Origin: Austropuccinia psidii
Lineage: Eukaryota; Basidiomycota; Pucciniomycetes; Pucciniales; Sphaerophragmiaceae
DNA length: 64,000 nt
NCBI GenBank assembly: GCA_023105745.1
Contig: JALGQZ010000001.1
Location: 56,563,437 to 56,627,436 of the forward strand
Reading direction: 5' to 3'
Both the position numbers and the translations under genes were made by a program. The notes beneath the pieces are model-generated. The model did no database searches. It saw only the letters and a list, made by a program, of their open reading frames with translations, and had not been told where the DNA came from. This document shows positions 1-64,000 of the stretch, one piece after another; the stretch's first letter is position 1, and every line of letters starts with the position of its first letter.

Positions 1-637
1 TGGTAACCAATTTCCCAAAGTCTTTTAGTTTAGTAATTGGGCCAAGATCAGCCATGTATCAAAGCTTTGGAGCTGTCCAGGCCTCTGAGGCCTCAGAAGT
101 TGGGTACCCTGGCTCTCTTTGATGTCTTTTGTCCCCCTTGCTTATTTTTCACATCAAAATAGAAATTTAAGCTTCAAGTGAGATATCCACTATGGGTGTA
201 CCAAAGGTCCATGTAAGAAAACCATGATATTAAGTGCTCAAAACATGCATAACACTATTCTTAGTGTATATGTAACATGGTATTTCTCACATTCCCATTA
301 TTTTGGCATGAAATTAAGAAAAACAAAAATTTTCATGGATCTTTTATGTGGTATTGATGATGTGGTATTGAAGTATTTTCCATATTACCACCTCAAACAG
401 TTAATTTGAGCTTATTCACTCTATGGAGCTACCCTAGGTGAAGTTTTTGTGTAGAATCCAAATCTGGCCTTAAATCCATGGATATACTTACTCAATAAAA
501 TGTTATTCATCTTTTCTGAAATCCAAAATGATTAATTTTGGATATATGCATGACTTATGAGTTATGCATAATTCAAAATTTATTTTTAAGATAATTGTGG
601 CCTATTTGGGTATGTAAAATATACATCAAGGCTCACA
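1..637 (-). repeat. 3' LTR of E1 (partial)
   Basis: Direct repeat of about 8218-8838 in the same orientation. On the minus strand it begins TGTGAGCCTTGA at 637 and runs off the window start. Its inner edge abuts a purine-rich tract. Confidence 0.92.
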
Positions 638-653
638 TTCCCTCCCACCAAAA
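638..653 (-). other. Polypurine tract of E1
   Basis: On the minus strand the 16 bases before the 3' LTR read TTTTGGTGGGAGGGAA. Element A has almost the same tract at 61915-61931. This is the expected plus-strand primer for reverse transcription. Confidence 0.8.
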
Positions 654-779
654 AATAAAATTGTACTACAATTTTATTAATGTTATAAATAATAAGATCC
701 CCAAAGGGGGTTAATGTCCACTGTCCAACCTCTTTACATTACTCAGATCAAGTAATTTAAAGCACATTTATAGACATAT

Positions 780-1286
780 TCAGGCTTGTGGCCTTCTTTC
801 ATGTCTAAATCTTCTTAAGAGTTTATCTGAGTCAGGTATTTCTGATTCTGCCATCCATTCATCTTCATGTACTGGATTTCCATATCTGACAAGATATTCT
901 CTTTCATTTTTACCCCTAAGTCTCCTTTCTTTGATGACTTTATTTGTCTTTCTGTCTTCATTCTGTTCCACTGGTGGTACAGCTAAAGGAGTTGGGTTCC
1001 TCAAAGGAAACAATTCTTTCTCAGCTGGTTGATAGGGTTTTATCAAGCTGACTCAAAAAGTGGGGTGTTTATTTTCCAATTAACCACTCAATTCCACTTG
1101 AACTGCATTGGTTCCATGTAAGGAAACAATAACAAAAGGTCCTACATAAGAATCTTTAAGTTTCTTTGGGCCTTTGATATTATTAAAATTCAAGGTTGAA
1201 ACTAGAACTAAGTCCCCTACTTTGAAGTCTGGTACTTTATGACTCTTATCCCAGTTCTGTTTTTCATAATCAAAAGCATAATTCAT
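780..1286 (-). pseudogene. E1 pol 3' end: integrase C-terminus and chromodomain-like tail
   Basis: Two blocks in one frame (1080-1286 and 780-1046) are separated by in-frame stops near 1080 and 1053. The first holds the integrase C-terminal motif FKVGDLVLVSTLNFNNIKGPKK. The second has a chromodomain-like core, with the peptides EREYLVRYGNP and EDEWMAESEI followed by LLRRFRHER. The matching intact stretch in element A is 61179-61832. Such tails are thought to guide chromovirus integration to chromatin marks. This copy is dead because of the stops. Confidence 0.85.
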
Positions 1287-2113
1287 ACTTTTTTTGCATG
1301 ATGTTTTACTTTATGAAGCATTATCTTGAAGCTGGAAGCTGTAGGATGAATTTCAATCAAGTCTTTCCTCAGTGTGTCTGCTGGGAGTCTTTGATTCCAT
1401 CCTTTTTCTAACATAGAAGGAGTTTGCCCTGTGGAAGAATGGACTGATGTCTTATATGCCAATTCTAATGCAGGTATCAGAGTGCACCAGTCATGGGTAA
1501 AGCCATCTGAGTCTTTGAATTCTAACCCATAGGCACAAAATCTCCTGATCATGTCCTCTAAAGTTTGAATCATCCTCTCTGCTATCCCATCTGTTTGAGG
1601 GTGATATTCTGTAGAGAATGAGAACTTAGTCCCAAAAAATCTATGAAGATTGGTCCAAAGTGTAGATGTGAACTTGGGATCTCTTTCACTTATGATATTC
1701 TTAAATAATCCTGTATGAGAAATAACTCTACTCCATAAAAGAAGAGCTGTATCCATAGCAGTGTCATCTTGATGACATGGTAAGAATATGGGAGTCTTGC
1801 TATATCTGTCTACAATGACCAAACAAGCATTATAACCTTTGTCACCACTTGGAGGAAGTGCTGTGACCCAATCCATGTGAACAACTTCCCAAGGGGATTT
1901 TGGTTCTTGAATATGGATCATAAGTCCAAATTTCTTGCCTGTACTCCTGTTTGCTTTTTGACATCTGTCACAGGTATGGCAATATTCAATGGTTTCCTTT
2001 CTCCAAGATGGACACCATGCACAGTTCTTCACTTTTTCAAGTGTTCTGTCCTCTGAAAGGTGTCCAGAGTAGATGCTATCATGGAATTCATGAAGAATGG
2101 TATTGATAAGCAA
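1283..2113 (-). pseudogene. E1 integrase (zinc-binding and DDE core)
   Basis: An open block of 276 codons. It carries the HHCC zinc finger (two His in HEFHDSIYSGHLSEDR, then CHTCDRC) followed by the retroviral-type integrase core. The catalytic acids are visible as D in HMDWVTALPP, D in ISERDPKFTS and E in AERMIQTLEDM. The block is out of frame with both neighbours, so it could not be made as part of a full polyprotein. The insertion target for element S in the sister element A lies in the equivalent region. Confidence 0.92.
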
Positions 2114-2163
2114 TCTGCTGAATCTAGTGCATTGACCAAAGATGTATCTTTGCAGTCTTTATC

Positions 2164-3198
2164 TCATAAAGAAGTCAAGATATGGCAAGTCTTGTCCTGT
2201 TTATAAGATTCTCTGACCTCTCCAAAGAATTCAGTCCCAATATCAGTTATTTTAATCCCTTCAATTGGAATCCATGGTTCAGCCTCGAAAGGTACATAAG
2301 CTGGGTTATCAGGAGTGTTGGCTAATTCCCATCTGCTAAGTCCATCAGCATTCTTGTGAATGTTTCCTGCTTTATGGACTATAGTCATGTTTCCTCTATA
2401 TTCCTGAATGGCTATTTGCCATCTCAACATATGTCTGTTGGGAGTTTTCATGTTAAGAAGTGATTTTACTGCATTACAGTCAGTTATCACTTCAAAAACA
2501 CTGCCATAAAGATAAAAGTGTAATTTCTCAAGTGCCCATACCAAAAATAAGCACTCCATTTGGCTTGCACCATACCTGGCCTCTGTTGGTTTGATTTTTC
2601 TTGAGATATAATGAACTTGTGCCTCTGTAGGTTTGTCATTAATAATTTGGACTTGATGTAGGGCTGCCCCTAATCCATCTCCACATGCATCAATTTACAA
2701 TTTAAAAGGAATATTCCAGTCAGGCATGAGGAGTAAAGGTGCTTCTGTAAGAGCTTTCTTTATCTTCTCATAAGCTTTAATTCTCTCCTGTGTCATCTCA
2801 AATACATTCTGTTGATCACAGATTCTATATAGTGACCTGGCTAGAATTGCAAAGTCTTTCAAGTGTTGCCTATAGTAACTGGCAAACCCAAGAAAAGACA
2901 TCATTTCTTTTTTATTCTGGGGTATTGGCTTAAGTAGCACTGCTGCTACTTTTTTTGTGTCAATACCCAAGCTTAAACCAGAAACAACATTGCATTTCTT
3001 AAGTGAAATTTTTATGTTCACTTCTGCAGCTTTGTGAAGTATCTTTGCAGGTATTTCAAGGTGCAAAGACCATGAATCAGAACATATGATAATATCATCA
3101 ATATAAATGATAAGCCATCCTTCAGGCAATTCTGTGGGAAAGATGGTATTCATCATTCTTTGATAATGGGATGGAGCATTTTTAATGCCAAATGGCAT
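2164..3198 (-). pseudogene. E1 reverse transcriptase C-half and RNase H
   Basis: The block 2695-3198 has the RT catalytic box YIDDII, then the connection motif [15 protein letters not shown]. The block 2164-2559 is the second half of RNase H ([16 protein letters not shown], then [12 protein letters not shown] and NADGLSRW). Compared with element A, about ten residues are missing after KKC, just upstream of VVSGLS, which indicates a small in-frame deletion. Stops separate the blocks. Confidence 0.9.
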
Positions 3199-3525
3199 TC
3201 AAAGATACTCATAAATACCACAGTGAGTGATAATTCTAAGTAATTTCTTAGCTTTAGGCGTCAAAAGATTTTGATGAAAGCCTTTCAATTCATCCATTGA
3301 TGTTATATACTTGGCTTTAGACAATTGAGTCAAGGTTTCTTGAATTCTAGGGATTGGATACCTATCTGCAACTGTGTAGGTATTCAATTCTCTGAAATCT
3401 CCAACCATTCTTGACTTATCATTATGCCAGGAAATAATAACAGGTGTTGTCACTTCAACTTCTTCATTATGGCCTACTTTTCTTAGTACACCAAGTTGTA
3501 TCAACTCTTGGATATGCTTCTCCAA
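3199..3525 (-). pseudogene. E1 reverse transcriptase N-half
   Basis: Fingers/palm part of a Ty3/gypsy RT. Visible motifs are TPVIISWHNDKSRMVGDFRE (primer-grip side) and the first catalytic Asp in SMDELKGFHQ. It ends in a stop at EYL immediately before [13 protein letters not shown], which starts the next block in the same frame. It overlaps the end of the gag-protease ORF in another frame, which marks a frameshift. Confidence 0.9.
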
Positions 3526-6347
3526 GGCTTCTCTGGCTCTGGGACTGGCTGGATAAGCTGGTCTTCTAAGTACTGGAGGATATGGTCTGTCAATATTAAG
3601 GCAATATAAACTTCATGTCCTCTTATAGCACCTGATGGTTCATTATCAGAGGCAAATGCATTATTGTATGTGTATAACACATCAACAAGTTCATTCCTCA
3701 TTTTTGGTGACAATGATGGATTAATTTGTGCTTCAACAAGTTGATTAGACACAAATTTCTCCTTATGAGTATCATTTTTAGAAGATACTATTGATATTTG
3801 TTTTAGCATATTGGAAAAAGCAAATTTTTGTCTTTTGTTATCCCTAATTGTGAAATATCTGTCTTTATGGTTATTGATGTCAATACCATAAATATTTAAG
3901 TAATCATTTCCAAGAATGATGTGCTGAGATGTGCAATTATCCATTACCACAATCTCAGTCTTCATTCCTATACTTACTTCTGGGTGTGGAAATACAAGAT
4001 TAGTGTCTAATATACCCAAGGCGTACATATTGTTACTGGCACTACTAAACTGCACACCTTCTATTGGTAATAGATGGTTTTTCCATTCAGGAAGTATAAC
4101 TTCTAAATAAATTTTGCCCACACAAGTGCAAAATGCCCCTGTATCCAAATTTACTTTGGCTTCAATATCACTCATCAAAACTGATGTGATACAGGATGCT
4201 CCAGAAGTGTAACCTTTACCTCTAGCAGGTTTTGTTTTACACATTCTGGCATCCTGGATATTGATAAGGTTGCAGCAATCCTCACTGTACTGTGGCAAGT
4301 GGGTATGGAATTCTGTGACCTCAAAGAAATCTGTGATGTTTTCAATGGGATAGTCCTCCACTGGTGTATCCTCAGAGACTGCAGAGTCTTGATCAAATTC
4401 CTCTTTCTCTTCAGTACACTGAATTCCTTCAATGACTTGAACTTCATTTATTTTTGTCTTTTTGGTGCAAGTGTTGGCTAAATGTGAAGTACTTCCACAT
4501 TTATGACACTTCAAGACAGGTCTTTCTGTTCTTTTATCCTCTCTGGGAATCTTTGGGACCATCTTGGATTCCATAGGGATTCTAGTCCAAGTTTTACCAA
4601 TTCTTGTTCTGGTAATGATATCTTCTATTGAATTAATGTAGTCCTCTGTTGAACAGTGTTCTACACATCTGCTCTTGATAGCATGTCCCAGTTCTCCTCC
4701 ACACTTTCTTAATATTTTCATATTAATCATAGTGTCAGACATATCTGGGTGTAAAGCAGATAATCTGTCTTTTTGCTTGAAGAAACAAGTAAGTGGTTTA
4801 TCTTTCTCTGAGTTAAAAATTGCACTTTCAAAAGCATTTTCCATTTTAAACCTCCACAAATTATTGGCCCATTTGGTAATCACTTCAGATTTCCACCAAG
4901 ACCAATCATGTTTTCCATGATCTATTCTCATCTTGTAATACCATTTCTTTGCAGTCCTGGTAAACAGACAGTGTAATTTACCCACTATGATTTCATCAGG
5001 TATATTAAAGTCTTCTTGTAGCATATCAATAGTCCTGATGAACTCAATGTGGTTGTATTCTCCTTCACCAGACAATGACGGCCATTCTTCCAATTCGGGA
5101 ATATCTTTAACAGAGATAACATTTTCTCCTAAAAGTGGGGTAAAACTTCCTTTAACAGAAAGGCTTTCTTCAGTAAAAGGTGTAGAATTTCTTGGCATAT
5201 GTGGTTCATAATTCTTATGAATTTGTTCTACATTTGCAATGATTTCATTCTTTAACTTCTGCCTTTCACTGTCACTTTTTGCTAAATGTGTAGCAAACTG
5301 ATTGGTATTTTCAACTATCTTTAAGACATGATCTTGTAGAATTTTAGATTGATCATTCATTTTGAAAATAGAAAGATCTTCCATTTCATCATTCTGAACT
5401 TGACATGTACTCTCAATCCTGCTAGATGCATTGATAATTGAATCAAATCTGGAATTTGTCAATTTATACCAGTCAGTATATTTTCTGTCATGTCTTTTCA
5501 AATTACTGACATCCAATGTTCTTTTAGTTAACTTTGCATCAAGTTTACCAACTTCTACATTAATACTATTTTGTACATGATTTATTTGCGTGGAAAGGTC
5601 CTGTTCATCCTTTCCTGCTCCTTGGCTGTGAATTCCATTAGAGTTCTGCCCATGTTGAACACACTGTCCACAGCTGAAGGCTCCAATTTGTGGATCCTGT
5701 ACCCCTGTGGGTAAGGTCTGTGCCAATTGGCTTTGCCTTGATGGTTGTTGGGACCTCTCTGCTTCTTCTGAGGTCCTTTGGGCTTGTATTTGGACACTTC
5801 TGGAGCTGGTTTGGAGCTGGTAGACGCCACTGGGGCCTCTTTATCCAAAGATGGAGTCATTTCCAGTTCCTTCTTCTGGTCTATGGATAAAAGACTTTGG
5901 TTCTTCAAGCAGTTCTTTATCCTTTTGACCTTGTCTTTGCAAGACAGGGGGCTCCACCCTCCTAAGAGTTCTATGGTCTTCTCCTGACCCAGAAAGCTCT
6001 TGATGTGTAAGTAGGAGTTCATGGCCCCCTGCCAAAGGCTTGGGCATATTTCCCACTCCTCTTCTTTGGCTTATCTGAACCGTTTTTTGTATTGGCATTG
6101 ATATATTTCTATTTCTGCCACTTGAAAATGGTTCAGCCCTGGAAATATTATCATGAATCAGTTCAGGCTCAGAATTCACGTCAAAATCTGTGGGTACAGA
6201 CCTTGGGGAATGGGGGGAAACTCTGGCATCCTCCAAATGTGTCTTTCTTGAGGAAGACTTGGCACTTCTGGATTTGGTCTTGCCTCTTCCTTGTCCACAT
6301 CCATCTGGTTGGACTGAATAGTTGCTTCCATTTCTGGTATGCACCAT
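3501..6347 (-). pseudogene. E1 gag-protease
   Basis: The frame starts at ATG 6347 and has one in-frame stop near 5838; the part from 5726 down to 3501 is open for 741 codons. It holds a coiled-coil Gag region, a capsid-like stretch (GEYNHIEFIRTIDMLQEDF), a CCHC zinc knuckle (CHKCGSTSHLANTC) and an aspartic protease site (NLDTGAFCTCVG). The open part ends by frameshifting out just before RT. Its N-terminal third is overlapped by a second ORF in the +1 frame (see 5582-6022). Gag packages the RNA, and the protease would cleave the polyprotein. Confidence 0.88.
5582..6022 (-). CDS. E1 overlapping ORF in +1 frame of gag
   Basis: This 146-codon open frame starts at ATG (MNSYLHIKSFLG) and ends in FPRK-stop, read in the +1 frame relative to gag over the same DNA. 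Its C-terminal block (NWHRPYPQGYRIHK, then VFNMGRTLMEF and KEQERM) aligns well with the +1 frame of element A at 44391-44759. The protein is therefore conserved between copies, apparently more strongly than the overlapping Gag frame. A preceding exon at 6399-6542 is flanked by TAG on its 5' side and GTGTGT on its 3' side. Joining it to a CAG acceptor at the gag start would enter this same frame (peptide NQMDVD). I do not know its function. It may be a second structural protein. Confidence 0.6.
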   Translation of the reverse strand: MNSYLHIKSFLGQEKTIELLGGWSPLSCKDKVKRIKNCLKNQSLLSIDQKKELEMTPSLDKEAPVASTSSKPAPEVSKYKPKGPQKKQRGPNNHQGKANWHRPYPQGYRIHKLEPSAVDSVFNMGRTLMEFTAKEQERMNRTFPRK

Positions 6348-6398
6348 TTTCACGTCAATTTTAGATAAAAAAGGTGAAAATATAAGATAAACACACAC

Positions 6399-6542
6399 CT
6401 TTTGGTGGTAATTTATTCTTTTCTGAGTTAAATAAGGTGGCTGTTTTAGCAATTTGCACCTCAATACTGTCCTCAGATTCTGGACGGTTAATATATCTCT
6501 CATTGAGTTCGTTACCAGCTGCACAGTATTTGATTAAAGACA
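6399..6542 (-). other. E1 candidate upstream exon of the overlapping ORF
   Basis: A short open stretch lies between a TAG acceptor-like edge (minus strand, 6544-6543) and a GTGTGT donor-like edge (6398 downwards). Element A has a 150-bp counterpart at 43839-43988 bounded by TAG and GTGAGT, and H has a CAG-bounded start at 39004. Conservation of these edges suggests that lineage I transcripts are spliced. Confidence 0.45.
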
Positions 6543-6913
6543 CTAGAAAAAAAAATTATAAGAAAAAAATTATTTTTTATACTTTTTAAAATATTTTTAA
6601 AGATTTTTTATAAGTTTTATATCTTTTAATATTAAAAAAAATTCATTTTAAAGGAAAAAAATCAAAATTTCAAGATTTTGAATGAAAATTAACTCAGAGT
6701 AACTCAAAGAGTAATTTTATAAGCTTTTGGATGTGAGAATGCCACATGTAAAAACAGTATAAAATTAAACCAAATTCCTCAATGAAAAGACTTCCAAAAC
6801 AATTTCAAAAAATAAGAATTATTTTAACTTTAAAATGAAAGAAAAAATTATCAATTTAATATATTTTAGAACTTAAAAATATATTAATTAAGGGTATAAG
6901 GTTCAAAAAACAG

Positions 6914-6926
6914 GGCCAGGCCCCCA
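6914..6926 (-). other. Primer-binding site of E1
   Basis: TGGGGGCCTGGCC on the minus strand, 2 nt inside the 5' LTR. The same 13-mer lies 2-3 nt inside the LTRs of A (43335-43347) and H (38375-38387). It would pair with a tRNA ending GGCCAGGCCCCCA. A C before CCA fits tRNA-Pro best, but that is inference. Confidence 0.75.
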
Positions 6927-6928
6927 AA

Positions 6929-8838
6929 TGTAAGATGTGTCTATGAAACTGATGATAATATTACTATTAATCAACATTACTATGACTGTTCTTATGAAAT
7001 ATAATAAAAAATTGTTATTATAACCACAATTAGATAATTCAAGAATTATTTCTTTCATGTGTTAAACACTACTAGTGATTTTAACAGTGAGCAAGTAATT
7101 GTCTACAAGAATGAATTACAAGAAGATTTTAATAATAAAACTTCTTTTATTAAAATAATAAATTATTTTAATGTATAATTATGTTTTGCAGAATAATTAT
7201 AATGGTAATTCTTGAAGAACACCAATTTTAGAGAAAAACTCTAAGAATTAAAATATAAATCACTCACTAATATTCCAAAGGACTTATTGAAAGATAAGAT
7301 AGAGAGATTTGACGTAGAATTGTGGATTTAAAGGATCAAAATGAGTTTATAAGAGTATTACAGCAATTTATAGTTGTATTCTATGATTTCACGTCTTTCT
7401 GATTGATTCTTAAAGAATTAAAACACTTAAGAATAGCTTTAGCTAATACTTACTTGTTGGTAACAATGTTATAAATGATAATCAGATGATGATGATGTGG
7501 AAAAAACAGCAAGAGGAGGCCTCTTTTAAGTCAACAACAGCTCACAGAGGCGTGCCATGGAGCAAACTGAAAAACCAGTGAGTGAGAAAACAATAAACCC
7601 TTTTGGATTATTGATTGCATCATCTGTTGTCACGTAAGATTATCATAATTAATTAACTGATTCTTTTACATGACTACCAACCCCAATATGGTTAAGAATA
7701 AAAGGAGTAAAATCTGTAAATCTTCTTTTATTCCAAAATAATCATTAATTTCTCAAAGTTATCAATGTTATTGGCAATTTCATCACAGTTTGTAATTACT
7801 GTGAATTTTTGAAGATTCAGTGTTTCACATAGAATAATCAAAAATGGACTGTAAGTTAAACTTTTAATTTTACTTGTAAAGCCATAATTCTTTTTGGTTG
7901 TACCATAGATAATACAGTTCTCCATTGGTCCTGAATGTTTCAGAGAGATTCAACAAGAATTGTATTTTTAATGAATTTTTGAAGTCTTTACCTCATTTCT
8001 ACATAGAATTGCAAATATCAGTGTTTTACTGGTTTCTATGAGGTAAATCAATGGATACAAGTCCAAAAAGGGTTTTAATTACTCTTTTGGGGTTTATCCA
8101 TGGAAATTCATTAAGAATTGACATGGTTACAGGAGTCTAAGTAGCTCTTTACCTCCTTGGCATGTCAAAATAGCAGGTTATTTGCTATTTTCTTAAGATT
8201 TACTGTAGTTGTAACATGGTAACCAAGTTCCCAAGGTGTTTTAGTTTACTAATTTGGCCAAGATCAGCCATGTATCCAAGCTTTGGATCTTTCCATGCCT
8301 CTGAGGCCTCAGAAGCTGGGTACCCTGGCTCTCTTTGATGTCTTTTGTCCCCCTTGCTTATTTTTCACGTCAAAATAGAAATTTAAGCTTCAAGTGAGAT
8401 ATCCACTATGGGTGTACCAAAGGTCCATGTAAGAAAACCATGACATTAAGTGCTCAAAACATGCATAACACTATTCTTAGTGTATATGTAACATGAGATT
8501 TCTCACATTCCCATTATTTTGGCATGAAATTAAGAAAAACAAAAATTTTCATGGATCTTCTATGTGGTAGTGAAGTATTTTCCATATTACCACCTCAAAG
8601 ATTTCATTTGAGCTTATTCACTCTATGGAGCTACCCTAAGTAAATTTTTGTGTAGAATCCGAATCTGCCCTTAAATCCATGGATTTATGTATTCAATAAA
8701 AAGTTATTCATCTTTTGTGAAATCAAAAATGATTCATTTTGGATATATGCATGACTTATGAGTTATGCATAATTCAAAATTTATTTTTAAGATAATTGTG
8801 GCCTATTTGGGTTTGTAAAATATACCTCAAGGCTCACA
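6929..8838 (-). repeat. 5' LTR of E1
   Basis: 1,910 bp, TG...CA ends. On the minus strand it starts TGTGAGCCTTGAGG at 8838 and ends TCTTACA at 6929. Start and end resemble the LTRs of A (TGTGAACCTTTGAG...CCTTACA). It is AT-rich, with no gene inside. Confidence 0.93.
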
Positions 8839-10709
8839 CTCTCAATGTGATTTGATCAAGAGAGCTGTTGGAGGTCATGGAATCTGATTCTAAATTGTTG
8901 GTGTCATTTGATTTCCTGTGGGACCTGATGTATATTTTTGATTTGGCCTCTGAAATGCAAAATTTGAAGGTTGCATGATCCTTCAAGATTCCAAGTATTA
9001 AATTATGCATTATGTAAAGATTAACCATTCTGGTTGCATCCCAATATGGAAGGTTTGGCAAAATTGAATATCACACTATATACTCAGAGAAAATTTCTTG
9101 TTGTGCTGGGGTTGCCCAAAGGCATTTTGCAATGGTTGATTTATTATTTTGGTAAGAGCGTGTAATGAAATTGATGACCAATTTTTTCAATTTGAGCTTT
9201 GTGAACAGAAGAAAAATCACAAAAGTGGTTTCCTCAATGAGAAATTAAACCAGTAAGTTTGCAAATGGCAACCCCATCTGCAATAGCCATGATAATGGGA
9301 ACACAGATAAAGTATCCTAAAGGTGCCACTGAGGTGGGTGAAAAATGGTAACCTCGCCACAGTTCTTTGAGCTCCTCGATCAGTGCAATTAAAAGGTAAT
9401 TCATTCAAAGGGCAGTTGGCTCATTTGGACAAGGAATGATTCCTGTAACATAGATATTCTCTGGCTTCAATATTTCACTTGGGGGAGATTAATACAAATT
9501 AGCATTATATGTCCAATTCTGGCCAAGTGGGTTGACTTTCCTTGTGTATTAAACCAGTCCACATAAATCAAGAAGGCCATTGCACAAGGAATGGACATAA
9601 ATGGGGGGTCATTGAGAATTCTTGTTCCAGTGAAGCATCTCCAGACCAATCCATCCCAGATGTCACATTTGGGGGAACCTTCAGGTTTTTGGGATTGTTG
9701 ATTTTGATGCAGAGTTTCCATAATGCCAGTCCGCTGGAGAAAGCTGGAAATCCAATTTTCTAATGGCTGATAAATGAAATTTTTTGTTGGTATTAATCTC
9801 TTTTTGATGTTGGTTGTGGTTTGGGTGCAGGGTTCAACTAAATTGATTAATTTTCCTAAAGATTGTGTGCAAGGGGGATCATGATAATTTGGCTCATTAT
9901 GGGTTTGACAGTGGGCTTGATCTGTTGTGACAGATTCAGTAAGGCCATTAAGGAAGAAACATTGAGGACAGCATATAAAGTTTTCAATAAGTGGCTCCAA
10001 TTGAATTTTTTCAAATATGGTACTGAGATATTGAGGTATATAGAATGTGGGAGTGAAGTAACCACCTGAGCTTGATATACTTGACTTGACAAGTAGTCTC
10101 ATGCTGGGTGTGAGAATGTGTGAATCCCTGTGGGGTATATTATACCTTGAGGATAGAATGTCAGATATTATCATTCTAAGTTCTTGTGGGAGAAGGTTTT
10201 GACTGACTCTGTATGGTTTCAATGCGGTTTAATTGAGATCTGGTGGAGTGGATAAAATTCTTTTGTCAATTGAGCATAATCATTTGGGAAAGTTTGATCC
10301 AATAAAATTTTCAGGCACTCAGATCCTAATGCCAAAGTACAAATATTGCAAATAGCTTTGGGTTTAATGGCTGATTTGAGCTTTTCAATGTGCCATTTAT
10401 ATTGAAAAGGTGTGAAGACAACTCCCTGCCTATCACCCTCAAGAGAAGAGTGTGTTTGATTTGAGCAGTGTTTACACATGCATATACCCATTGAGGAATA
10501 GTGGGGGTTTGAAATTGCTATGGGACTCATGAATAAGGTTGTAATTTTGATAAATATCTATGGTTGATATGCAAAGGTTGAGGAGAGTGATTAATTGGGA
10601 AAAAAGTTGAGTCATTATTTATGAAGGGGGGGATGATTTGAGCCAGTGGAGAATTTTTCTCCATTTGTAATGGTGGATCAGCTTCAGGGGATAAAGTGTA
10701 AGTTCTCAC
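8839..10709 (-). pseudogene. Plavaka/CACTA-type transposase relic
   Basis: Minus-strand fragments read in order as a Plavaka-like (TNP2-related) transposase. At 9467-10222 are YQPLENWISSFLQRTGIME, then DIWDGLVWRCFTGTR, NDPPFMSIP and IYVDWFNTQGKSTHLA. At about 9234-9488, in another frame, are LKPENIYVTGIIPCPNEPT and ELWRGYHF. At 8834-9061 is LPYWDATRMVNLYIMHNLILG. An N-terminal block at 10219-10530 has CMCKHC and TPFQYKWHIEKL. Frameshifts at about 9488 and 10222 and several stops make it dead. It is interrupted on the left by E1. The family moves DNA by cut and paste. Confidence 0.8.
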
Positions 10710-10739
10710 ATCTTGATTAGTAAATTGCTTAGGAGTCTA

Positions 10740-13530
10740 CTTAGGTGAAATACCTTGCCACTCAATGCTCATACATATTCTAGTTTCTTTACACATAGAG
10801 ATAAAGTGGATTGGGCCATTGAGGGAGGTTCCATTAGTAATGTGTCACCATTGGATTGAGGTTATTAACATCCAAACCATGTATTCTGGAACACTATCAT
10901 GCATGGCTTAAACCTTATTCATGACATAAGTATATAACTCTATTGCATAATGGTTTGGAGTGGACCTAAAGTCTTGGTATTTGGTTTGAGTGCAGCAGGG
11001 CTTTTAATTTGTTGGAATGTGATTTGGAATGTCTTGCCTTTCTTGAAAAGGTGATGTGTATTTTGTGGGTAAATCCTTCATAAATATACCCTTATACAGA
11101 TATAGAACTCTGGGGAATTGTGATGCATCCATTGGCAGTTTGGATAATTTACAAAATGTGACAATGGGGAGGGGGCATGAAAGTGGTTTGGAAATGTTTA
11201 TGGAATCTGATTACCTATGTACAATGGGTACCCTCAGAGATCAAGGAAATATCACCTTATATGCTGGTGGGCCAAGCAGTGTGGTTTCCAACAAAAGAGG
11301 AAGAGCTCAAAAATAGGCCAGGTGAGTTCTCCTAAAAATTGTTTTATTAGACTTCCATCAGAGACTTGTTTCACACTATTCATAGAATTTTTCTATGATA
11401 AATTTGAAAGCTTTAAACTGAGATCACTCTATTTTATCATAATACTGAGCTTTTTTATCAATTTGAAAATAACACTTTAGTTTTTTTACCTCTTTTGTCA
11501 TCTTCTGACCCACATAAATCCTGTTCAGGTTCTGTTCATGACTCAGATAGTGAATATAGCATAGAACATGTTCAAACCCAGTCACCAATTAGTCCCAACA
11601 TTCCGCTCACAACCTCTATTGCATTCTCAATTCATGTATCAGGTATCAACATTTATGTGGGAATCGTGATGGCTCAAAATTCAAGCACTCTGTCAATACA
11701 AAATATTTCCATCACTCCAATTCCCATGAATCCCGCTAATACACAAATGAATGTGTCTGAGGGACCAGGAAGCACACCAGAAATTTCATCCAAGGCCAAT
11801 CCACATTCCAAATATCTATGTGACTTCCTCCTTAATTTGGTGGAGTCCCAGGAAACCTTTGGGAGAAGTAAACAGCCATCCCTCAATATTCCATCAGGAT
11901 CTAAGGCTCATGGGCAATGAAAAAGACCATTGTAAAATGTTACTTGGAGTGGTCTTTTGGAGGGAAATTTAGGATTAATAATTCATCAAAGTAAGTCATT
12001 TTGATTTTGGAGTATAAAATTTTTCACAATCTGATATATTTGTTTCATTGGTTAGATATGGCACCTAAAGGCAAGACAGTCCAATCTCAGGAGCCAATTG
12101 AAGTTTGTGATTATGACCAGTCTTTAATGATTGTTTGATGTTTTAACTGATTATTTGCGTGTCAGCTGTTGAAATTTATGCGTCTTTTCCTCTGGTCCAT
12201 AAAGAAAAAGTCACTGGATGTCATCATCCATATGCCTCCAAAGCAAGAATGGGTAATGCAAGTTCATCAAGAGAGAAAATTGTCACTGATGAGGATGAGA
12301 AAATGTCTCTGACTCAAAGTGAAACAAATGGTGAACAAAGGAGAAAAAATTTCACCACACATGAGGAGGGAACTCAGGCAAATAGTGAGTTCACCCACCC
12401 CCAAATTCCTATTGCCCAGAGTATCCTCCAGCAATTGAAGATGAGACAGCAAAGGAACCAGGCTTGCAAAGCTCACAATGTGGAAAAATGTGCAAGCCAT
12501 ATGGAGGAACAAAGATGGCTCAAAGCAGAACTTCCTGATAATGTCCATGGGATGAGATCAGCTGTACACACCCATTTTCTGTTCCTACTCAAAGTGAGGA
12601 ATAAGGATTTTTCCTCACTACCAGAACCACCCAGCACAGAAGAGCTTGAAATTTCAATTCAAGTTGATAGTCATCTGGGATATGCCCCCAAAGATGTTTT
12701 CAATGAGCCATCAACACAGGTTTAGTCTCAGGTATTCTAAAGCTACTGAAAAAATGAGCTCCACAAGTTAGGAATAAAGAAATTGACTTGGTACTGGGAG
12801 ATCTAGTTGCAACATCTGCTCAAGAATTTTATGTCTATGTTTTTTTACCACACCTTCCAACTTGCACTTTTCACCACCAAGTATCATCATTACTGTTGGA
12901 ACAAGGATCATAATAACTACAGGTTTGTATTGGCTTTAATGGAGCAATATTTCACTTATTTGAAAAGAGAACGGAATTAAATTTAAAAGGATGCGGAGTA
13001 TTTGATAAGAAAGAAGGAGAATCAAAAGCTCACAAATATTTCTCAAAGGGTTAGTCATATGATATTATTCATCATTATGAAGTAATTTTGATGATAATCA
13101 AATTGATTATGTGCAGACCTGTGAGCACCATTGTGAATGGTGTGATATGGCTAAATTTTCCATTCTAGCATCACAATTCAATGACCCTTGGGTATGCTCA
13201 GATCCTGAGGAGATAGTGGGAAATGGACATCAAGTTTACTTTGGAGTAGGATTATGCTGGTGCTCATGCTTATTTGATGAGTTGGTATTAAAAATTGAGA
13301 GAGACGTAGAGTCTTGTAATCAGATTAAAAAAAGGGTAAGCAACTATTGATAGATTACCACAGACTTTCTGAATAGGTGATGGTGATATTACTGAAGGGC
13401 TATGTTGTCAGGTATTTCATCACTATTGGCTCAAATTTTGTAGTAAGATGCAGAGTCTCGCCCTCCAAGATACTTGGAATTCCAGTTATTATTGCAAATG
13501 GGGATGCTCTGCAATAAGTGAGTGAAATTA
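10740..13530 (+). pseudogene. Unrecognised multi-exon, Cys/His-rich gene relic
   Basis: I do not recognise this gene. Plus-strand open pieces with plausible splice edges follow one another. About 11170-11321 is tryptophan-rich (peptide YVQWVPSEIKEISPYMLVGQ) and ends in GTGAGT at 11322. Then come 11486-11920 and 12159-12725, hydrophilic and Ser/Glu-rich. 13111-13337 has CEHHCEWC, CWCSC and two more Cys, with a donor GTAAGC at 13338. A further piece after the CAG near 13411 has YYCKWGC. The Cys/His clusters suggest a metal-binding protein. It lies between a Plavaka relic and a SNF2 relic on the opposite strand, so it may be transposon cargo. Exon joins are guesses. Confidence 0.35.
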
Positions 13531-13859
13531 ATCAACTGCACAGCTACCAATTAAGGTCTTTTAAATAGTTTGTGTGGGTATAATACAATCTGCTTGTTCT
13601 TTCTTAAATGCACAACAACCTGATGAATTAATAATAATATAAACAATATGGTTTTGCATGTACTGTACTATGGTGTCCCTTATCAAGATTTTTCTATTGC
13701 TCATTTTTAGTGAGGAAATATTGAAGAAGTCCAATACAGCTCATGGCATTCATAATCGTGGACCTGGGATGGGGTGAAAAGGAGTTATCAACTTTTTCAA
13801 ACACAAAGTAGATAATATCAGGAAGGCTCATACAGATAGTCAATTTTCTGCTTCTTGGA

Positions 13860-16045
13860 CCTATTTCTAATTGTACAAGGTAATTCCCATAAAGAAAGAT
13901 TTCAGAATAGTAATATGATCAGCAACACAGATGAGTTTGAAAGGTACCTTCCACATGTTGGCCTCAACTGAATGAGCAGTGATATAGTGTATAACATTCA
14001 CATCTTGTTTTTGGCCAATAAAATGGAGTCAATCAACAGCCTCAGCCTCAATGGTTGGGTTCCAATTGGGTTCCTGGAAAGGTGGATTTCAGAGTTGGAA
14101 TATTTGGGTAGAATTTTGAGGGTCCCCTCACCATGAAATAGAAAATATTAGCACAAGTTATGTTGAGGCCTGTTCCAGCTGTGGCAATTGATGAAATGAG
14201 TACTTCAAATTCAGGATTATTGAAGAAGTTCTTCAGGGCCTTCTCCTTTATTCTTGATTTAATTGTTCCATCAGCTCATGCTGAAAGGATAGAGTAATGG
14301 GCAAGTACAATACCAATTCTACCCAAAAAAGGTGGTCAAATGGATTTAATTGGTAATGGATTGATATTATAATTTACTCACAAATCAAGAAATTTGGTCC
14401 ATTTTGAGTAAACCACCAATTTGGATGGACCACACTTTGATTTTTTTTCTTAAGTAAGCTTTTTAGGAAGTGTTCAATTTTACTACTCATCATGCATGTT
14501 TCCACATCCACAATATTCTGGGTGATTTTTTAGTTATGCTGAGTTCTCCTACCCTCATGGTCTTCCCAATCTGTATCTTCCATTATGTTAAGCATTATAT
14601 TATGGCCACAACATATATGCAGCCTATTAATAATTCTGAAAAATTCTCCTAGTCTTTTTCTTTTTGATGATAGGAATTCTTTGCATAATGCCAAATATTC
14701 TTGCTGCATTGTTGGGTTAAGTGGGAGAAGTTAATAGTTATTACTAATAGTGTGGAGGTATTTGAGATGTGTGGTTTTGGTGAGGCACAAGCCCAAATGG
14801 TGCTATTCCAAATGCAAAATATCATTTCTAACTTTGGAAAGGCTATTCAGGATGAAAGGTGGCCAATTGTCTTGATCTGAGCTCTGGGGTTGGGTGATGA
14901 ATGATATCATGCCCAAAAGGTCATGAATGGTGTTGTTAATCTGTGGGCCTATTAAATATATTTTACGGGATGATTGGAGGCCATAAATGGCATGATGAGT
15001 GGCAATGTACTGAGAGAAAATATATCTATAAGATGGGGGAAGAGGTATTGGATATAATAGCTAATTTGATTTATTAAAAGATGAGACACTCACTGTGCTT
15101 CATCCAAAATTATACAATGCCAATTGATTTTAAAAATGAATGATGTAGAGGTATTTTTTTGTTTAAATTTTTGGGTGATACTATTTTAAGAAGTGATCAC
15201 AATATCACATTGTAAGATTTCAGCCTTGGATAATGAGTTATGAGTTGGGTCATGGTAGATGTTGGCTTGCAGTGCTCCTGCTTGAGCATGCTTGGATATT
15301 TCTGATTGCCAGTTGGTGATTAAGCAAGGTGGGTGTGGAACAGTGGGGTTTTGTAATTAGAAGCTGCTTGGAGGTACCAATTAGTGCAATAGCCTGAATG
15401 TTTTTACCTGATCCCATATCATCCGCAAGCAGTCCACCAAGAGGGGTATTTTTCAAAAGTGATTCAAATGAGCTGACCACTTTGTTTGTAATTATGTGCC
15501 TGTCATTACAAGTGGATCCAGGGGGTGAGGTGGCCCAAAGGTTATGGGAAGATTGTCCATTGGGGATTTCTTGATTCCAGAGAAAAGCTAATCCCATTTT
15601 TTGATGAGGGAGGAGGGGGTATTAATAATGGAATGGGGTGGGGTCATCATGGGAAGGTCTTATCCACTGATTAATTGTATCAGTTTTGCTTGGATGACAA
15701 AGAAAATAAAGCTGGATACAAGGGTGGAGTTAAGTTTGAAGTGGGAGATTTGGGAGTAAAATTCTGAAATGGACTATGAGAATTAAAGTCATATTCTTTA
15801 GGCATTTTAAGCTTGAAGTCTTGTTTTCTAAAACTTTTAATTGTGAGTAGAATTTTTGGATACCATGTGAAGAACATCAAAGCTAGATTAGGTTTTTGAG
15901 ATGAGGAAGAATCATGCTGATCAGTCTTAAATACTCTCTCAACAAATAATTTTTGAATAGGATTGAATTGGCAATTTTCAATCCATGCCCCACCAGAACC
16001 ACAGTGCATGAAATTTTGTGGTGCCCCAAGGAATGGTATCAACAT
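13860..16045 (-). pseudogene. SNF2-family helicase-like ATPase relic
   Basis: The minus strand shows SNF2 motifs in order but in broken frames. The N-terminal lead is near 16045. Motif I is at about 15400 (GGLLADDMGSGKNIQ; the usual GLGKT is altered to GSGKN). Motif II is at about 15090 (KINWHCIILDEAQ, where DEAH is expected), followed at once by a GTGAGT donor. Motif III-region residues (FITQPQSSDQDNWPPF) are at about 14850, motif V (LISSIATAGTGLNITCAN) at about 14170, and motif VI (EAEAVD-stop-LHFIGQ) at about 14030, with TGA in place of the expected Arg. SNF2 proteins are DNA translocases that remodel chromatin. The many stops and altered active-site residues make this a pseudogene. Confidence 0.8.
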
Positions 16046-16399
16046 GTTGGAAAAAGTTTCAGGGAGAGAGGGAGAGAGCCAATAGTATGCTGGTTATTGG
16101 GGAGATATCAAAATATGTTGTGTCTATTATGCCATAGGATAATACTAGAATCTAAGTGGGAATTATCAGTATGTAAGGCTATATCACTATTTATTTCAAT
16201 ACAAATATTAACCATCCCAATGAAAAGTGGTTGTGAAGGGGTTGACATTATGGCTATTATGAATTTTTTGGGGAAAGTTGGAAATAATATGATCAGGAAG
16301 GTTTAGCTAAAGGGAATGAAGAGCAAAAAGCATAAGTGGAGGAGATTGTATGAGAGGCAGCAATGGGCCTAAAAGGGCATGGCCCGTGGTTACGTGGAT

Positions 16400-17200
16400 G
16401 GTGTTTTGGAACATGGGCCTCTTGGATTTATAATTTTCATATCCAATTTGGGGCATATATCAAGGCAAGGTAGCAAGAATATATATATTTGTATTGGTTT
16501 TTAAAGAGGTAATGTACCTATAAGTTAATAAATTAAATAAAAGCAAAATTCCTAGAAATTTTGGAAGGGTAAAAGAAATTTGAGAAGAGCTTTCTTTTGA
16601 TCCAGTTCTGATGGATTTAGCTAAAAGGAAGTGGTGAAAATATCAAGAATATTTAGGAAATACTAAAGTCCTCTATGACTTCATTCAAATAAATTTTAAT
16701 GAGAGCTTATGAAGTAAAAGAGAGTTAGACATGGATCTAAAAATACACAATTTTTTCCATCAAATTGCCTTTAAAGTATTCATTTGCAAAGCTCAGGCAC
16801 TTTTGATACTTTTCCCAATAAAACATTGTGAAATTGAGAATAGTTAGTAAATTCATGTTAGTTGAACATTTTTAATTTGAATATATCTTTTTAACATGCA
16901 GTTTTAGATTCTAAAACTCACATAATATATTTTCTTGATTATTTCTCCTGATTATAGCAACTCCCAATCATCTAACAGGATTGTAGCCCAAAAAATCATG
17001 ACAAGCATCTTGATGCTAGTTTTTTACAATACAGATTCAAAGCAAAACTGAAAAATGTGACATAACTGTATAGAATTGTTTAATAATAATATTACACAGT
17101 AATTTACAAAGGCTTCTTTTACTTCATCCTTTCAAATTTTGAAAAAAATCTATGGGTATCTTTAAAGTCCAAATTGAAATATAGTTTCCTTTAAACTGAA
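16400..17200. other. Gene-free AT-rich stretch
   Basis: I see no supportable ORF, repeat or RNA gene here. Composition is AT-rich and CpG-poor up to about 17200, where CpG frequency rises. Confidence 0.5.
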
Positions 17201-17785
17201 TGCTTGTAAGCGCTTTTAATACGTCCTAGCAAGTTTTTATCACATCAATACTCGGACAGCAATTGTCATATTTTGGATCGTCTGAAGGCTTTTTCAAGGT
17301 GTTGATTTATTTTCTGAAAAAGCCACCTAACGGTTTCACTATTTTGGAGATAATCTAGAGTGAGTCTTAGAACTAGAAAGGCCATAAACAAGTAATGATC
17401 CAAAAAAGTCTAACTGTACTTTTTGAAAATCCACCCACTGAGAACCATGCGAAAAGAAATCACACATAGCGTGTTTGAGCTATAAAATCATAGGTATTGA
17501 CAACCAACTTATTCAGAGTTGGAATAAATATTGATCTTGAGGACCTTTGATATTTTGATAAATCATGATGATTGGAGCATATGACAAAATTTATAATAAA
17601 AAGAATTGGCAAGATATTTCGATTAGGAAGCTCCGAAGCGCCACAACGCCGATTGCACAGAAAATCCTGATATCGCACTCGATCGATTTTGGAAACAAGT
17701 CCGAGCGCTGCGAATGCTTCAATTAGTGTAAGTGGATTGTGAAACCTAACCCTACCCATTAGGTTTTTCCCAAACCCTCTGTGAA

Positions 17786-17845
17786 TATAAATTCATCCCC
17801 TTTGTCTCCCTTCTTGCCTCACCCACCCTCTCCCATTCCCATTCC
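17786..17845 (+). promoter_or_regulatory. Candidate core promoter of the CpG-island gene
   Basis: TATAAA at 17786-17791 is followed within about 10 bp by a long pyrimidine run (TTTGTCTCCCTTCTTGCCTC and on), a pattern common at fungal transcription starts. It lies about 1.15 kb upstream of the proposed ATG, so the 5' leader would be long and possibly spliced. Confidence 0.45.
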
Positions 17846-18937
17846 CTAAGCTTATCCATTGAAAATATCTTACTTTTTAGGCCAATAGAATCTTCTTGGG
17901 GAGCTCAAGAATACCAAGATTAGCAGAAAATTTATAGATTGAAGGGATTGAATTTCATCTTTATTTTATCAGTCTGTCAAAGCAAACAAATTTAAAGTCA
18001 TCTCCCTTCAAGAAAGCCTCTTCATCCACAATTTCATAACAAATCAATTTTTGACTTGGATTTAAGACTTGATCACCTTGGCCTGATTGGTTGGTCTATC
18101 GTCACCATCTCAACAGTCTCATTGTCTCATTCTGGACTCAGCCTCAATCATCACAACGGTACAGTCAAAAGTTCAAAACGGTCAGTTGATGAATAAAATC
18201 TTTTCAGCTAGCTTGTCCCATTGAAATCCTCCACTCGATTCCCAACTCGTCATCAGATCCAACTTATGATTTTATGCTCTTTCTTGATCTCATTGTTAAG
18301 ATCATTTGCTTGTGTTTGTAAAATTTTCCATTGGTTTGGTGATTCAGGTTAATTTGGTTGATTTTGATCTTTCTAAGGGTAAATTTCATTCATTTAAAGC
18401 TTAGTAAAACTTGTCATCTTAAAATACTGGATCATTTGCTCCTTTCAATCAAATGATGTCCCTTAATTATCCAATACCATTCAGAAACTTATCGATTAAT
18501 CTTTCCCTTTCATGGTGCTTATTGACCTGAAATTTATTTCCCTATTTCTTAACCCCTGTAGTCTGTTGTTTCCAGTGCTTTGTATTCTTCTCACCCCTCT
18601 TTGACTTGAGCTGGTTCAGTATCAATACCAAATCAAGGACTCGCTGACCTCTCCTTTTTTCGTCTCCAACATTAGATCTACCTTGAATTTATTTACTCAG
18701 AAATCTTGCGGCCATCTCGGGGTATTTGTCATCAATCACTGAGCTTTGAAGAAGACTGTCAACAACTGCTCAAATCAAATCAACCACTCATTCTTCATTC
18801 AATTCAGAATTCTCATCAGGCGTATTGATTTTGCGCTTGGATCAATTGTCCTTTTCTCTGATATTATCCCAATCCCTAACTCTATATTATTTTAAAGCAA
18901 CCATCCTAAACAATCGCCCCCGATTAGCCTGAGCATC

Positions 18938-20295
18938 ATGGTAGGTTTCAGCCTTTCTCATTTGATCCTCTCTTTTCCTCGTCCTCCCCATCCTTTGCCA
19001 CTTTTTTGCTTGAGCTTTAACACCACCTCCCCTGCCTCTTGCTTTAAGAGGGAACCACTGTCCCTACCCAAATTGCCACATACAGTGATCATGAAATTAT
19101 AAATTAATTCGCAGTATTTCCTTCATGTTCAACTTGATACAAACTCCTTAATGTCTTTCTTCACGGGTTTCTTGCTGCGTTGATTCTATCATATCATCGT
19201 CTTTTTTTTGCTTAATGACGAACGCTTGGTAGATAGGCTAATTGGCCGATATCTCTTTTTTATGCTCCTCAGTCCATTATCAGCCACGCTCCCCCTCTAG
19301 TGCCTTGCCATTCAGCCAGCTTTTCTGGCAAGACCGGCCAGACGGGCGCTGCTCATCTTCCCAGTTCGAGAACTACCTCATTTCAGTCTTCACTGCTTTC
19401 AATTTTGCCGGCACACAATTCAAGCGCAACAGCTCTCACTTTTGTTCATCCTACCAACTTGGACCCGTCTGAGAATGTCTTATCTTCGTGTCTGCATTCC
19501 AACAGCTCAAAGAATCCATTATCCACTTCATTGCAGCCAAATGGCTCATGCAAGCGACGAAAGCTTCGAGGAACCGGAGCAGCTGAGACCTCATCGTCCT
19601 CCCAATCCAGCTCCCCATCGTCACCCCCTACTCAGTTTGCCCTGCGTTCCCACGTTAAAAAACAAGGCCTCTACGACATCCGACCTCATTTAGCTGATGG
19701 TAGACTGGGTTCAGAAGCCGAAGACAACAACCAATCTCACCCAATGCCTTTTCAACGTCTCATCCTCAAAGCCAATGCACCACCCTTACCGCCTAAGATT
19801 CCTTTGGACCACCTTATTGAGCCCTGTCTATGGTCCGAATCACACCAACCCTCTATACAACGGCCTGACGCGACTCCTCGCGGTAGGGCCCTTGACAGTT
19901 ATACCTGCATTCGAACAAAAGTCAATCGATTTTCAGTGCCAGTCTCGTCGAAGCCAGCACTACACTTTTCAAAGACACTTCAAAAATTGGTCCGGTCCCA
20001 AGGCATTTCTAATACAACAGCGATGAACGCAGACTTATCGATAGAAATCAAGAGATCTGAGGAGCGAAACAAATGGTGGCATTGGTCAACCAATTGTCCT
20101 GACACAGGTGATGGAAACAAGTCGTCACATAAAGCCCCATTGCAGTGCCAAAACCTTGAGGGACAATCTGGAGAGCTATCGTGTGCAAGTGAGATTGTCA
20201 CTAGAAAGTTGAGTGTGAACGCATGGGAAGAACAAAAATTTTATTGCTCGGAAAAATCAGCTCTGAAAAGACCCAGAAGTCGAATTTTATCTTGA
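18938..20295 (+). CDS. Putative host gene, serine/proline-rich protein of unknown function
   Basis: I do not recognise the family. An open frame covers 19273-20295. An ATG at 18938-18940 followed directly by GTAGGT (18941) can join in frame to the CAG that ends at 19272, giving a 332-bp intron and a 341-residue product beginning MSII. The intron end has a CTAAT branch-like motif and a T-rich tract. The protein is low in recognisable domains. It has a long Ser/Pro-rich stretch, a basic patch (KRRKLRG) and a basic C-terminus (KRPRSRI), which could be nuclear signals. Unlike the flanking transposons, this DNA keeps many CpG dinucleotides, as expected of host sequence not subject to methylation and decay. 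It could continue into unseen exons or be a pseudogene. Confidence 0.45.
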
Positions 20296-23200
20296 GCATG
20301 TGTAGAAGGCGTCTATAATTCATGATATCTCTGTTACAAGTTGAAAAGGTACAAAAATTTGCCAAAAAAGATGTTGTATTTAAGCGCAATTTTTTCACCT
20401 TGGCACCAGCTTAAAAATGTAACAGTTTAAAGAAACAGAGAAAAAGTAGTGACGCCCAGATGTTTGTGCCAACTTGGTTTGTACTATTTTCGACAAGGGA
20501 AACGTTGAAATTATACTTCCCCGCTCAAAAAAAGAGGTAAAATACTACAAAATAAAATTCCTCCAAACTGTTCCCACAAACTCAATAAAGAAAATTGTGT
20601 TAGACCATATTATAATCATGAGTGACCTTCAACTCACACTTACACATACAGATATTTACAGCCTGCTCACGATGGAATGATAGCCTATTGCGGCATTCCG
20701 CTCTAAAAAAAAGATTAGGAAAAGCTCACACGTTAAAAAGTTAGGAGAGAAATGCGGCTTGAATTTGAGAATAATTTTTGAAAATGCATTAAGAGGTTCT
20801 CGGCCAATGTTATTTGTATGAAGTGATTTGACTTCCTGGTTTTTCATTATTGTCAAAGCTAACTGACTTGGCTTCAAATGGTCTAGTCATCCAATTAGTA
20901 GCTCTGGCCAGTCTCAAAAGCTAAACAATACAATTATAAACGTGTTTTTTTTATATTCTGAACAATCAAAACACTAAAAATATGCCTAAAACGTTAAGCA
21001 TAGCTCATAAATATGTTCTCACCCAGAGGTAAATATTACCTTCTAAGTTCATGTAATCTCTTTAATGTAGAAAATTTTATACAAAGAGTAAATTCATTAT
21101 AAAATTTGGTGCTACTACTATTGAAACAAAACATATGAAAAGATGATTGACTTTCCTTGAAATAAACTTTTTAAAAAACTCAACATATATTTCATGATAA
21201 CCAAAATCCTTGTATGAACGTTTAAATTACAAATGAACGTAGTCATGGATACCTATCACTCAATGAAATGTTTTCTGTTCCCAAATCTCATTCCAATATG
21301 CATTTGAAACTATGAAAAAAACCAATGAAACCCACTCTAATAATGCCAAAAGAGCTATTTGCCCATGAATTATGACTTGTGATTATTAAAGTCTTTAAAG
21401 AGAGTATTTGAAACAAATCGCAAACTGAAAAATGAGAATTTATGTGTCCAAATTGAGAGTGGTCCTTGGATTACTTTGATGCAATGTTCTAAGGGTTTTT
21501 ATTCACAAATAAAACAACTATAAACAGTGAAAGACAACTATATTAATTTGTGAAACTCATCATTTCATGATGGATTGAACTTATCTTAGAAAAATTCAGA
21601 CAAAAAAGATATGAAAATATAAATTTAATAGATGATATGTATCTGAAAATACTTCTAGCTTAAAATTTAAATTTTTGTTCTGTTTCTATATTATATATTT
21701 TTTCAAAATTGAGGTGAACATAAAATTATACAACAGAAAAAAAATAATAGAAAAAACTGAATCCATTTTTTTTTTTGGTGTGTGAAAAATTATAGCTGAA
21801 AGATAAATCAAATTATTCCTTCCATACCTAATATTCAAGTTATGGATATGAAAATTTTATTAAAAATCAATTACTTTTGATATTCTGAAAATTTATATAT
21901 AAGCTGAAATTATTGAAAAATATTAATTTCAAGAGTTTTTATAAAAAAAAAAAACATTTTTCCAAATCTTATTGCTTTAAAATTTATTCAAATAAAAATA
22001 TTATTATCTATTTTTATTGCATTTAAAACAATAAAACTTTCTCCAAAAGTATTCTAAAGGAGATCTTTAAGGATCAAAAAGTGATTTCTTCAAGTTCAAT
22101 TTTAATGGGAATTAATTCAGAAGAGAAATTCAAACAATTTATATGAGAACAGAGCTTTTAAAATTAATAGCATATAGAAAGCATACCCAAGAGTGACCAG
22201 AGTGAATTTGGAAACAAAGTTACAAAGTTAATGGTGATAATAGATTTTTTCGTTTAATTTTGGGGTGGTTCAAGGGTAAAGAAGATTATAAAGAGCCTAA
22301 AACAAGGATTTTAGTTGTTTTACAAATTTTTAGAATTTTAAAAATTATTTCAAAAGGGTTTCTTGAATAGTTTCTTGATTATATTGAAAGTTTATAAAGT
22401 AATTATGAAAGGAAGAAATTCTTACAGGAAAAGGAAAGATGGGTCAAAAAAGAAATCATTTTATAGCCTCCATTTTCCTTCCTCTGAAGGTAAAAATTTC
22501 TCTCACCAGTTATGAAAAAAATATTGACAACAGAAAACCCAATTACAATATAATTGATTCCTGGTTTGTACCAAAAAGAGCTGTTTTTAGACCTTTTAGT
22601 CCCCCATAAACCAGAAATTACTACAGTAATGCTTTTCTTTGGATCTTCAGAACATGTAAAAATGTGTGTAGTTACCTTTTAAGACATTTGAAACTCCTCT
22701 GGTGAAGTTTTTTTCAACTAAAGGGTAGTCTTACTCTCTTGGTAACACTGTAACTAAATTCAAGGCCAAAAATGATGATCATTTGCATGAATGTTGACAT
22801 CCCAATCATCTCAGAAAATAATTCTGGATGAGTCTTCCATGCATGGACCTATTACTAATGTCCCCCCAAAAGACAATCTTTCCAACTTCCTTTATATAAC
22901 TCCTCCATAGGTATGGCACTTGAATTTTCACATGAGTAACTAAATTGAAAAATTGCAGTGCACAGCTGTGACTCTTAATTCCTCATTTGTAAGTTCAAGC
23001 TCAATTATTTAATAATTTCACACATTTTTGAACTCTAATTTAAAGTACTTCAATCTTCTATAGCTTCTTATTTACATACCAAACCTCATTTTTAGCAAAA
23101 GAAGTGATGGTTAACACCACATGTAGCATGAAATAAATTAGATTTTGAATATTTTTGGATTTTTATACTGAAAAAATTGCTGTTAAAATTTCATTTTGAC

Positions 23201-24126
23201 TTGAATTTCAATTAAAATCCTATTGTTAAAAATTTGGTAATTTTTAAAATTTTTGTAAAAATTTGGTAATTTTTAAAATTTTTGTAAAAATTATCATTTT
23301 AAATTTTACTTATTATAAAATTTATTTTAATTTATTAATTATGATCAAATTTGTGGTTTTCTTGGCATTTAAAAATAACTTTAATACTCACTTAAGATCA
23401 TTCTGATATAAAATTCAATCCTCACAAAAAATCCTTTTTTGGATCTAATTTAAACTTGAATTCTTTGAGTAGAAACCTATCAAGGTAAATATATTAGAAA
23501 ACCCTATTTTTCAAGCTTGATCCCAATAATTTGATAATTAATATCATAAATCAGATCTTCAGAATTAATTAAGACATTATATTTGTATTCATTGATTGCT
23601 AAGTCCACAATTATTTTAGATTGCCATATCTTTATGTGTTGGTAAACATACATAAGCTTTTAGTAAAAACACGTAAGCAACAAATTTTTATAAAAAATTC
23701 TTCAGGCTCAATTTTGAGCCTTTTTTTAATTCTTTTTTGCCCTATTTTTTCCAACATGGGATATGAATATCCCCAAATTTTTTAATTTTTTTTTTTGTCA
23801 AATTTCTAAAATTTGGCCAATTTGACAAAATGGCATATTTTTTTTAAAAAAAATTCATTAAATATGTTCCCACTTATAAATTTCCATATTTTTCATTTAG
23901 AATGAAGAGTTAAATATGTACAATGAAAAACTAGAAGCCCATAATTTTGGGTAATTTGTTTGGAGGGTCAAGTAAAGGCACAAAAAGGGGTTTTTTCATG
24001 TTTGTAATATAACTATTTTAAAGTACACAAGTGCCACATGTTTGATAAAAGTGAGACTGAGGTGGGATTTATAAAATAAATAGGACTGAGGACGGTGATA
24101 AATGGCATAAATTGTATATACAAAAA
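20296..24126. other. Gene-free AT-rich stretch with decayed repeat
   Basis: No coding region is supported. CpG content falls after about 21000. The only recognisable piece is a decayed relative of the H LTR at 22030-22290. Confidence 0.5.
22030..22290 (+). repeat. Decayed fragment related to the LTR of element H
   Basis: Aligns with 36740-36990 in the same orientation. The clearest shared stretches are AGTGACCAGAGTGAATTTGG followed by AAACAAAG, and GATGGTTCAAGGGTAAA (GGTGGTTCAAGGGTAAA here). Surrounding bases align with many gaps, so the copy is old. Confidence 0.7.
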
Positions 24127-24720
24127 TCAATCAATCTGAATCAACCTCCAAGATATTTGTTGTTTTCTGAGGGGGGAGGAAGATTGGACAAATATAACAT
24201 CCTGTGTGTCTTGAATTTCTATACTCCCCCAGGCCTTGTGGTTGAACTTGAAATTACCAATTAACAGTAATGGGGGAACTGAATAAACTTTATAAATGAT
24301 GATATCCAATGGTACAAAATGAGAACAGCTATCCAAGAAGCAGATGAAAATGGGTGGATTATCATTTGGAGGACAGAAATAAGGGAGAAAAGAAAAACAT
24401 TGGGATATTAAATAAAAGAAAACTGGTCTTTGATACTTATTTGCAATTGGATCCCCCATATCAGGCATGGACATCCACTTTCTCTTTGGATCCCGGCCAA
24501 CATCATCATACCACTCAATTCTGTCTAAATAAGAGGTTACTGAGGGCATCAAAGTGTTCATGGCTTCATAAAGTTCTTGATTTTGCTGAATTTCTTCAGC
24601 CAAGTCACCTCTGACATCAGCTCATTGATCTTGAGTCTTGTAAAGGTAGTGGGGTACTGTTCTGTAGCCACAGTTTCCATCACCCTGGACATTGATGGCC
24701 TTGAAGGTGTATTTCAATAT
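24127..24720 (-). pseudogene. OTU-type cysteine-protease domain, 3' half of the split MULE-OTU gene
   Basis: Minus strand. The catalytic loop VQGDGNCGYRTV has its Cys codon at 24670-24672. The conserved His is in SCSHFVPLDI at 24319-24321. Between them lie WMSMPDMGDPIANKYQRPV and FFYL, typical of OTU domains. Both catalytic residues remain. A TGA follows the peptide YKTQDQ (near 24620), so the frame is broken. OTU proteases usually cleave ubiquitin chains; in this family they are fused to MULE transposases. The domain was cut from its transposase half by element C, inserted about 50 bases upstream of the catalytic loop. Confidence 0.82.
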
Positions 24721-26350
24721 TGTCACAGGGGCTCTTATGGAATCAAGAGTGGCCTGGCACTCAGGAATCAATAACTCACTTGGAGGGCTCCAAAGGATAT
24801 AAGAAATAATAAAGATCAAATTTCTTTAAAGAAGAATAAGGGAAAAGACAAGTATGCCAAAGATAAAAGAAAAAGATAAGAACCCAAAGGCCAAAGGCCA
24901 AGGAGCCAGCCAAGTGAATCCTCAATTCACTGTTTCAACCTGCCAGAAAAGGAAATGGAATTAGAAAAGGATATGACCACCAATATCCACTGACAGGCAA
25001 GGAAGAAAAAGAGAAAGGGTGCTGAATGACTGAATTAAGATTATCAGTATTAAATTTAATAAAGTAAAAGAAAATGAAGATAAAAATAAATCCAATATAT
25101 CAATTAACTGGGGAAAACGTCCCCAGGTGCTGAAAGGTGGCCAGTATATGTGAAAAGTTGAAAGACTGATCATGGAAGGTGAGTCACTGGCTGTATTATC
25201 CAAATTGGGTCAATACAGATCTGGCCATCTTAAAATCTGAACTGTGTGATTGAATTCCCACAGTGGAATATGAATTGGCCCAATTGGGCCAAGTACATAC
25301 AGGTTGATTGATTGACGCCTGTATTGACCAATTGAGTTGTCCAAGGAGTATTGAAATACTTGATTCCTTGACAACTGATTGAAAAGATGTATAACCTCTG
25401 AGAATGGCCCTTGGAATAATCCTGAATGTAATTTCCAACCCAACTCCTGCAGGGCCAGGTGATTGGAATCCCTGAATGGTCTTCTGATTGCTGCCATGGA
25501 TTGCCAGACTGATGAGTTAAGAAGTCCTCCTTTGAAATGGGTGTTGGATTTTGGGACCTTGATTTGGAAAGATAGAATTGGGTCCTGAAATTGTCACCAT
25601 TGAATTGATGAGCAAAAATGGTGCATAATGGTATATAATACCATATATGCACCACTTCTGCAACCTTGAGTACAGGGTGCATGGAGGAGTGGAAGAATTC
25701 CCCTTAAGGTGAGGGGAAAGATGGAACTCAGCTGATCTGGTGGCCTCTGGTGGTTACCAGAGGCCATGGGCTGAAAAGTGGTCCCTGGTGGTTATTGGCC
25801 AAAATTGGGTCCTGAGGGTCTTATGGCCATTTTGGGGCCAAAATTGGCTCAGGTGGGCCCAACCTGGCCTTGAGACTAGTGGGCTTCCCCCTTTTGGCCT
25901 CATTGGATTAGGCCAAAAGGGACCTAATTGTCCCACAGACTGTGGACCGTGATTACAGCCCATGGACCCTAGAGGCCATAAGGGGCCTAAATGGCCCAAA
26001 AAGGCCAGTGAGGCCAGGACCCCCCTAATGAAAAGGGTTGGTCCAAACCCAATGATGATGTCTAGGGGACCCAGAACCCCCTAGAAGACAGAGAGACCCC
26101 CCAGGATCAAAACAAACATAGAGGCCTGGGGGTTGGGGATATGAGAATTGGCCAGGGAGGCCAATGATGGCAGGATATGGCCTGAGGCCATAAAAGGCCA
26201 GGCAATAGTGATATGGCCAAAATGCCATAGAGCACCAGAAGGGGCCAAATTGGCCATAAAGATATGGTGTGGCCAATTGGCCCCTACTTGGTCCCAGGTT
26301 GGAATTGCCGCAACACAAATGGAGGAGGGTCATTCTTTGTGGTTGTGACA
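24721..26350 (-). repeat. 3' LTR of C
   Basis: 1,630 bp. Its U3 part (about 25740-26350) is packed with GGCC and TGGCC motifs and includes a decayed 7-bp repeat array at 25934-25968. The R-start candidate AGTTAATTGATATA (minus) is at 25096-25109, next to a CTGGGGA/TCCCCAG hairpin. Confidence 0.95.
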
Positions 26351-26365
26351 GTACCCCCTACCTTG
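26351..26365 (-). other. Polypurine tract of C
   Basis: On the minus strand CAAGGTAGGGGGTAC immediately precedes the 3' LTR. Element B has a similar AAGAGGGGGATAC at 57000-57012. Confidence 0.7.
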
Positions 26366-26859
26366 AATGGTGAGCTCCTGAGCACCAAGATAAGGTAGAA
26401 GCCTGTTGAGGCTGTTGAGATGGACTGGAAGTAGGGACTTGAGAGGTATTTGAATCTTGAAAAGAAAATTTTTTGAACTGATAAAAGTGTTGGCATATGA
26501 ACTGAGGTTGACTTGGTCTTCTCTTGACATTTGGCTTGAAAATGTTGAAGACATGATTTTGGCATTAAGAGTTATAAGAAAATATAACAAAGAAAAAGTA
26601 AAAGAAAATAAGAAGGAAAATGAAATTTGAGGGAGAGTCCAATCTTCATCACAGATTTTGACAGTTGATTTTGAAAGTGGCCAAAAACCTGGATAACAGA
26701 ATTTGATGCCAGGTGCTCACAGAGTGGCCAAGGTGATGCTTACAACAGAAAAGAGTAGAATACCACTAAAGGTGCATACCAGGAGTGGGACTTACCTTTG
26801 GTAATTCCCCCCCCCCAAGCACCATAAAAATTCAAGCTTTTGAAGAATTGGGTCCTGGC

Positions 26860-27118
26860 TTGTAAGGATACAAAGAATATTATTGAGGTTTTCAACTGGT
26901 TCCCATGTGGATCTTTCTGAGTCTTGACTGAAACGTTTCCATTCCACCAGATACAATAACTTTATTCTCTTGAGCTTTGAATCCAGTATTTGAGAGACTT
27001 CCCATTCCTTTTCTTCTTAAATGATGATTGGAGGAAGAGGCCCTTGATGCCAATTCAGGATTGTTGATGTCTTGACTGATTCCAACAGTGAAATATGGAA
27101 GACTGGGTGGATGGATTT
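26860..27118 (-). pseudogene. C chromodomain relic
   Basis: Downstream of the stop at 27119 the minus strand still encodes DSKLKRIKLLYLVEWKRF, matching the chromodomain of B (about 53773-53950). A CAA-to-TAA type stop ends pol just before it. Confidence 0.75.
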
Positions 27119-30100
27119 TTATTGAGATGGAAGCTTGAGGTGGTAAGCATGATTACTGACTTTCTTCAAGATTGGAAAAGGACCCAACCATCTTTCAGAC
27201 AGTTTTTTGGTGGGTCTGGTTGATTTGATGTTCTTGGAAGAAAGCCACACCATGTTACCAGGATTGAAAACAGGTGGACTTGCTCTACTTATATCTGCAT
27301 ACCTCTTAAACCGGTTTATGGCAACTTCAAGTTCTGTCTTGACATCTTTCTGTACTGATAGGATTTTTGTTGATACCTTTCCAGCAGGAGTATCTTGAGT
27401 GATGTGAACTGAGTCAAATTGTGGATCTCTTCCATAAACAGTGAAGAACGGCGATTTCTTGGTGGAAGAGTGCTCAGAATTATTGTAGGCAAATTCAGCC
27501 AGAGGGAGCCAGGTGTTCCAATCATCTTGACGATAACTGACATACATCCAAAGATACTGCTCTAGTATCTGATTTACCCTCTCTGGCTGTCCATCAGTTT
27601 CTGGATGGTAAGCAGTTGACAAATCTCTTGAAATCTTGAGCTGCTGAAAAAGATTGGTCCAAAAGGATGAAAGAAAAAGGGGACCTCTATCGCTGACAAT
27701 GCTTGAAGGAAGGCCATGCTTTGAAAAGATATTCTTGATTAATAAATGGGCCAAATCTAATGAAGTGATTGAAGACATTATTGTAATTAAAACTGCCATT
27801 TTTGAGAATCTGTCCACTATGACAAGGATTGAGTCAAAAGGATTGGACAGTGGCAATTGAGTGATGAAATCGATAGAAAGACAAATCCAAGGACCATTTG
27901 GAATTGGAAGAGGTTTGAGGAGTCCAAAATTCTTGTGATGAATATTCTTGTTTCTTAAACACTGTTGACAGGATGAGACATAATCCTTGATGAATTGAGT
28001 AATGCCAGACCAGTGGAAATCACGCTTGACAAGTTTGAGAGTCTTCTCTTCGCAGGGGTGTCCAGCTAGAGGAGATTGATGACGCTTTTGAAGAATTCTG
28101 AGTTGAATTGTGGGGTCATTTGGGACCAACACCCAATCTTTGAAGAGAAGAAGTTGGGAAGAGGAATCAAGAGAATAATCCTGTATAGATTTACCTTTGC
28201 CCAATTCTTGAAGGATGCTTCTGTACTGAGAATATTGCCATAGAGACTTCTGAATTGAATCAATCAAATTTGAAAAAGCTTCCACCTTGACTGCAAAATA
28301 TCTTGAATGTTGGACTTCATCCTGCTTGATGAGCTGTTGAGAGTTCATTAGATTCTTGCTGATGAAATCCTCCCCCTCTCCGGATAAACGTCGTCCCAAC
28401 GTGACAAGGCATCCGGAAGAGTAGCTAGGGGGCCAGGGCGGTAAGTGATTGAGAAATGGAATTCAGAAAGGAATTCAGCCCAGCGGGCTTGATAGCAAGT
28501 GAGCACTTTTGAATACATGAAGTATTGGAGAGAAGAATGATTGGTGAGAACTTCAAAAGGGGAAGAGAGAGAGAAAGAAGAAACGCCCTCCAGCGCTTGA
28601 GGGCCCAGACTATGCCAAGGAGTTCCTTGTCATGAATCTTATAGTTGAGCTCTGCTGGGATAAGCTTGCGGCTGTTGAATGCAATGGCATGTTTTCCTGA
28701 GTCAGCGACCTGACTCAGTACAGAACCCAAGGAATAATTGGATGAATTGGTCTCTACAATGGTGGGTAGAGAAGGATTGGAGCAATGGTGAAAGCCTCTT
28801 TGAGTTGGTGAAACTGACTAAGAGCTTCCTCATTGAGGGGGAAACATGAATCTTTCTAGAGGAAACTGGTGAGTGAACTGATCTTCTTTGAATAATTCTT
28901 GATGAAAGGGTGGTAGAAGTTGGCAAAGCCAAGGAATGATTGAAGAGCCTTGGGGTTTCTTGGAGGTGGCAAATTGAGAATCTGCTGGACTTTTGCTGGG
29001 TCCATCTTGAGGACTTCAGAAGAACCAACATAACCAAGGTATTCTACACTAGAGACATGAAATAGGCACTTTGAAGCCTTAGAAAAAAGGATATTGGCTC
29101 TGAGTCTGGAAAGAACAGTGGAAACATGAGTGACATGTTCTTCCTCAGATTTGGAAAAGACCATAATTTAATCCAAATAAACCATAACATAAACATCAAG
29201 AAGATCTTGGAAAATATCATTGACAAGATTCTGAAAATAGGCAGGAGCATTGGTGAGCCCAATTGGCATAACTGCCATATTTGGTTCTGAAGCATGGAAA
29301 ATGTTCATCACCCTCCTTGATTCTGAACAGGTTGTATGAACCACGCAAATCAATCTTGGAGAAGATAGAAGAACCATTAAAAACATTGAGAAGCTGATTC
29401 ATAGGAGGAACAGGATACTTGTTCTTCCTAGTGTCAGCATTGAGTTTGCAGTAATCAACACACAAACGGAGGCCACCACCTTTCTTTTTGACAAAGAGGA
29501 CAGGTGCTCCTGTTGAAGAGGAGCTTGGACGGATTAAACCTTTCTCTACATTCTCTGAAATGTAGGCCCTGAGTGTATCTGACTCTTGTTTGGATAAAGC
29601 GTAGATCACCCCAACTGGAGGTAGTGACCCCTCCAGCTTGATATGATGATAACAGGCGCGGTTAGGAGGAAGTTTCTCTGCTTTCACCTTAGAGAATACA
29701 TCCAAGTATTGGTGATAAGTAGAAGGAACAACCTTCATCACGGTTTCTATTTCTTCTGGCTCTTCCTCTTCATCCCACAACTCCTCCAGGGAGTCATGAT
29801 AAGATGAAGGAGGAAGGTCCATATTCCCAAAGAAGAGATGAAGTGAAGATACAGAATTATCTTCTCCAAAATTTTGAATCTATTTGAAGACTTCATCTCT
29901 AGAGGGCCATAATGACATATGGGAAGTAAGGGAAGGAATATGGACAGAGGATGGAAATGATGATGTTCTAGAATCACCAACCAGAGCTGCACATGATTTG
30001 GTAGAAGAAAAATCATTAGTGAAAGAATTTTAGGGATCATAATAGTCCTTATGGTTAGCATTGAAGGTAATCAGCCCTTTCCTCCCATCAAAAGATGGAT

Positions 30101-30560
30101 TGAAATGATTAATAAAGTCAAAGCCCAATATGAGGTCTTCTCCCTTGGGAGTATCAATGACTAAAAAGTCCCATTCAAAGCTTGGAAAGGAAGGGAGCTC
30201 AACCATATATCTAGTATGGGGAGTCACAAATGAGGAAGGGGACTGAGAAGAGTCCAAAATGATAAGAGAAATCTTATCTGGTTGTTCTGACATGGTCAAA
30301 GAATACTTGTGAAAAAAAATCCTTGCAATAAATGAGCTGGCAGCGCCAGAATCAATGAGAATGCTGTAAAATATATCAGAGAGAGAAGAAAAAACAAAGA
30401 ACTTGAGAGAATTCTTGACACCAGTATGCAGAATGCACAATTGTGCTCTGTCTGGAAAACAGTGAAGACCATTGAACACAACATGATCTTCACTCAGGCT
30501 TTTCCCTGGCTGGGAAAACTGCCTGAAAGTTGGGTAAGCTTGTTTTGAGGCCCTTTGAAA
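27119..30560 (-). pseudogene. C pol: protease, RT, RNase H, integrase
   Basis: Broken into several frames. Protease DSGA is at about 30350 (ILIDSGAASSF). RT palm segments are at 29217-29822, with D in [10 protein letters not shown]. The catalytic box at 29168-29170 reads YLD-stop, where YLDD is expected. RNase H is at 28425-28730 (IHDKELLGIVWALKRW). Integrase at 27119-28399 is one open block of 426 codons, with HHCC residues (H in RHQSPLAGHP, CQQC) and the DDE acids in SIDFITQLPL, VSDRGPLF and ETDGQPERVNQ. The order is typical of Ty3/gypsy. It is homologous throughout to B pol. Confidence 0.93.
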
Positions 30561-31790
30561 CAAGACTCAAGACTATGTTTTCCACCACAATAGGTACACA
30601 AGCCCTCCTTGATTCTTCTTTCTCTTTCAGAACCTTTCAACTTGAAGTCCTTATTCAACAAGGAAGAATGGGGCTTGTCCCGCTTTTGAGAATGAAAATC
30701 CTTCTTATTATGACTTGAGCTTGAAGAATTTTGATGATTAGAAGAGTTTGAATTTGAGGCTTCAGGCCTCTTCTCTTGATGATGATTCTTCTCCTTTTGC
30801 CTCTCATGGTACCTGGTATCAAGTTCCAGGGTGATATCCATTAAGTCTTGAAGAGAATCAATATTTGAAGGATGGGAGGCCAAACCCTTCCTGAAATTAT
30901 GAATAAGAGCCCTTTCACCCTAATCTCCAATTCTTGAAACCAAACTCCTAAAATCGGCAATGTATAAGGCAACATGCCCACCTTCTTTCATTCTAAGGCC
31001 ATCCAACTCTGCTTCAGATTTTCTAACTTCATTTGGGTCCCCAAATAAAGTGAAGAGTTGGGATTCAAAAAATGGCCATGAATTGAGAAGATAACTTGAG
31101 TCTTGATTAGTGAGATTGGAAAGATAAGGCTCAATCCATTTTGCAGCCCTGCCAACTAAGAATCAAGTGGCATAAAGAACTTTCTTTCTGTCTTGAGAGA
31201 AATTTGCCAGGTCATTATGAAAAATAAGTTGACAAGACTGAATGAAACTTCTGACTTTGAAGGGTTGAGTCCAATCCAAACATTCCGGTGCCTTCATAGA
31301 TGGAGTCTTGAAGGCTGGTGGTCTGGAAGCTTCAGAAGATGCAGTAGCTTGAAGATTGGCCATAATTTGGGTCATTTTCTGCATGATGGCCAATAAGGAT
31401 GGTTCAGTCTGGTGAGAGACAGGCTGATCAGACTGGGCTAGAGTTGGTCCTCTGGTGCCTTCAGATTCTCCCACAGGAGCAGGAGGAGCCTCAGTGCCAT
31501 CAGACTCTTCCTCTTCCACAGAATTCTCCTCCTCCTCTTCACCTGGACCTCTAAAAGTAGTCCTTGACATGCCTGGAAAACTGCCAACTACTCCTGAGAA
31601 AGAATTGGATCTTATTGGCACTCTTCCTTCCTTCCTGGATGGTGTTGCTCCCTCCTTGATTGGTCCTCTGTCTAATTGGGCCTTCAGTGGTGAAACTGCT
31701 GGGGTACCACAAGAGGAGCTCTTGGAGTAGGAGTGAGAACAGCCTGAGCTTGGGCCTGAGATCTTGTCTGTCTTGCAGGAGGTTAATTTT
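30494..31790 (-). pseudogene. C gag
   Basis: Minus strand. Capsid-like motif [17 protein letters not shown], and near the end a zinc knuckle [13 protein letters not shown]. Compared with B gag, the start codon has changed (ATG in B; ATT here, near 31795) and internal stops lie near 31162 and 30900. The gag stop (TGA at 30494-30496) sits just after a GGGAAAA heptamer (30500-30506), as in B. Confidence 0.88.
30500..30506 (-). promoter_or_regulatory. -1 frameshift heptamer of C
   Basis: Minus-strand G-GGA-AAA lies in the zero frame of gag, two codons before the stop. Pol continues in the -1 frame, as in element B. Confidence 0.7.
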
Positions 31791-32490
31791 GGAGTGGAAT
31801 GATTGAATAAAAATAAAATCTAAATGAAGATAATCAAAACTTGAATAACAACTTGAGGAAAAACCAAAATAGTCTTGAAGCTCAAATCAAAATCAAATAT
31901 TGAGGAAAAATCAATAATCAATGAATCAAAATCAAATTTCAAATCAATTCAAATTCAAATTTTGCAGAAAAATCAATCAATCAATCAATTCTTGAGGTAA
32001 AAATCAATGTGAGTCAATTTTCTTGATGTGAAAAGTCAGCAAAATCAATAAAATCTTCAGGTCAATCAATTATCTTGAAGTAAATGTCAATTTATGTCAA
32101 ATCAATAAGTAAAAATCAAAATCAAGTGAAATCTTCTTGAAAAAATCAAAATTCTTGAGGAACAGATCAAATATGAATCTTGATGTGAAGACGTGTCTGA
32201 ATGATAATAAAGATCAATTTTAATTTAAATAATGAGGCCTGAATACAAAGGATTTGATGAATTGAATGAAGATGAAAATGAGATGCAATTTCAAAAAGAG
32301 AAACAAAATATAAAATTGGGGACAGCTTTCAATTTTCAGAATGAAGAATGAATGAGAGAAAATTGAGAGGTGACAAATAAATCATAAGATCATAAAACGT
32401 TAAAGAGTCATAATTCTGATGAAGTGAAATGAATGAATTAAAATATAAGAATGAATGAACAGAAGAAAAATTATGAGTTAATTAATATAA
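31791..32490 (-). other. 5' leader of C with candidate self-priming PBS
   Basis: Low-complexity leader rich in ATTGATT and CCTCAAGA-type words on the minus strand, like the leader of B. Directly inside the LTR, after one T, lies TATATTAATTAACT (32476-32489). It is complementary to the LTR-internal motif AGTTAATTAATATA, as seen intact in S and with one change in each LTR of C. Confidence 0.65.
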
Positions 32491-34028
32491 TGTCACAGGG
32501 GCTCTTATAGAAGCAAGAGTGGCCTGGCAATCAGGAATCAAGAACTCACTTGGAGGGCTCCAAAGGATATAAGAAATAATAAAGATTAAATTTCTTTAAA
32601 GAACAATAAGGGAAAAGAAAAGTTTGCCAAAGATAAAAGAAAAAGGCCAAAGATAATAAGAGAAGCCAACCAAGTGTATCCTCAATTCACTGTTTCAACC
32701 TTTCAGAAAAGGAAATGGAATTAGCAAAGGATATGACCACCAATATCCACTGACAGGTGAGGAAGAAAAAGAGAAAGGGTGCTGAATGAATGACTTAAGA
32801 TTATCAGTATTACTTTCAATAAAGAAAAAGAAAATAAATATAAAGATAAATCCAATATATTAATTAAATGGGGAAAAAGTCCCCAGGTGCTGAAAGGTGG
32901 CCAGTATATGTGAAAAGTTGAAAGACTGATCATGGAAGGTGAGTCACCGGCTTTATTGTCTGAATTGGGTCAATAAAAATCTGGGAATCTTGAAATTTGA
33001 ACTGTGTGACTGAATTCCCAAAGTGGAATATGAATTGGCCCAATTGGGCCAAGTACATACAGGTTGATTGACGCCTGTATGGCCAAATTGAGTTGTCCAA
33101 GGAGTATTGAAATACTTTATGCCTTGAAAACTGATTGAAAGAATGTATAAGCTCTGAGAATGGCCCTTGGAATAATCCTGAATGAAATAGCCAACCCAAC
33201 TCCTGCAGGGCCAGGTGATTGGAATCCCTGAATGGTCTTCTGATTGCCGCCATGGATTTCCAGACTGATGAGTTAAGAAGTCGTCCTTCGAAATGGGTGT
33301 TGAATTTTGGGACCTTGATTTGGAAAGATGGAATTGGGTACTGACAACGTTACCATTGAATTGCTGAGCAAAAATGGTGCATAATGGTATATGATACCAT
33401 ATATGCACCACTTCTGCAACCTTGAGTACGGGGTTCATGGAGAAGTGGAAGAATTCCCCTTAAAGTGAGGGGAAATATTGAGCTCAGCTGATCTGGTGGT
33501 TACCAGAGGCCATAGGCTGAAAAGTGGTCCCTGGTGGTTATTGGCCAAAATTGGGTCCTGAGGGTCTTATGGCCATAATTGGCTCAGGTGGGCCCAATTG
33601 TGGTTTGGGACCCACCTGGCCTTGGGGCTAGTGCGCTTCCCCCTTTGGCCTCATTGGCCCACGGACCGTAGAGGCGGTAAGGGGCCTAAATGGCCCAAAA
33701 AGGCCAGTTAGGCCAGGACCCCCCTAATGAAAAGGGTTGGTCCAAACCCAATGATGATGGCTAGGGGACCCGGAACCCCCAGGCCCAAAACAAAGATAAA
33801 GGCCTGGGGGTTGGGGATATGAGAATTGGCCAGGGAGGCCTATGATGGGAGGATATGGCCTGAGGCCATAAAAGGCCAGGGAATAGTGATATGGCCAAAA
33901 TTCCATAGAGAAACAGAAGGGTCCAAATCGGACATAAAGATCTGGTGTGGCCAATTGGCCCCAACTTGGTCCCAGGTTGGAATTGCCGCAACACCAATGG
34001 AGGAGGGTCATTCTTTGTGGTTGTGACA
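32491..34028 (-). repeat. 5' LTR of C
   Basis: 1,538 bp, TG...CA ends, paired with 24721-26350. It has the same GGCC-rich U3 and hairpin-plus-AATTAAT motif (R-start at 32856-32869, minus). Confidence 0.95.
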
Positions 34029-34033
34029 AATAT

Positions 34034-35388
34034 AAACTTTGGAAAGTATTCTGAGCCAGGTACCTGATAACACTTGGTTAAAAAATGAATAAATATTCAA
34101 ATAAACAAAAAAATATACATTAAAAAGAATCAGAAACTCACAAAGAGCTTGGAGCATTCATTACTTGTGTGATCATTGCTTTGAAAATGCTCACAGGTCA
34201 AGTCAATTACATCGTATATCTTCAAACTTGTGGCAGGTTTGTGGGACTTTATTTGTGAGGCTTTTCGGCCCATTACCAATCTTCTGGACCTTCCAAGGGT
34301 GACTCCTGATTTGCCATATTCATTTAATTCAGTTACTGAGGGTATTGAATCTTATGAAATTATTGATTTTGATAATGAGGCCTCAGAATCCACTTCCATG
34401 ATTGGAGAGGGTGCAAATGACTGTGATCTTGATGTTGTTCCACTGGTCATTTTTGATGGGGGTCTTCCTCTTCTCTTGGATTGACTTTCAATAATTTCAA
34501 ATCTTGATGGTTCTCTTTTGTTTTTATTCTTATTTTTATTCTTGGATCCTTGAGGTCTTCCATGGATATTCTTAAATTCTAGTGGGTCTTCATAATATTG
34601 ATCATCCTTGTGACTCTTGGGAATTTGATCAAATGGGACTTTTCCAGTCAAAAAATCTTGAAAATGTTGAAGAATTGGGGTGATTTCTGCCATTGGTCTT
34701 TGAAAAAGGTCTTCACCAATATCTTCAGATAATCTTTTGGCTTCATTCTTTCTTCCTTTCGCAACACATTGATAATCACCTTGATAGCCATTCTGAAAAG
34801 AAAATAACAAAGAAAATCACTTAATAAGAAAAAAATATGAATTTTAAGTTCAAAAATCTTCACAGGCAAATACAAATGCCACTGAGGATGGAAGTCTGAT
34901 ATCTGAAGCCTTTGGTACTTGGCAAGTGCCTGTTGCGTCTTATGCATGCAAGGAATGCCTTGATAATTTTTGTACTTGTTGGTGCATTTTTTATTTGGAG
35001 GAAATTTGGTTTTGAAATTTTCAAAGGCCATCTCAAAGGCATGATGAGACACCTTGCCATTGAGAGCACAGATGTGTGGAAGAAATCTCTTGACATGGAT
35101 AATCATTTATTTGGATATTCTGTTGATTATTTCAATAAATTGTTTTCTGAAATCCATGTGGAGAGCCCTAACTACCTCCAGAAGAGTGCCAGTGGACTTC
35201 TGGAGCCAAAGTTTAACCATGGCATGGGCACCTTCAACTCTTGAGGTGGAGCCCACATGCAGGCGGAATTGGTGCTTGGTCCAGGATTGCCCATAATCCT
35301 CCTTTAGAGGAAGCAAGGTATTTTCCAAATATTGAAAGACTTCAGAATTTTTTACTTGCTGCTAAAGCTTCTTCCAGTTGTCTCATTT
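34034..35388 (-). pseudogene. MULE-type transposase, 5' half of the split MULE-OTU gene
   Basis: Minus strand. The transposase C-terminal block contains HQFRLHVGSTSRVEGAHAMVK (35107-35328) and, in a neighbouring frame, YQGIPCMHKTQQALAKYQRL then FHPQWHL, the CxxH-type zinc motif common to MULE/FAR1-like transposases. An intron of about 70 bp ends TTTTCTTTTCAG near 34796. Then come an acidic/basic linker (RPQGSKNKNKNKNKREPS, an AT-hook-like GRPPSK) and a nonsense TAA at 34349-34351. The frame continues to a GTGAGT donor at 34142, through a 79-bp intron to 34064, and resumes at 34063 leading into the OTU domain. Element C then splits the gene. The 5' end is cut by fragment D. Confidence 0.78.
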
Positions 35389-36524
35389 GAAAGAATCTTG
35401 CATACATCTTTTTGCATTATGTCTTGCTTTGTCAAGCATTATTTAAAACCTGCTTGCTGTTGGATGTATATCCCAAAAGTCCTTTTTGAAGTTATCATAA
35501 GGAAGTCTTAGATTCCAACCTTTTTCCAAAATTGCTGGTGTTCGTCCAGTTGAAGAATGGATTGATGTTTTATATGCCAGCTCAAGAGCTGGTATTAAGG
35601 TACACCAATCATGGGTAAAGCCATCAGAGTCTTTGAATTCTAGTCCATAAACACAGAATCTTCTTATCATGTCTTCTATGGTCTGTATCATTCTTTCTAC
35701 TAAACATTCAGTTTGAGGGTGGTAAGCTGTTGATAATGATAACTGTTCTCCAAACAAGTTATGCAGGTTTTTCCATAATTCTGAAGTGAATTTTGGGTAT
35801 TTGTCACTTATGATATTTTTGAATACGCCTGTGTGGCTAATAGCTTTATTCCATATTATTATGGCTGTGTCCATAGCTGTGTCATCTTTATGACATGGTA
35901 AAAACATTGGAGTTTTGCTGTATCTGTCAACCAGTACTAGGCATGCATTATAACTGCTTTCTCCTCCTGGAGGTAAGACTGTTACCCAATTCATGTGAAA
36001 TATTTCCCATGAGGATCTTGGTTCTTGGATTTGGATCATCATTCCAAATTTCTTTCCTGTGGCTCTGTTTTCTTTTTGGCATCTGTCAGAGGTTTGGAAG
36101 TATTCTGCAACATCATTTCTCCAATTCAGCCACAAAGAGCAGGTTTTAACCCTTTCCAGTGTCCTATCTTCTGAGAGATTTCCAGATGCAACACTTTCAT
36201 TACATTCATGTAATATAGTATTTATCAAGATTCTATATGTTAAGGTCATGAAACATGTGTGTTTTGTCCTATGATACAGTATTCCATCAAGGAGGTGGAA
36301 GCTTCCTTCATCATATTATTTTTTCCATATTTCATCTAGTTTGGGTGAGAGTGATGGGCCTTTGCAGTCTTTCATCAGAAGTTGGCATAGGATATGACAA
36401 TTCTTATCCATCTTATATCTTTCTTTAACTTGATTAAAGAATTCTGTGCCAATATCTGTGACACATATGCCTTCTATATGGTGCGCTTCCTGTGGTACCC
36501 ACTCTGGGTATTCAGGTGTATTTG
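35389..36524 (-). mobile_element. Gypsy pol fragment D (lineage I)
   Basis: The minus strand aligns to A 58540-61340 without the S insertion. The end of RNase H linker ([20 protein letters not shown]) is at 36316-36561. Integrase is at 35443-36249, with catalytic D in HMNWVTVLPP replaced by N, then ISDKYPKFTS (usual RDPKF) and VERMIQTIEDM. These substitutions and the stops make it inactive. At its left end homology stops near 35389, where the MULE gene begins. At its right end it is interrupted by the LTR of H, so the rest of D probably lies beyond the window. Confidence 0.85.
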
Positions 36525-38371
36525 TGTAAGGTGTGGATATGAAAATTTGATTAAAAATCAAGTACCTTTCCTGTCCTCAAAATTTGTATAAGGTAAGAAT
36601 TGATTAAAAATAGTATGAAGTAAGATTTTCAAGAGAAAAAATGCCAATTATTTTGTTTTTGACTTTATAAGTATAAAAACAATAATATAATAAAGATTTA
36701 TTGTTTTACCAACAATAACATAAGCAAGATTTATTGTTTTACCAGCAAGGAATATTTATCTAAAAACACTCTACAAGAGATATTTAAGGCAACAAAAGAA
36801 ATTTCTTCAAGAGAAATTTCAATTGGAATTAATTGATCAAAGAACTGCAGGAAATTAATATAAGAACAGAGTTCTTGAAAGGATTGTTAAAGAGAAAACA
36901 TTCTCAAAAGTGACCAGAGTGAATTTGGAAACAAAGTGACAAAGCTAAAAGTGATTAAAGATACTTTCATTCACTTATGTGATGGTTCAAGGGTAAAAAT
37001 GTCAGCCTATGACTCAAAACCAGAACACAAGCATGACAGCCAAATACCATAAACCAATGGTAAAGCCAGGATACCACCAAAACATGGAGCTGAGCCAAAC
37101 CTGCTAAAAATGTATCAAAAGAAAGAGGAAACTCTCCTCTTTCTAAATATAGAAGTCCTATCATCATAGGACAAATGATAACAAAGTTACTCCTTCTCAA
37201 AGTTTTTGCTGAGCATAAGCCTTAATTTTCACCTCTCATCTGAAATACAGAGGAACAGGCTTAACCCCAGCAAATGAGTATTCAAATTGACGCTCTAAGT
37301 CAGGCCCATCCAAGGGTACTAGCCAAATTGATTTAACACAAAAATTACAGAAGCTATGACCAAAATAAGGTCAAATAAGAATGAATAAAATATTCACTTC
37401 TCATCTAACTTCTACAATTTTAGTGTGAGATACTCAAAGTAGAGTCTTTTTTGAAAGAGAAAAACTAGGGATATCTGATTGTGGGTTTTGTTTTTCCATA
37501 TCTCATCTATAACAAAAGCTTTGGAGCAAATAAGCTCCATACATATATTGAGAAAAACACATGTCTGAATAATAAAGCTGGTACATGGCGTAACTTTGTC
37601 ATATTTAATGTTACCCATGGCAAATGAGGTACCATTGTGTAGATAGCAACCAGGGATACACAATGAATCAACTTTGAGCTAAATATTTCAAAAACCAACA
37701 CAGTTATAGCAGCTTTAAGGTTTAAATCCCACAGTTTGGCCAATACACCTTTACTGTGGGATAAAATCCCACAACTATGATTATGAGGTGTCAAACAGAC
37801 CAAGAAGCATGTTTATACTTCAATATCTCATAGTTCATTCAATACTGGGGTCCCATAAAGGTTCTGTACATCATTTTACGTGTCATACACATCAGAATAG
37901 GGCTGTGTGGTCCCAAGATGAAAAATTTCACCCTGTATTGGTGATAACTGCCCAAATTTGGTTTCAAAACCACATCTGAGCCCAATAAAGTGTATACAGG
38001 CTTTGTGGAAGCCACAAGCCAGTACTCATAAGTGAAAAACTCTTCACTTCCTCTATGTGGATTGTCTAGAGGGCCATTCCACTCCATTTTAGGCCAAAGG
38101 GGGCCTTTTCTCCACCAGAAAAGGTTTCCTCATCCTTTTCTTGAATTTCTATGTAGTACAACTGTCAAAAAAAGTTATAATCTTGGAAATAATAAAGTAT
38201 AATTATATTCTTAATTATGGTACACTTGATTATAAAAAAAACCACTAAATATTTTTAGTAAATCCCTTAATTATCAATTAAAACTCTTTTATCACTATGT
38301 TATCCATGTCACAGTCATAGTCAAAGTTTTATATACCATTATTATCACTTTATCATAGACTCAGCCTTACA
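36525..38371 (+). repeat. 5' LTR of element H
   Basis: It ends CCTTACA at 38371, directly before the lineage I primer-binding site. Its start is placed at TGTAAGG (36525), where homology of fragment D ends; a nearby TG at 36532 is possible. About 1,847 bp, close to the 1.9-kb LTRs of E1 and A. The partner LTR lies outside the window. Confidence 0.7.
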
Positions 38372-38374
38372 TTT

Positions 38375-38387
38375 TGGGGGCCTGGCC
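38375..38387 (+). other. Primer-binding site of H
   Basis: TGGGGGCCTGGCC, identical to the sites of E1 and A, 3 nt inside the LTR. Confidence 0.75.
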
Positions 38388-39002
38388 ATGTCTTTTGACC
38401 TTTTTTGGACCTTTATTTTCATGCAAAGAGTGAGTTTTTTCTCTCATATTCTTAGCTTATGAAATTATTTTTTCTCTTTGTAGGGGTAGAATCATTAAAA
38501 AAATGATATAATACATATCTTATTATTATTTTTTGATGGGTATATCATTACATACCACTGCAATTTTTTATTATTGCTTATTTCATGTGGATGATTATAG
38601 TTTAATCACCATAATATTTATTTTTGGTGTGTTTTTCATATTAAAACACTTGAAAGACATGAATATAGTTCTGTTTTTAATTGAAAAGAAAACCTCTCTT
38701 GCTGTAAATAACAGTATTAGAGGCGTGGTTGGGAATATTGATAATTTTAATTGCCTGTTTCATAACAACTTCAAAGATTACACTTGTTAATTCCAAGTTA
38801 ATTTGTGAGATACTGGTCTAAAAACAGTATACCAGAAATCTACAAAGCTCTATTTTTGACGTGTATTTGATAATTTCAACTACAACATCATAATACAAGG
38901 GTATAATATAGGAATATATCTCCCAGAGGCCATTCTTAGATTGGAAAACAGCATTTTAAGAAGTCTTGACAGAAATAAGCCCTGTTTTTCCTCTTTGATT
39001 CA

Positions 39003-41367
39003 GTGGAAGAGAACTTCATACCACTTGAAGCCCAGTCACAAGGCAGTACACCAGTGATATCTGCAGAACCAGAAATCAGAAAGGTCAAAGGAAAGAGGCA
39101 CAGTGAAAGCCTCATAAAAACAAAGAATTTGACACCAATTGCCACCCAGAGGAGTAGAAAACCACAAAACTCTGCATCAATACAAGATAAACCAACCTTG
39201 ATACCTTTTACAGGGAAGATTACCATAATCAACCCAGTTGTAAAGTCCAAAGTCAATTTTTCAAAAGAAATAGGAAATAAATCTGTACAAGGCACAGTCA
39301 AAGGTAAATACCCTAAGAAAATTAAGTTTTTGACTGCTTGCAAACACTGATATGTCACCTGTACACCTCAGGAACCAGCCAGAGGACAGAGAAATCTTTT
39401 CCAGAACCAGAAGACCAGGAAGAGGACACCTTGGACACAGTGGTGGATTCCAAGAAACTAAGGAAAATCATACCCACTCTGCCATTCACCTTCCAATTCA
39501 ACAGAAGCCTCAAACCAGAGGACTGGAAGGATATGGATCAAGTTCTTCAGCTCCACCAACTCCTCAAAGATTGTTTCCAATGAAGCATTGAAAACAAGAG
39601 GTTCAAACTAGCATCACACTGGGAAGAATGTGGAACAAGTTTCCAGAAGATATGTCTCAGAGAGATATCCTTCAAAGACCTTATTGTAATTACCAAAATA
39701 TGGAATACCACCAGGCGGTTCAGAGTCCTAGAGGAGAGGGAAATAAGGCTAAGGGAGAATAAAGCCACTATCCAAGATATAGCAGAACCAATGAACCAGA
39801 CAGGGCTTACTCTTATTCCTTCAGGCCCACAAGTAGTAGACCAACCAAACTCTCCAGTGGCTTCAAAACATCAAGGCAGCAGCAGATCAGTGGCCAAGAG
39901 TCACCATTATTCACAATCCCAGGTAGTTTCCAGGAGAAGACAAGGATACAAGGGAAAAAAATACATCTTTCAGCCAAAGGAAGAAAGAGTCAGACCCAAT
40001 AATCCAGAAAACTTCTGGACTTGGTGAATGAAGTACGCAAGAGCCAGAAATAGCTGTAAATACTTCTAGAATCAGTAGCCTCAGTAATAGAAATATTACC
40101 CCCACTCAGAATGAGCACAGTGTTGTTAAACCTGAGAGTAACTTAAACAGTGATGCACTGTGGTTACAAATGTTGCAATTTTCAGAGAAAACTCAAAAAC
40201 AGCTTTCAGAACTCCAAGAAAGCCATGAGAGGATGAAACCATTAACAGCCTCCATGGAAAAAATTATTAAAACTCTTCAAGAAGGCCATGCTCAATTAAG
40301 AAAAGCTTCTGAATAAACCAATAAAAGACTGAATCAAGTCTTTGAAGAACAGCACCATAGAAAAAGGGACAGGGATTGTCTGGATCAGGACATAAACAAA
40401 TTGCTTAATGCCTACCAAAATATGAAGCCCCAACCACAAGGCAATGTTTAGGAGGAGCTAAACCACCAAGACATCAAAGCGGATGCCTTATTTGTGAAAA
40501 GGCAAGTTCTCCATTGCAATACCAAGATGGAGATAGTATTTTTTATTCTGAGAAGGAAGCCTTGAAACAGCTTCCAGAGGCCTCACACTGGCCCAAATTC
40601 TCTGGAACAGGAGAATATGAACACATGGAACTCATTATTTATATTGATGGACTCTTCATAGATGTACCAAGCACACCAGATTACTGGATTACTGCTAGAT
40701 TGAATACAGCATTTGAAGGTCATGCTAGTATTTGGTATCCAGAAATGAAAGAAATCCATGTCAGGAGAAGCTTCCCATGGTGGAAGAGTCAGATAATCCA
40801 AAAGTACAAAAATGGTACTTGGATACGGAAAATACCATTTCATTTGAAAATGATATGTAATCTGTGGAAAAAGATCCATATGAGTGGTGTCTTACACAGT
40901 CTAAAAGACTTAAAGCCATTGATCCTCAAATGAATATTCAGAGGAGGAATCACAAACTCCTGACACAAATGCCAGGGGAACTAGAGAATGCAGTAAAATG
41001 CAGATGTAACCAAACTTGCACTCTAGATAAAATTTCAAACACCTTGAAAGATGTAAGGAAAAGAACAAATTGAGGGAAATATCTCCAATTTAGAAGCCGT
41101 AAATTCAAAGAGAAACAACCTTTCAGGGTGGACTTCAAAGACAAACCCAAAGCAAAAATGGTAGAAGTGACCAAAAAGAAACATACTTGCCACAATTGTG
41201 GTTCAACAGACCACTATTCCAATAACTTTCCAAAGGCAAAGAAGGAAGTTTATGCCGTTGAGAAAGTCCCAGAGGAGGAATCCCCAACAGAGGATTCTGA
41301 ATCAGACTATATGGGTGTTGCTATCAGAGAAAAATCTGATGATGACCAAGACCAAAGAGAAGAGTTA
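39003..41367 (+). pseudogene. H gag, interrupted by element A
   Basis: Starts right after a CAG acceptor-like site (39001-39003). Open pieces follow, with stops between them: an N-terminal lysine-rich part (39003-39350), a coiled-coil stretch at about 40140-40440, a capsid-like region (WPKFSGTGEYEHMELIIYID; 40514-40933) and a CCHC knuckle (CHNCGSTDHYSNNF; the last Cys is changed to Phe) at 41128-41367. Element A cuts the frame between codons after REEL. The frame continues at 63895. Gag would form the virus-like particle. The stops and the lost knuckle Cys make it non-functional. Confidence 0.85.
39338..40027 (+). pseudogene. H overlapping ORF in +1 frame of gag
   Basis: 230 codons with a single stop (39581-39583), read in the +1 frame relative to gag, the same offset as in E1 and A. 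It encodes LKPEDWKDMDQVLQLHQLL, a charged helical segment (RFRVLEEREIRLRENKATIQ) and a basic tail (SRRRQGYKGKK). The matching DNA in the gag frame has stops of its own. I do not recognise a domain. The length of the overlap in a decayed element suggests that it was under selection. Confidence 0.5.
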
Positions 41368-43332
41368 TGTGAACCTTTGAGATATGAACACATACCCAAA
41401 AAGGTCACAAGAAATACTTAAAATAATTCTACATTAAAAATAATTACCTTAAAACTACAAAAATGCCATAAATTGGCATAAACGTTTATTTAACTTAAGA
41501 ACCAATGAGCAAACATGTGAGATAAATTATACCATTGGATTCCCCATGGTAAAATACACATATACCATTTTTATGGCATATCTGTAAAGTCAATATTTAA
41601 TGAGCTATAAGTAATAATACCTTATAAAAAAACACAAATCCTTATTTATTTCAATTACCAATTAAACAACAAGTGAAATGGATGGTACCATTGGATTATC
41701 CATATAAATACACATATAAAACAATTAAGAAGCTAAGCTCCAAAGTCAATACTTATGGAATTAAGCTGAATATATGCACTTTTTTGGTCAACGCATATAT
41801 TCAAGGAGTTTAGCTAATATCTTTTGAAATATGTATGATAGAGTGATGAACCAAAAATAAAGTCATCACAAAATTACTGTAGGAATACAGAAATGAATTT
41901 TATTTCACAAGTTATTAGCAAGGTTAAAACCTGTAAGGGATTATTGACTAAAATCAACAGAGCTGTTGACCACTTTGTTTTGAAAGTGGTCCAAACTTAA
42001 AAAAAAATACAGTTGGATTCTACTAGTTCATTCGTGAAGAATGATGCTGTTTCTATTAGAATATTCAAGGTATAACCCCTTGAAATCATGGTTTGAAGTT
42101 TAACATATTAAATTTCAACAGAAAAGATGAGTTACAAGAAAAATCATCAAACATAGAGTTTTGATGATGTAGTAAAGTGTTCTTGGCAGCATAATTGGGT
42201 TATACCAAGCTATTAGAATTCACTCTCTGAATTGCTTTAGCGTGTAAATCTTAAAATTTATTAAGGATCAAAGTTTGAGCTTAATTTGATCTTTTATGAT
42301 CACTCACTGTAACTTTACATTAAGTTTAACAGTCATATGAGGGATAAAATTGGTGAATACTGTTAATTTATGATTAAAAATAATAAAATTCACGAAATTT
42401 GGGGTTCTGCAAAGCCTTGACATCATCAAACTTAGAGTTATAGTGATAACTCTAAATAATGGCGTAATAATGAGATAATATGGTTTCATCATGATGTATT
42501 CATCACCAAACCTTAAAATATTGATCAATTCCAGTGGATATGATCAGTGCACGTCTACTAGAAGCCTGTTGGACTCTAGGAGGGAGGTATTTACTATAAA
42601 TAGAGCTCTTTTTACTCTTTTTCCCCCTCAGATGCTTACAAAACATTAAATCATTAAATAAAAAGGTAATTTCTTTATTCTTTATATATAAAGCTTTTAT
42701 ATTATCAAAGACCAAAGATCATCTTATAACAATATTCATCTTTGACATGATTATTACAATTATTTAATTGTTTTGTTTAAATTTCTTTCAAAAACCTCAA
42801 TTCCACATAAAACCAAGAAAATTTGTAATTTCTCTTAAACTTTATTGTAACTACAATTTAAATAAGTTGTATTTACATTTATAGGCGTAAATCTACTCGA
42901 ACATATTATATTAAGCATTAAAAGTAGGTTATTTCTCTTATTATAATAATTTTTTTCTATGATTACTTTTTAATAATTCTATAATTGATATGAATAGTAT
43001 TTATATTAATTTATAGCTTTAATATTGGGAATATTATTGTTATTAATTGTTTTTTATTAATAAAAAACAATTTTTTACGCCTTTATTATTTGTTGGTAAC
43101 AATAATAAAGTGCTTTTAAATATATTACTTATTTTATATATATTATCATTTTATAATATAAATTATATTATTATATTTATTTAATAATATAATTATTTTA
43201 CGCCTTAATCATAATAATTCTTTATTATTATAATTATATTTTTTCTTATTTAATTTATTTATAAGGACATTCATAGCACAATAAGTAAAATATTAGTAAT
43301 TTTTACTTATTGTTTCATAGTCAAACCTTACA
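41368..43332 (+). repeat. 5' LTR of A
   Basis: 1,965 bp, TGTGAACC...CCTTACA. Paired with 61932-63894. Confidence 0.95.
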
Positions 43333-43334
43333 TT

Positions 43335-43347
43335 TGGGGGCCTGGCC
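43335..43347 (+). other. Primer-binding site of A
   Basis: TGGGGGCCTGGCC, 2 nt inside the LTR, shared with E1 and H. Confidence 0.78.
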
Positions 43348-43838
43348 ATGATATTTACTCAAAAAGACCTTTAAAAGGACTCTAATTGGGTTTATCCAAT
43401 AATAAATTAATATTCTAATCATAAAGTTCTATAATAATTTTATATTTATTGATTTTAAAATCTATTGAGGCATTTGGAAAGCAATTGTACTGTCTTACAT
43501 GTGGTTTTTCACATCCTTAGAGTTGCAAAAACTTTCTTTGAGTGACTCTAGTGATTAAAAAAAATATTTTATAAATTAAAAATAATTTTATATGATAAAT
43601 TAATTTTACAAAAGAATCATATTCATTTTTATTTTATTCTTTAAAAATAAAAACATAAAAAATAATAAAAATATTAAAAACCAATAAAAAAGTTATTTTA
43701 TTCATTTTAATTTCATTTCTTTAATTATTTTCACTTTTTGAAAAAAGATATAAAAGCAATTTTTATGTGGAAAATTTCCATATCTTACCAAAAATAACAC
43801 TTTTATATAAAAGACTTATATTTATTTGTCTTTTTTAG

Positions 43839-43988
43839 TGTTTGAAGACAATCCCACAGAGGACAACCAAACCACTGTTGAAAGATTGGTGGAAGAAACT
43901 TTCCAAAGTTCTCCAACACCAATAATCACTAAGAAAAAGAAAGCCAAGAAATTGGACTTTCCAGGACCCACTATTCAGGACTCTGAAG
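43839..43988 (+). other. A candidate upstream exon of the overlapping ORF
   Basis: An open 150-bp stretch between TAG (43836-43838) and GTGAGT (43989). Splicing to the CAG at 44074-44076 would give an 88-bp intron and enter the +1 frame (peptide PFNQMDLDSEVELIPQ), matching the equivalent join in E1 (NQMDVD). A 500-bp AT-rich leader precedes it. Confidence 0.5.
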
Positions 43989-44065
43989 GTGAGTACCTCA
44001 TTTATGAATTGCCATAAGAAGAATTCCTGTTCTGAAATCTTCTTATTTCTTATTTTTCTTAAAAT

Positions 44066-45391
44066 ATGACTACCAGAAGAGGCTCCCAATACTCCATTTA
44101 ATCAGATGGACCTAGACTCAGAGGTAGAATTGATTCCTCAAAAGGGAAAAGGAAGGGCAATATCCCCAGTGGAACAGAATACACACAAGGAAGTGCCTTA
44201 TCTCAAAGGCAAGTCCCAGAAATGCCCATGATATCTGAACCAGAATTATAACTAAGTATGAGTGACTCAAACAGGTACAAATCACATTCAGAGGGCTCAA
44301 ATAGACATTTACATGAGCCAGTACAAACAGTACTACATGGTGTACAAGGAAAAAGATTGGGAAATGTTGCCCCAAATACACCAAGGAGTGATGAACTCCT
44401 GGCACATCCTGAAAAAGTTCCTCAAAGAGGAGAAAATAGTGAAATACTCCAATGGATAGAATCCACTATCATCCAAACCTCAAATCAAAAAGATCAAGGA
44501 GTACCACAACAAAAAGAAGGAGGCAACCAAGGAAGAAGCCCCAGTAGCTTATACCAGCAAGCCCCAAGCCAACCCACTTCCCCAAGAAGGGAAGAAGAAC
44601 AAGAAAAAGAATTGGAGAAAACCATATTCCCAAAGCTACAGGATCCCCAAAATCCAAAAAGATGCCATGGAAAATGTATTCAACATGGCCAGAACTTTGA
44701 TGAAATTCAAAGACAAAGAGGAGCAAAGAATGAGACAACCCCATTTCCCAAAGAAATAATCTTGTCTCCTGATGTTGTAAATACTTCAACAGAGCCTAAA
44801 AATAGTATTTTACCTCTTAAAGACATTAAAAACAGTTTATTATCTTTCCAAGAAATAAATAATAGCTTATCATCTTTAACAAAACTTGTTGTACAAAATA
44901 AAAAAGAAATTGATAATATAAGATTTATGATTGAAAATAATAAACCAAAAGTATTAATTGATAATACTCAGAAATTAATACAAGGACAACAAGAGTTGTA
45001 CAAATACATAAGTGATATTAAAGAAAAAACTTTAACAATCAATTATGATGTGAGTATTGATAATCTTACAGAAAAATTAAACAAATTGAGCATTTCTGCA
45101 GAAAGTTTTGAAGAAAAGACTTCATCACACCAAAAATTACTTTTAGACCATGTGGAAAAGAGTGATGAAGCAAGAATGCATCTGAAAGATGACATTAAAA
45201 GTGAAATAAGGCTTATTACTGAAAAAATGGATAAAATTAATGAGGCTAACTCAAATACGCCAAAGTTATCAACACAATTTTCTCACATAAGAAGCCCTGT
45301 TAAGCCAAAAGAGGAATTAACAAATCCATTCATAACAGAGTTAATTCACCAAGACAATAACCAAGTCTTAATAAAGGAAGCACCTCAATAG
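44066..45391 (+). pseudogene. A gag, N-terminal and coiled-coil part
   Basis: The gag frame starts at ATG 44066 and has early stops (44096, and before 44258). From 44258 to 45391 it is open for 377 codons. It is hydrophilic, with long heptad-like helical stretches (FMIENNKPKVLIDNTQKLIQ). It ends at a one-base deletion near 45390, where the reading moves to the next block. Homologous to E1 gag. Confidence 0.85.
44079..44759 (+). pseudogene. A overlapping ORF in +1 frame of gag
   Basis: Read in the +1 frame relative to gag. An open part (44262-44456) contains MNSWHILKKFLKEEKI at 44391. A TAG at 44457-44459 sits where E1 has Trp. The frame then runs to a stop at 44757 with NWRKPYSQSYRIPK, VFNMARTLMKF and KEEQRM. 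This block is about 60% identical by eye to E1 5582-6022. Stops between 44229 and 44262 suggest a second intron. The function is unknown. Confidence 0.55.
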
Positions 45392-45395
45392 AAGA

Positions 45396-46737
45396 ATGGC
45401 CAACATTCACAGGAGAAGGTGAATATGACCACATGTCATTTATCAAAACAATTGACATTCTAAAAGAAGATTATGCCATACCAGATGAATTAATCACTGC
45501 AAGATTACACTCATTATTTGAAAAATCTGCAAAAAGATGGTATTATGGCATAAGGCAAACAAATGGCAAAAATACCTGGTGTTGGTGGAAACAAGAGATA
45601 ATCACCAAGTGGGCTAATGATGCCTGGAGGTAAAATATAGAGAATGCATTTGAAAATTATTTCTTTGACCCAGAAAAAGACAAGCCTTTAACTTGGTTCT
45701 TAAAACAAGTTTAAAGACTCAATGCATTTTACCCAGAAATTTCAGAGAAAATGGTGCACATGAAGATACTTAAAAAATGTGGAGGAGAGCTAGAACATGC
45801 CTTAAGAAGCAGGTGTATAGAGCCATGCTCCACAGAAGAGTATATAAATGCACTAGAAGACATAGTGACAAGAACAAAAATTGGAAGAACTTGGAAGAAA
45901 TTGGACATTAAAAGTCCAAATAAACCATTTATCAAAAAGGATAAATCAAAAGAACCTTTCAAGCCCAATAAGAACAATAATAATGAGCAAAGAAAATGCA
46001 ATAAATGTGGAGGTATTGGACATTTAGCCAATAATTGCCTCAAAAAGGCAAAGATTAATGAAATTGTGGAAACAGAAAACCACAATGACAAAGAGGAGGA
46101 ATATGACTCTGAAAAAGAAACAGAAGAGTCAGAAAGTTCTGAAAGTGATGAAATTAATATAATTAATGCAAAAATTAAAAATATTGATATAATTTATGAG
46201 GTACTGGATGTTAACTCAAACTTACCACAAGTTGGGACATCTGACACAAACCTAACAAATATACAAGATGCTAAAATGTACAGAACCAAACCTGCAAAAG
46301 GAATGGGATATACAGCTGGAAAATCAAGTATAAGTATTGTTATGGTTGATAACCAAGAAGGAAAAGTGAACTTAGATACAGGAGCATATTGCACCTGTTT
46401 TGGTAAAAGTTATTTAAAAACCATTGTCCCAGACTGGCACAAAAAACTCATGCCAATACAAGGTGTCAAATTTAGTAGTGCAAGTGAGAGCATGAAGCCC
46501 ATTGGAATAATTGATTTAACACTAATTTTTCCTCACCCTTCACAATGTGTCAGAATTAAAGTAGAGTTTGTAGTAATGGACAACTGTACCAGTAATCACT
46601 TCATACTTGGAAATGACTACCTATCAATTTATGGTATTGATATCTCTAACCAAAAAGATAGATATTTTACCATAGGAGATAACAAAAGACAAACATTTGG
46701 CTTCTTAAATAACAAAAAAACAAATAACAGCTATTAA
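45396..46737 (+). pseudogene. A capsid, zinc knuckle and protease
   Basis: The capsid-like part GEYDHMSFIKTIDILKEDY is followed by in-frame stops at 45631 and 45711. Then comes a 328-codon open block (45751-46737) with a CCHC knuckle (CNKCGGIGHLANNC), an acidic Glu/Ser linker, the protease active site NLDTGAYCTCFG and the flap-side motif HFILGNDYLSIYGIDI. The block ends at a frameshift in the A-rich tract near 46715. Confidence 0.88.
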
Positions 46738-46822
46738 GAATGAGGAAAAAAGTCCAGAAAAGGACCTTTTTATATCTTAAAAGCTGAAAGAGGAAGAATT
46801 AAATCAATAATTAACAGAAAAA

Positions 46823-47472
46823 ATGAAAGAAAAATTGATTGACCTTTTATTTAAATACAAAAATGCCTTTGTAACTGACAAGGAGCCACTAGGTGCCATA
46901 ATTGGGCATGAGGTGGATATAATTCTTAATGTGGAAAAGCCTTACCCACCTTTACTAAGGAGACCAGCTTACCCAGCTAGTCCAAGGGCTAGAGAAGCCT
47001 TGGAGGTACAAATTAAAGAATTAATGGACCTTGGTGTATTAAGAAAGGTAGGACATAATGAACAGATAGAGGTCACTACACCTGTCATTATAACTTGGCA
47101 TAATGGAAAATCAAGGATGGTAGGAGACTTCAGAGGCCTGAACACCTATACCATTCCAGACAGATAACCAATACCCAGAATCCATGAGACATTGACACAA
47201 TTGTCACAAGCTAAGTTCATTACAGCCATGGATGCCTTAAAGGGTTTTCATCAAAACATCTTAACAAACAATGCCAAGAAACTACTAAGGATAATAGTCC
47301 ACTGTGGGATTTTTGAATACTTAAGAATGCCATTTGGCATAAAAAATGCACCTTCCCATTATCAAATAATGATGAATACCATATTCCCTGAATAATTATA
47401 AGAAGGATGGCTAATAATCTATATTGATGACATCATAGTTTACTCAGAAACTTGGGAAAATCACCTTACAAG
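46823..47472 (+). pseudogene. A reverse transcriptase, 5' part, interrupted by element B
   Basis: Motifs in order: RRPAYPASPRAREALEV, TPVIITWHNGKSRMVGDFR, D in [23 protein letters not shown], and YIDDIIVYSETWENHLT at about 47419. Stops occur at 47165 and 47396. B is inserted inside the Thr/Arg codons after NHL. Confidence 0.92.
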
Positions 47473-48235
47473 TGTAACAACCATCCATCAGGGGTAAGGG
47501 TATTCATTCATACACCCACTCAAACACCTCAAATCAGCAAATCCAGTATCTGCATCAGCAGTCAGTTTCAGCAATCTTCATTCTGAAACATGCATACAGC
47601 TTGGTACATCAATACAGCCTGTCAATACCTGTACAGGTTGGATTCACCCAATACAGTTTCAATACACCAGTATGGAACTGTATGATCACTCAAATACACC
47701 ACACCTCTTGTACAGGTTCTGTACAGCTGTACAGGACCTGTATTGGCCAGACTCAATTCAATCATCAATTGTTCTCATGAAAATTCTTCCTCTGGATCAG
47801 GGCTGGTGATTCTCACATATACCAGCCCCTCTTTCTCCCCCCTGGGGACTTTTCCCCAGTTAATTAATTTAGTTTATTTATTATTTTATAATTATTCTTA
47901 TCCTTATTTTGGGTATTATAATTATTTAATCTTAAGTTAGTCTTTGCATTTTTTTCTCTTCGCCTGTACAGTATGAGTTGGGTGGCCATATCCTTATTAA
48001 CCCTTCTCTTTCCATTCTGACAGGTTGAAACAGTGGACTTGGACTTGTTTGTGGTTGGCTCTTCTATTCTTTTACTCTTATCTTTTGTTGCTGCTTTTTC
48101 TTATATTTATTCTTTAGCAATTTATCTTTAACACTCTTAAGTGTATCTCATCTTATCTTATCTTTGAGCCCTCCATAAGTGAGTCCCAGTTTACTGAGTG
48201 CCAGGCCCTCTTCACTTCAAAGAGCCCCTGTGACA
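47473..48235 (+). repeat. 5' LTR of B
   Basis: TGTAACAACC...CCCCTGTGACA. U3 contains several CTGTACAG palindromes (47628-47637 within CCTGTACAGG; 47708-47745). A TATA-like CATATACC near 47816 is followed about 40 bp later by the AGTTAATTAATTTA motif, proposed to be the RNA start. Confidence 0.96.
47842..47859 (+). other. Hairpin next to the proposed RNA start in the LTR of B
   Basis: CTGGGGA and TCCCCAG pair perfectly around a CTTT loop and abut AGTTAATTAATTTA (47858-47871). S has the analogous sequence at about 60738-60756, and both LTRs of C keep most of it. Confidence 0.6.
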
Positions 48236-48236
48236 T

Positions 48237-48250
48237 TAAATTAATTAACT
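48237..48250 (+). other. Candidate self-priming primer-binding site of B
   Basis: TAAATTAATTAACT, 1 nt inside the LTR, is the exact reverse complement of 47858-47871 within the LTR. No tRNA-like TGG site is present. The Tf1/sushi group is known to prime from its own RNA 5' end in this way. Confidence 0.65.
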
Positions 48251-48898
48251 CATATTTGATTCTTTCTTTTCATTCATTTATATTCATTTCCTCTCATTCA
48301 TCAATTATGACCTTTTCATGATTTTATGATTTTTTATGATTTTCTATGAAATTTTCTCTCTCATCAATTTTCATCTCATTCTTTTCATTCTTATGAAAAT
48401 TGATTCTTTTTCCTTTCTTAATCATTGCTGACCATTTCATCACTTCATTTTATTTTTATCAATCAAATTTTTTCTGTGTTCTTATTCAGGTTTTATCTAG
48501 GGATTATTGATTGGTTTAATTGATTGGATTATTCATTGGGATTCATTTGGGTTATTGATTCAGGATTTATTGGATTTATTGACTTTGAACTCTCAAGATA
48601 TTGAATTGATTTCTGAAGATTTTGAACTGATTGATTGATTCCTCAAGACTTGATTTCATTTGAAGACACTTATTGATTGATTATTGATTGAATATTGATT
48701 GATTATTGATTTCCTCAAGATTATTGATATTTGATTGAATTGATTGTTGATTGATTGAATTTATTTGACTGTTGATTGAATTTGATTCCTCAAGATTTGA
48801 ATTGATTCCTCAAGATTCATCAAGATTTTATTGTGATTGATTTGGCCAAGCCTGATTATTCTTCTTAATACCATCAAGTTATTTTAATTATTTTCATA
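48251..48898 (+). other. 5' leader of B
   Basis: U-rich low-complexity sequence with many TTGATTGATT and CCTCAAGA words, shared in style with C. No ORF of note before the gag ATG. Confidence 0.6.
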
Positions 48899-50260
48899 AT
48901 GCCAGTCCAGCATAGCCCCCCAGCAAAGAATACTAGATCCCAGAAAATTCCAGCTGTTCTCACTCCTACAGCAAGGGCTCCTCTTGACCGCACACCATCA
49001 GTTCATCAACTGAGTGCAAATTTGGACAGAGGACCACCAATGGAAGGAGCAGCACCCTCAAGAAGAGGTGGAATGAAATCTAGAAGATCAAGATCCTTTT
49101 CTGGACTTTTGGGTGGCTACCCTGGCATGTCTGAAGGTGCAAGAGCAAGATTAGGGGAAGTTGAAGATGAAGAGGGGGAAGAGTCTGTGGAAGAGGAAGA
49201 TTCTGGGGAAACTGAAGTGGCAGATGCCTTGGCAAATGCTCCAGAGGTGCCTCAGGGTTCTAATCTAGCCCTTTCTAGTCAACCTCTTGTCTCTCAAACT
49301 GATCCAAGTCTCCTCAAGATGATGGAGCAGATGACTCAATTCATGGGACAACTCACTCAAGCAGTTGCCCCCAGGGACAATTCCAAAGCCCCTGCTTTCA
49401 AGACTCCATCCATGAAGGCACCTGATTCTTTTGATGGTACTCAAGCTCATAAGTTGAAAGGATTTATCCAATCCTGTCAACTAATTTTCCATAATGATCC
49501 AGCAAACTTCTTCTCTGACAGGAAGAAGGTTTTGTACTTAACTTCTTTTCTTACTGGTAGAGCTGGCAAATGGATTGAACCTTACCTCTCAAATATTTCC
49601 AATGAAGACCCTTCCTACCTCCTCAATAATTGGCCATTGTTTGAATCTCAATTATTCACTCTGTTTGGTGACCCCAATGAAGTCAGGAAAGCTGAACAAG
49701 AGTTGGACAATTTGAGGATGAAGGAAAGTGGTCATGTTTCCTTGTACATAGCAGATTTCAGAAGCTTAATGTCAAGAATTGGAGATTGGGGGGAAAGAGC
49801 TTATATCCATGTTTACAGAAGAGGATTGGCATCAAGATTATTGGATCAGTTGGCTTCTCACCCTGGAACTTTTGATACTCTTCAAGAACTTATGGATGTC
49901 ACTCTAGAATTAGACACAAGATATCATGAGAGGCAAAAGGAAAAGGGTGGCAATCAAGAAAAGAAGCCTCCAGTCAGTGGATCCAATCAGTCTAGGCCTC
50001 CTCAAAGCTCATTTCAAAAGAGGCCTCATAAGAAGAAGAATAAGAAGGGCAAGCAATTTCAATCTTCAAAGGACAAACCCCATGCTGCTCTCCTCAATAA
50101 GGACAATAAATTAATCGGTTCTGAAAAGGAGAGGAGGATTCAAGCAGGGTTGTGTACTTATTGTGGTGGCAAGCACCCAATTGAAAAATGCTTCAAGAGA
50201 CCTCATAACAAGCCTGGGTCATCATCAGGAGGCTTCCCTAGCAAGCAGGGAAAAGCCTGA
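48899..50260 (+). CDS. gag: B gag polyprotein
   Basis: 453 codons, intact, starting at ATG with [10 protein letters not shown]. The order is a disordered Ser/Glu-rich N-terminus (residues 1-150), then a retrotransposon capsid-type domain of about 200 residues ([53 protein letters not shown]). Next comes a Lys-rich basic stretch and a C-terminal knuckle [13 protein letters not shown] (CX2CX3HX4C). Gag binds and packages the element RNA into cytoplasmic particles. The stop at 50258 follows the GGGAAAA heptamer closely, so a fraction of ribosomes may shift into pol. Confidence 0.94.
50248..50254 (+). promoter_or_regulatory. -1 ribosomal frameshift heptamer of B
   Basis: G-GGA-AAA is in the zero frame of gag, followed by GCC and the TGA stop. 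Slipping back one base reads on without a stop into protease. The same heptamer and spacing occur in C at 30500-30506. Confidence 0.75.
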
Positions 50261-53200
50261 GTGGGGATCATGATGTGTTCAATGGTTCTCACTTATTTCC
50301 TTCAAGAGCACAATTGTGCACTCTGAATACTAGTGTCAAGAAATCTTTAAAATTTCTTATTTTCTCTTCTGTCTCTGATATTTTTTATAGTATTCTCATT
50401 GATTCTGGTGCTACAAACTCTTTTATTGCAAAGAATTTTGTTCTCAAGTACTCATTGACTCTGTCAGAGCTCCCTGAAAAGATTCCTCTTTTCATTTTGG
50501 ATTCTAATGAATCCCCTGCCTTGTTCATCACCCATTATACCAAGTGGGTAGTTGACTTGCCTTCCTTCCCAAGCTTTGAATGGGATTTCTTTATCATAGA
50601 TTCACCCAAAGGAGAAGACCTGATATTGGGCTATGATTTCCTTTACCATTTCAATCCCATTATTGATTGGAAAAATGGATTGATCACCTATGATTCTAAT
50701 CATAAGGTTTCTAGTGGTATTATTCCTTCTACTAGTAATGACTTAGCCACTGCTGTCAACAGTGTTGCTCTGGCTGGTGAACTTAAGACACCTTCCATCC
50801 CTTCTTCTGTCCATATCCCTTCCATAATTCCCTCTCAGTCATTACTTCCATCAAGAGATGAAGTCTTCAAAGAGATAAAGGATGTTGGAGAAGATGTTGC
50901 CATATCTTCACTTCATCTCTTCCAAGGGGATATGGACCTTCCTCCCTTATCTTTTCATGCATCCCTGGAGGAGCAGTGGGATGAGGAGGAAGAGCCAGAA
51001 GAAATTGAAACTGTGTTGAAGGTTGTTCCTCCTGCTTATCACCAATATTTGGATGTATTCTCCAAGGTGAAAGCAGAGAAACTTCCTCCACACCGCACCT
51101 GTGATCACCATATCGAATTGGAGGGTCTTCTACCTCCAATTGGTGTTATCTACTCATTATCAAATCAAGAGTCAGAAACACTGCGGGCCTACATTTCAGA
51201 GAATGTAGAGAAAGGTTTCATTAGACCAAGCTCCTCTTCAACAGGAGCACCTGTCCTTTTTGTCAAGAAAAAGGATGGAGGTCTTCGTTTGTGTGTTGAC
51301 TACCGCAAACTCAATGCTGTCACTAGGAAGAACAGATACCCTGTTCCTCCTATGAACCAGCTTCTTACCGTATTCAACGGTTCCACTATCTACTCCAAGA
51401 TAGATTTGCGTGGTGCATATAACCTTCTGAGAATCAAAGAGGGGGATGAGCACTTAACTGCCTTTAGAACCAAATATGGCAGTTATGAGTATTTGGTCAT
51501 GCCATTTGGTTTGACCAATGCTCCTGCTTCTTTCCAAAATCTAGTAAATGATATCTTTGCAGATTTTTTGGATGTGTTTGTTGTGGTTTATCTAGATTAT
51601 ATTATGGTCTTTTCCAGTTCTGAGGAGGAACATGTCAAACATGTGGCCTCTGTCCTCCAAAGACTGAGGGACAATAATCTGTTTGCCAAAGCCTCCAAGT
51701 GTGTATTCCATGCCTCAAGTGTGGAATACTTGGGCTATGTTGTTTCAAGTGATGCCCTCAGGATGGATTCTTCAAAAGTTCAGCAAATCCTCAATTGGCC
51801 TCAGCCCAGAAACATCAAGGCTCTTCAATCTTTTCTTGGATTTGCCAATTTTTATCGACGTTTCATTAAAAATTATTCTAAAAAAAATCACTTCTCTCAC
51901 TTCCCTCCTTAAAAAATATTCTCCTTTCATCTTCAATGAGGAAGCTCTTAGTCAGTTTCAAGCACTCAAAGAAGCTTTCACCTCTGCTCCTATCTTATCT
52001 CACTTTAATCCTTCTCTACCTACTATAGTAGAGACTGATGCCTCTGATTATGCTTTGGGCGCCGTACTGAGCCAGGTGAATGACTCAGGAAAGCACCCCA
52101 TTGCATTTGATAGTCGCAAGCTCTTACCAGCTGAGCTCAACTATGAGATTCATGACAAGGAACTCCTTGGCATAGTTTGGGCTCTCAAGTGCTGGAGAGC
52201 ATTTCTTCTTTCTCTTTCCAATCCTTTTGAGGTCTTGACAGACCACTCTTCCTTGCAATATTTCATGTCTTCCAAAGTTCTTACTCGTCGTCAGGCCCGT
52301 TGGGCCGAATTTCTCTCAGAATTTCATTTCACTATCACTTACCGCCCAGGCAGGCTGGCCACTTTACCAGATGCCTTGTCACGTCGGGACGACGTGTACC
52401 CAGAGAGGGGGGTGGACTTCATCAGCAAGAATCCTCAGAATTTTCATCAAGTACTTAAGCAAGATGGAATTCAAGAGTCAAGATTCTTCTCAATCAAAGT
52501 GGAAATTTTCTCAGATTTAGTTGACAATATTCAAGGAGAAGTATGGCAAGACAAAGACTATAAAGAAATACTCAAGCAACTAGCAAGAGGTGAATCAGTT
52601 CCAGATTATTCTCTTGAACCTCAAGCCAAGTTATTATTATTCAAAGATAGAGTGGTAATCCCAAGCAATGAAGAACTTCAACTCAATATTCTTCAAAAGC
52701 GTCATGACTCACCATTGGCTGGCCATCCTGGCCAGGAGAAGACCCTCAAGCTCATCAAGAGGGATTTTTATTGGGCTGGCATGAATCAATTCATCAAGGA
52801 ATATGTGTCCTCATGTCAGCAATGTTCAAGAAACAAGAACATCCATCACAAGAAGTTTGGATTACTCAAGCCTCTTTCAATTCCATCTGGTCCTTGGAAT
52901 TCATTATCAATGGACTTTATCACTCAATTGCCACTGTCCAACAACTTTGATTCAATTTTAGTAGTTGTGGACAGATTCTCAAAAATGGCAATCTTCATTC
53001 CAACTTATGGCACAATCACTGCTCTGGATTTAGCTCAAATATTCATTAGTCATGTATTTTCCAAGCATGGACTCCCAGTCAGTATTGTCAGTGATAGAGG
53101 ATCCTTATTTGTTTCATCATTCTGGACTCAATTGTGTCAGCAGCTCAAGATATCAAGAGATCTTTCAACTGCCTTTCACCCTGAAACAGATGGACAGACA

Positions 53201-53977
53201 GAGAGGGTAAATCAGATACTAGAACAGTACCTTTGGATGTATGTCAGCTATCATCAAGATGACTGGTACACCTGGCTCCCTCTGGCTGAATTTGCCTATA
53301 ATAATGCAGAACATTCATCAACCAAGCAATCACCTTTTTTCACCATTTATGGAAGAAATCCCAGCTTTGACTCAATCCATATTTCTCAAGACTCACCTGC
53401 TGGAAAGTTATCAACAAAACTCCAATCAGTACAGCAAGTTGTCAAAGAAGAATTAGAGTCAGCAATAAGGAGATTCAAGAAGTATGCAGATAGAAATAGG
53501 GCAATTCCACCTGATTTCCAACCTGGGGACAAAGTATGGCTAGCTTCCAAGAACATCAAGACAACAAGACCCACCAAGAAATTATCAGAAAGATGGTTGG
53601 GACCCTTTGAAGTTCTTAAGAAGATTGGCAGCCATGCATATCACCTCAAGTTGCCTCAGCAATGGAAGACAGTTCACCCTGTATTCCATGTGTCCTTATT
53701 AGAACCAGTCAAGCATTCAACTATCCCAAATCGTCATCAATTGCCTCCACCACCAGTTTTAGTGGAAGAGCAAGAAGAATGGGAAGTGGCTCAGGTTCTG
53801 GACTCAAAACTCAAAAGAGGTAATTTATGGTATCTTGTAGAGTGGAAAGGATTCAGTGAAGACCCAGAAAGAACCACTTGGGAACCAGCTTCCAACCTTA
53901 CCAACTCACCAGACCTTGTCAAGGATTTCCACTCATTGTATCCAGACAAGCCTGGTCCAAATACCTCAAGAGTTTGA
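50251..53977 (+). pseudogene. pol: B pol polyprotein: protease, RT, RNase H, integrase, chromodomain
   Basis: Read in the -1 frame after gag. Protease DSGA is at about 50401. RT starts near 51060, with [20 protein letters not shown] in [10 protein letters not shown], and the catalytic box YLDY at 51589-51600 (second Asp replaced by Tyr). An eight-A run (51880-51887) shifts the frame by one; the rest is open to 53977. RNase H acids are in VETDASDYALG, IHDKELLG and TDHSSLQYF. The integrase HHCC (RHDSPLAGHPG, CQQC) and DDE acids (SMDFITQLPL, VSDRGSLF, TDGQTERVNQ) are intact. The C-terminal chromodomain (53773-53950) has WYLVEWKGFSEDPERTTWEP. Apart from the two defects it looks functional. Confidence 0.92.
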
Positions 53978-53979
53978 TT

Positions 53980-54465
53980 TTATGGTGCTTGGTGGGGAGA
54001 AGAAGTTATGAAAGTAAGTTCCTCTCCTGGCATGCACCTTTAAGGGGGTATTCTACCCATATGTTGTTGTAAGCATCACCTTGGCCACTTTGTGAGCACT
54101 TGTCAATTCTTTGGACAGGTTCAGGAAGCATACAACATCAATACCCTCCATTTGGACCTTATCAAGATATGGCCAAATATTTTCTTTCTTTCTTTATGTT
54201 TCATTTTCCTTCTTTATTATCATTTCATTTTATGCCAATCATCATAATTCAAGACATTCATTACTTCAAGTCATTTACGGCAATTCATTTCAGTAGTCAT
54301 TTATGGCAATTCATTTCAGAAGGCATTTATGGCAATTTATTTCAGTCTTATGGTGCTTGGTGGGGAGTGGAAGTTATGAAAGTAAGTTCCATCTCCTGGT
54401 ATGCATCCCTGAGGGTTCTACTTCTTTTAAAACATCACCTTGGCCACTCTGTGAGCATCAAATGC
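53980..54465 (+). repeat. Duplicated 110-bp module around a 3 x 26-bp tandem repeat, downstream of B pol
   Basis: Copies near 53980-54095 and 54350-54465 share TATGGTGCTTGGTGGGGAG, GAAAGTAAGTTCC, CTCCTGG and ATCACCTTGGCCACT. Between them, 54272-54349 holds three 26-bp units starting CATTTAYGGCAATT. Element C carries one antisense copy of the module at about 26705-26820. Confidence 0.7.
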
Positions 54466-54752
54466 TTGGTTTTCATTTTTCAGACACTTTTTTGGCCAGA
54501 ATCAAGCAACTCACCACAAGAAGGACCAACCATCAGGATTTTTCTTTATTTCTTTCTTTACTCTCATTTTCTCTTATTATTTTTCTTTCTTCTTTACTTG
54601 TATAATTTTATTTCTTTTATTTCTTTAAAGCAGCAGCATCCCCTCCCCAAATCATGTATTGGGAGGTTCCATTATCTTTTTTATTTTTTATTTTTTAGTA
54701 TTTATAAGAGTGGGGATAGAAGCCAAACCAAACACAAACAGGGAAAAGGAAA

Positions 54753-55993
54753 CTAGTTATCTCTACCCAAGTCATCAAAAGTTCTCTGGAAGTCATTTAT
54801 CAACTCATCCTCATACCAGGCAAATTTTGCAGCCATCTCTTCAGAAGCAGTACCTGGAATAGTCCTGTCATTGGCATACATAATCACCTCTCTGCTATTT
54901 CTATCAACCCTCCTGAACAATCTGGCCACAGCATCTTGATTTTCACTAGCCGCGTTGGGATCTTCTCTGGTAACCCGGATAGGCCAACGTTCTCTTCTTT
55001 GGAAGACTTGGGCAGCAGGAAAAGGCAAAGGGGATAATCCATCTCTTCTTCTGCTGGAGCTGGCCACAGGTTGGAGTTGACGGGAGGTGGTTATGGGTGA
55101 GTTTCTAGGCTGTTGAACTGGTGATGGTCTTACTGCTGGAATCAAGGCAGGCCTGGTGGTATGGGAAGTAGTTGGTGAAGGAGGAGGAAGGGTTGTAGGA
55201 ATGGAGGCAAGCATTGGTTGAAAGGTTCTTGGAGTACTGGGAATGACTTGACTTTGGAATCTGGTGTTGGCAAGAGGTTGAGAGGAGGAATTGCTGGATG
55301 GATGGCCACTTGAATGGGGAATAACTTGAACTTCTTCACCATCCAACTCATCACTTCCTTCAGCATCTGGATCTGATGGGGAATCAACAATTCTTCTTAG
55401 CTTCTTCACTACTTTCACCACTCCATCAGCATTGGTCCTTGAAATTGGAATTTCTGAGCTGTAGTGGATGGGCCTACCACCAATTGGAATGGACCCTCCA
55501 ACATTAGTCCATCTGGCCACATCCCTCTGCCTGGAACCAGTCACTACATCAAGATATCAGCACCAATTCAATCAAAATATGCAAATCACTCACATTGAGA
55601 AAATCCAGAAGAGGCATCAGGGGTAGGCTCCTCAAGAATGGGGAACTCCTGCCCATAAGGCCCATCCTTCCTACTCCACAAGTGTCTCTTGACCCGGGAC
55701 AAAGTTGATCCGGTACGGCGGCATGGCTTCTTCCCAATAAAGCAGAAATGGCATTTTGACGATCGAGGATTGTAATGTTGAAAGCAATCCTTACCCCTGG
55801 CCAAACACTCAGTACAGGCAGGATCAAGGAATTCAACTGCTCTGAACCCATCATATGTTTGGGAGGGGTCAAAATGGCCAGAAGACGCCATAGAAGGAGA
55901 AGACAATCGACTGAAGACGCCAGAACCATGAAGAATAGACGTTGGCGGTGCAGAAGGGGAAGATTCAGTGAGCTCAGTCAGTTTGGAACTCAT
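54753..55993 (-). CDS. Antisense spliced gene of B with Zn(II)2Cys6-like motif
   Basis: Lies opposite to pol, between pol and the 3' LTR. Exon 1 is 55993-55594 (MSSKLTELTE start; an upstream in-frame ATG at 56047 is an alternative). The intron 55593-55544 (50 bp) has GTGAGT at its start and TAG at its end. Exon 2 is 55543-54753. The product is 396 residues with no stop. Exon 1 encodes C-X2-C-X6-C-X10-C-X2-C-X6-C (residues 60-91; 55816-55721), exactly the spacing of the GAL4-type binuclear zinc cluster, followed by a basic stretch (RRTGSTLSRVKRHLWSRK). Exon 2 is Ser/Pro-rich and disordered, then has a conserved-looking helical C-terminus (AVARLFRRVDRNSREVIMYA). I recall close relatives among predicted A. 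psidii proteins. A nuclear DNA-binding regulator is the best guess. A different zinc fold is possible. Confidence 0.7.
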
Positions 55994-56342
55994 AACTGAA
56001 GAATATGCAAGCAGAAGATTCAAGACATCAGAATCAATCCACTCCATATCAAGAAAAAAGGAACTTGACTCAAGGAAATGGGGCCATAACTCAATTATGC
56101 CCCCCCTCAAAGCCTCTAAGGTGAAGGTTCATACCCCTTTGGGGCTGAAATCATCACCCAGGGCCTCCCCTGCAACTTTGGGGAGGCCAGGATCTTGATG
56201 GTCCTGGACCCCATCAATGGGTCCAGGCCATGTAGGGTAAACAATGGGTAAGGGCCATTTCTGGACCCCTTGGTCACCCTGGGTCCCCAGCAAATTTGGG
56301 CCCAGGGGCTCCATTTTGGTCCTGGGGGCCTCCAATAGCCCC

Positions 56343-56412
56343 CACGGACCGCAGACCGCGGCGTACGGTCCACGGCCCATGGACCGCGGACCACGGACCG
56401 CGGACCGTAGGA
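56343..56412 (+). repeat. 7-bp tandem array with CGG triplets upstream of the antisense gene
   Basis: About ten degenerate heptamers of consensus CRCGGAC. CGG starts at 56345, 56359, 56366, 56373, 56387, 56394 and 56401, all in 7-bp register; CCG occurs five times. It includes CCGCGG at 56356, 56384 and 56398, and CGGACCG at 56345, 56394 and 56401. It lies about 350 bp upstream of the antisense ATG. Confidence 0.8.
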
Positions 56413-56999
56413 TCGCAAAGACTCAAAAAGGCCAAAAAAAGGCCAAAAATCAAGATATCAAGGTTTTTCACCAGAGCACCCAAAAAGGCCCATAGGCCAT
56501 AAAAAAATCAAAAGCATCAATTGTCATCAGAGCAAAGGCCACATCCCAAAGTGCCTTATAGGGCTGTTAAGGCCATCTCCATGGATTATGGGGACAAGAC
56601 CCCTTGGAGGAAATTTTTTCAAATGTTTCAATTTTTCAATTTTTTCCAGAGATTTAAGGCTTGCCCAATGAGTACACTTCATATACTCATTGGGCATCAT
56701 TTTTTGAGCACAAGAGCTCAGTGGTCCTTATTCTGGGATATATCCCAAGGCCACACCCCAAGAGCATGGCTGATTGAATCAAAAGAAGGAATGGCATATT
56801 CTGGAAGGAATACTCACTTAAGCTTGGAAAAAGGGGGGAATCAATTGAATTTGGCAGGGAAGAAGGAATGAAGGATTTTCAGGATAATGGTCAAGAGGAA
56901 AAGAAAATTAAAAAGAAAATTTTTTGAAAAAATGTGGGGATATTGAGATGCCACTCAACAGTGGCAGGGTATTATGGTGTTCAGGAGCCCACCAGTTTC
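56413..56999. other. Non-coding 3' region of B
   Basis: Rich in GGCC and AAAGGCC words at first, then AT-rich. An open frame at 56521-56871 has no recognisable domain, and I do not consider it a gene. Confidence 0.5.
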
Positions 57000-57012
57000 A
57001 AGAGGGGGATAC
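57000..57012 (+). other. Polypurine tract of B
   Basis: AAGAGGGGGATAC directly before the 3' LTR; the counterpart in C is GGTAGGGGGTAC. Confidence 0.75.
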
Positions 57013-57775
57013 TGTAACAACCATCCATCAGGGGTAAGGGTATTCATTCATACACCCACTCAAACACCTCAAATCAGCAAATCCAGTATCTGCATCAGCA
57101 GTCAGTTTCAGCAATCTTCATTCTGAAACATGCATACAGCTTGGTACATCAATACAGCCTGTCAATACCTGTACAGGTTGGATTCACCCAATACAGTTTC
57201 AATACACCAGTATGGAACTGTATGATCACTCAAATACACCACACCTCTTGTACAGGTTCTGTACAGCTGTACAGGACCTGTATTGGCCAGACTCAATTCA
57301 ATCATCAATTGTTCTCATAAAAATTCTTCCTCTGGATCAGGGCTGGTGATTCTCACATATACCAGCCCCTCTTTCTCCCCCCTGGGGACTTTTCCCCAGT
57401 TAATTAATTTAGTTTATTTATTATTTTATAATTATTCTTATCCTTATTTTGGGTATTATAATTATTTAATCTTAAGTTAGTCTTTGCATTTTTTTCTCTT
57501 CGCCTGTACAGTATGAGTTGGGTGGCCATATCCTTATTAACCCTTCTCTTTCCATTCTGACAGGTTGAAACAGTGGACTTGGACTTGTTTGTGGTTGGCT
57601 CTTCTATTCTTTTACTCTTATCTTTTGTTGCTGCTTTTTCTTATATTTATTCTTTAGCAATTTATCTTTAACACTCTTAAGTGTATCTCATCTTATCTTA
57701 TCTTTGAGCCCTCCATAAGTGAGTCCCAGTTTACTGAGTGCCAGGCCCTCTTCACTTCGAAGAGCCCCTGTGACA
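57013..57775 (+). repeat. 3' LTR of B
   Basis: 763 bp, two differences from the 5' LTR. Confidence 0.97.
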
Positions 57776-58939
57776 ACAAGACTAGAAAGGGTACTAAAAA
57801 AACTAGTGCAAGTGAATATGAAAATTTCCTTGAAAAAGTGTCATTTTGCATATAGTGAACTAAAAGGACTAGGACATGTTGTATCTGGACTTAGTGTAGG
57901 CATAGACAAGAATAAAGTAGCAGCAGTACTACTAAATCCAATGCCTCAAACCAAGAAGGAAATGCAATCATTTCTAGGATTTGCTGGCTACTATAGACAG
58001 CATATAAAGGACTTTGCAAAAATTGATAAATCCTTGTATAAGCTATGTTACCAACAAAAAGTCTATGAAATGACAGAAGAAAGAGTCAAAGCATATGAAG
58101 AATTGAAAAATTCCTTGACAAATGCCCCATTTCTTCTAATGCCAGATTGGAAACTACCCTTCAAACTGTACATTGATGGTTGTGGAGAAGGACTAGGTGC
58201 TGCACTACACCAGACACAAATTATAAATGATAAACCAGTAGAAGGACCAATCTGTCTTATTTAAAGACAAATAAAGCCAACAGAAGCAAGATATGGAGCA
58301 AGCCAAATGGAATGCCTCTGCTTAGTGTGGGCTTTAGAAAAATTACATTATTACTTGGATGGAACAGTATTTGATGTGATTAAAGACTGTAATGCTGTAA
58401 AATCTCTATTAAATATGAAAACTCCAAATAGACATATGCTGAGATGGCAAATTGCTATCCAAGAATACAGAGGAAATATGAATATTGTTCATAAATCTGG
58501 CAATATTAATAAAAATGCAGATGGTCTTAGCAGATGGGCTCTAGCAAATACCCGTGACAATCCAGCATGGGTACCACAGGAAGAGCACCACATAGAAGGA
58601 ATATGTGTTACAGACATTGGCACAGAATTCTTTAACCAAGGTAAAGAAAACTATAAGATAGACAAGAATTGCCATATCTTAAGTCAACCTCTAATGAAAG
58701 ACTGCAAAGACCCATCACTTTCATCAAAATTAGATGAAACATGGAAAAAGGCATATGATGAAGGAAGATTCCACCTCCTTGATGGACTCCTTTATAATAG
58801 AACAAAACACACATGTGTTCTGGCCTTAACAGATAGAACCCTGAAAAACACTATTTTACATGAGTGTCATGATAGTGTTGCAGCTGGACACCTTCCAGAA
58901 GACAGAACACTAGAAAGAGCGAAGACCTGCTCTTGGTGA
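57776..58939 (+). pseudogene. A reverse transcriptase 3' part and RNase H
   Basis: Resumes exactly in the host frame after the B target-site copy. [35 protein letters not shown] and [16 protein letters not shown] are followed by a stop at 58262. RNase H continues with [31 protein letters not shown] (the usual TDC is changed to KDC) and NADGLSRW. The block ends at TGA (58937-58939) just inside the integrase zinc finger. Confidence 0.92.
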
Positions 58940-59524
58940 CCAAATTGGAAGAAAGATGTTTCAGAATACTGCCAAACCTGTGACAGATGTCAAAGAGCTA
59001 ACAGAGCCACAGGAAAGAAATTTGGAATGATGATCCAAATCCAAGAACCAAAATCCCCTTGGGAAATAGTTCATATGGATTGGGTAACAGCATTACCTCC
59101 AGGAGGAGACAGAAGCTATAATGCATGCCTAGTATTGGTTGGCAGGTATAGCAAAACCCCCATGTTCCTACCATGTCACAAAGATGACACAGCTATGGAC
59201 ACAGCTATACTGATATGGAATAAAGTTATTAGCCATACAGGCTTATTCCAAAATATTATAAGTGACAGAGACCCAAAGTTCAATTCAGCATTGTGGACAA
59301 ATCTCCATAACTTGTTTGGAACAAAATTATCATTCTCAACAGCCTACCATCCTCAAACTAATGGTTTAGCAGAAAGAATGATACAGACCTTCGAGGACAT
59401 GATCAGAAGATTCTGTGCTTATGGACTAGAATTCAAAGATTCTGAGGGTTTTAGCCATGATTGGTGTACACTACTACCAGCTCTTGAACTGGAATATAGA
59501 AAATCAATTCATTTTTCCACTGGC
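58940..59524 (+). pseudogene. A integrase, 5' part, interrupted by solo LTR S
   Basis: Zinc-finger cysteines CQTCDRCQ, then the core: D in HMDWVTALPP, D in ISDRDPKFNS and E in AERMIQTFEDM. All three catalytic acids are present. S is inserted after the peptide HFSTG. Confidence 0.92.
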
Positions 59525-61161
59525 TGTCACAACCATGAGTTTGACCCTCCTCCTTGATGGTTGCGGCAATCCAACCTGGAGCCAAGTTGGGGCCAATTGG
59601 CCACGTCATATCTTTTATGGCCAATTGGCCCCCTTGGGTGTCTATGGTATCCACGCCATAACACCTTCCCATGGCCATTCTATGGCCTCAGGCCATATCC
59701 TGCCGCCATTGGCCCTTTTGGCCAATTCCTACTTCACCAACCCCCAAACCTTCATCTTTGATTTTGGGCCTGGGGGGTCATTTGGTCTTCTAGGGGCCTC
59801 CAGGCCCCCTAGCCATCATCTTTGGATTCAGGGCCACCCCTTTTATTAATGGGGTTTTGGCCTAAATGGCCTTTTTGGGCCATTTAGGCCCCCTACGGCC
59901 CGTGGGCCGTGATTCACGGTCCGTAGGCCATTTAGGCCCCTTTTGGCCTAATCCAATGAGGCCAAAAGGGGCCAGTCACCTAGGCCCACCTGAGCCATTT
60001 TTGGCCACCACCTCCTTGGACCCAAAAATGACCAAAACCCTCATGGACACCCTTTTGGCCAGAAATCCCGTAGGACCACCATGGACCAATAGTTCAGCCA
60101 TGGCCTCTGGCAACCACCAGAGGCCACCAGATAAGCTCAGCCCGTCTTTCCCCTCAACTCCAGGGGATTTTCTCTTTTCCTCCATACGATCCGTACTCAA
60201 GGTTGCAGGCATGGTGCATATATGGTATTATATACCATTATGCACCATTTTTGCTCAGCAATCCAATGGTGACGTTTTCAGGATCCAATTCCACCTTCCC
60301 AACTCAAGGTCTCAAACCCCAACGCCCATTTTGAAGGAGGATTAATCAGCTCATCAGTCTGACAAGATATGGCGGCAATCAGAAGACTCTTCAAGGATCC
60401 CAACCACCTGTATCTTCAGGAGTTGGGTTGGCACAATTCATTCAGGATTATTCAAGGACAATTCTAAAGAGTTATTACATCATTTCAATCAGTTGTCAAG
60501 GCATCAAGTATTCAATACTCCTTTGGACAACCCAATTCATCCGTACAGGCCTCATTCAATCAACCTGTATGGTCTTGGCCCAATTGGGTCATTTCATATT
60601 CCACTGAGAGAATTCCATCACACAGTTCAATTTCAAGATAGCCAGAACTGTATTTCCCGATCCGGACAATACAGCCATTGATCCACCTTCCAGGATCAAT
60701 CTTTCAGTTTTCACATATACCCGCTACCTTTCAGCACTTGGGGACTTTTTCCCCAGTTAATTAATATATTGGATTTATCTTTGTCTCTATTTTCTTTTAC
60801 ATTATTAAAGTTAATACTGATAATCTTAAGTCAGTCATTAGCACCTTTTCTCTTTCTTTCTTCGCCTGTCAGTGGATATTGGTGGTCATATCCTTTACTA
60901 ATTCCATTGTTCTTTCTGGCAGGTTGAAACAGTGAATTGAAGATTCAATTGGTTGGCTTCTTGGCTTTTGGCTTTCTTTTATCTTTGGCCTCTGGCTTCA
61001 TTCTTATTTTTCTTTGTTATCTTTGGCATATTTGTCCTTTCTCTTATTCCTGCTTAAGAAATATATCCCATAGTATTTCTTATCATATTTTGGAGCCCTC
61101 CAAGTGAGTTCTTGATTCCTGAGTGCCAGGCCCTCTTGCTTTCATAAGAGCCCCTGTGACA
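59525..61161 (+). mobile_element. Solo LTR S (lineage II)
   Basis: 1,637 bp, TGTCACAACC...CCCCTGTGACA, flanked by an exact target-site duplication CTGGC (59520-59524 and 61162-61166). No internal element sequence is present, as expected after LTR-LTR recombination. Same family as the LTRs of C: GGCC-rich U3, a heptamer array at 59894-59928, a hairpin, and AGTTAATTAATATA at 60755-60768. Confidence 0.95.
59894..59928 (+). repeat. 7-bp repeat array in U3 of S
   Basis: Five heptamers (TACGGCC, CGTGGGC, CGTGATT, CACGGTC, CGTAGGC). The outer parts form a near-perfect inverted repeat (CTACGGCCCGTG with CACGGTCCGTAG). Related to the arrays in B (56343-56412) and C (25934-25968). Confidence 0.65.
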
Positions 61162-61166
61162 CTGGC

Positions 61167-61832
61167 AAAACACCAGCAATGCTAGAAAAAGGCTGGAATC
61201 CAAGACTTCCTTATGATACCCTCAAAAAGAACTTAGTGGATATACATCCAACAGCAAGCAGCTTTAAGATAATGCTTGACAAAGCAAGACACCATGCAAA
61301 CAGATGTATGCAAGATTCTTTCAAATATGCAAAAGAAAGATGGGATAAAGGTCATAAACCACCTGACTTCAAAAAAGGAGACTTGGTCCTAGTATCAACC
61401 CTTAATTTCAATAACATAAAAGGTCCAAAGAAATTGAAAGATTCCTTTGCAGGACCATTTATGATAAAAGCACTTCATGGACACAGTGCTGTGCAATTGG
61501 AACTCACAGGTGAATTAATGAACAAACACCCAGCTTTCCCTGTAAGTCTGATGAAACCTTACAGCTCAAGTGACAAGGAGTTATTTCCACTAAGAAATAA
61601 ACTGCCACTTGAAATTCCCCCCTTGGAAGAAGGAGAAGAAAAGAAAATTGTAAAAGTCCTTAAAGAAAGAAGGACAAGAAACAAAAAAGAAAGAGAATAC
61701 CTTGTGAGGTATAGAAATTCAACTAAAGAAGATGAATGGCTACTTGAGAAAGATATAACAAATGCTGATAAACTACTAAGAAGGTTCAGACATGAAAAAA
61801 ACCTGAATAATAGAAAAGTTAAGCATTATTGA
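61167..61832 (+). pseudogene. A integrase C-terminus and chromodomain-like tail
   Basis: Continues the host frame after S (PAMLEKGWNPRLP). Then come FKKGDLVLVSTLNFNNIKGP and a tail with REYLVRYRNSTKEDEWLLEK and LLRRFRHEK. Open to the natural stop at 61830. Matches E1 780-1286. Confidence 0.9.
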
Positions 61833-61914
61833 GCTTCAAGACCAACAAAGTCTATTTAAGAGGTAGGACAGTGGATGATACCCTAATTAAACATATCAGA
61901 TTGTGGTACAATCA

Positions 61915-61931
61915 TTTTTGGTGGTAGGGAA
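61915..61931 (+). other. Polypurine tract of A
   Basis: TTTTTGGTGGTAGGGAA directly before the 3' LTR, nearly identical to the tract of E1. Confidence 0.8.
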
Positions 61932-63894
61932 TGTGAACCTTTGAGATATGACCACATACCCAAAAAGGTCACGAGAAATACTTAAAATAATTATACATTG
62001 AAAATAATTACCTTAAAACTAAAAAAATGCCATAAATTGGCATAAAAATTGATTTGACTTAAAAACCAATGAGCAAAGATGTGAAATAAATTATACCATT
62101 GGATTCCCCATGGTAAAATACACATATACCATTTTCATGGCATATCTGTAAAGTCAATATTTAATGAGCTATAAGTAATAATACCTTATAAAAAACACAA
62201 ATCCTTATTTATTAAAAAGACCAATGAGACAACATGTAAAATAAATTGTACCATTGGATTCTCCATAAACTTCCGCATATAAAACAATTAAGAAGCTAAG
62301 CTCCAAAGTCAATACTTATGGAATTAAGCTGAATATATGCACTTTTTTGGTCAACACATATATTCAAGGACTTTAGCTAATATCTTTTTAAATATGTATG
62401 ATAGAGTGATGAACCAAAAATAAAGTCATCACGAAGTTACTGTAGAAATACAGAAATGAAGTTTATTCCACAAGTTATTAACAAGGTTAAAACCTGTAAG
62501 GGATTATTGACTAAAATCAACAGAGCTGTTGACCACTTTGTTGTGAAAGTGGTCCAAACTTAAAAAAATATTTACAGTTGGATTCTACTAGTTCATTTGT
62601 GAATAATGATGTATTTTTTATTATAATATTCCAGGTATAACCCCTTGAAATCATGGTTTGAAGTTTAACATATTAAATTTCAACAGAAAAGATGAGTTAC
62701 AAGAAAAATCCTCAAAAATAGAGTTTTGATGATGTGATGAAATGCTCTTGGCAGCATAATGAGGTTATGCCAAGTCATTATAATTCACTCTCTGAATTGC
62801 TTTAGCGTGGAAATCTTAGCAGTTTTTAAGGATCAAAGTTTGAGCTTAATTTGATCATTTATGATCACTAACTGTAACTTTAAATTAAGCTTAACAGTCA
62901 TATGAGTGATAAAATTGGTGCATACTGTTAGTTTATGATTAAAACTAATAAAATCCACGAAATTTGGCGTTCTACCAAGCCTTGTCGTCATCAAACTTAA
63001 AGTTATAGTGATAACTCTAAATAATGGCGTAATAATGAGATAATATGGTTTAATCATGATGTAATCATCACCAAAACTTAAAATATTGATCAGCTCACGT
63101 CTACTAGAAGCCTGATGGACTCTAGGAGGGAGGTATTTACTATAAATAGAGCTCTTTTTACTCCGTTTTCCCCTCAGACGCTTACAAAACATTAAATCAT
63201 TAAATAAAAAGGTAATTCCTTTATTCTTTATATACAAAATTTTATATTATTAAAGACCAAAGATCATATTATAATAATCTTCATCTTTGACATGATTATT
63301 ACAATTATTTAATTGTTTTGTTTCAATTTCTCTCAAAAACCTCAATTCCATGCAAAACCAAGAAAATTTGTAATTTCTCTTAAATTTATTGTAACTACAA
63401 TTTAAATAAGTTTTATTTACATTTCTAGGCATAAATTTACTCAAAATTATTATATTAACCATTAAAAGTAGGTTATTTCTCTTACTATAATAATTTTTTT
63501 CTATTATTACTTTTTGATAATTCTTTAATTGATATAAATAGTATTTATATTAATTTATAGCCTTAATATTGGTAATATTATTGTTATTAATTGTTTTTTA
63601 TTAATAAAAAACAATTTTTTATGCCTTTATCATTTGTTGGTAACAATAATAAAGTTCTTTTAAATATATTAATTATCTTATATTAATATATTTATTATAT
63701 ATTTGTTTTTGTTTATAATATAAATTATATTATTATATTTATTTAATAGTATAATTATTTTACGCCTTAACTATAGTAATTCTTTATTATTATAATTCTT
63801 TTTTATCCTTTTTTATTTATTTATAAGGACATTCATAGTACAATAACTAAAATATTAGTAATTTTTACTTATTTTTTCATAGTCAAACCTTACA
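61932..63894 (+). repeat. 3' LTR of A
   Basis: 1,963 bp, TGTGAACC...CCTTACA, partner of 41368-43332. Confidence 0.95.
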
Positions 63895-64000
63895 AATTAC
63901 TAGTTGAGTACCAGGAGGAAACACAAATAGAAGTTCAGGACATAAAGTTAGAGGCAGACATGCCACAAGATACTTCAAATAAAAACCTGTGCAAACACAC
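63895..64000 (+). pseudogene. H gag, continuation after element A
   Basis: Open to the window end. It carries the peptides VEYQEETQIEVQD and MPQDTSNKNLCKH, in the frame expected from the end of the 5' half at 41367 if A and one flank copy are removed. The rest of H pol should lie to the right of the window. Confidence 0.85.

What the first reader, a model, noticed from the sequence alone, without database searches (positions are those of the whole stretch)
54753..55993. A retrotransposon carries an antisense, intron-containing gene with a GAL4-type zinc-cluster motif
The minus strand between pol and the 3' LTR of B encodes a 396-residue protein from two exons with consensus splice edges. Exon 1 has C-X2-C-X6-C-X10-C-X2-C-X6-C plus a basic stretch, the signature spacing of fungal Zn(II)2Cys6 transcription factors. 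The gene is free of stops in a young element. Antisense ORFs at this position are known in some plant gypsy elements, but I know of no described retrotransposon-borne Zn2Cys6 regulator. Function is inference.
Basis: partly seen in the sequence, partly recalled or inferred. Interest (0 to 1): 0.88.

Follow-up and report, generated by a model that had tools for sequence, protein, structure and literature searches.

The report
Rust-fungus retrotransposon with antisense zinc-motif gene
A jumping element in a rust-fungus genome carries, on its opposite strand, a real and widely copied gene with one intron and a six-cysteine zinc-type motif; it probably helps control the element, but it is not a recognisable member of the GAL4 family and comparable reversed genes are known in other elements.

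Summary
On the minus strand, between pol and the 3' LTR of a young Ty3/Gypsy chromovirus (47473-57775), two exons with a 50-nt intron encode 396 residues. It is no chance frame: 694 proteins match at E<=1 (the 120 listed are all from the myrtle rust Austropuccinia psidii MF-1), and 95 of 155 fetched models share the splice junction. The protein's six cysteines all fall in CX2CX6CX10CX2CX6C, and on a tree of copies they change almost only in single copies. The GAL4-family label is not borne out: PF00172 matches neither the window protein nor any of 52 homologues scanned but finds Gal4; the recalled PROSITE signature fails; AlphaFold is too uncertain. The copy is not intact: pol changes frame and the RT motif departs from YxDD. 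New lead: the window's densest CGG/CCG cluster lies 352-413 nt upstream of the antisense start codon. Best reading: a conserved antisense accessory gene whose zinc-domain protein regulates the element; regulation is inferred. Antisense genes at this position are known in plants (Grande, Retand) and in the fungal Boty (brtn): a new variant of a known kind.

The parts
47473..57775 (+). Ty3/Gypsy chromovirus 'B', complete from LTR to LTR, inserted in another Gypsy-like element
   Evidence: LTR pair and target duplication; Pfam domains Ty3_capsid, RVP_2, RVT_1, RNase H, integrase, chromodomain
47473..48235 (+). 5' LTR (763 bp)
   Evidence: two mismatches to the 3' LTR (47779, 48219)
57013..57775 (+). 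3' LTR (763 bp)
47468..47472 (.). target-site duplication ACAAG, left copy
   Evidence: sequence
57776..57780 (.). target-site duplication ACAAG, right copy
   Evidence: sequence
47858..47871 (+). 14 nt of the 5' LTR complementary to 48237-48250, just inside the LTR: possible self-priming of reverse transcription
   Evidence: interpretation by analogy with Tf1 (recalled)
48869..50260 (+). gag frame
   Evidence: PF19259 E 2.1e-12, PF03732 E 1.5e-10
50242..53977 (+). pol (protease, RT, RNase H, integrase, chromodomain), read in two frames with a change near 51.9 kb; RT motif YLDY at 51589
55594..55993 (-). antisense gene, exon 1 (residues 1-133, codon 134 begun), holds the Cys6 motif
55721..55816 (-). 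CX2CX6CX10CX2CX6C motif (residues 60-91)
55544..55593 (-). intron, 50 nt, GTGAGT...CTGAT...TAG (predicted; no RNA data)
   Evidence: same junction in 95 of 155 annotated MF-1 homologues
54753..55543 (-). antisense gene, exon 2 (rest of the 396 residues, with stop codon)
56345..56406 (.). CGG/CCG-rich array (7/14-bp period), 352-413 nt upstream of the antisense ATG; holds 13 of the 14 CpG of 55994-57012; candidate binding region, function inferred only

Best explanation
The element carries a bona fide accessory gene on its antisense strand. Shown: an antisense frame of two exons, with relatives in hundreds of annotated A. psidii proteins and a compact six-cysteine motif. Inferred: the gene is transcribed from a promoter in the 1-kb stretch between its start codon and the 3' LTR, or inside that LTR, and spliced. 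Its antisense orientation is what lets it keep an intron, because the genomic RNA that is copied into DNA reads the intron in the wrong direction and cannot splice it out. The protein (Ser/Pro-rich N-terminus, Cys6 zinc module followed by a basic stretch, acidic patch, long disordered linker, helical C-terminus that may dimerise) most likely goes to the nucleus, binds nucleic acid through the zinc module and regulates transcription or silencing of the element. The CGG/CCG array upstream of its own start is the first candidate target.
For: Large protein family in A. psidii with a repeated splice junction (95 of 155). Cysteines are replaced in many single copies but rarely in whole groups of copies: mean excess of sharing 1.5 against 13.9 at 140 sites that change about equally often (permutation P 0.0022), and against 11.0 at 88 other sites of residues 40-133 (P 0.012). 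The CGG/CCG array has 12 triplets in 100 nt; the next densest place in the window has 6, and 60 first-order Markov simulations with the window's overall composition reach at most 5. It holds 13 of the 14 CpG of 55994-57012, in DNA where CpG is depleted to 0.15 of expectation. Antisense genes of plant elements encode nuclear or predicted DNA-binding proteins, some next to tandem repeats (PMC7264820, parts 1 and 2 of 3 read; PMC11963269, passages).
Against: No Pfam DNA-binding family is matched above its cut-off. No reliable fold. No transcript evidence is available here. Against all 385 other sites, not only those that change about equally often, the cysteine test is not significant (P 0.106; P 0.25 in the smaller first set), and internal branches were only 11% of the tree in that first set, so selection is suggested, not proven. 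Only 36 of 123 rows with letters at all six positions keep all six cysteines. Weaker CGG/CCG groups also occur elsewhere in the window (6 in 100 nt inside the gene, 5 near 59.85 kb; three CGGNCCG outside the array), and I could not see whether the array recurs in other copies. That the homologues lie in retrotransposons was not seen directly.
Confidence: 0.4

Rival explanations
1. The protein is an accessory nucleic-acid-binding factor that acts at the RNA or particle stage (nucleocapsid-like helper, RNA export or nuclear import of the pre-integration complex), not a transcription regulator. Its CxxC modules would be zinc knuckles of another kind.
For: No match to a DNA-binding Pfam family above its cut-off; the profile search of solved structures found six weak, non-significant matches, best to ribosomal protein L37 (E 0.43), with LAC9, a Zn2Cys6 protein, at E 1.7; the low-confidence model shows a helix and two strands instead of two helices. 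Rev-like and nuclear-import roles are discussed for antisense ORFs in PMC7264820.
Against: An own antisense gene, separate from gag, is an odd place for a particle protein; gag has a C-x2-C-x3-H-x4-C motif of its own, close to the usual knuckle (sequence; the knuckle spacing is recalled); acidic and disordered segments fit a nuclear regulator at least as well.
Confidence: 0.2
2. A host gene, captured as DNA in antisense, rides along without a function for the element; its apparent conservation reflects a recent burst of copies.
For: Most tree length lies in terminal branches (internal 11%), as in a burst; the cysteine test is not significant against all sites (P 0.106); 87 of 123 rows have lost at least one cysteine. 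The sister element C in the window has no relative of the gene.
Against: Cysteines show far less group-wide change than about equally mutable sites; the frame stays open over 396 codons in a copy whose pol is broken; no named host-gene relative appeared among the 120 + 120 listed hits or the 4 of the long-protein search, though nearly all are called hypothetical proteins and these lists cannot exclude one.
Confidence: 0.15
3. What matters is the antisense RNA, which pairs with the genomic RNA and damps or triggers silencing of the element; the protein is secondary.
For: Antisense transcription with a regulatory role is proposed for such regions (PMC7264820), and small RNAs from Gypsy elements are abundant in aggressive strains of another plant-pathogenic fungus (PMC8365987, passages).
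Against: A 396-codon frame with conserved residues and an intron would not be expected if only RNA mattered.
Confidence: 0.1
4. The protein is a true member of the fungal Zn(II)2Cys6 (GAL4-type) transcription-factor family that has diverged beyond detection.
For: Spacing inside the family's range; one half-domain pairs with the second half of seven recalled Zn2Cys6 domains (33% identity over 21 columns, probability 65); LAC9 appears at E 1.7; CGG array nearby.
Against: PF00172 is not reported for the window protein or 52 homologues with a working control; the recalled PROSITE signature fails; the family's basic residues between the second and third cysteine are only partly there.
Confidence: 0.12

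Closest known systems
Antisense accessory ORFs of plant Gypsy elements (Grande gene23, RIRE2, Retand TRP28; 'aORF-3R')
   Same: Position between pol and 3' LTR, antisense orientation, conserved in most copies, nuclear or predicted DNA-binding products in some, sometimes with tandem repeats nearby (PMC7264820; PMC11963269)
   Different: Here a fungal chromovirus (Retand is non-chromovirus), a Cys6 zinc-type motif instead of TRP28 (PF04195 not reported), and a predicted intron; the word 'intron' does not occur in PMC11963269
brtn, the antisense gene of Boty-like retrotransposons of Botrytis cinerea (Zhao et al. 2011, Virology 417:248; not held, known from citations)
   Same: Fungal retrotransposon with an additional antisense gene between pol and 3' LTR
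Fungal Zn(II)2Cys6 (GAL4-type) transcription factors, Pfam PF00172
   Same: Cysteine spacing CX2CX6CX5-12CX2CX6-8C; following basic residues; CGG triplets as possible targets (recalled)
   Different: No HMM match, recalled PROSITE signature not met, fold unproven
HBZ, the antisense regulator of HTLV-1 (mentioned in PMC11963269)
   Same: A retroelement encodes a nuclear regulator on its antisense strand
   Different: A retrovirus of people, not a fungal retrotransposon; no sequence comparison was made

Membership tests
Zn(II)2Cys6 / GAL4-type (PF00172) | Cysteine spacing CX2CX6CX5-12CX2CX6-8C | tested here: met
Zn(II)2Cys6 / GAL4-type (PF00172) | Score above Pfam gathering cut-off for PF00172 | tested here: not met
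   Not reported for the window protein, 50 homologues and two more; Gal4 control 6.4e-12. Matches above E of about 0.1 are mostly dropped by the tool
Zn(II)2Cys6 / GAL4-type (PF00172) | PROSITE PS00463-type residues between second and third Cys (pattern recalled, not from a call) | tested here: not met
   fails in the window protein, passes in Gal4
Zn(II)2Cys6 / GAL4-type (PF00172) | Two-helix binuclear zinc cluster fold | tested here: inconclusive
   AlphaFold mean pLDDT 44.1 and 51.1; Foldseek: 0 of 148 matches with E<=0.001
Zn(II)2Cys6 / GAL4-type (PF00172) | Binds two zinc ions and CGG triplets (recalled) | not testable with these tools
   CGG/CCG array nearby is circumstantial
Antisense accessory ORF of an LTR retrotransposon (aORF-3R) | Lies between pol and 3' LTR, antisense to gag-pol | tested here: met
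Antisense accessory ORF of an LTR retrotransposon (aORF-3R) | Present in most copies of the element family | tested here: inconclusive
   694 related proteins, but their genomic context was not visible and the genome search did not complete
Antisense accessory ORF of an LTR retrotransposon (aORF-3R) | Transcribed from an own promoter | not testable with these tools
   no RNA data
Retand TRP28 antisense protein (PF04195) | TRP28 domain | tested here: not met
   no Pfam family reported for the 396-aa protein
brtn of Boty | Sequence homology | not tested
   paper not held
Ty3/Gypsy chromovirus | LTRs, 5-bp target duplication, Gypsy gag and pol domain order, C-terminal chromodomain | tested here: met

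The most novel reading that the evidence does not exclude
A fungal retrotransposon carries its own cis-trans control system: an intron-containing antisense gene for a zinc-cluster-type DNA-binding protein together with a CGG/CCG operator array placed upstream of that gene, kept CpG-rich in an otherwise CpG-depleted element, by which the element regulates itself or resists methylation, and which helped it to spread in one of the largest fungal genomes.
Probability: 0.18. Interest if true: 0.87.

Novelty: new variant of a known kind. Interest (0 to 1): 0.58.

Why it matters
Antisense genes of LTR retrotransposons are described mainly from plants, and their function is open (PMC7264820). A conserved example with a predicted intron in a rust fungus, with a zinc-type motif and a distinctive candidate target array next to it, gives a case in which the regulator hypothesis can be tested from existing genome and RNA data. 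A. psidii has a genome of just over 1 Gb, over 90% covered by transposable elements, mostly Gypsy (PMC8063080, passages including the abstract), so a self-regulating Gypsy family there could bear on how rust genomes became so large.

Tried and rejected
GAL4-type membership by Pfam, PROSITE-like pattern, profile-profile comparison, solved-structure search and AlphaFold/Foldseek: none gave support beyond the spacing and half a domain. The weak Ntox46 matches of exon-1 pieces (E 0.12 and 0.21, below cut-off) are taken as chance.

Relatives outside Austropuccinia: the scans of viral contigs and of bacterial/archaeal genomes found none, which says little about fungi. The protein searches list only 120 rows each, so relatives in other rusts below that rank are not excluded (length range about 218-693 aa). 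A search that shifts the length range to about 460-1460 aa scored the 7,992 candidates sharing most words and found 4 proteins at E<=10, all A. psidii, three of them already known.

dN/dS could not be computed: only protein sequences of the homologues were available. As a substitute I counted changes on a protein tree. In the first set 117 of 121 rows were kept; in the second all 156 (P0001, a part of the query, and P0122, a 1342-aa fusion, were left out beforehand). Columns 58-93 were left out of both trees. The second result is stronger than the first (matched-site P 0.0022 against 0.028); both are permutations over sites, not tests along the tree.

RNA folding of the CGG array: z -2.07, 5 of 200 shuffles fold as well; not pursued as an RNA element.

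Full report
What is there. The stretch lies inside a complete Ty3/Gypsy element of 10.3 kb (47473-57775). Its LTRs are 763 bp, differ at two sites (47779, 48219), and are flanked by the 5-bp duplication ACAAG. Gag, protease, RT, RNase H, integrase and a C-terminal chromodomain are recognised by Pfam, so it is a chromovirus. A 14-nt match between the LTR (47858-47871) and the stretch just inside it (48237-48250) suggests self-priming as in Tf1 (the analogy is recalled). The copy is not intact: pol changes frame near 51.9 kb and the RT motif reads YLDY instead of YxDD.

The antisense gene. On the minus strand, exon 1 (55993-55594), a predicted intron of 50 nt (55593-55544; GTGAGT at the donor, CTGAT 17-13 nt before the end, TAG at the acceptor) and exon 2 (55543-54753) give 396 residues. 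tblastn finds no second significant match in the window. The related element C at about 24.7-34.0 kb, 60% identical over most of gag and 69-78% over the larger pol segments (42% over one stretch), has none.

More than chance. A search of 5.8 billion proteins gives 694 proteins at E<=1 among 7,346 candidates; the 120 listed are all named Austropuccinia psidii MF-1, the best at 87% identity over full length and one at 91% over 60% of it. A second search from a divergent member gives 822 at E<=10; its 120 listed rows are again A. psidii. Of the 155 fetched homologues, by my thresholds, 95 have the same junction as the window, 17 a shorter and 2 a longer span, 24 only exon 2, 14 only exon 1 and 3 neither. 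These are gene models; I do not know whether RNA reads supported them. The window therefore most likely comes from A. psidii or a close relative: it is AT-rich (36.6% GC), CpG-depleted (0.15 of expectation) and Gypsy-rich, as described for that genome (PMC8063080, passages).

The zinc motif. The protein has exactly six cysteines, all in CX2CX6CX10CX2CX6C. The spacing occurs in 0 of 200,000 shuffles of the protein and nowhere else in six frames of the window. Among 156 rows (window and 155 homologues), 123 have letters at all six places; 36 keep all six cysteines, 52 keep five, 35 fewer; phenylalanine is the commonest replacement letter at each of the six places. That looks like decay of dead copies. 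If so, changes should sit in single copies and rarely in whole groups. On a tree built without columns 58-93, 160 replaced cysteines need 151 changes, a mean excess of sharing of 1.5 per site. At 140 other sites with similar numbers of changes (16-39) the mean is 13.9 (permutation P 0.0022); at 88 other sites of residues 40-133 it is 11.0 (P 0.012); at all 385 other sites it is 8.7 (P 0.106). The first, smaller set pointed the same way more weakly (P 0.028, 0.095, 0.25). This suggests selection on the cysteines in the copies that gave rise to others; it is not a dN/dS.

The window copy also keeps arginines where most MF-1 homologues have Cys, His or Gln (sites 92, 93, 288, 319), as expected of a copy that has lost fewer CpG sites (inference; the gene's CpG ratio is 0.23).

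Not a recognisable GAL4 family member. PF00172 is not reported for the window protein, for any of the 50 homologues of alignment A1, chosen from the 120 listed, or for P0026 and P0100. The threshold was E<=10, though the tool drops most matches above about 0.1. Gal4 scores 6.4e-12 in the same tool. The PROSITE-type signature, recalled, fails in the window protein and passes in Gal4. Profile against profile, one half of the motif pairs with the second half of seven recalled Zn2Cys6 domains. Among solved structures the matches are not significant: best L37 at E 0.43, LAC9 at E 1.7. AlphaFold gives mean pLDDT 44.1 for the homologue P0003 and 51.1 for residues 45-133 of the window protein; Foldseek gives 148 matches, none with E<=0.001. 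The fold is open.

A candidate target. The densest CGG/CCG cluster of the window, 12 triplets in 100 nt, is at 56345-56406, 352-413 nt upstream of the antisense start codon. The next densest place has 6 and lies in the gene itself; 60 first-order Markov simulations with the window's overall composition reach at most 5. The array holds 13 of the 14 CpG of 55994-57012. CCGCGG occurs three times in 64 kb, all here (0.04 expected). CGGNCCG occurs six times, three here and three elsewhere in the window. CGG triplets are the classical targets of Zn2Cys6 proteins (recalled). This is a lead, since I could not see other copies.

How it most likely works. An antisense promoter upstream of 55993 makes a spliced mRNA. 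The intron survives retrotransposition because the copied RNA is of the other strand. The protein has a basic stretch after the zinc motif, an acidic patch (about residues 187-204), a Ser/Pro-rich linker and a helical end; the helices are at low confidence. I infer a nuclear regulator of the element. Shown: open two-exon frame, relatives, motif, position. Inferred: transcription, splicing, nuclear entry, DNA binding, target and effect.

What is known. Antisense genes between pol and the 3' LTR are described for Grande, RIRE2, Retand and PvRetro13 and for the fungal Boty (PMC7264820, parts 1 and 2 of 3 read). Retand elements encode a predicted DNA-binding TRP28 protein and about half of the clusters studied have tandem repeats in the same region (PMC11963269, passages). 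The antisense gene brtn is cited in PMC8365987 (passages); the original paper was not held. In PMC8063080 the words antisense, zinc and intron do not occur, and in PMC12210899 antisense and zinc do not. Searches for a retrotransposon-borne Zn2Cys6 gene showed no such paper in the titles and abstract openings listed; lists were capped and most papers were not opened. So the kind is known; the rust chromovirus host, the Cys6 motif, the predicted intron and the neighbouring array make it a new variant.

Noticed in passing
56345-56406: Densest CGG/CCG cluster of the window (12 triplets, 7/14-bp period), in CpG-depleted DNA, upstream of the antisense gene.
   Followed up: partly
51589-51600 and 29168-29179: The RT active-site motif departs from YxDD in element B (YLDY), and in the sister element C the same position is a stop codon. 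Whether this is a shared ancestral change or a mutational hotspot is unexplained.
   Followed up: partly
47858-47871 and 48237-48250: 14-nt complementarity between the LTR and the stretch just inside it, as expected for self-primed reverse transcription.
   Followed up: partly
homologues P0002-P0157: Cysteine is most often replaced by phenylalanine, and Asp to Tyr and Ser to Tyr/Phe recur too. This would fit G-to-T and C-to-A changes beyond the CpG deamination reported for this genome; the DNA was not seen.
   Followed up: no
55789-55794 (minus strand): A donor-like GTAAGG inside the zinc motif; 8 of 121 rows lack the last four cysteines with the first two kept, and P0084 and P0097 run directly from LAK to VTGS, as if an alternative intron removed them. 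Artefact of gene prediction or alternative splicing is open.
   Followed up: no
[quoted passage not shown]
   Followed up: no
44252-47472 and 57781-59557: Element B has inserted into the pol gene of another Gypsy-like element, whose RT continues on both sides.
   Followed up: no
P0122: A 1342-aa annotated A. psidii protein with PF07727 also contains a third of the antisense protein (86% identity), probably a nested insertion read as one gene.
   Followed up: no
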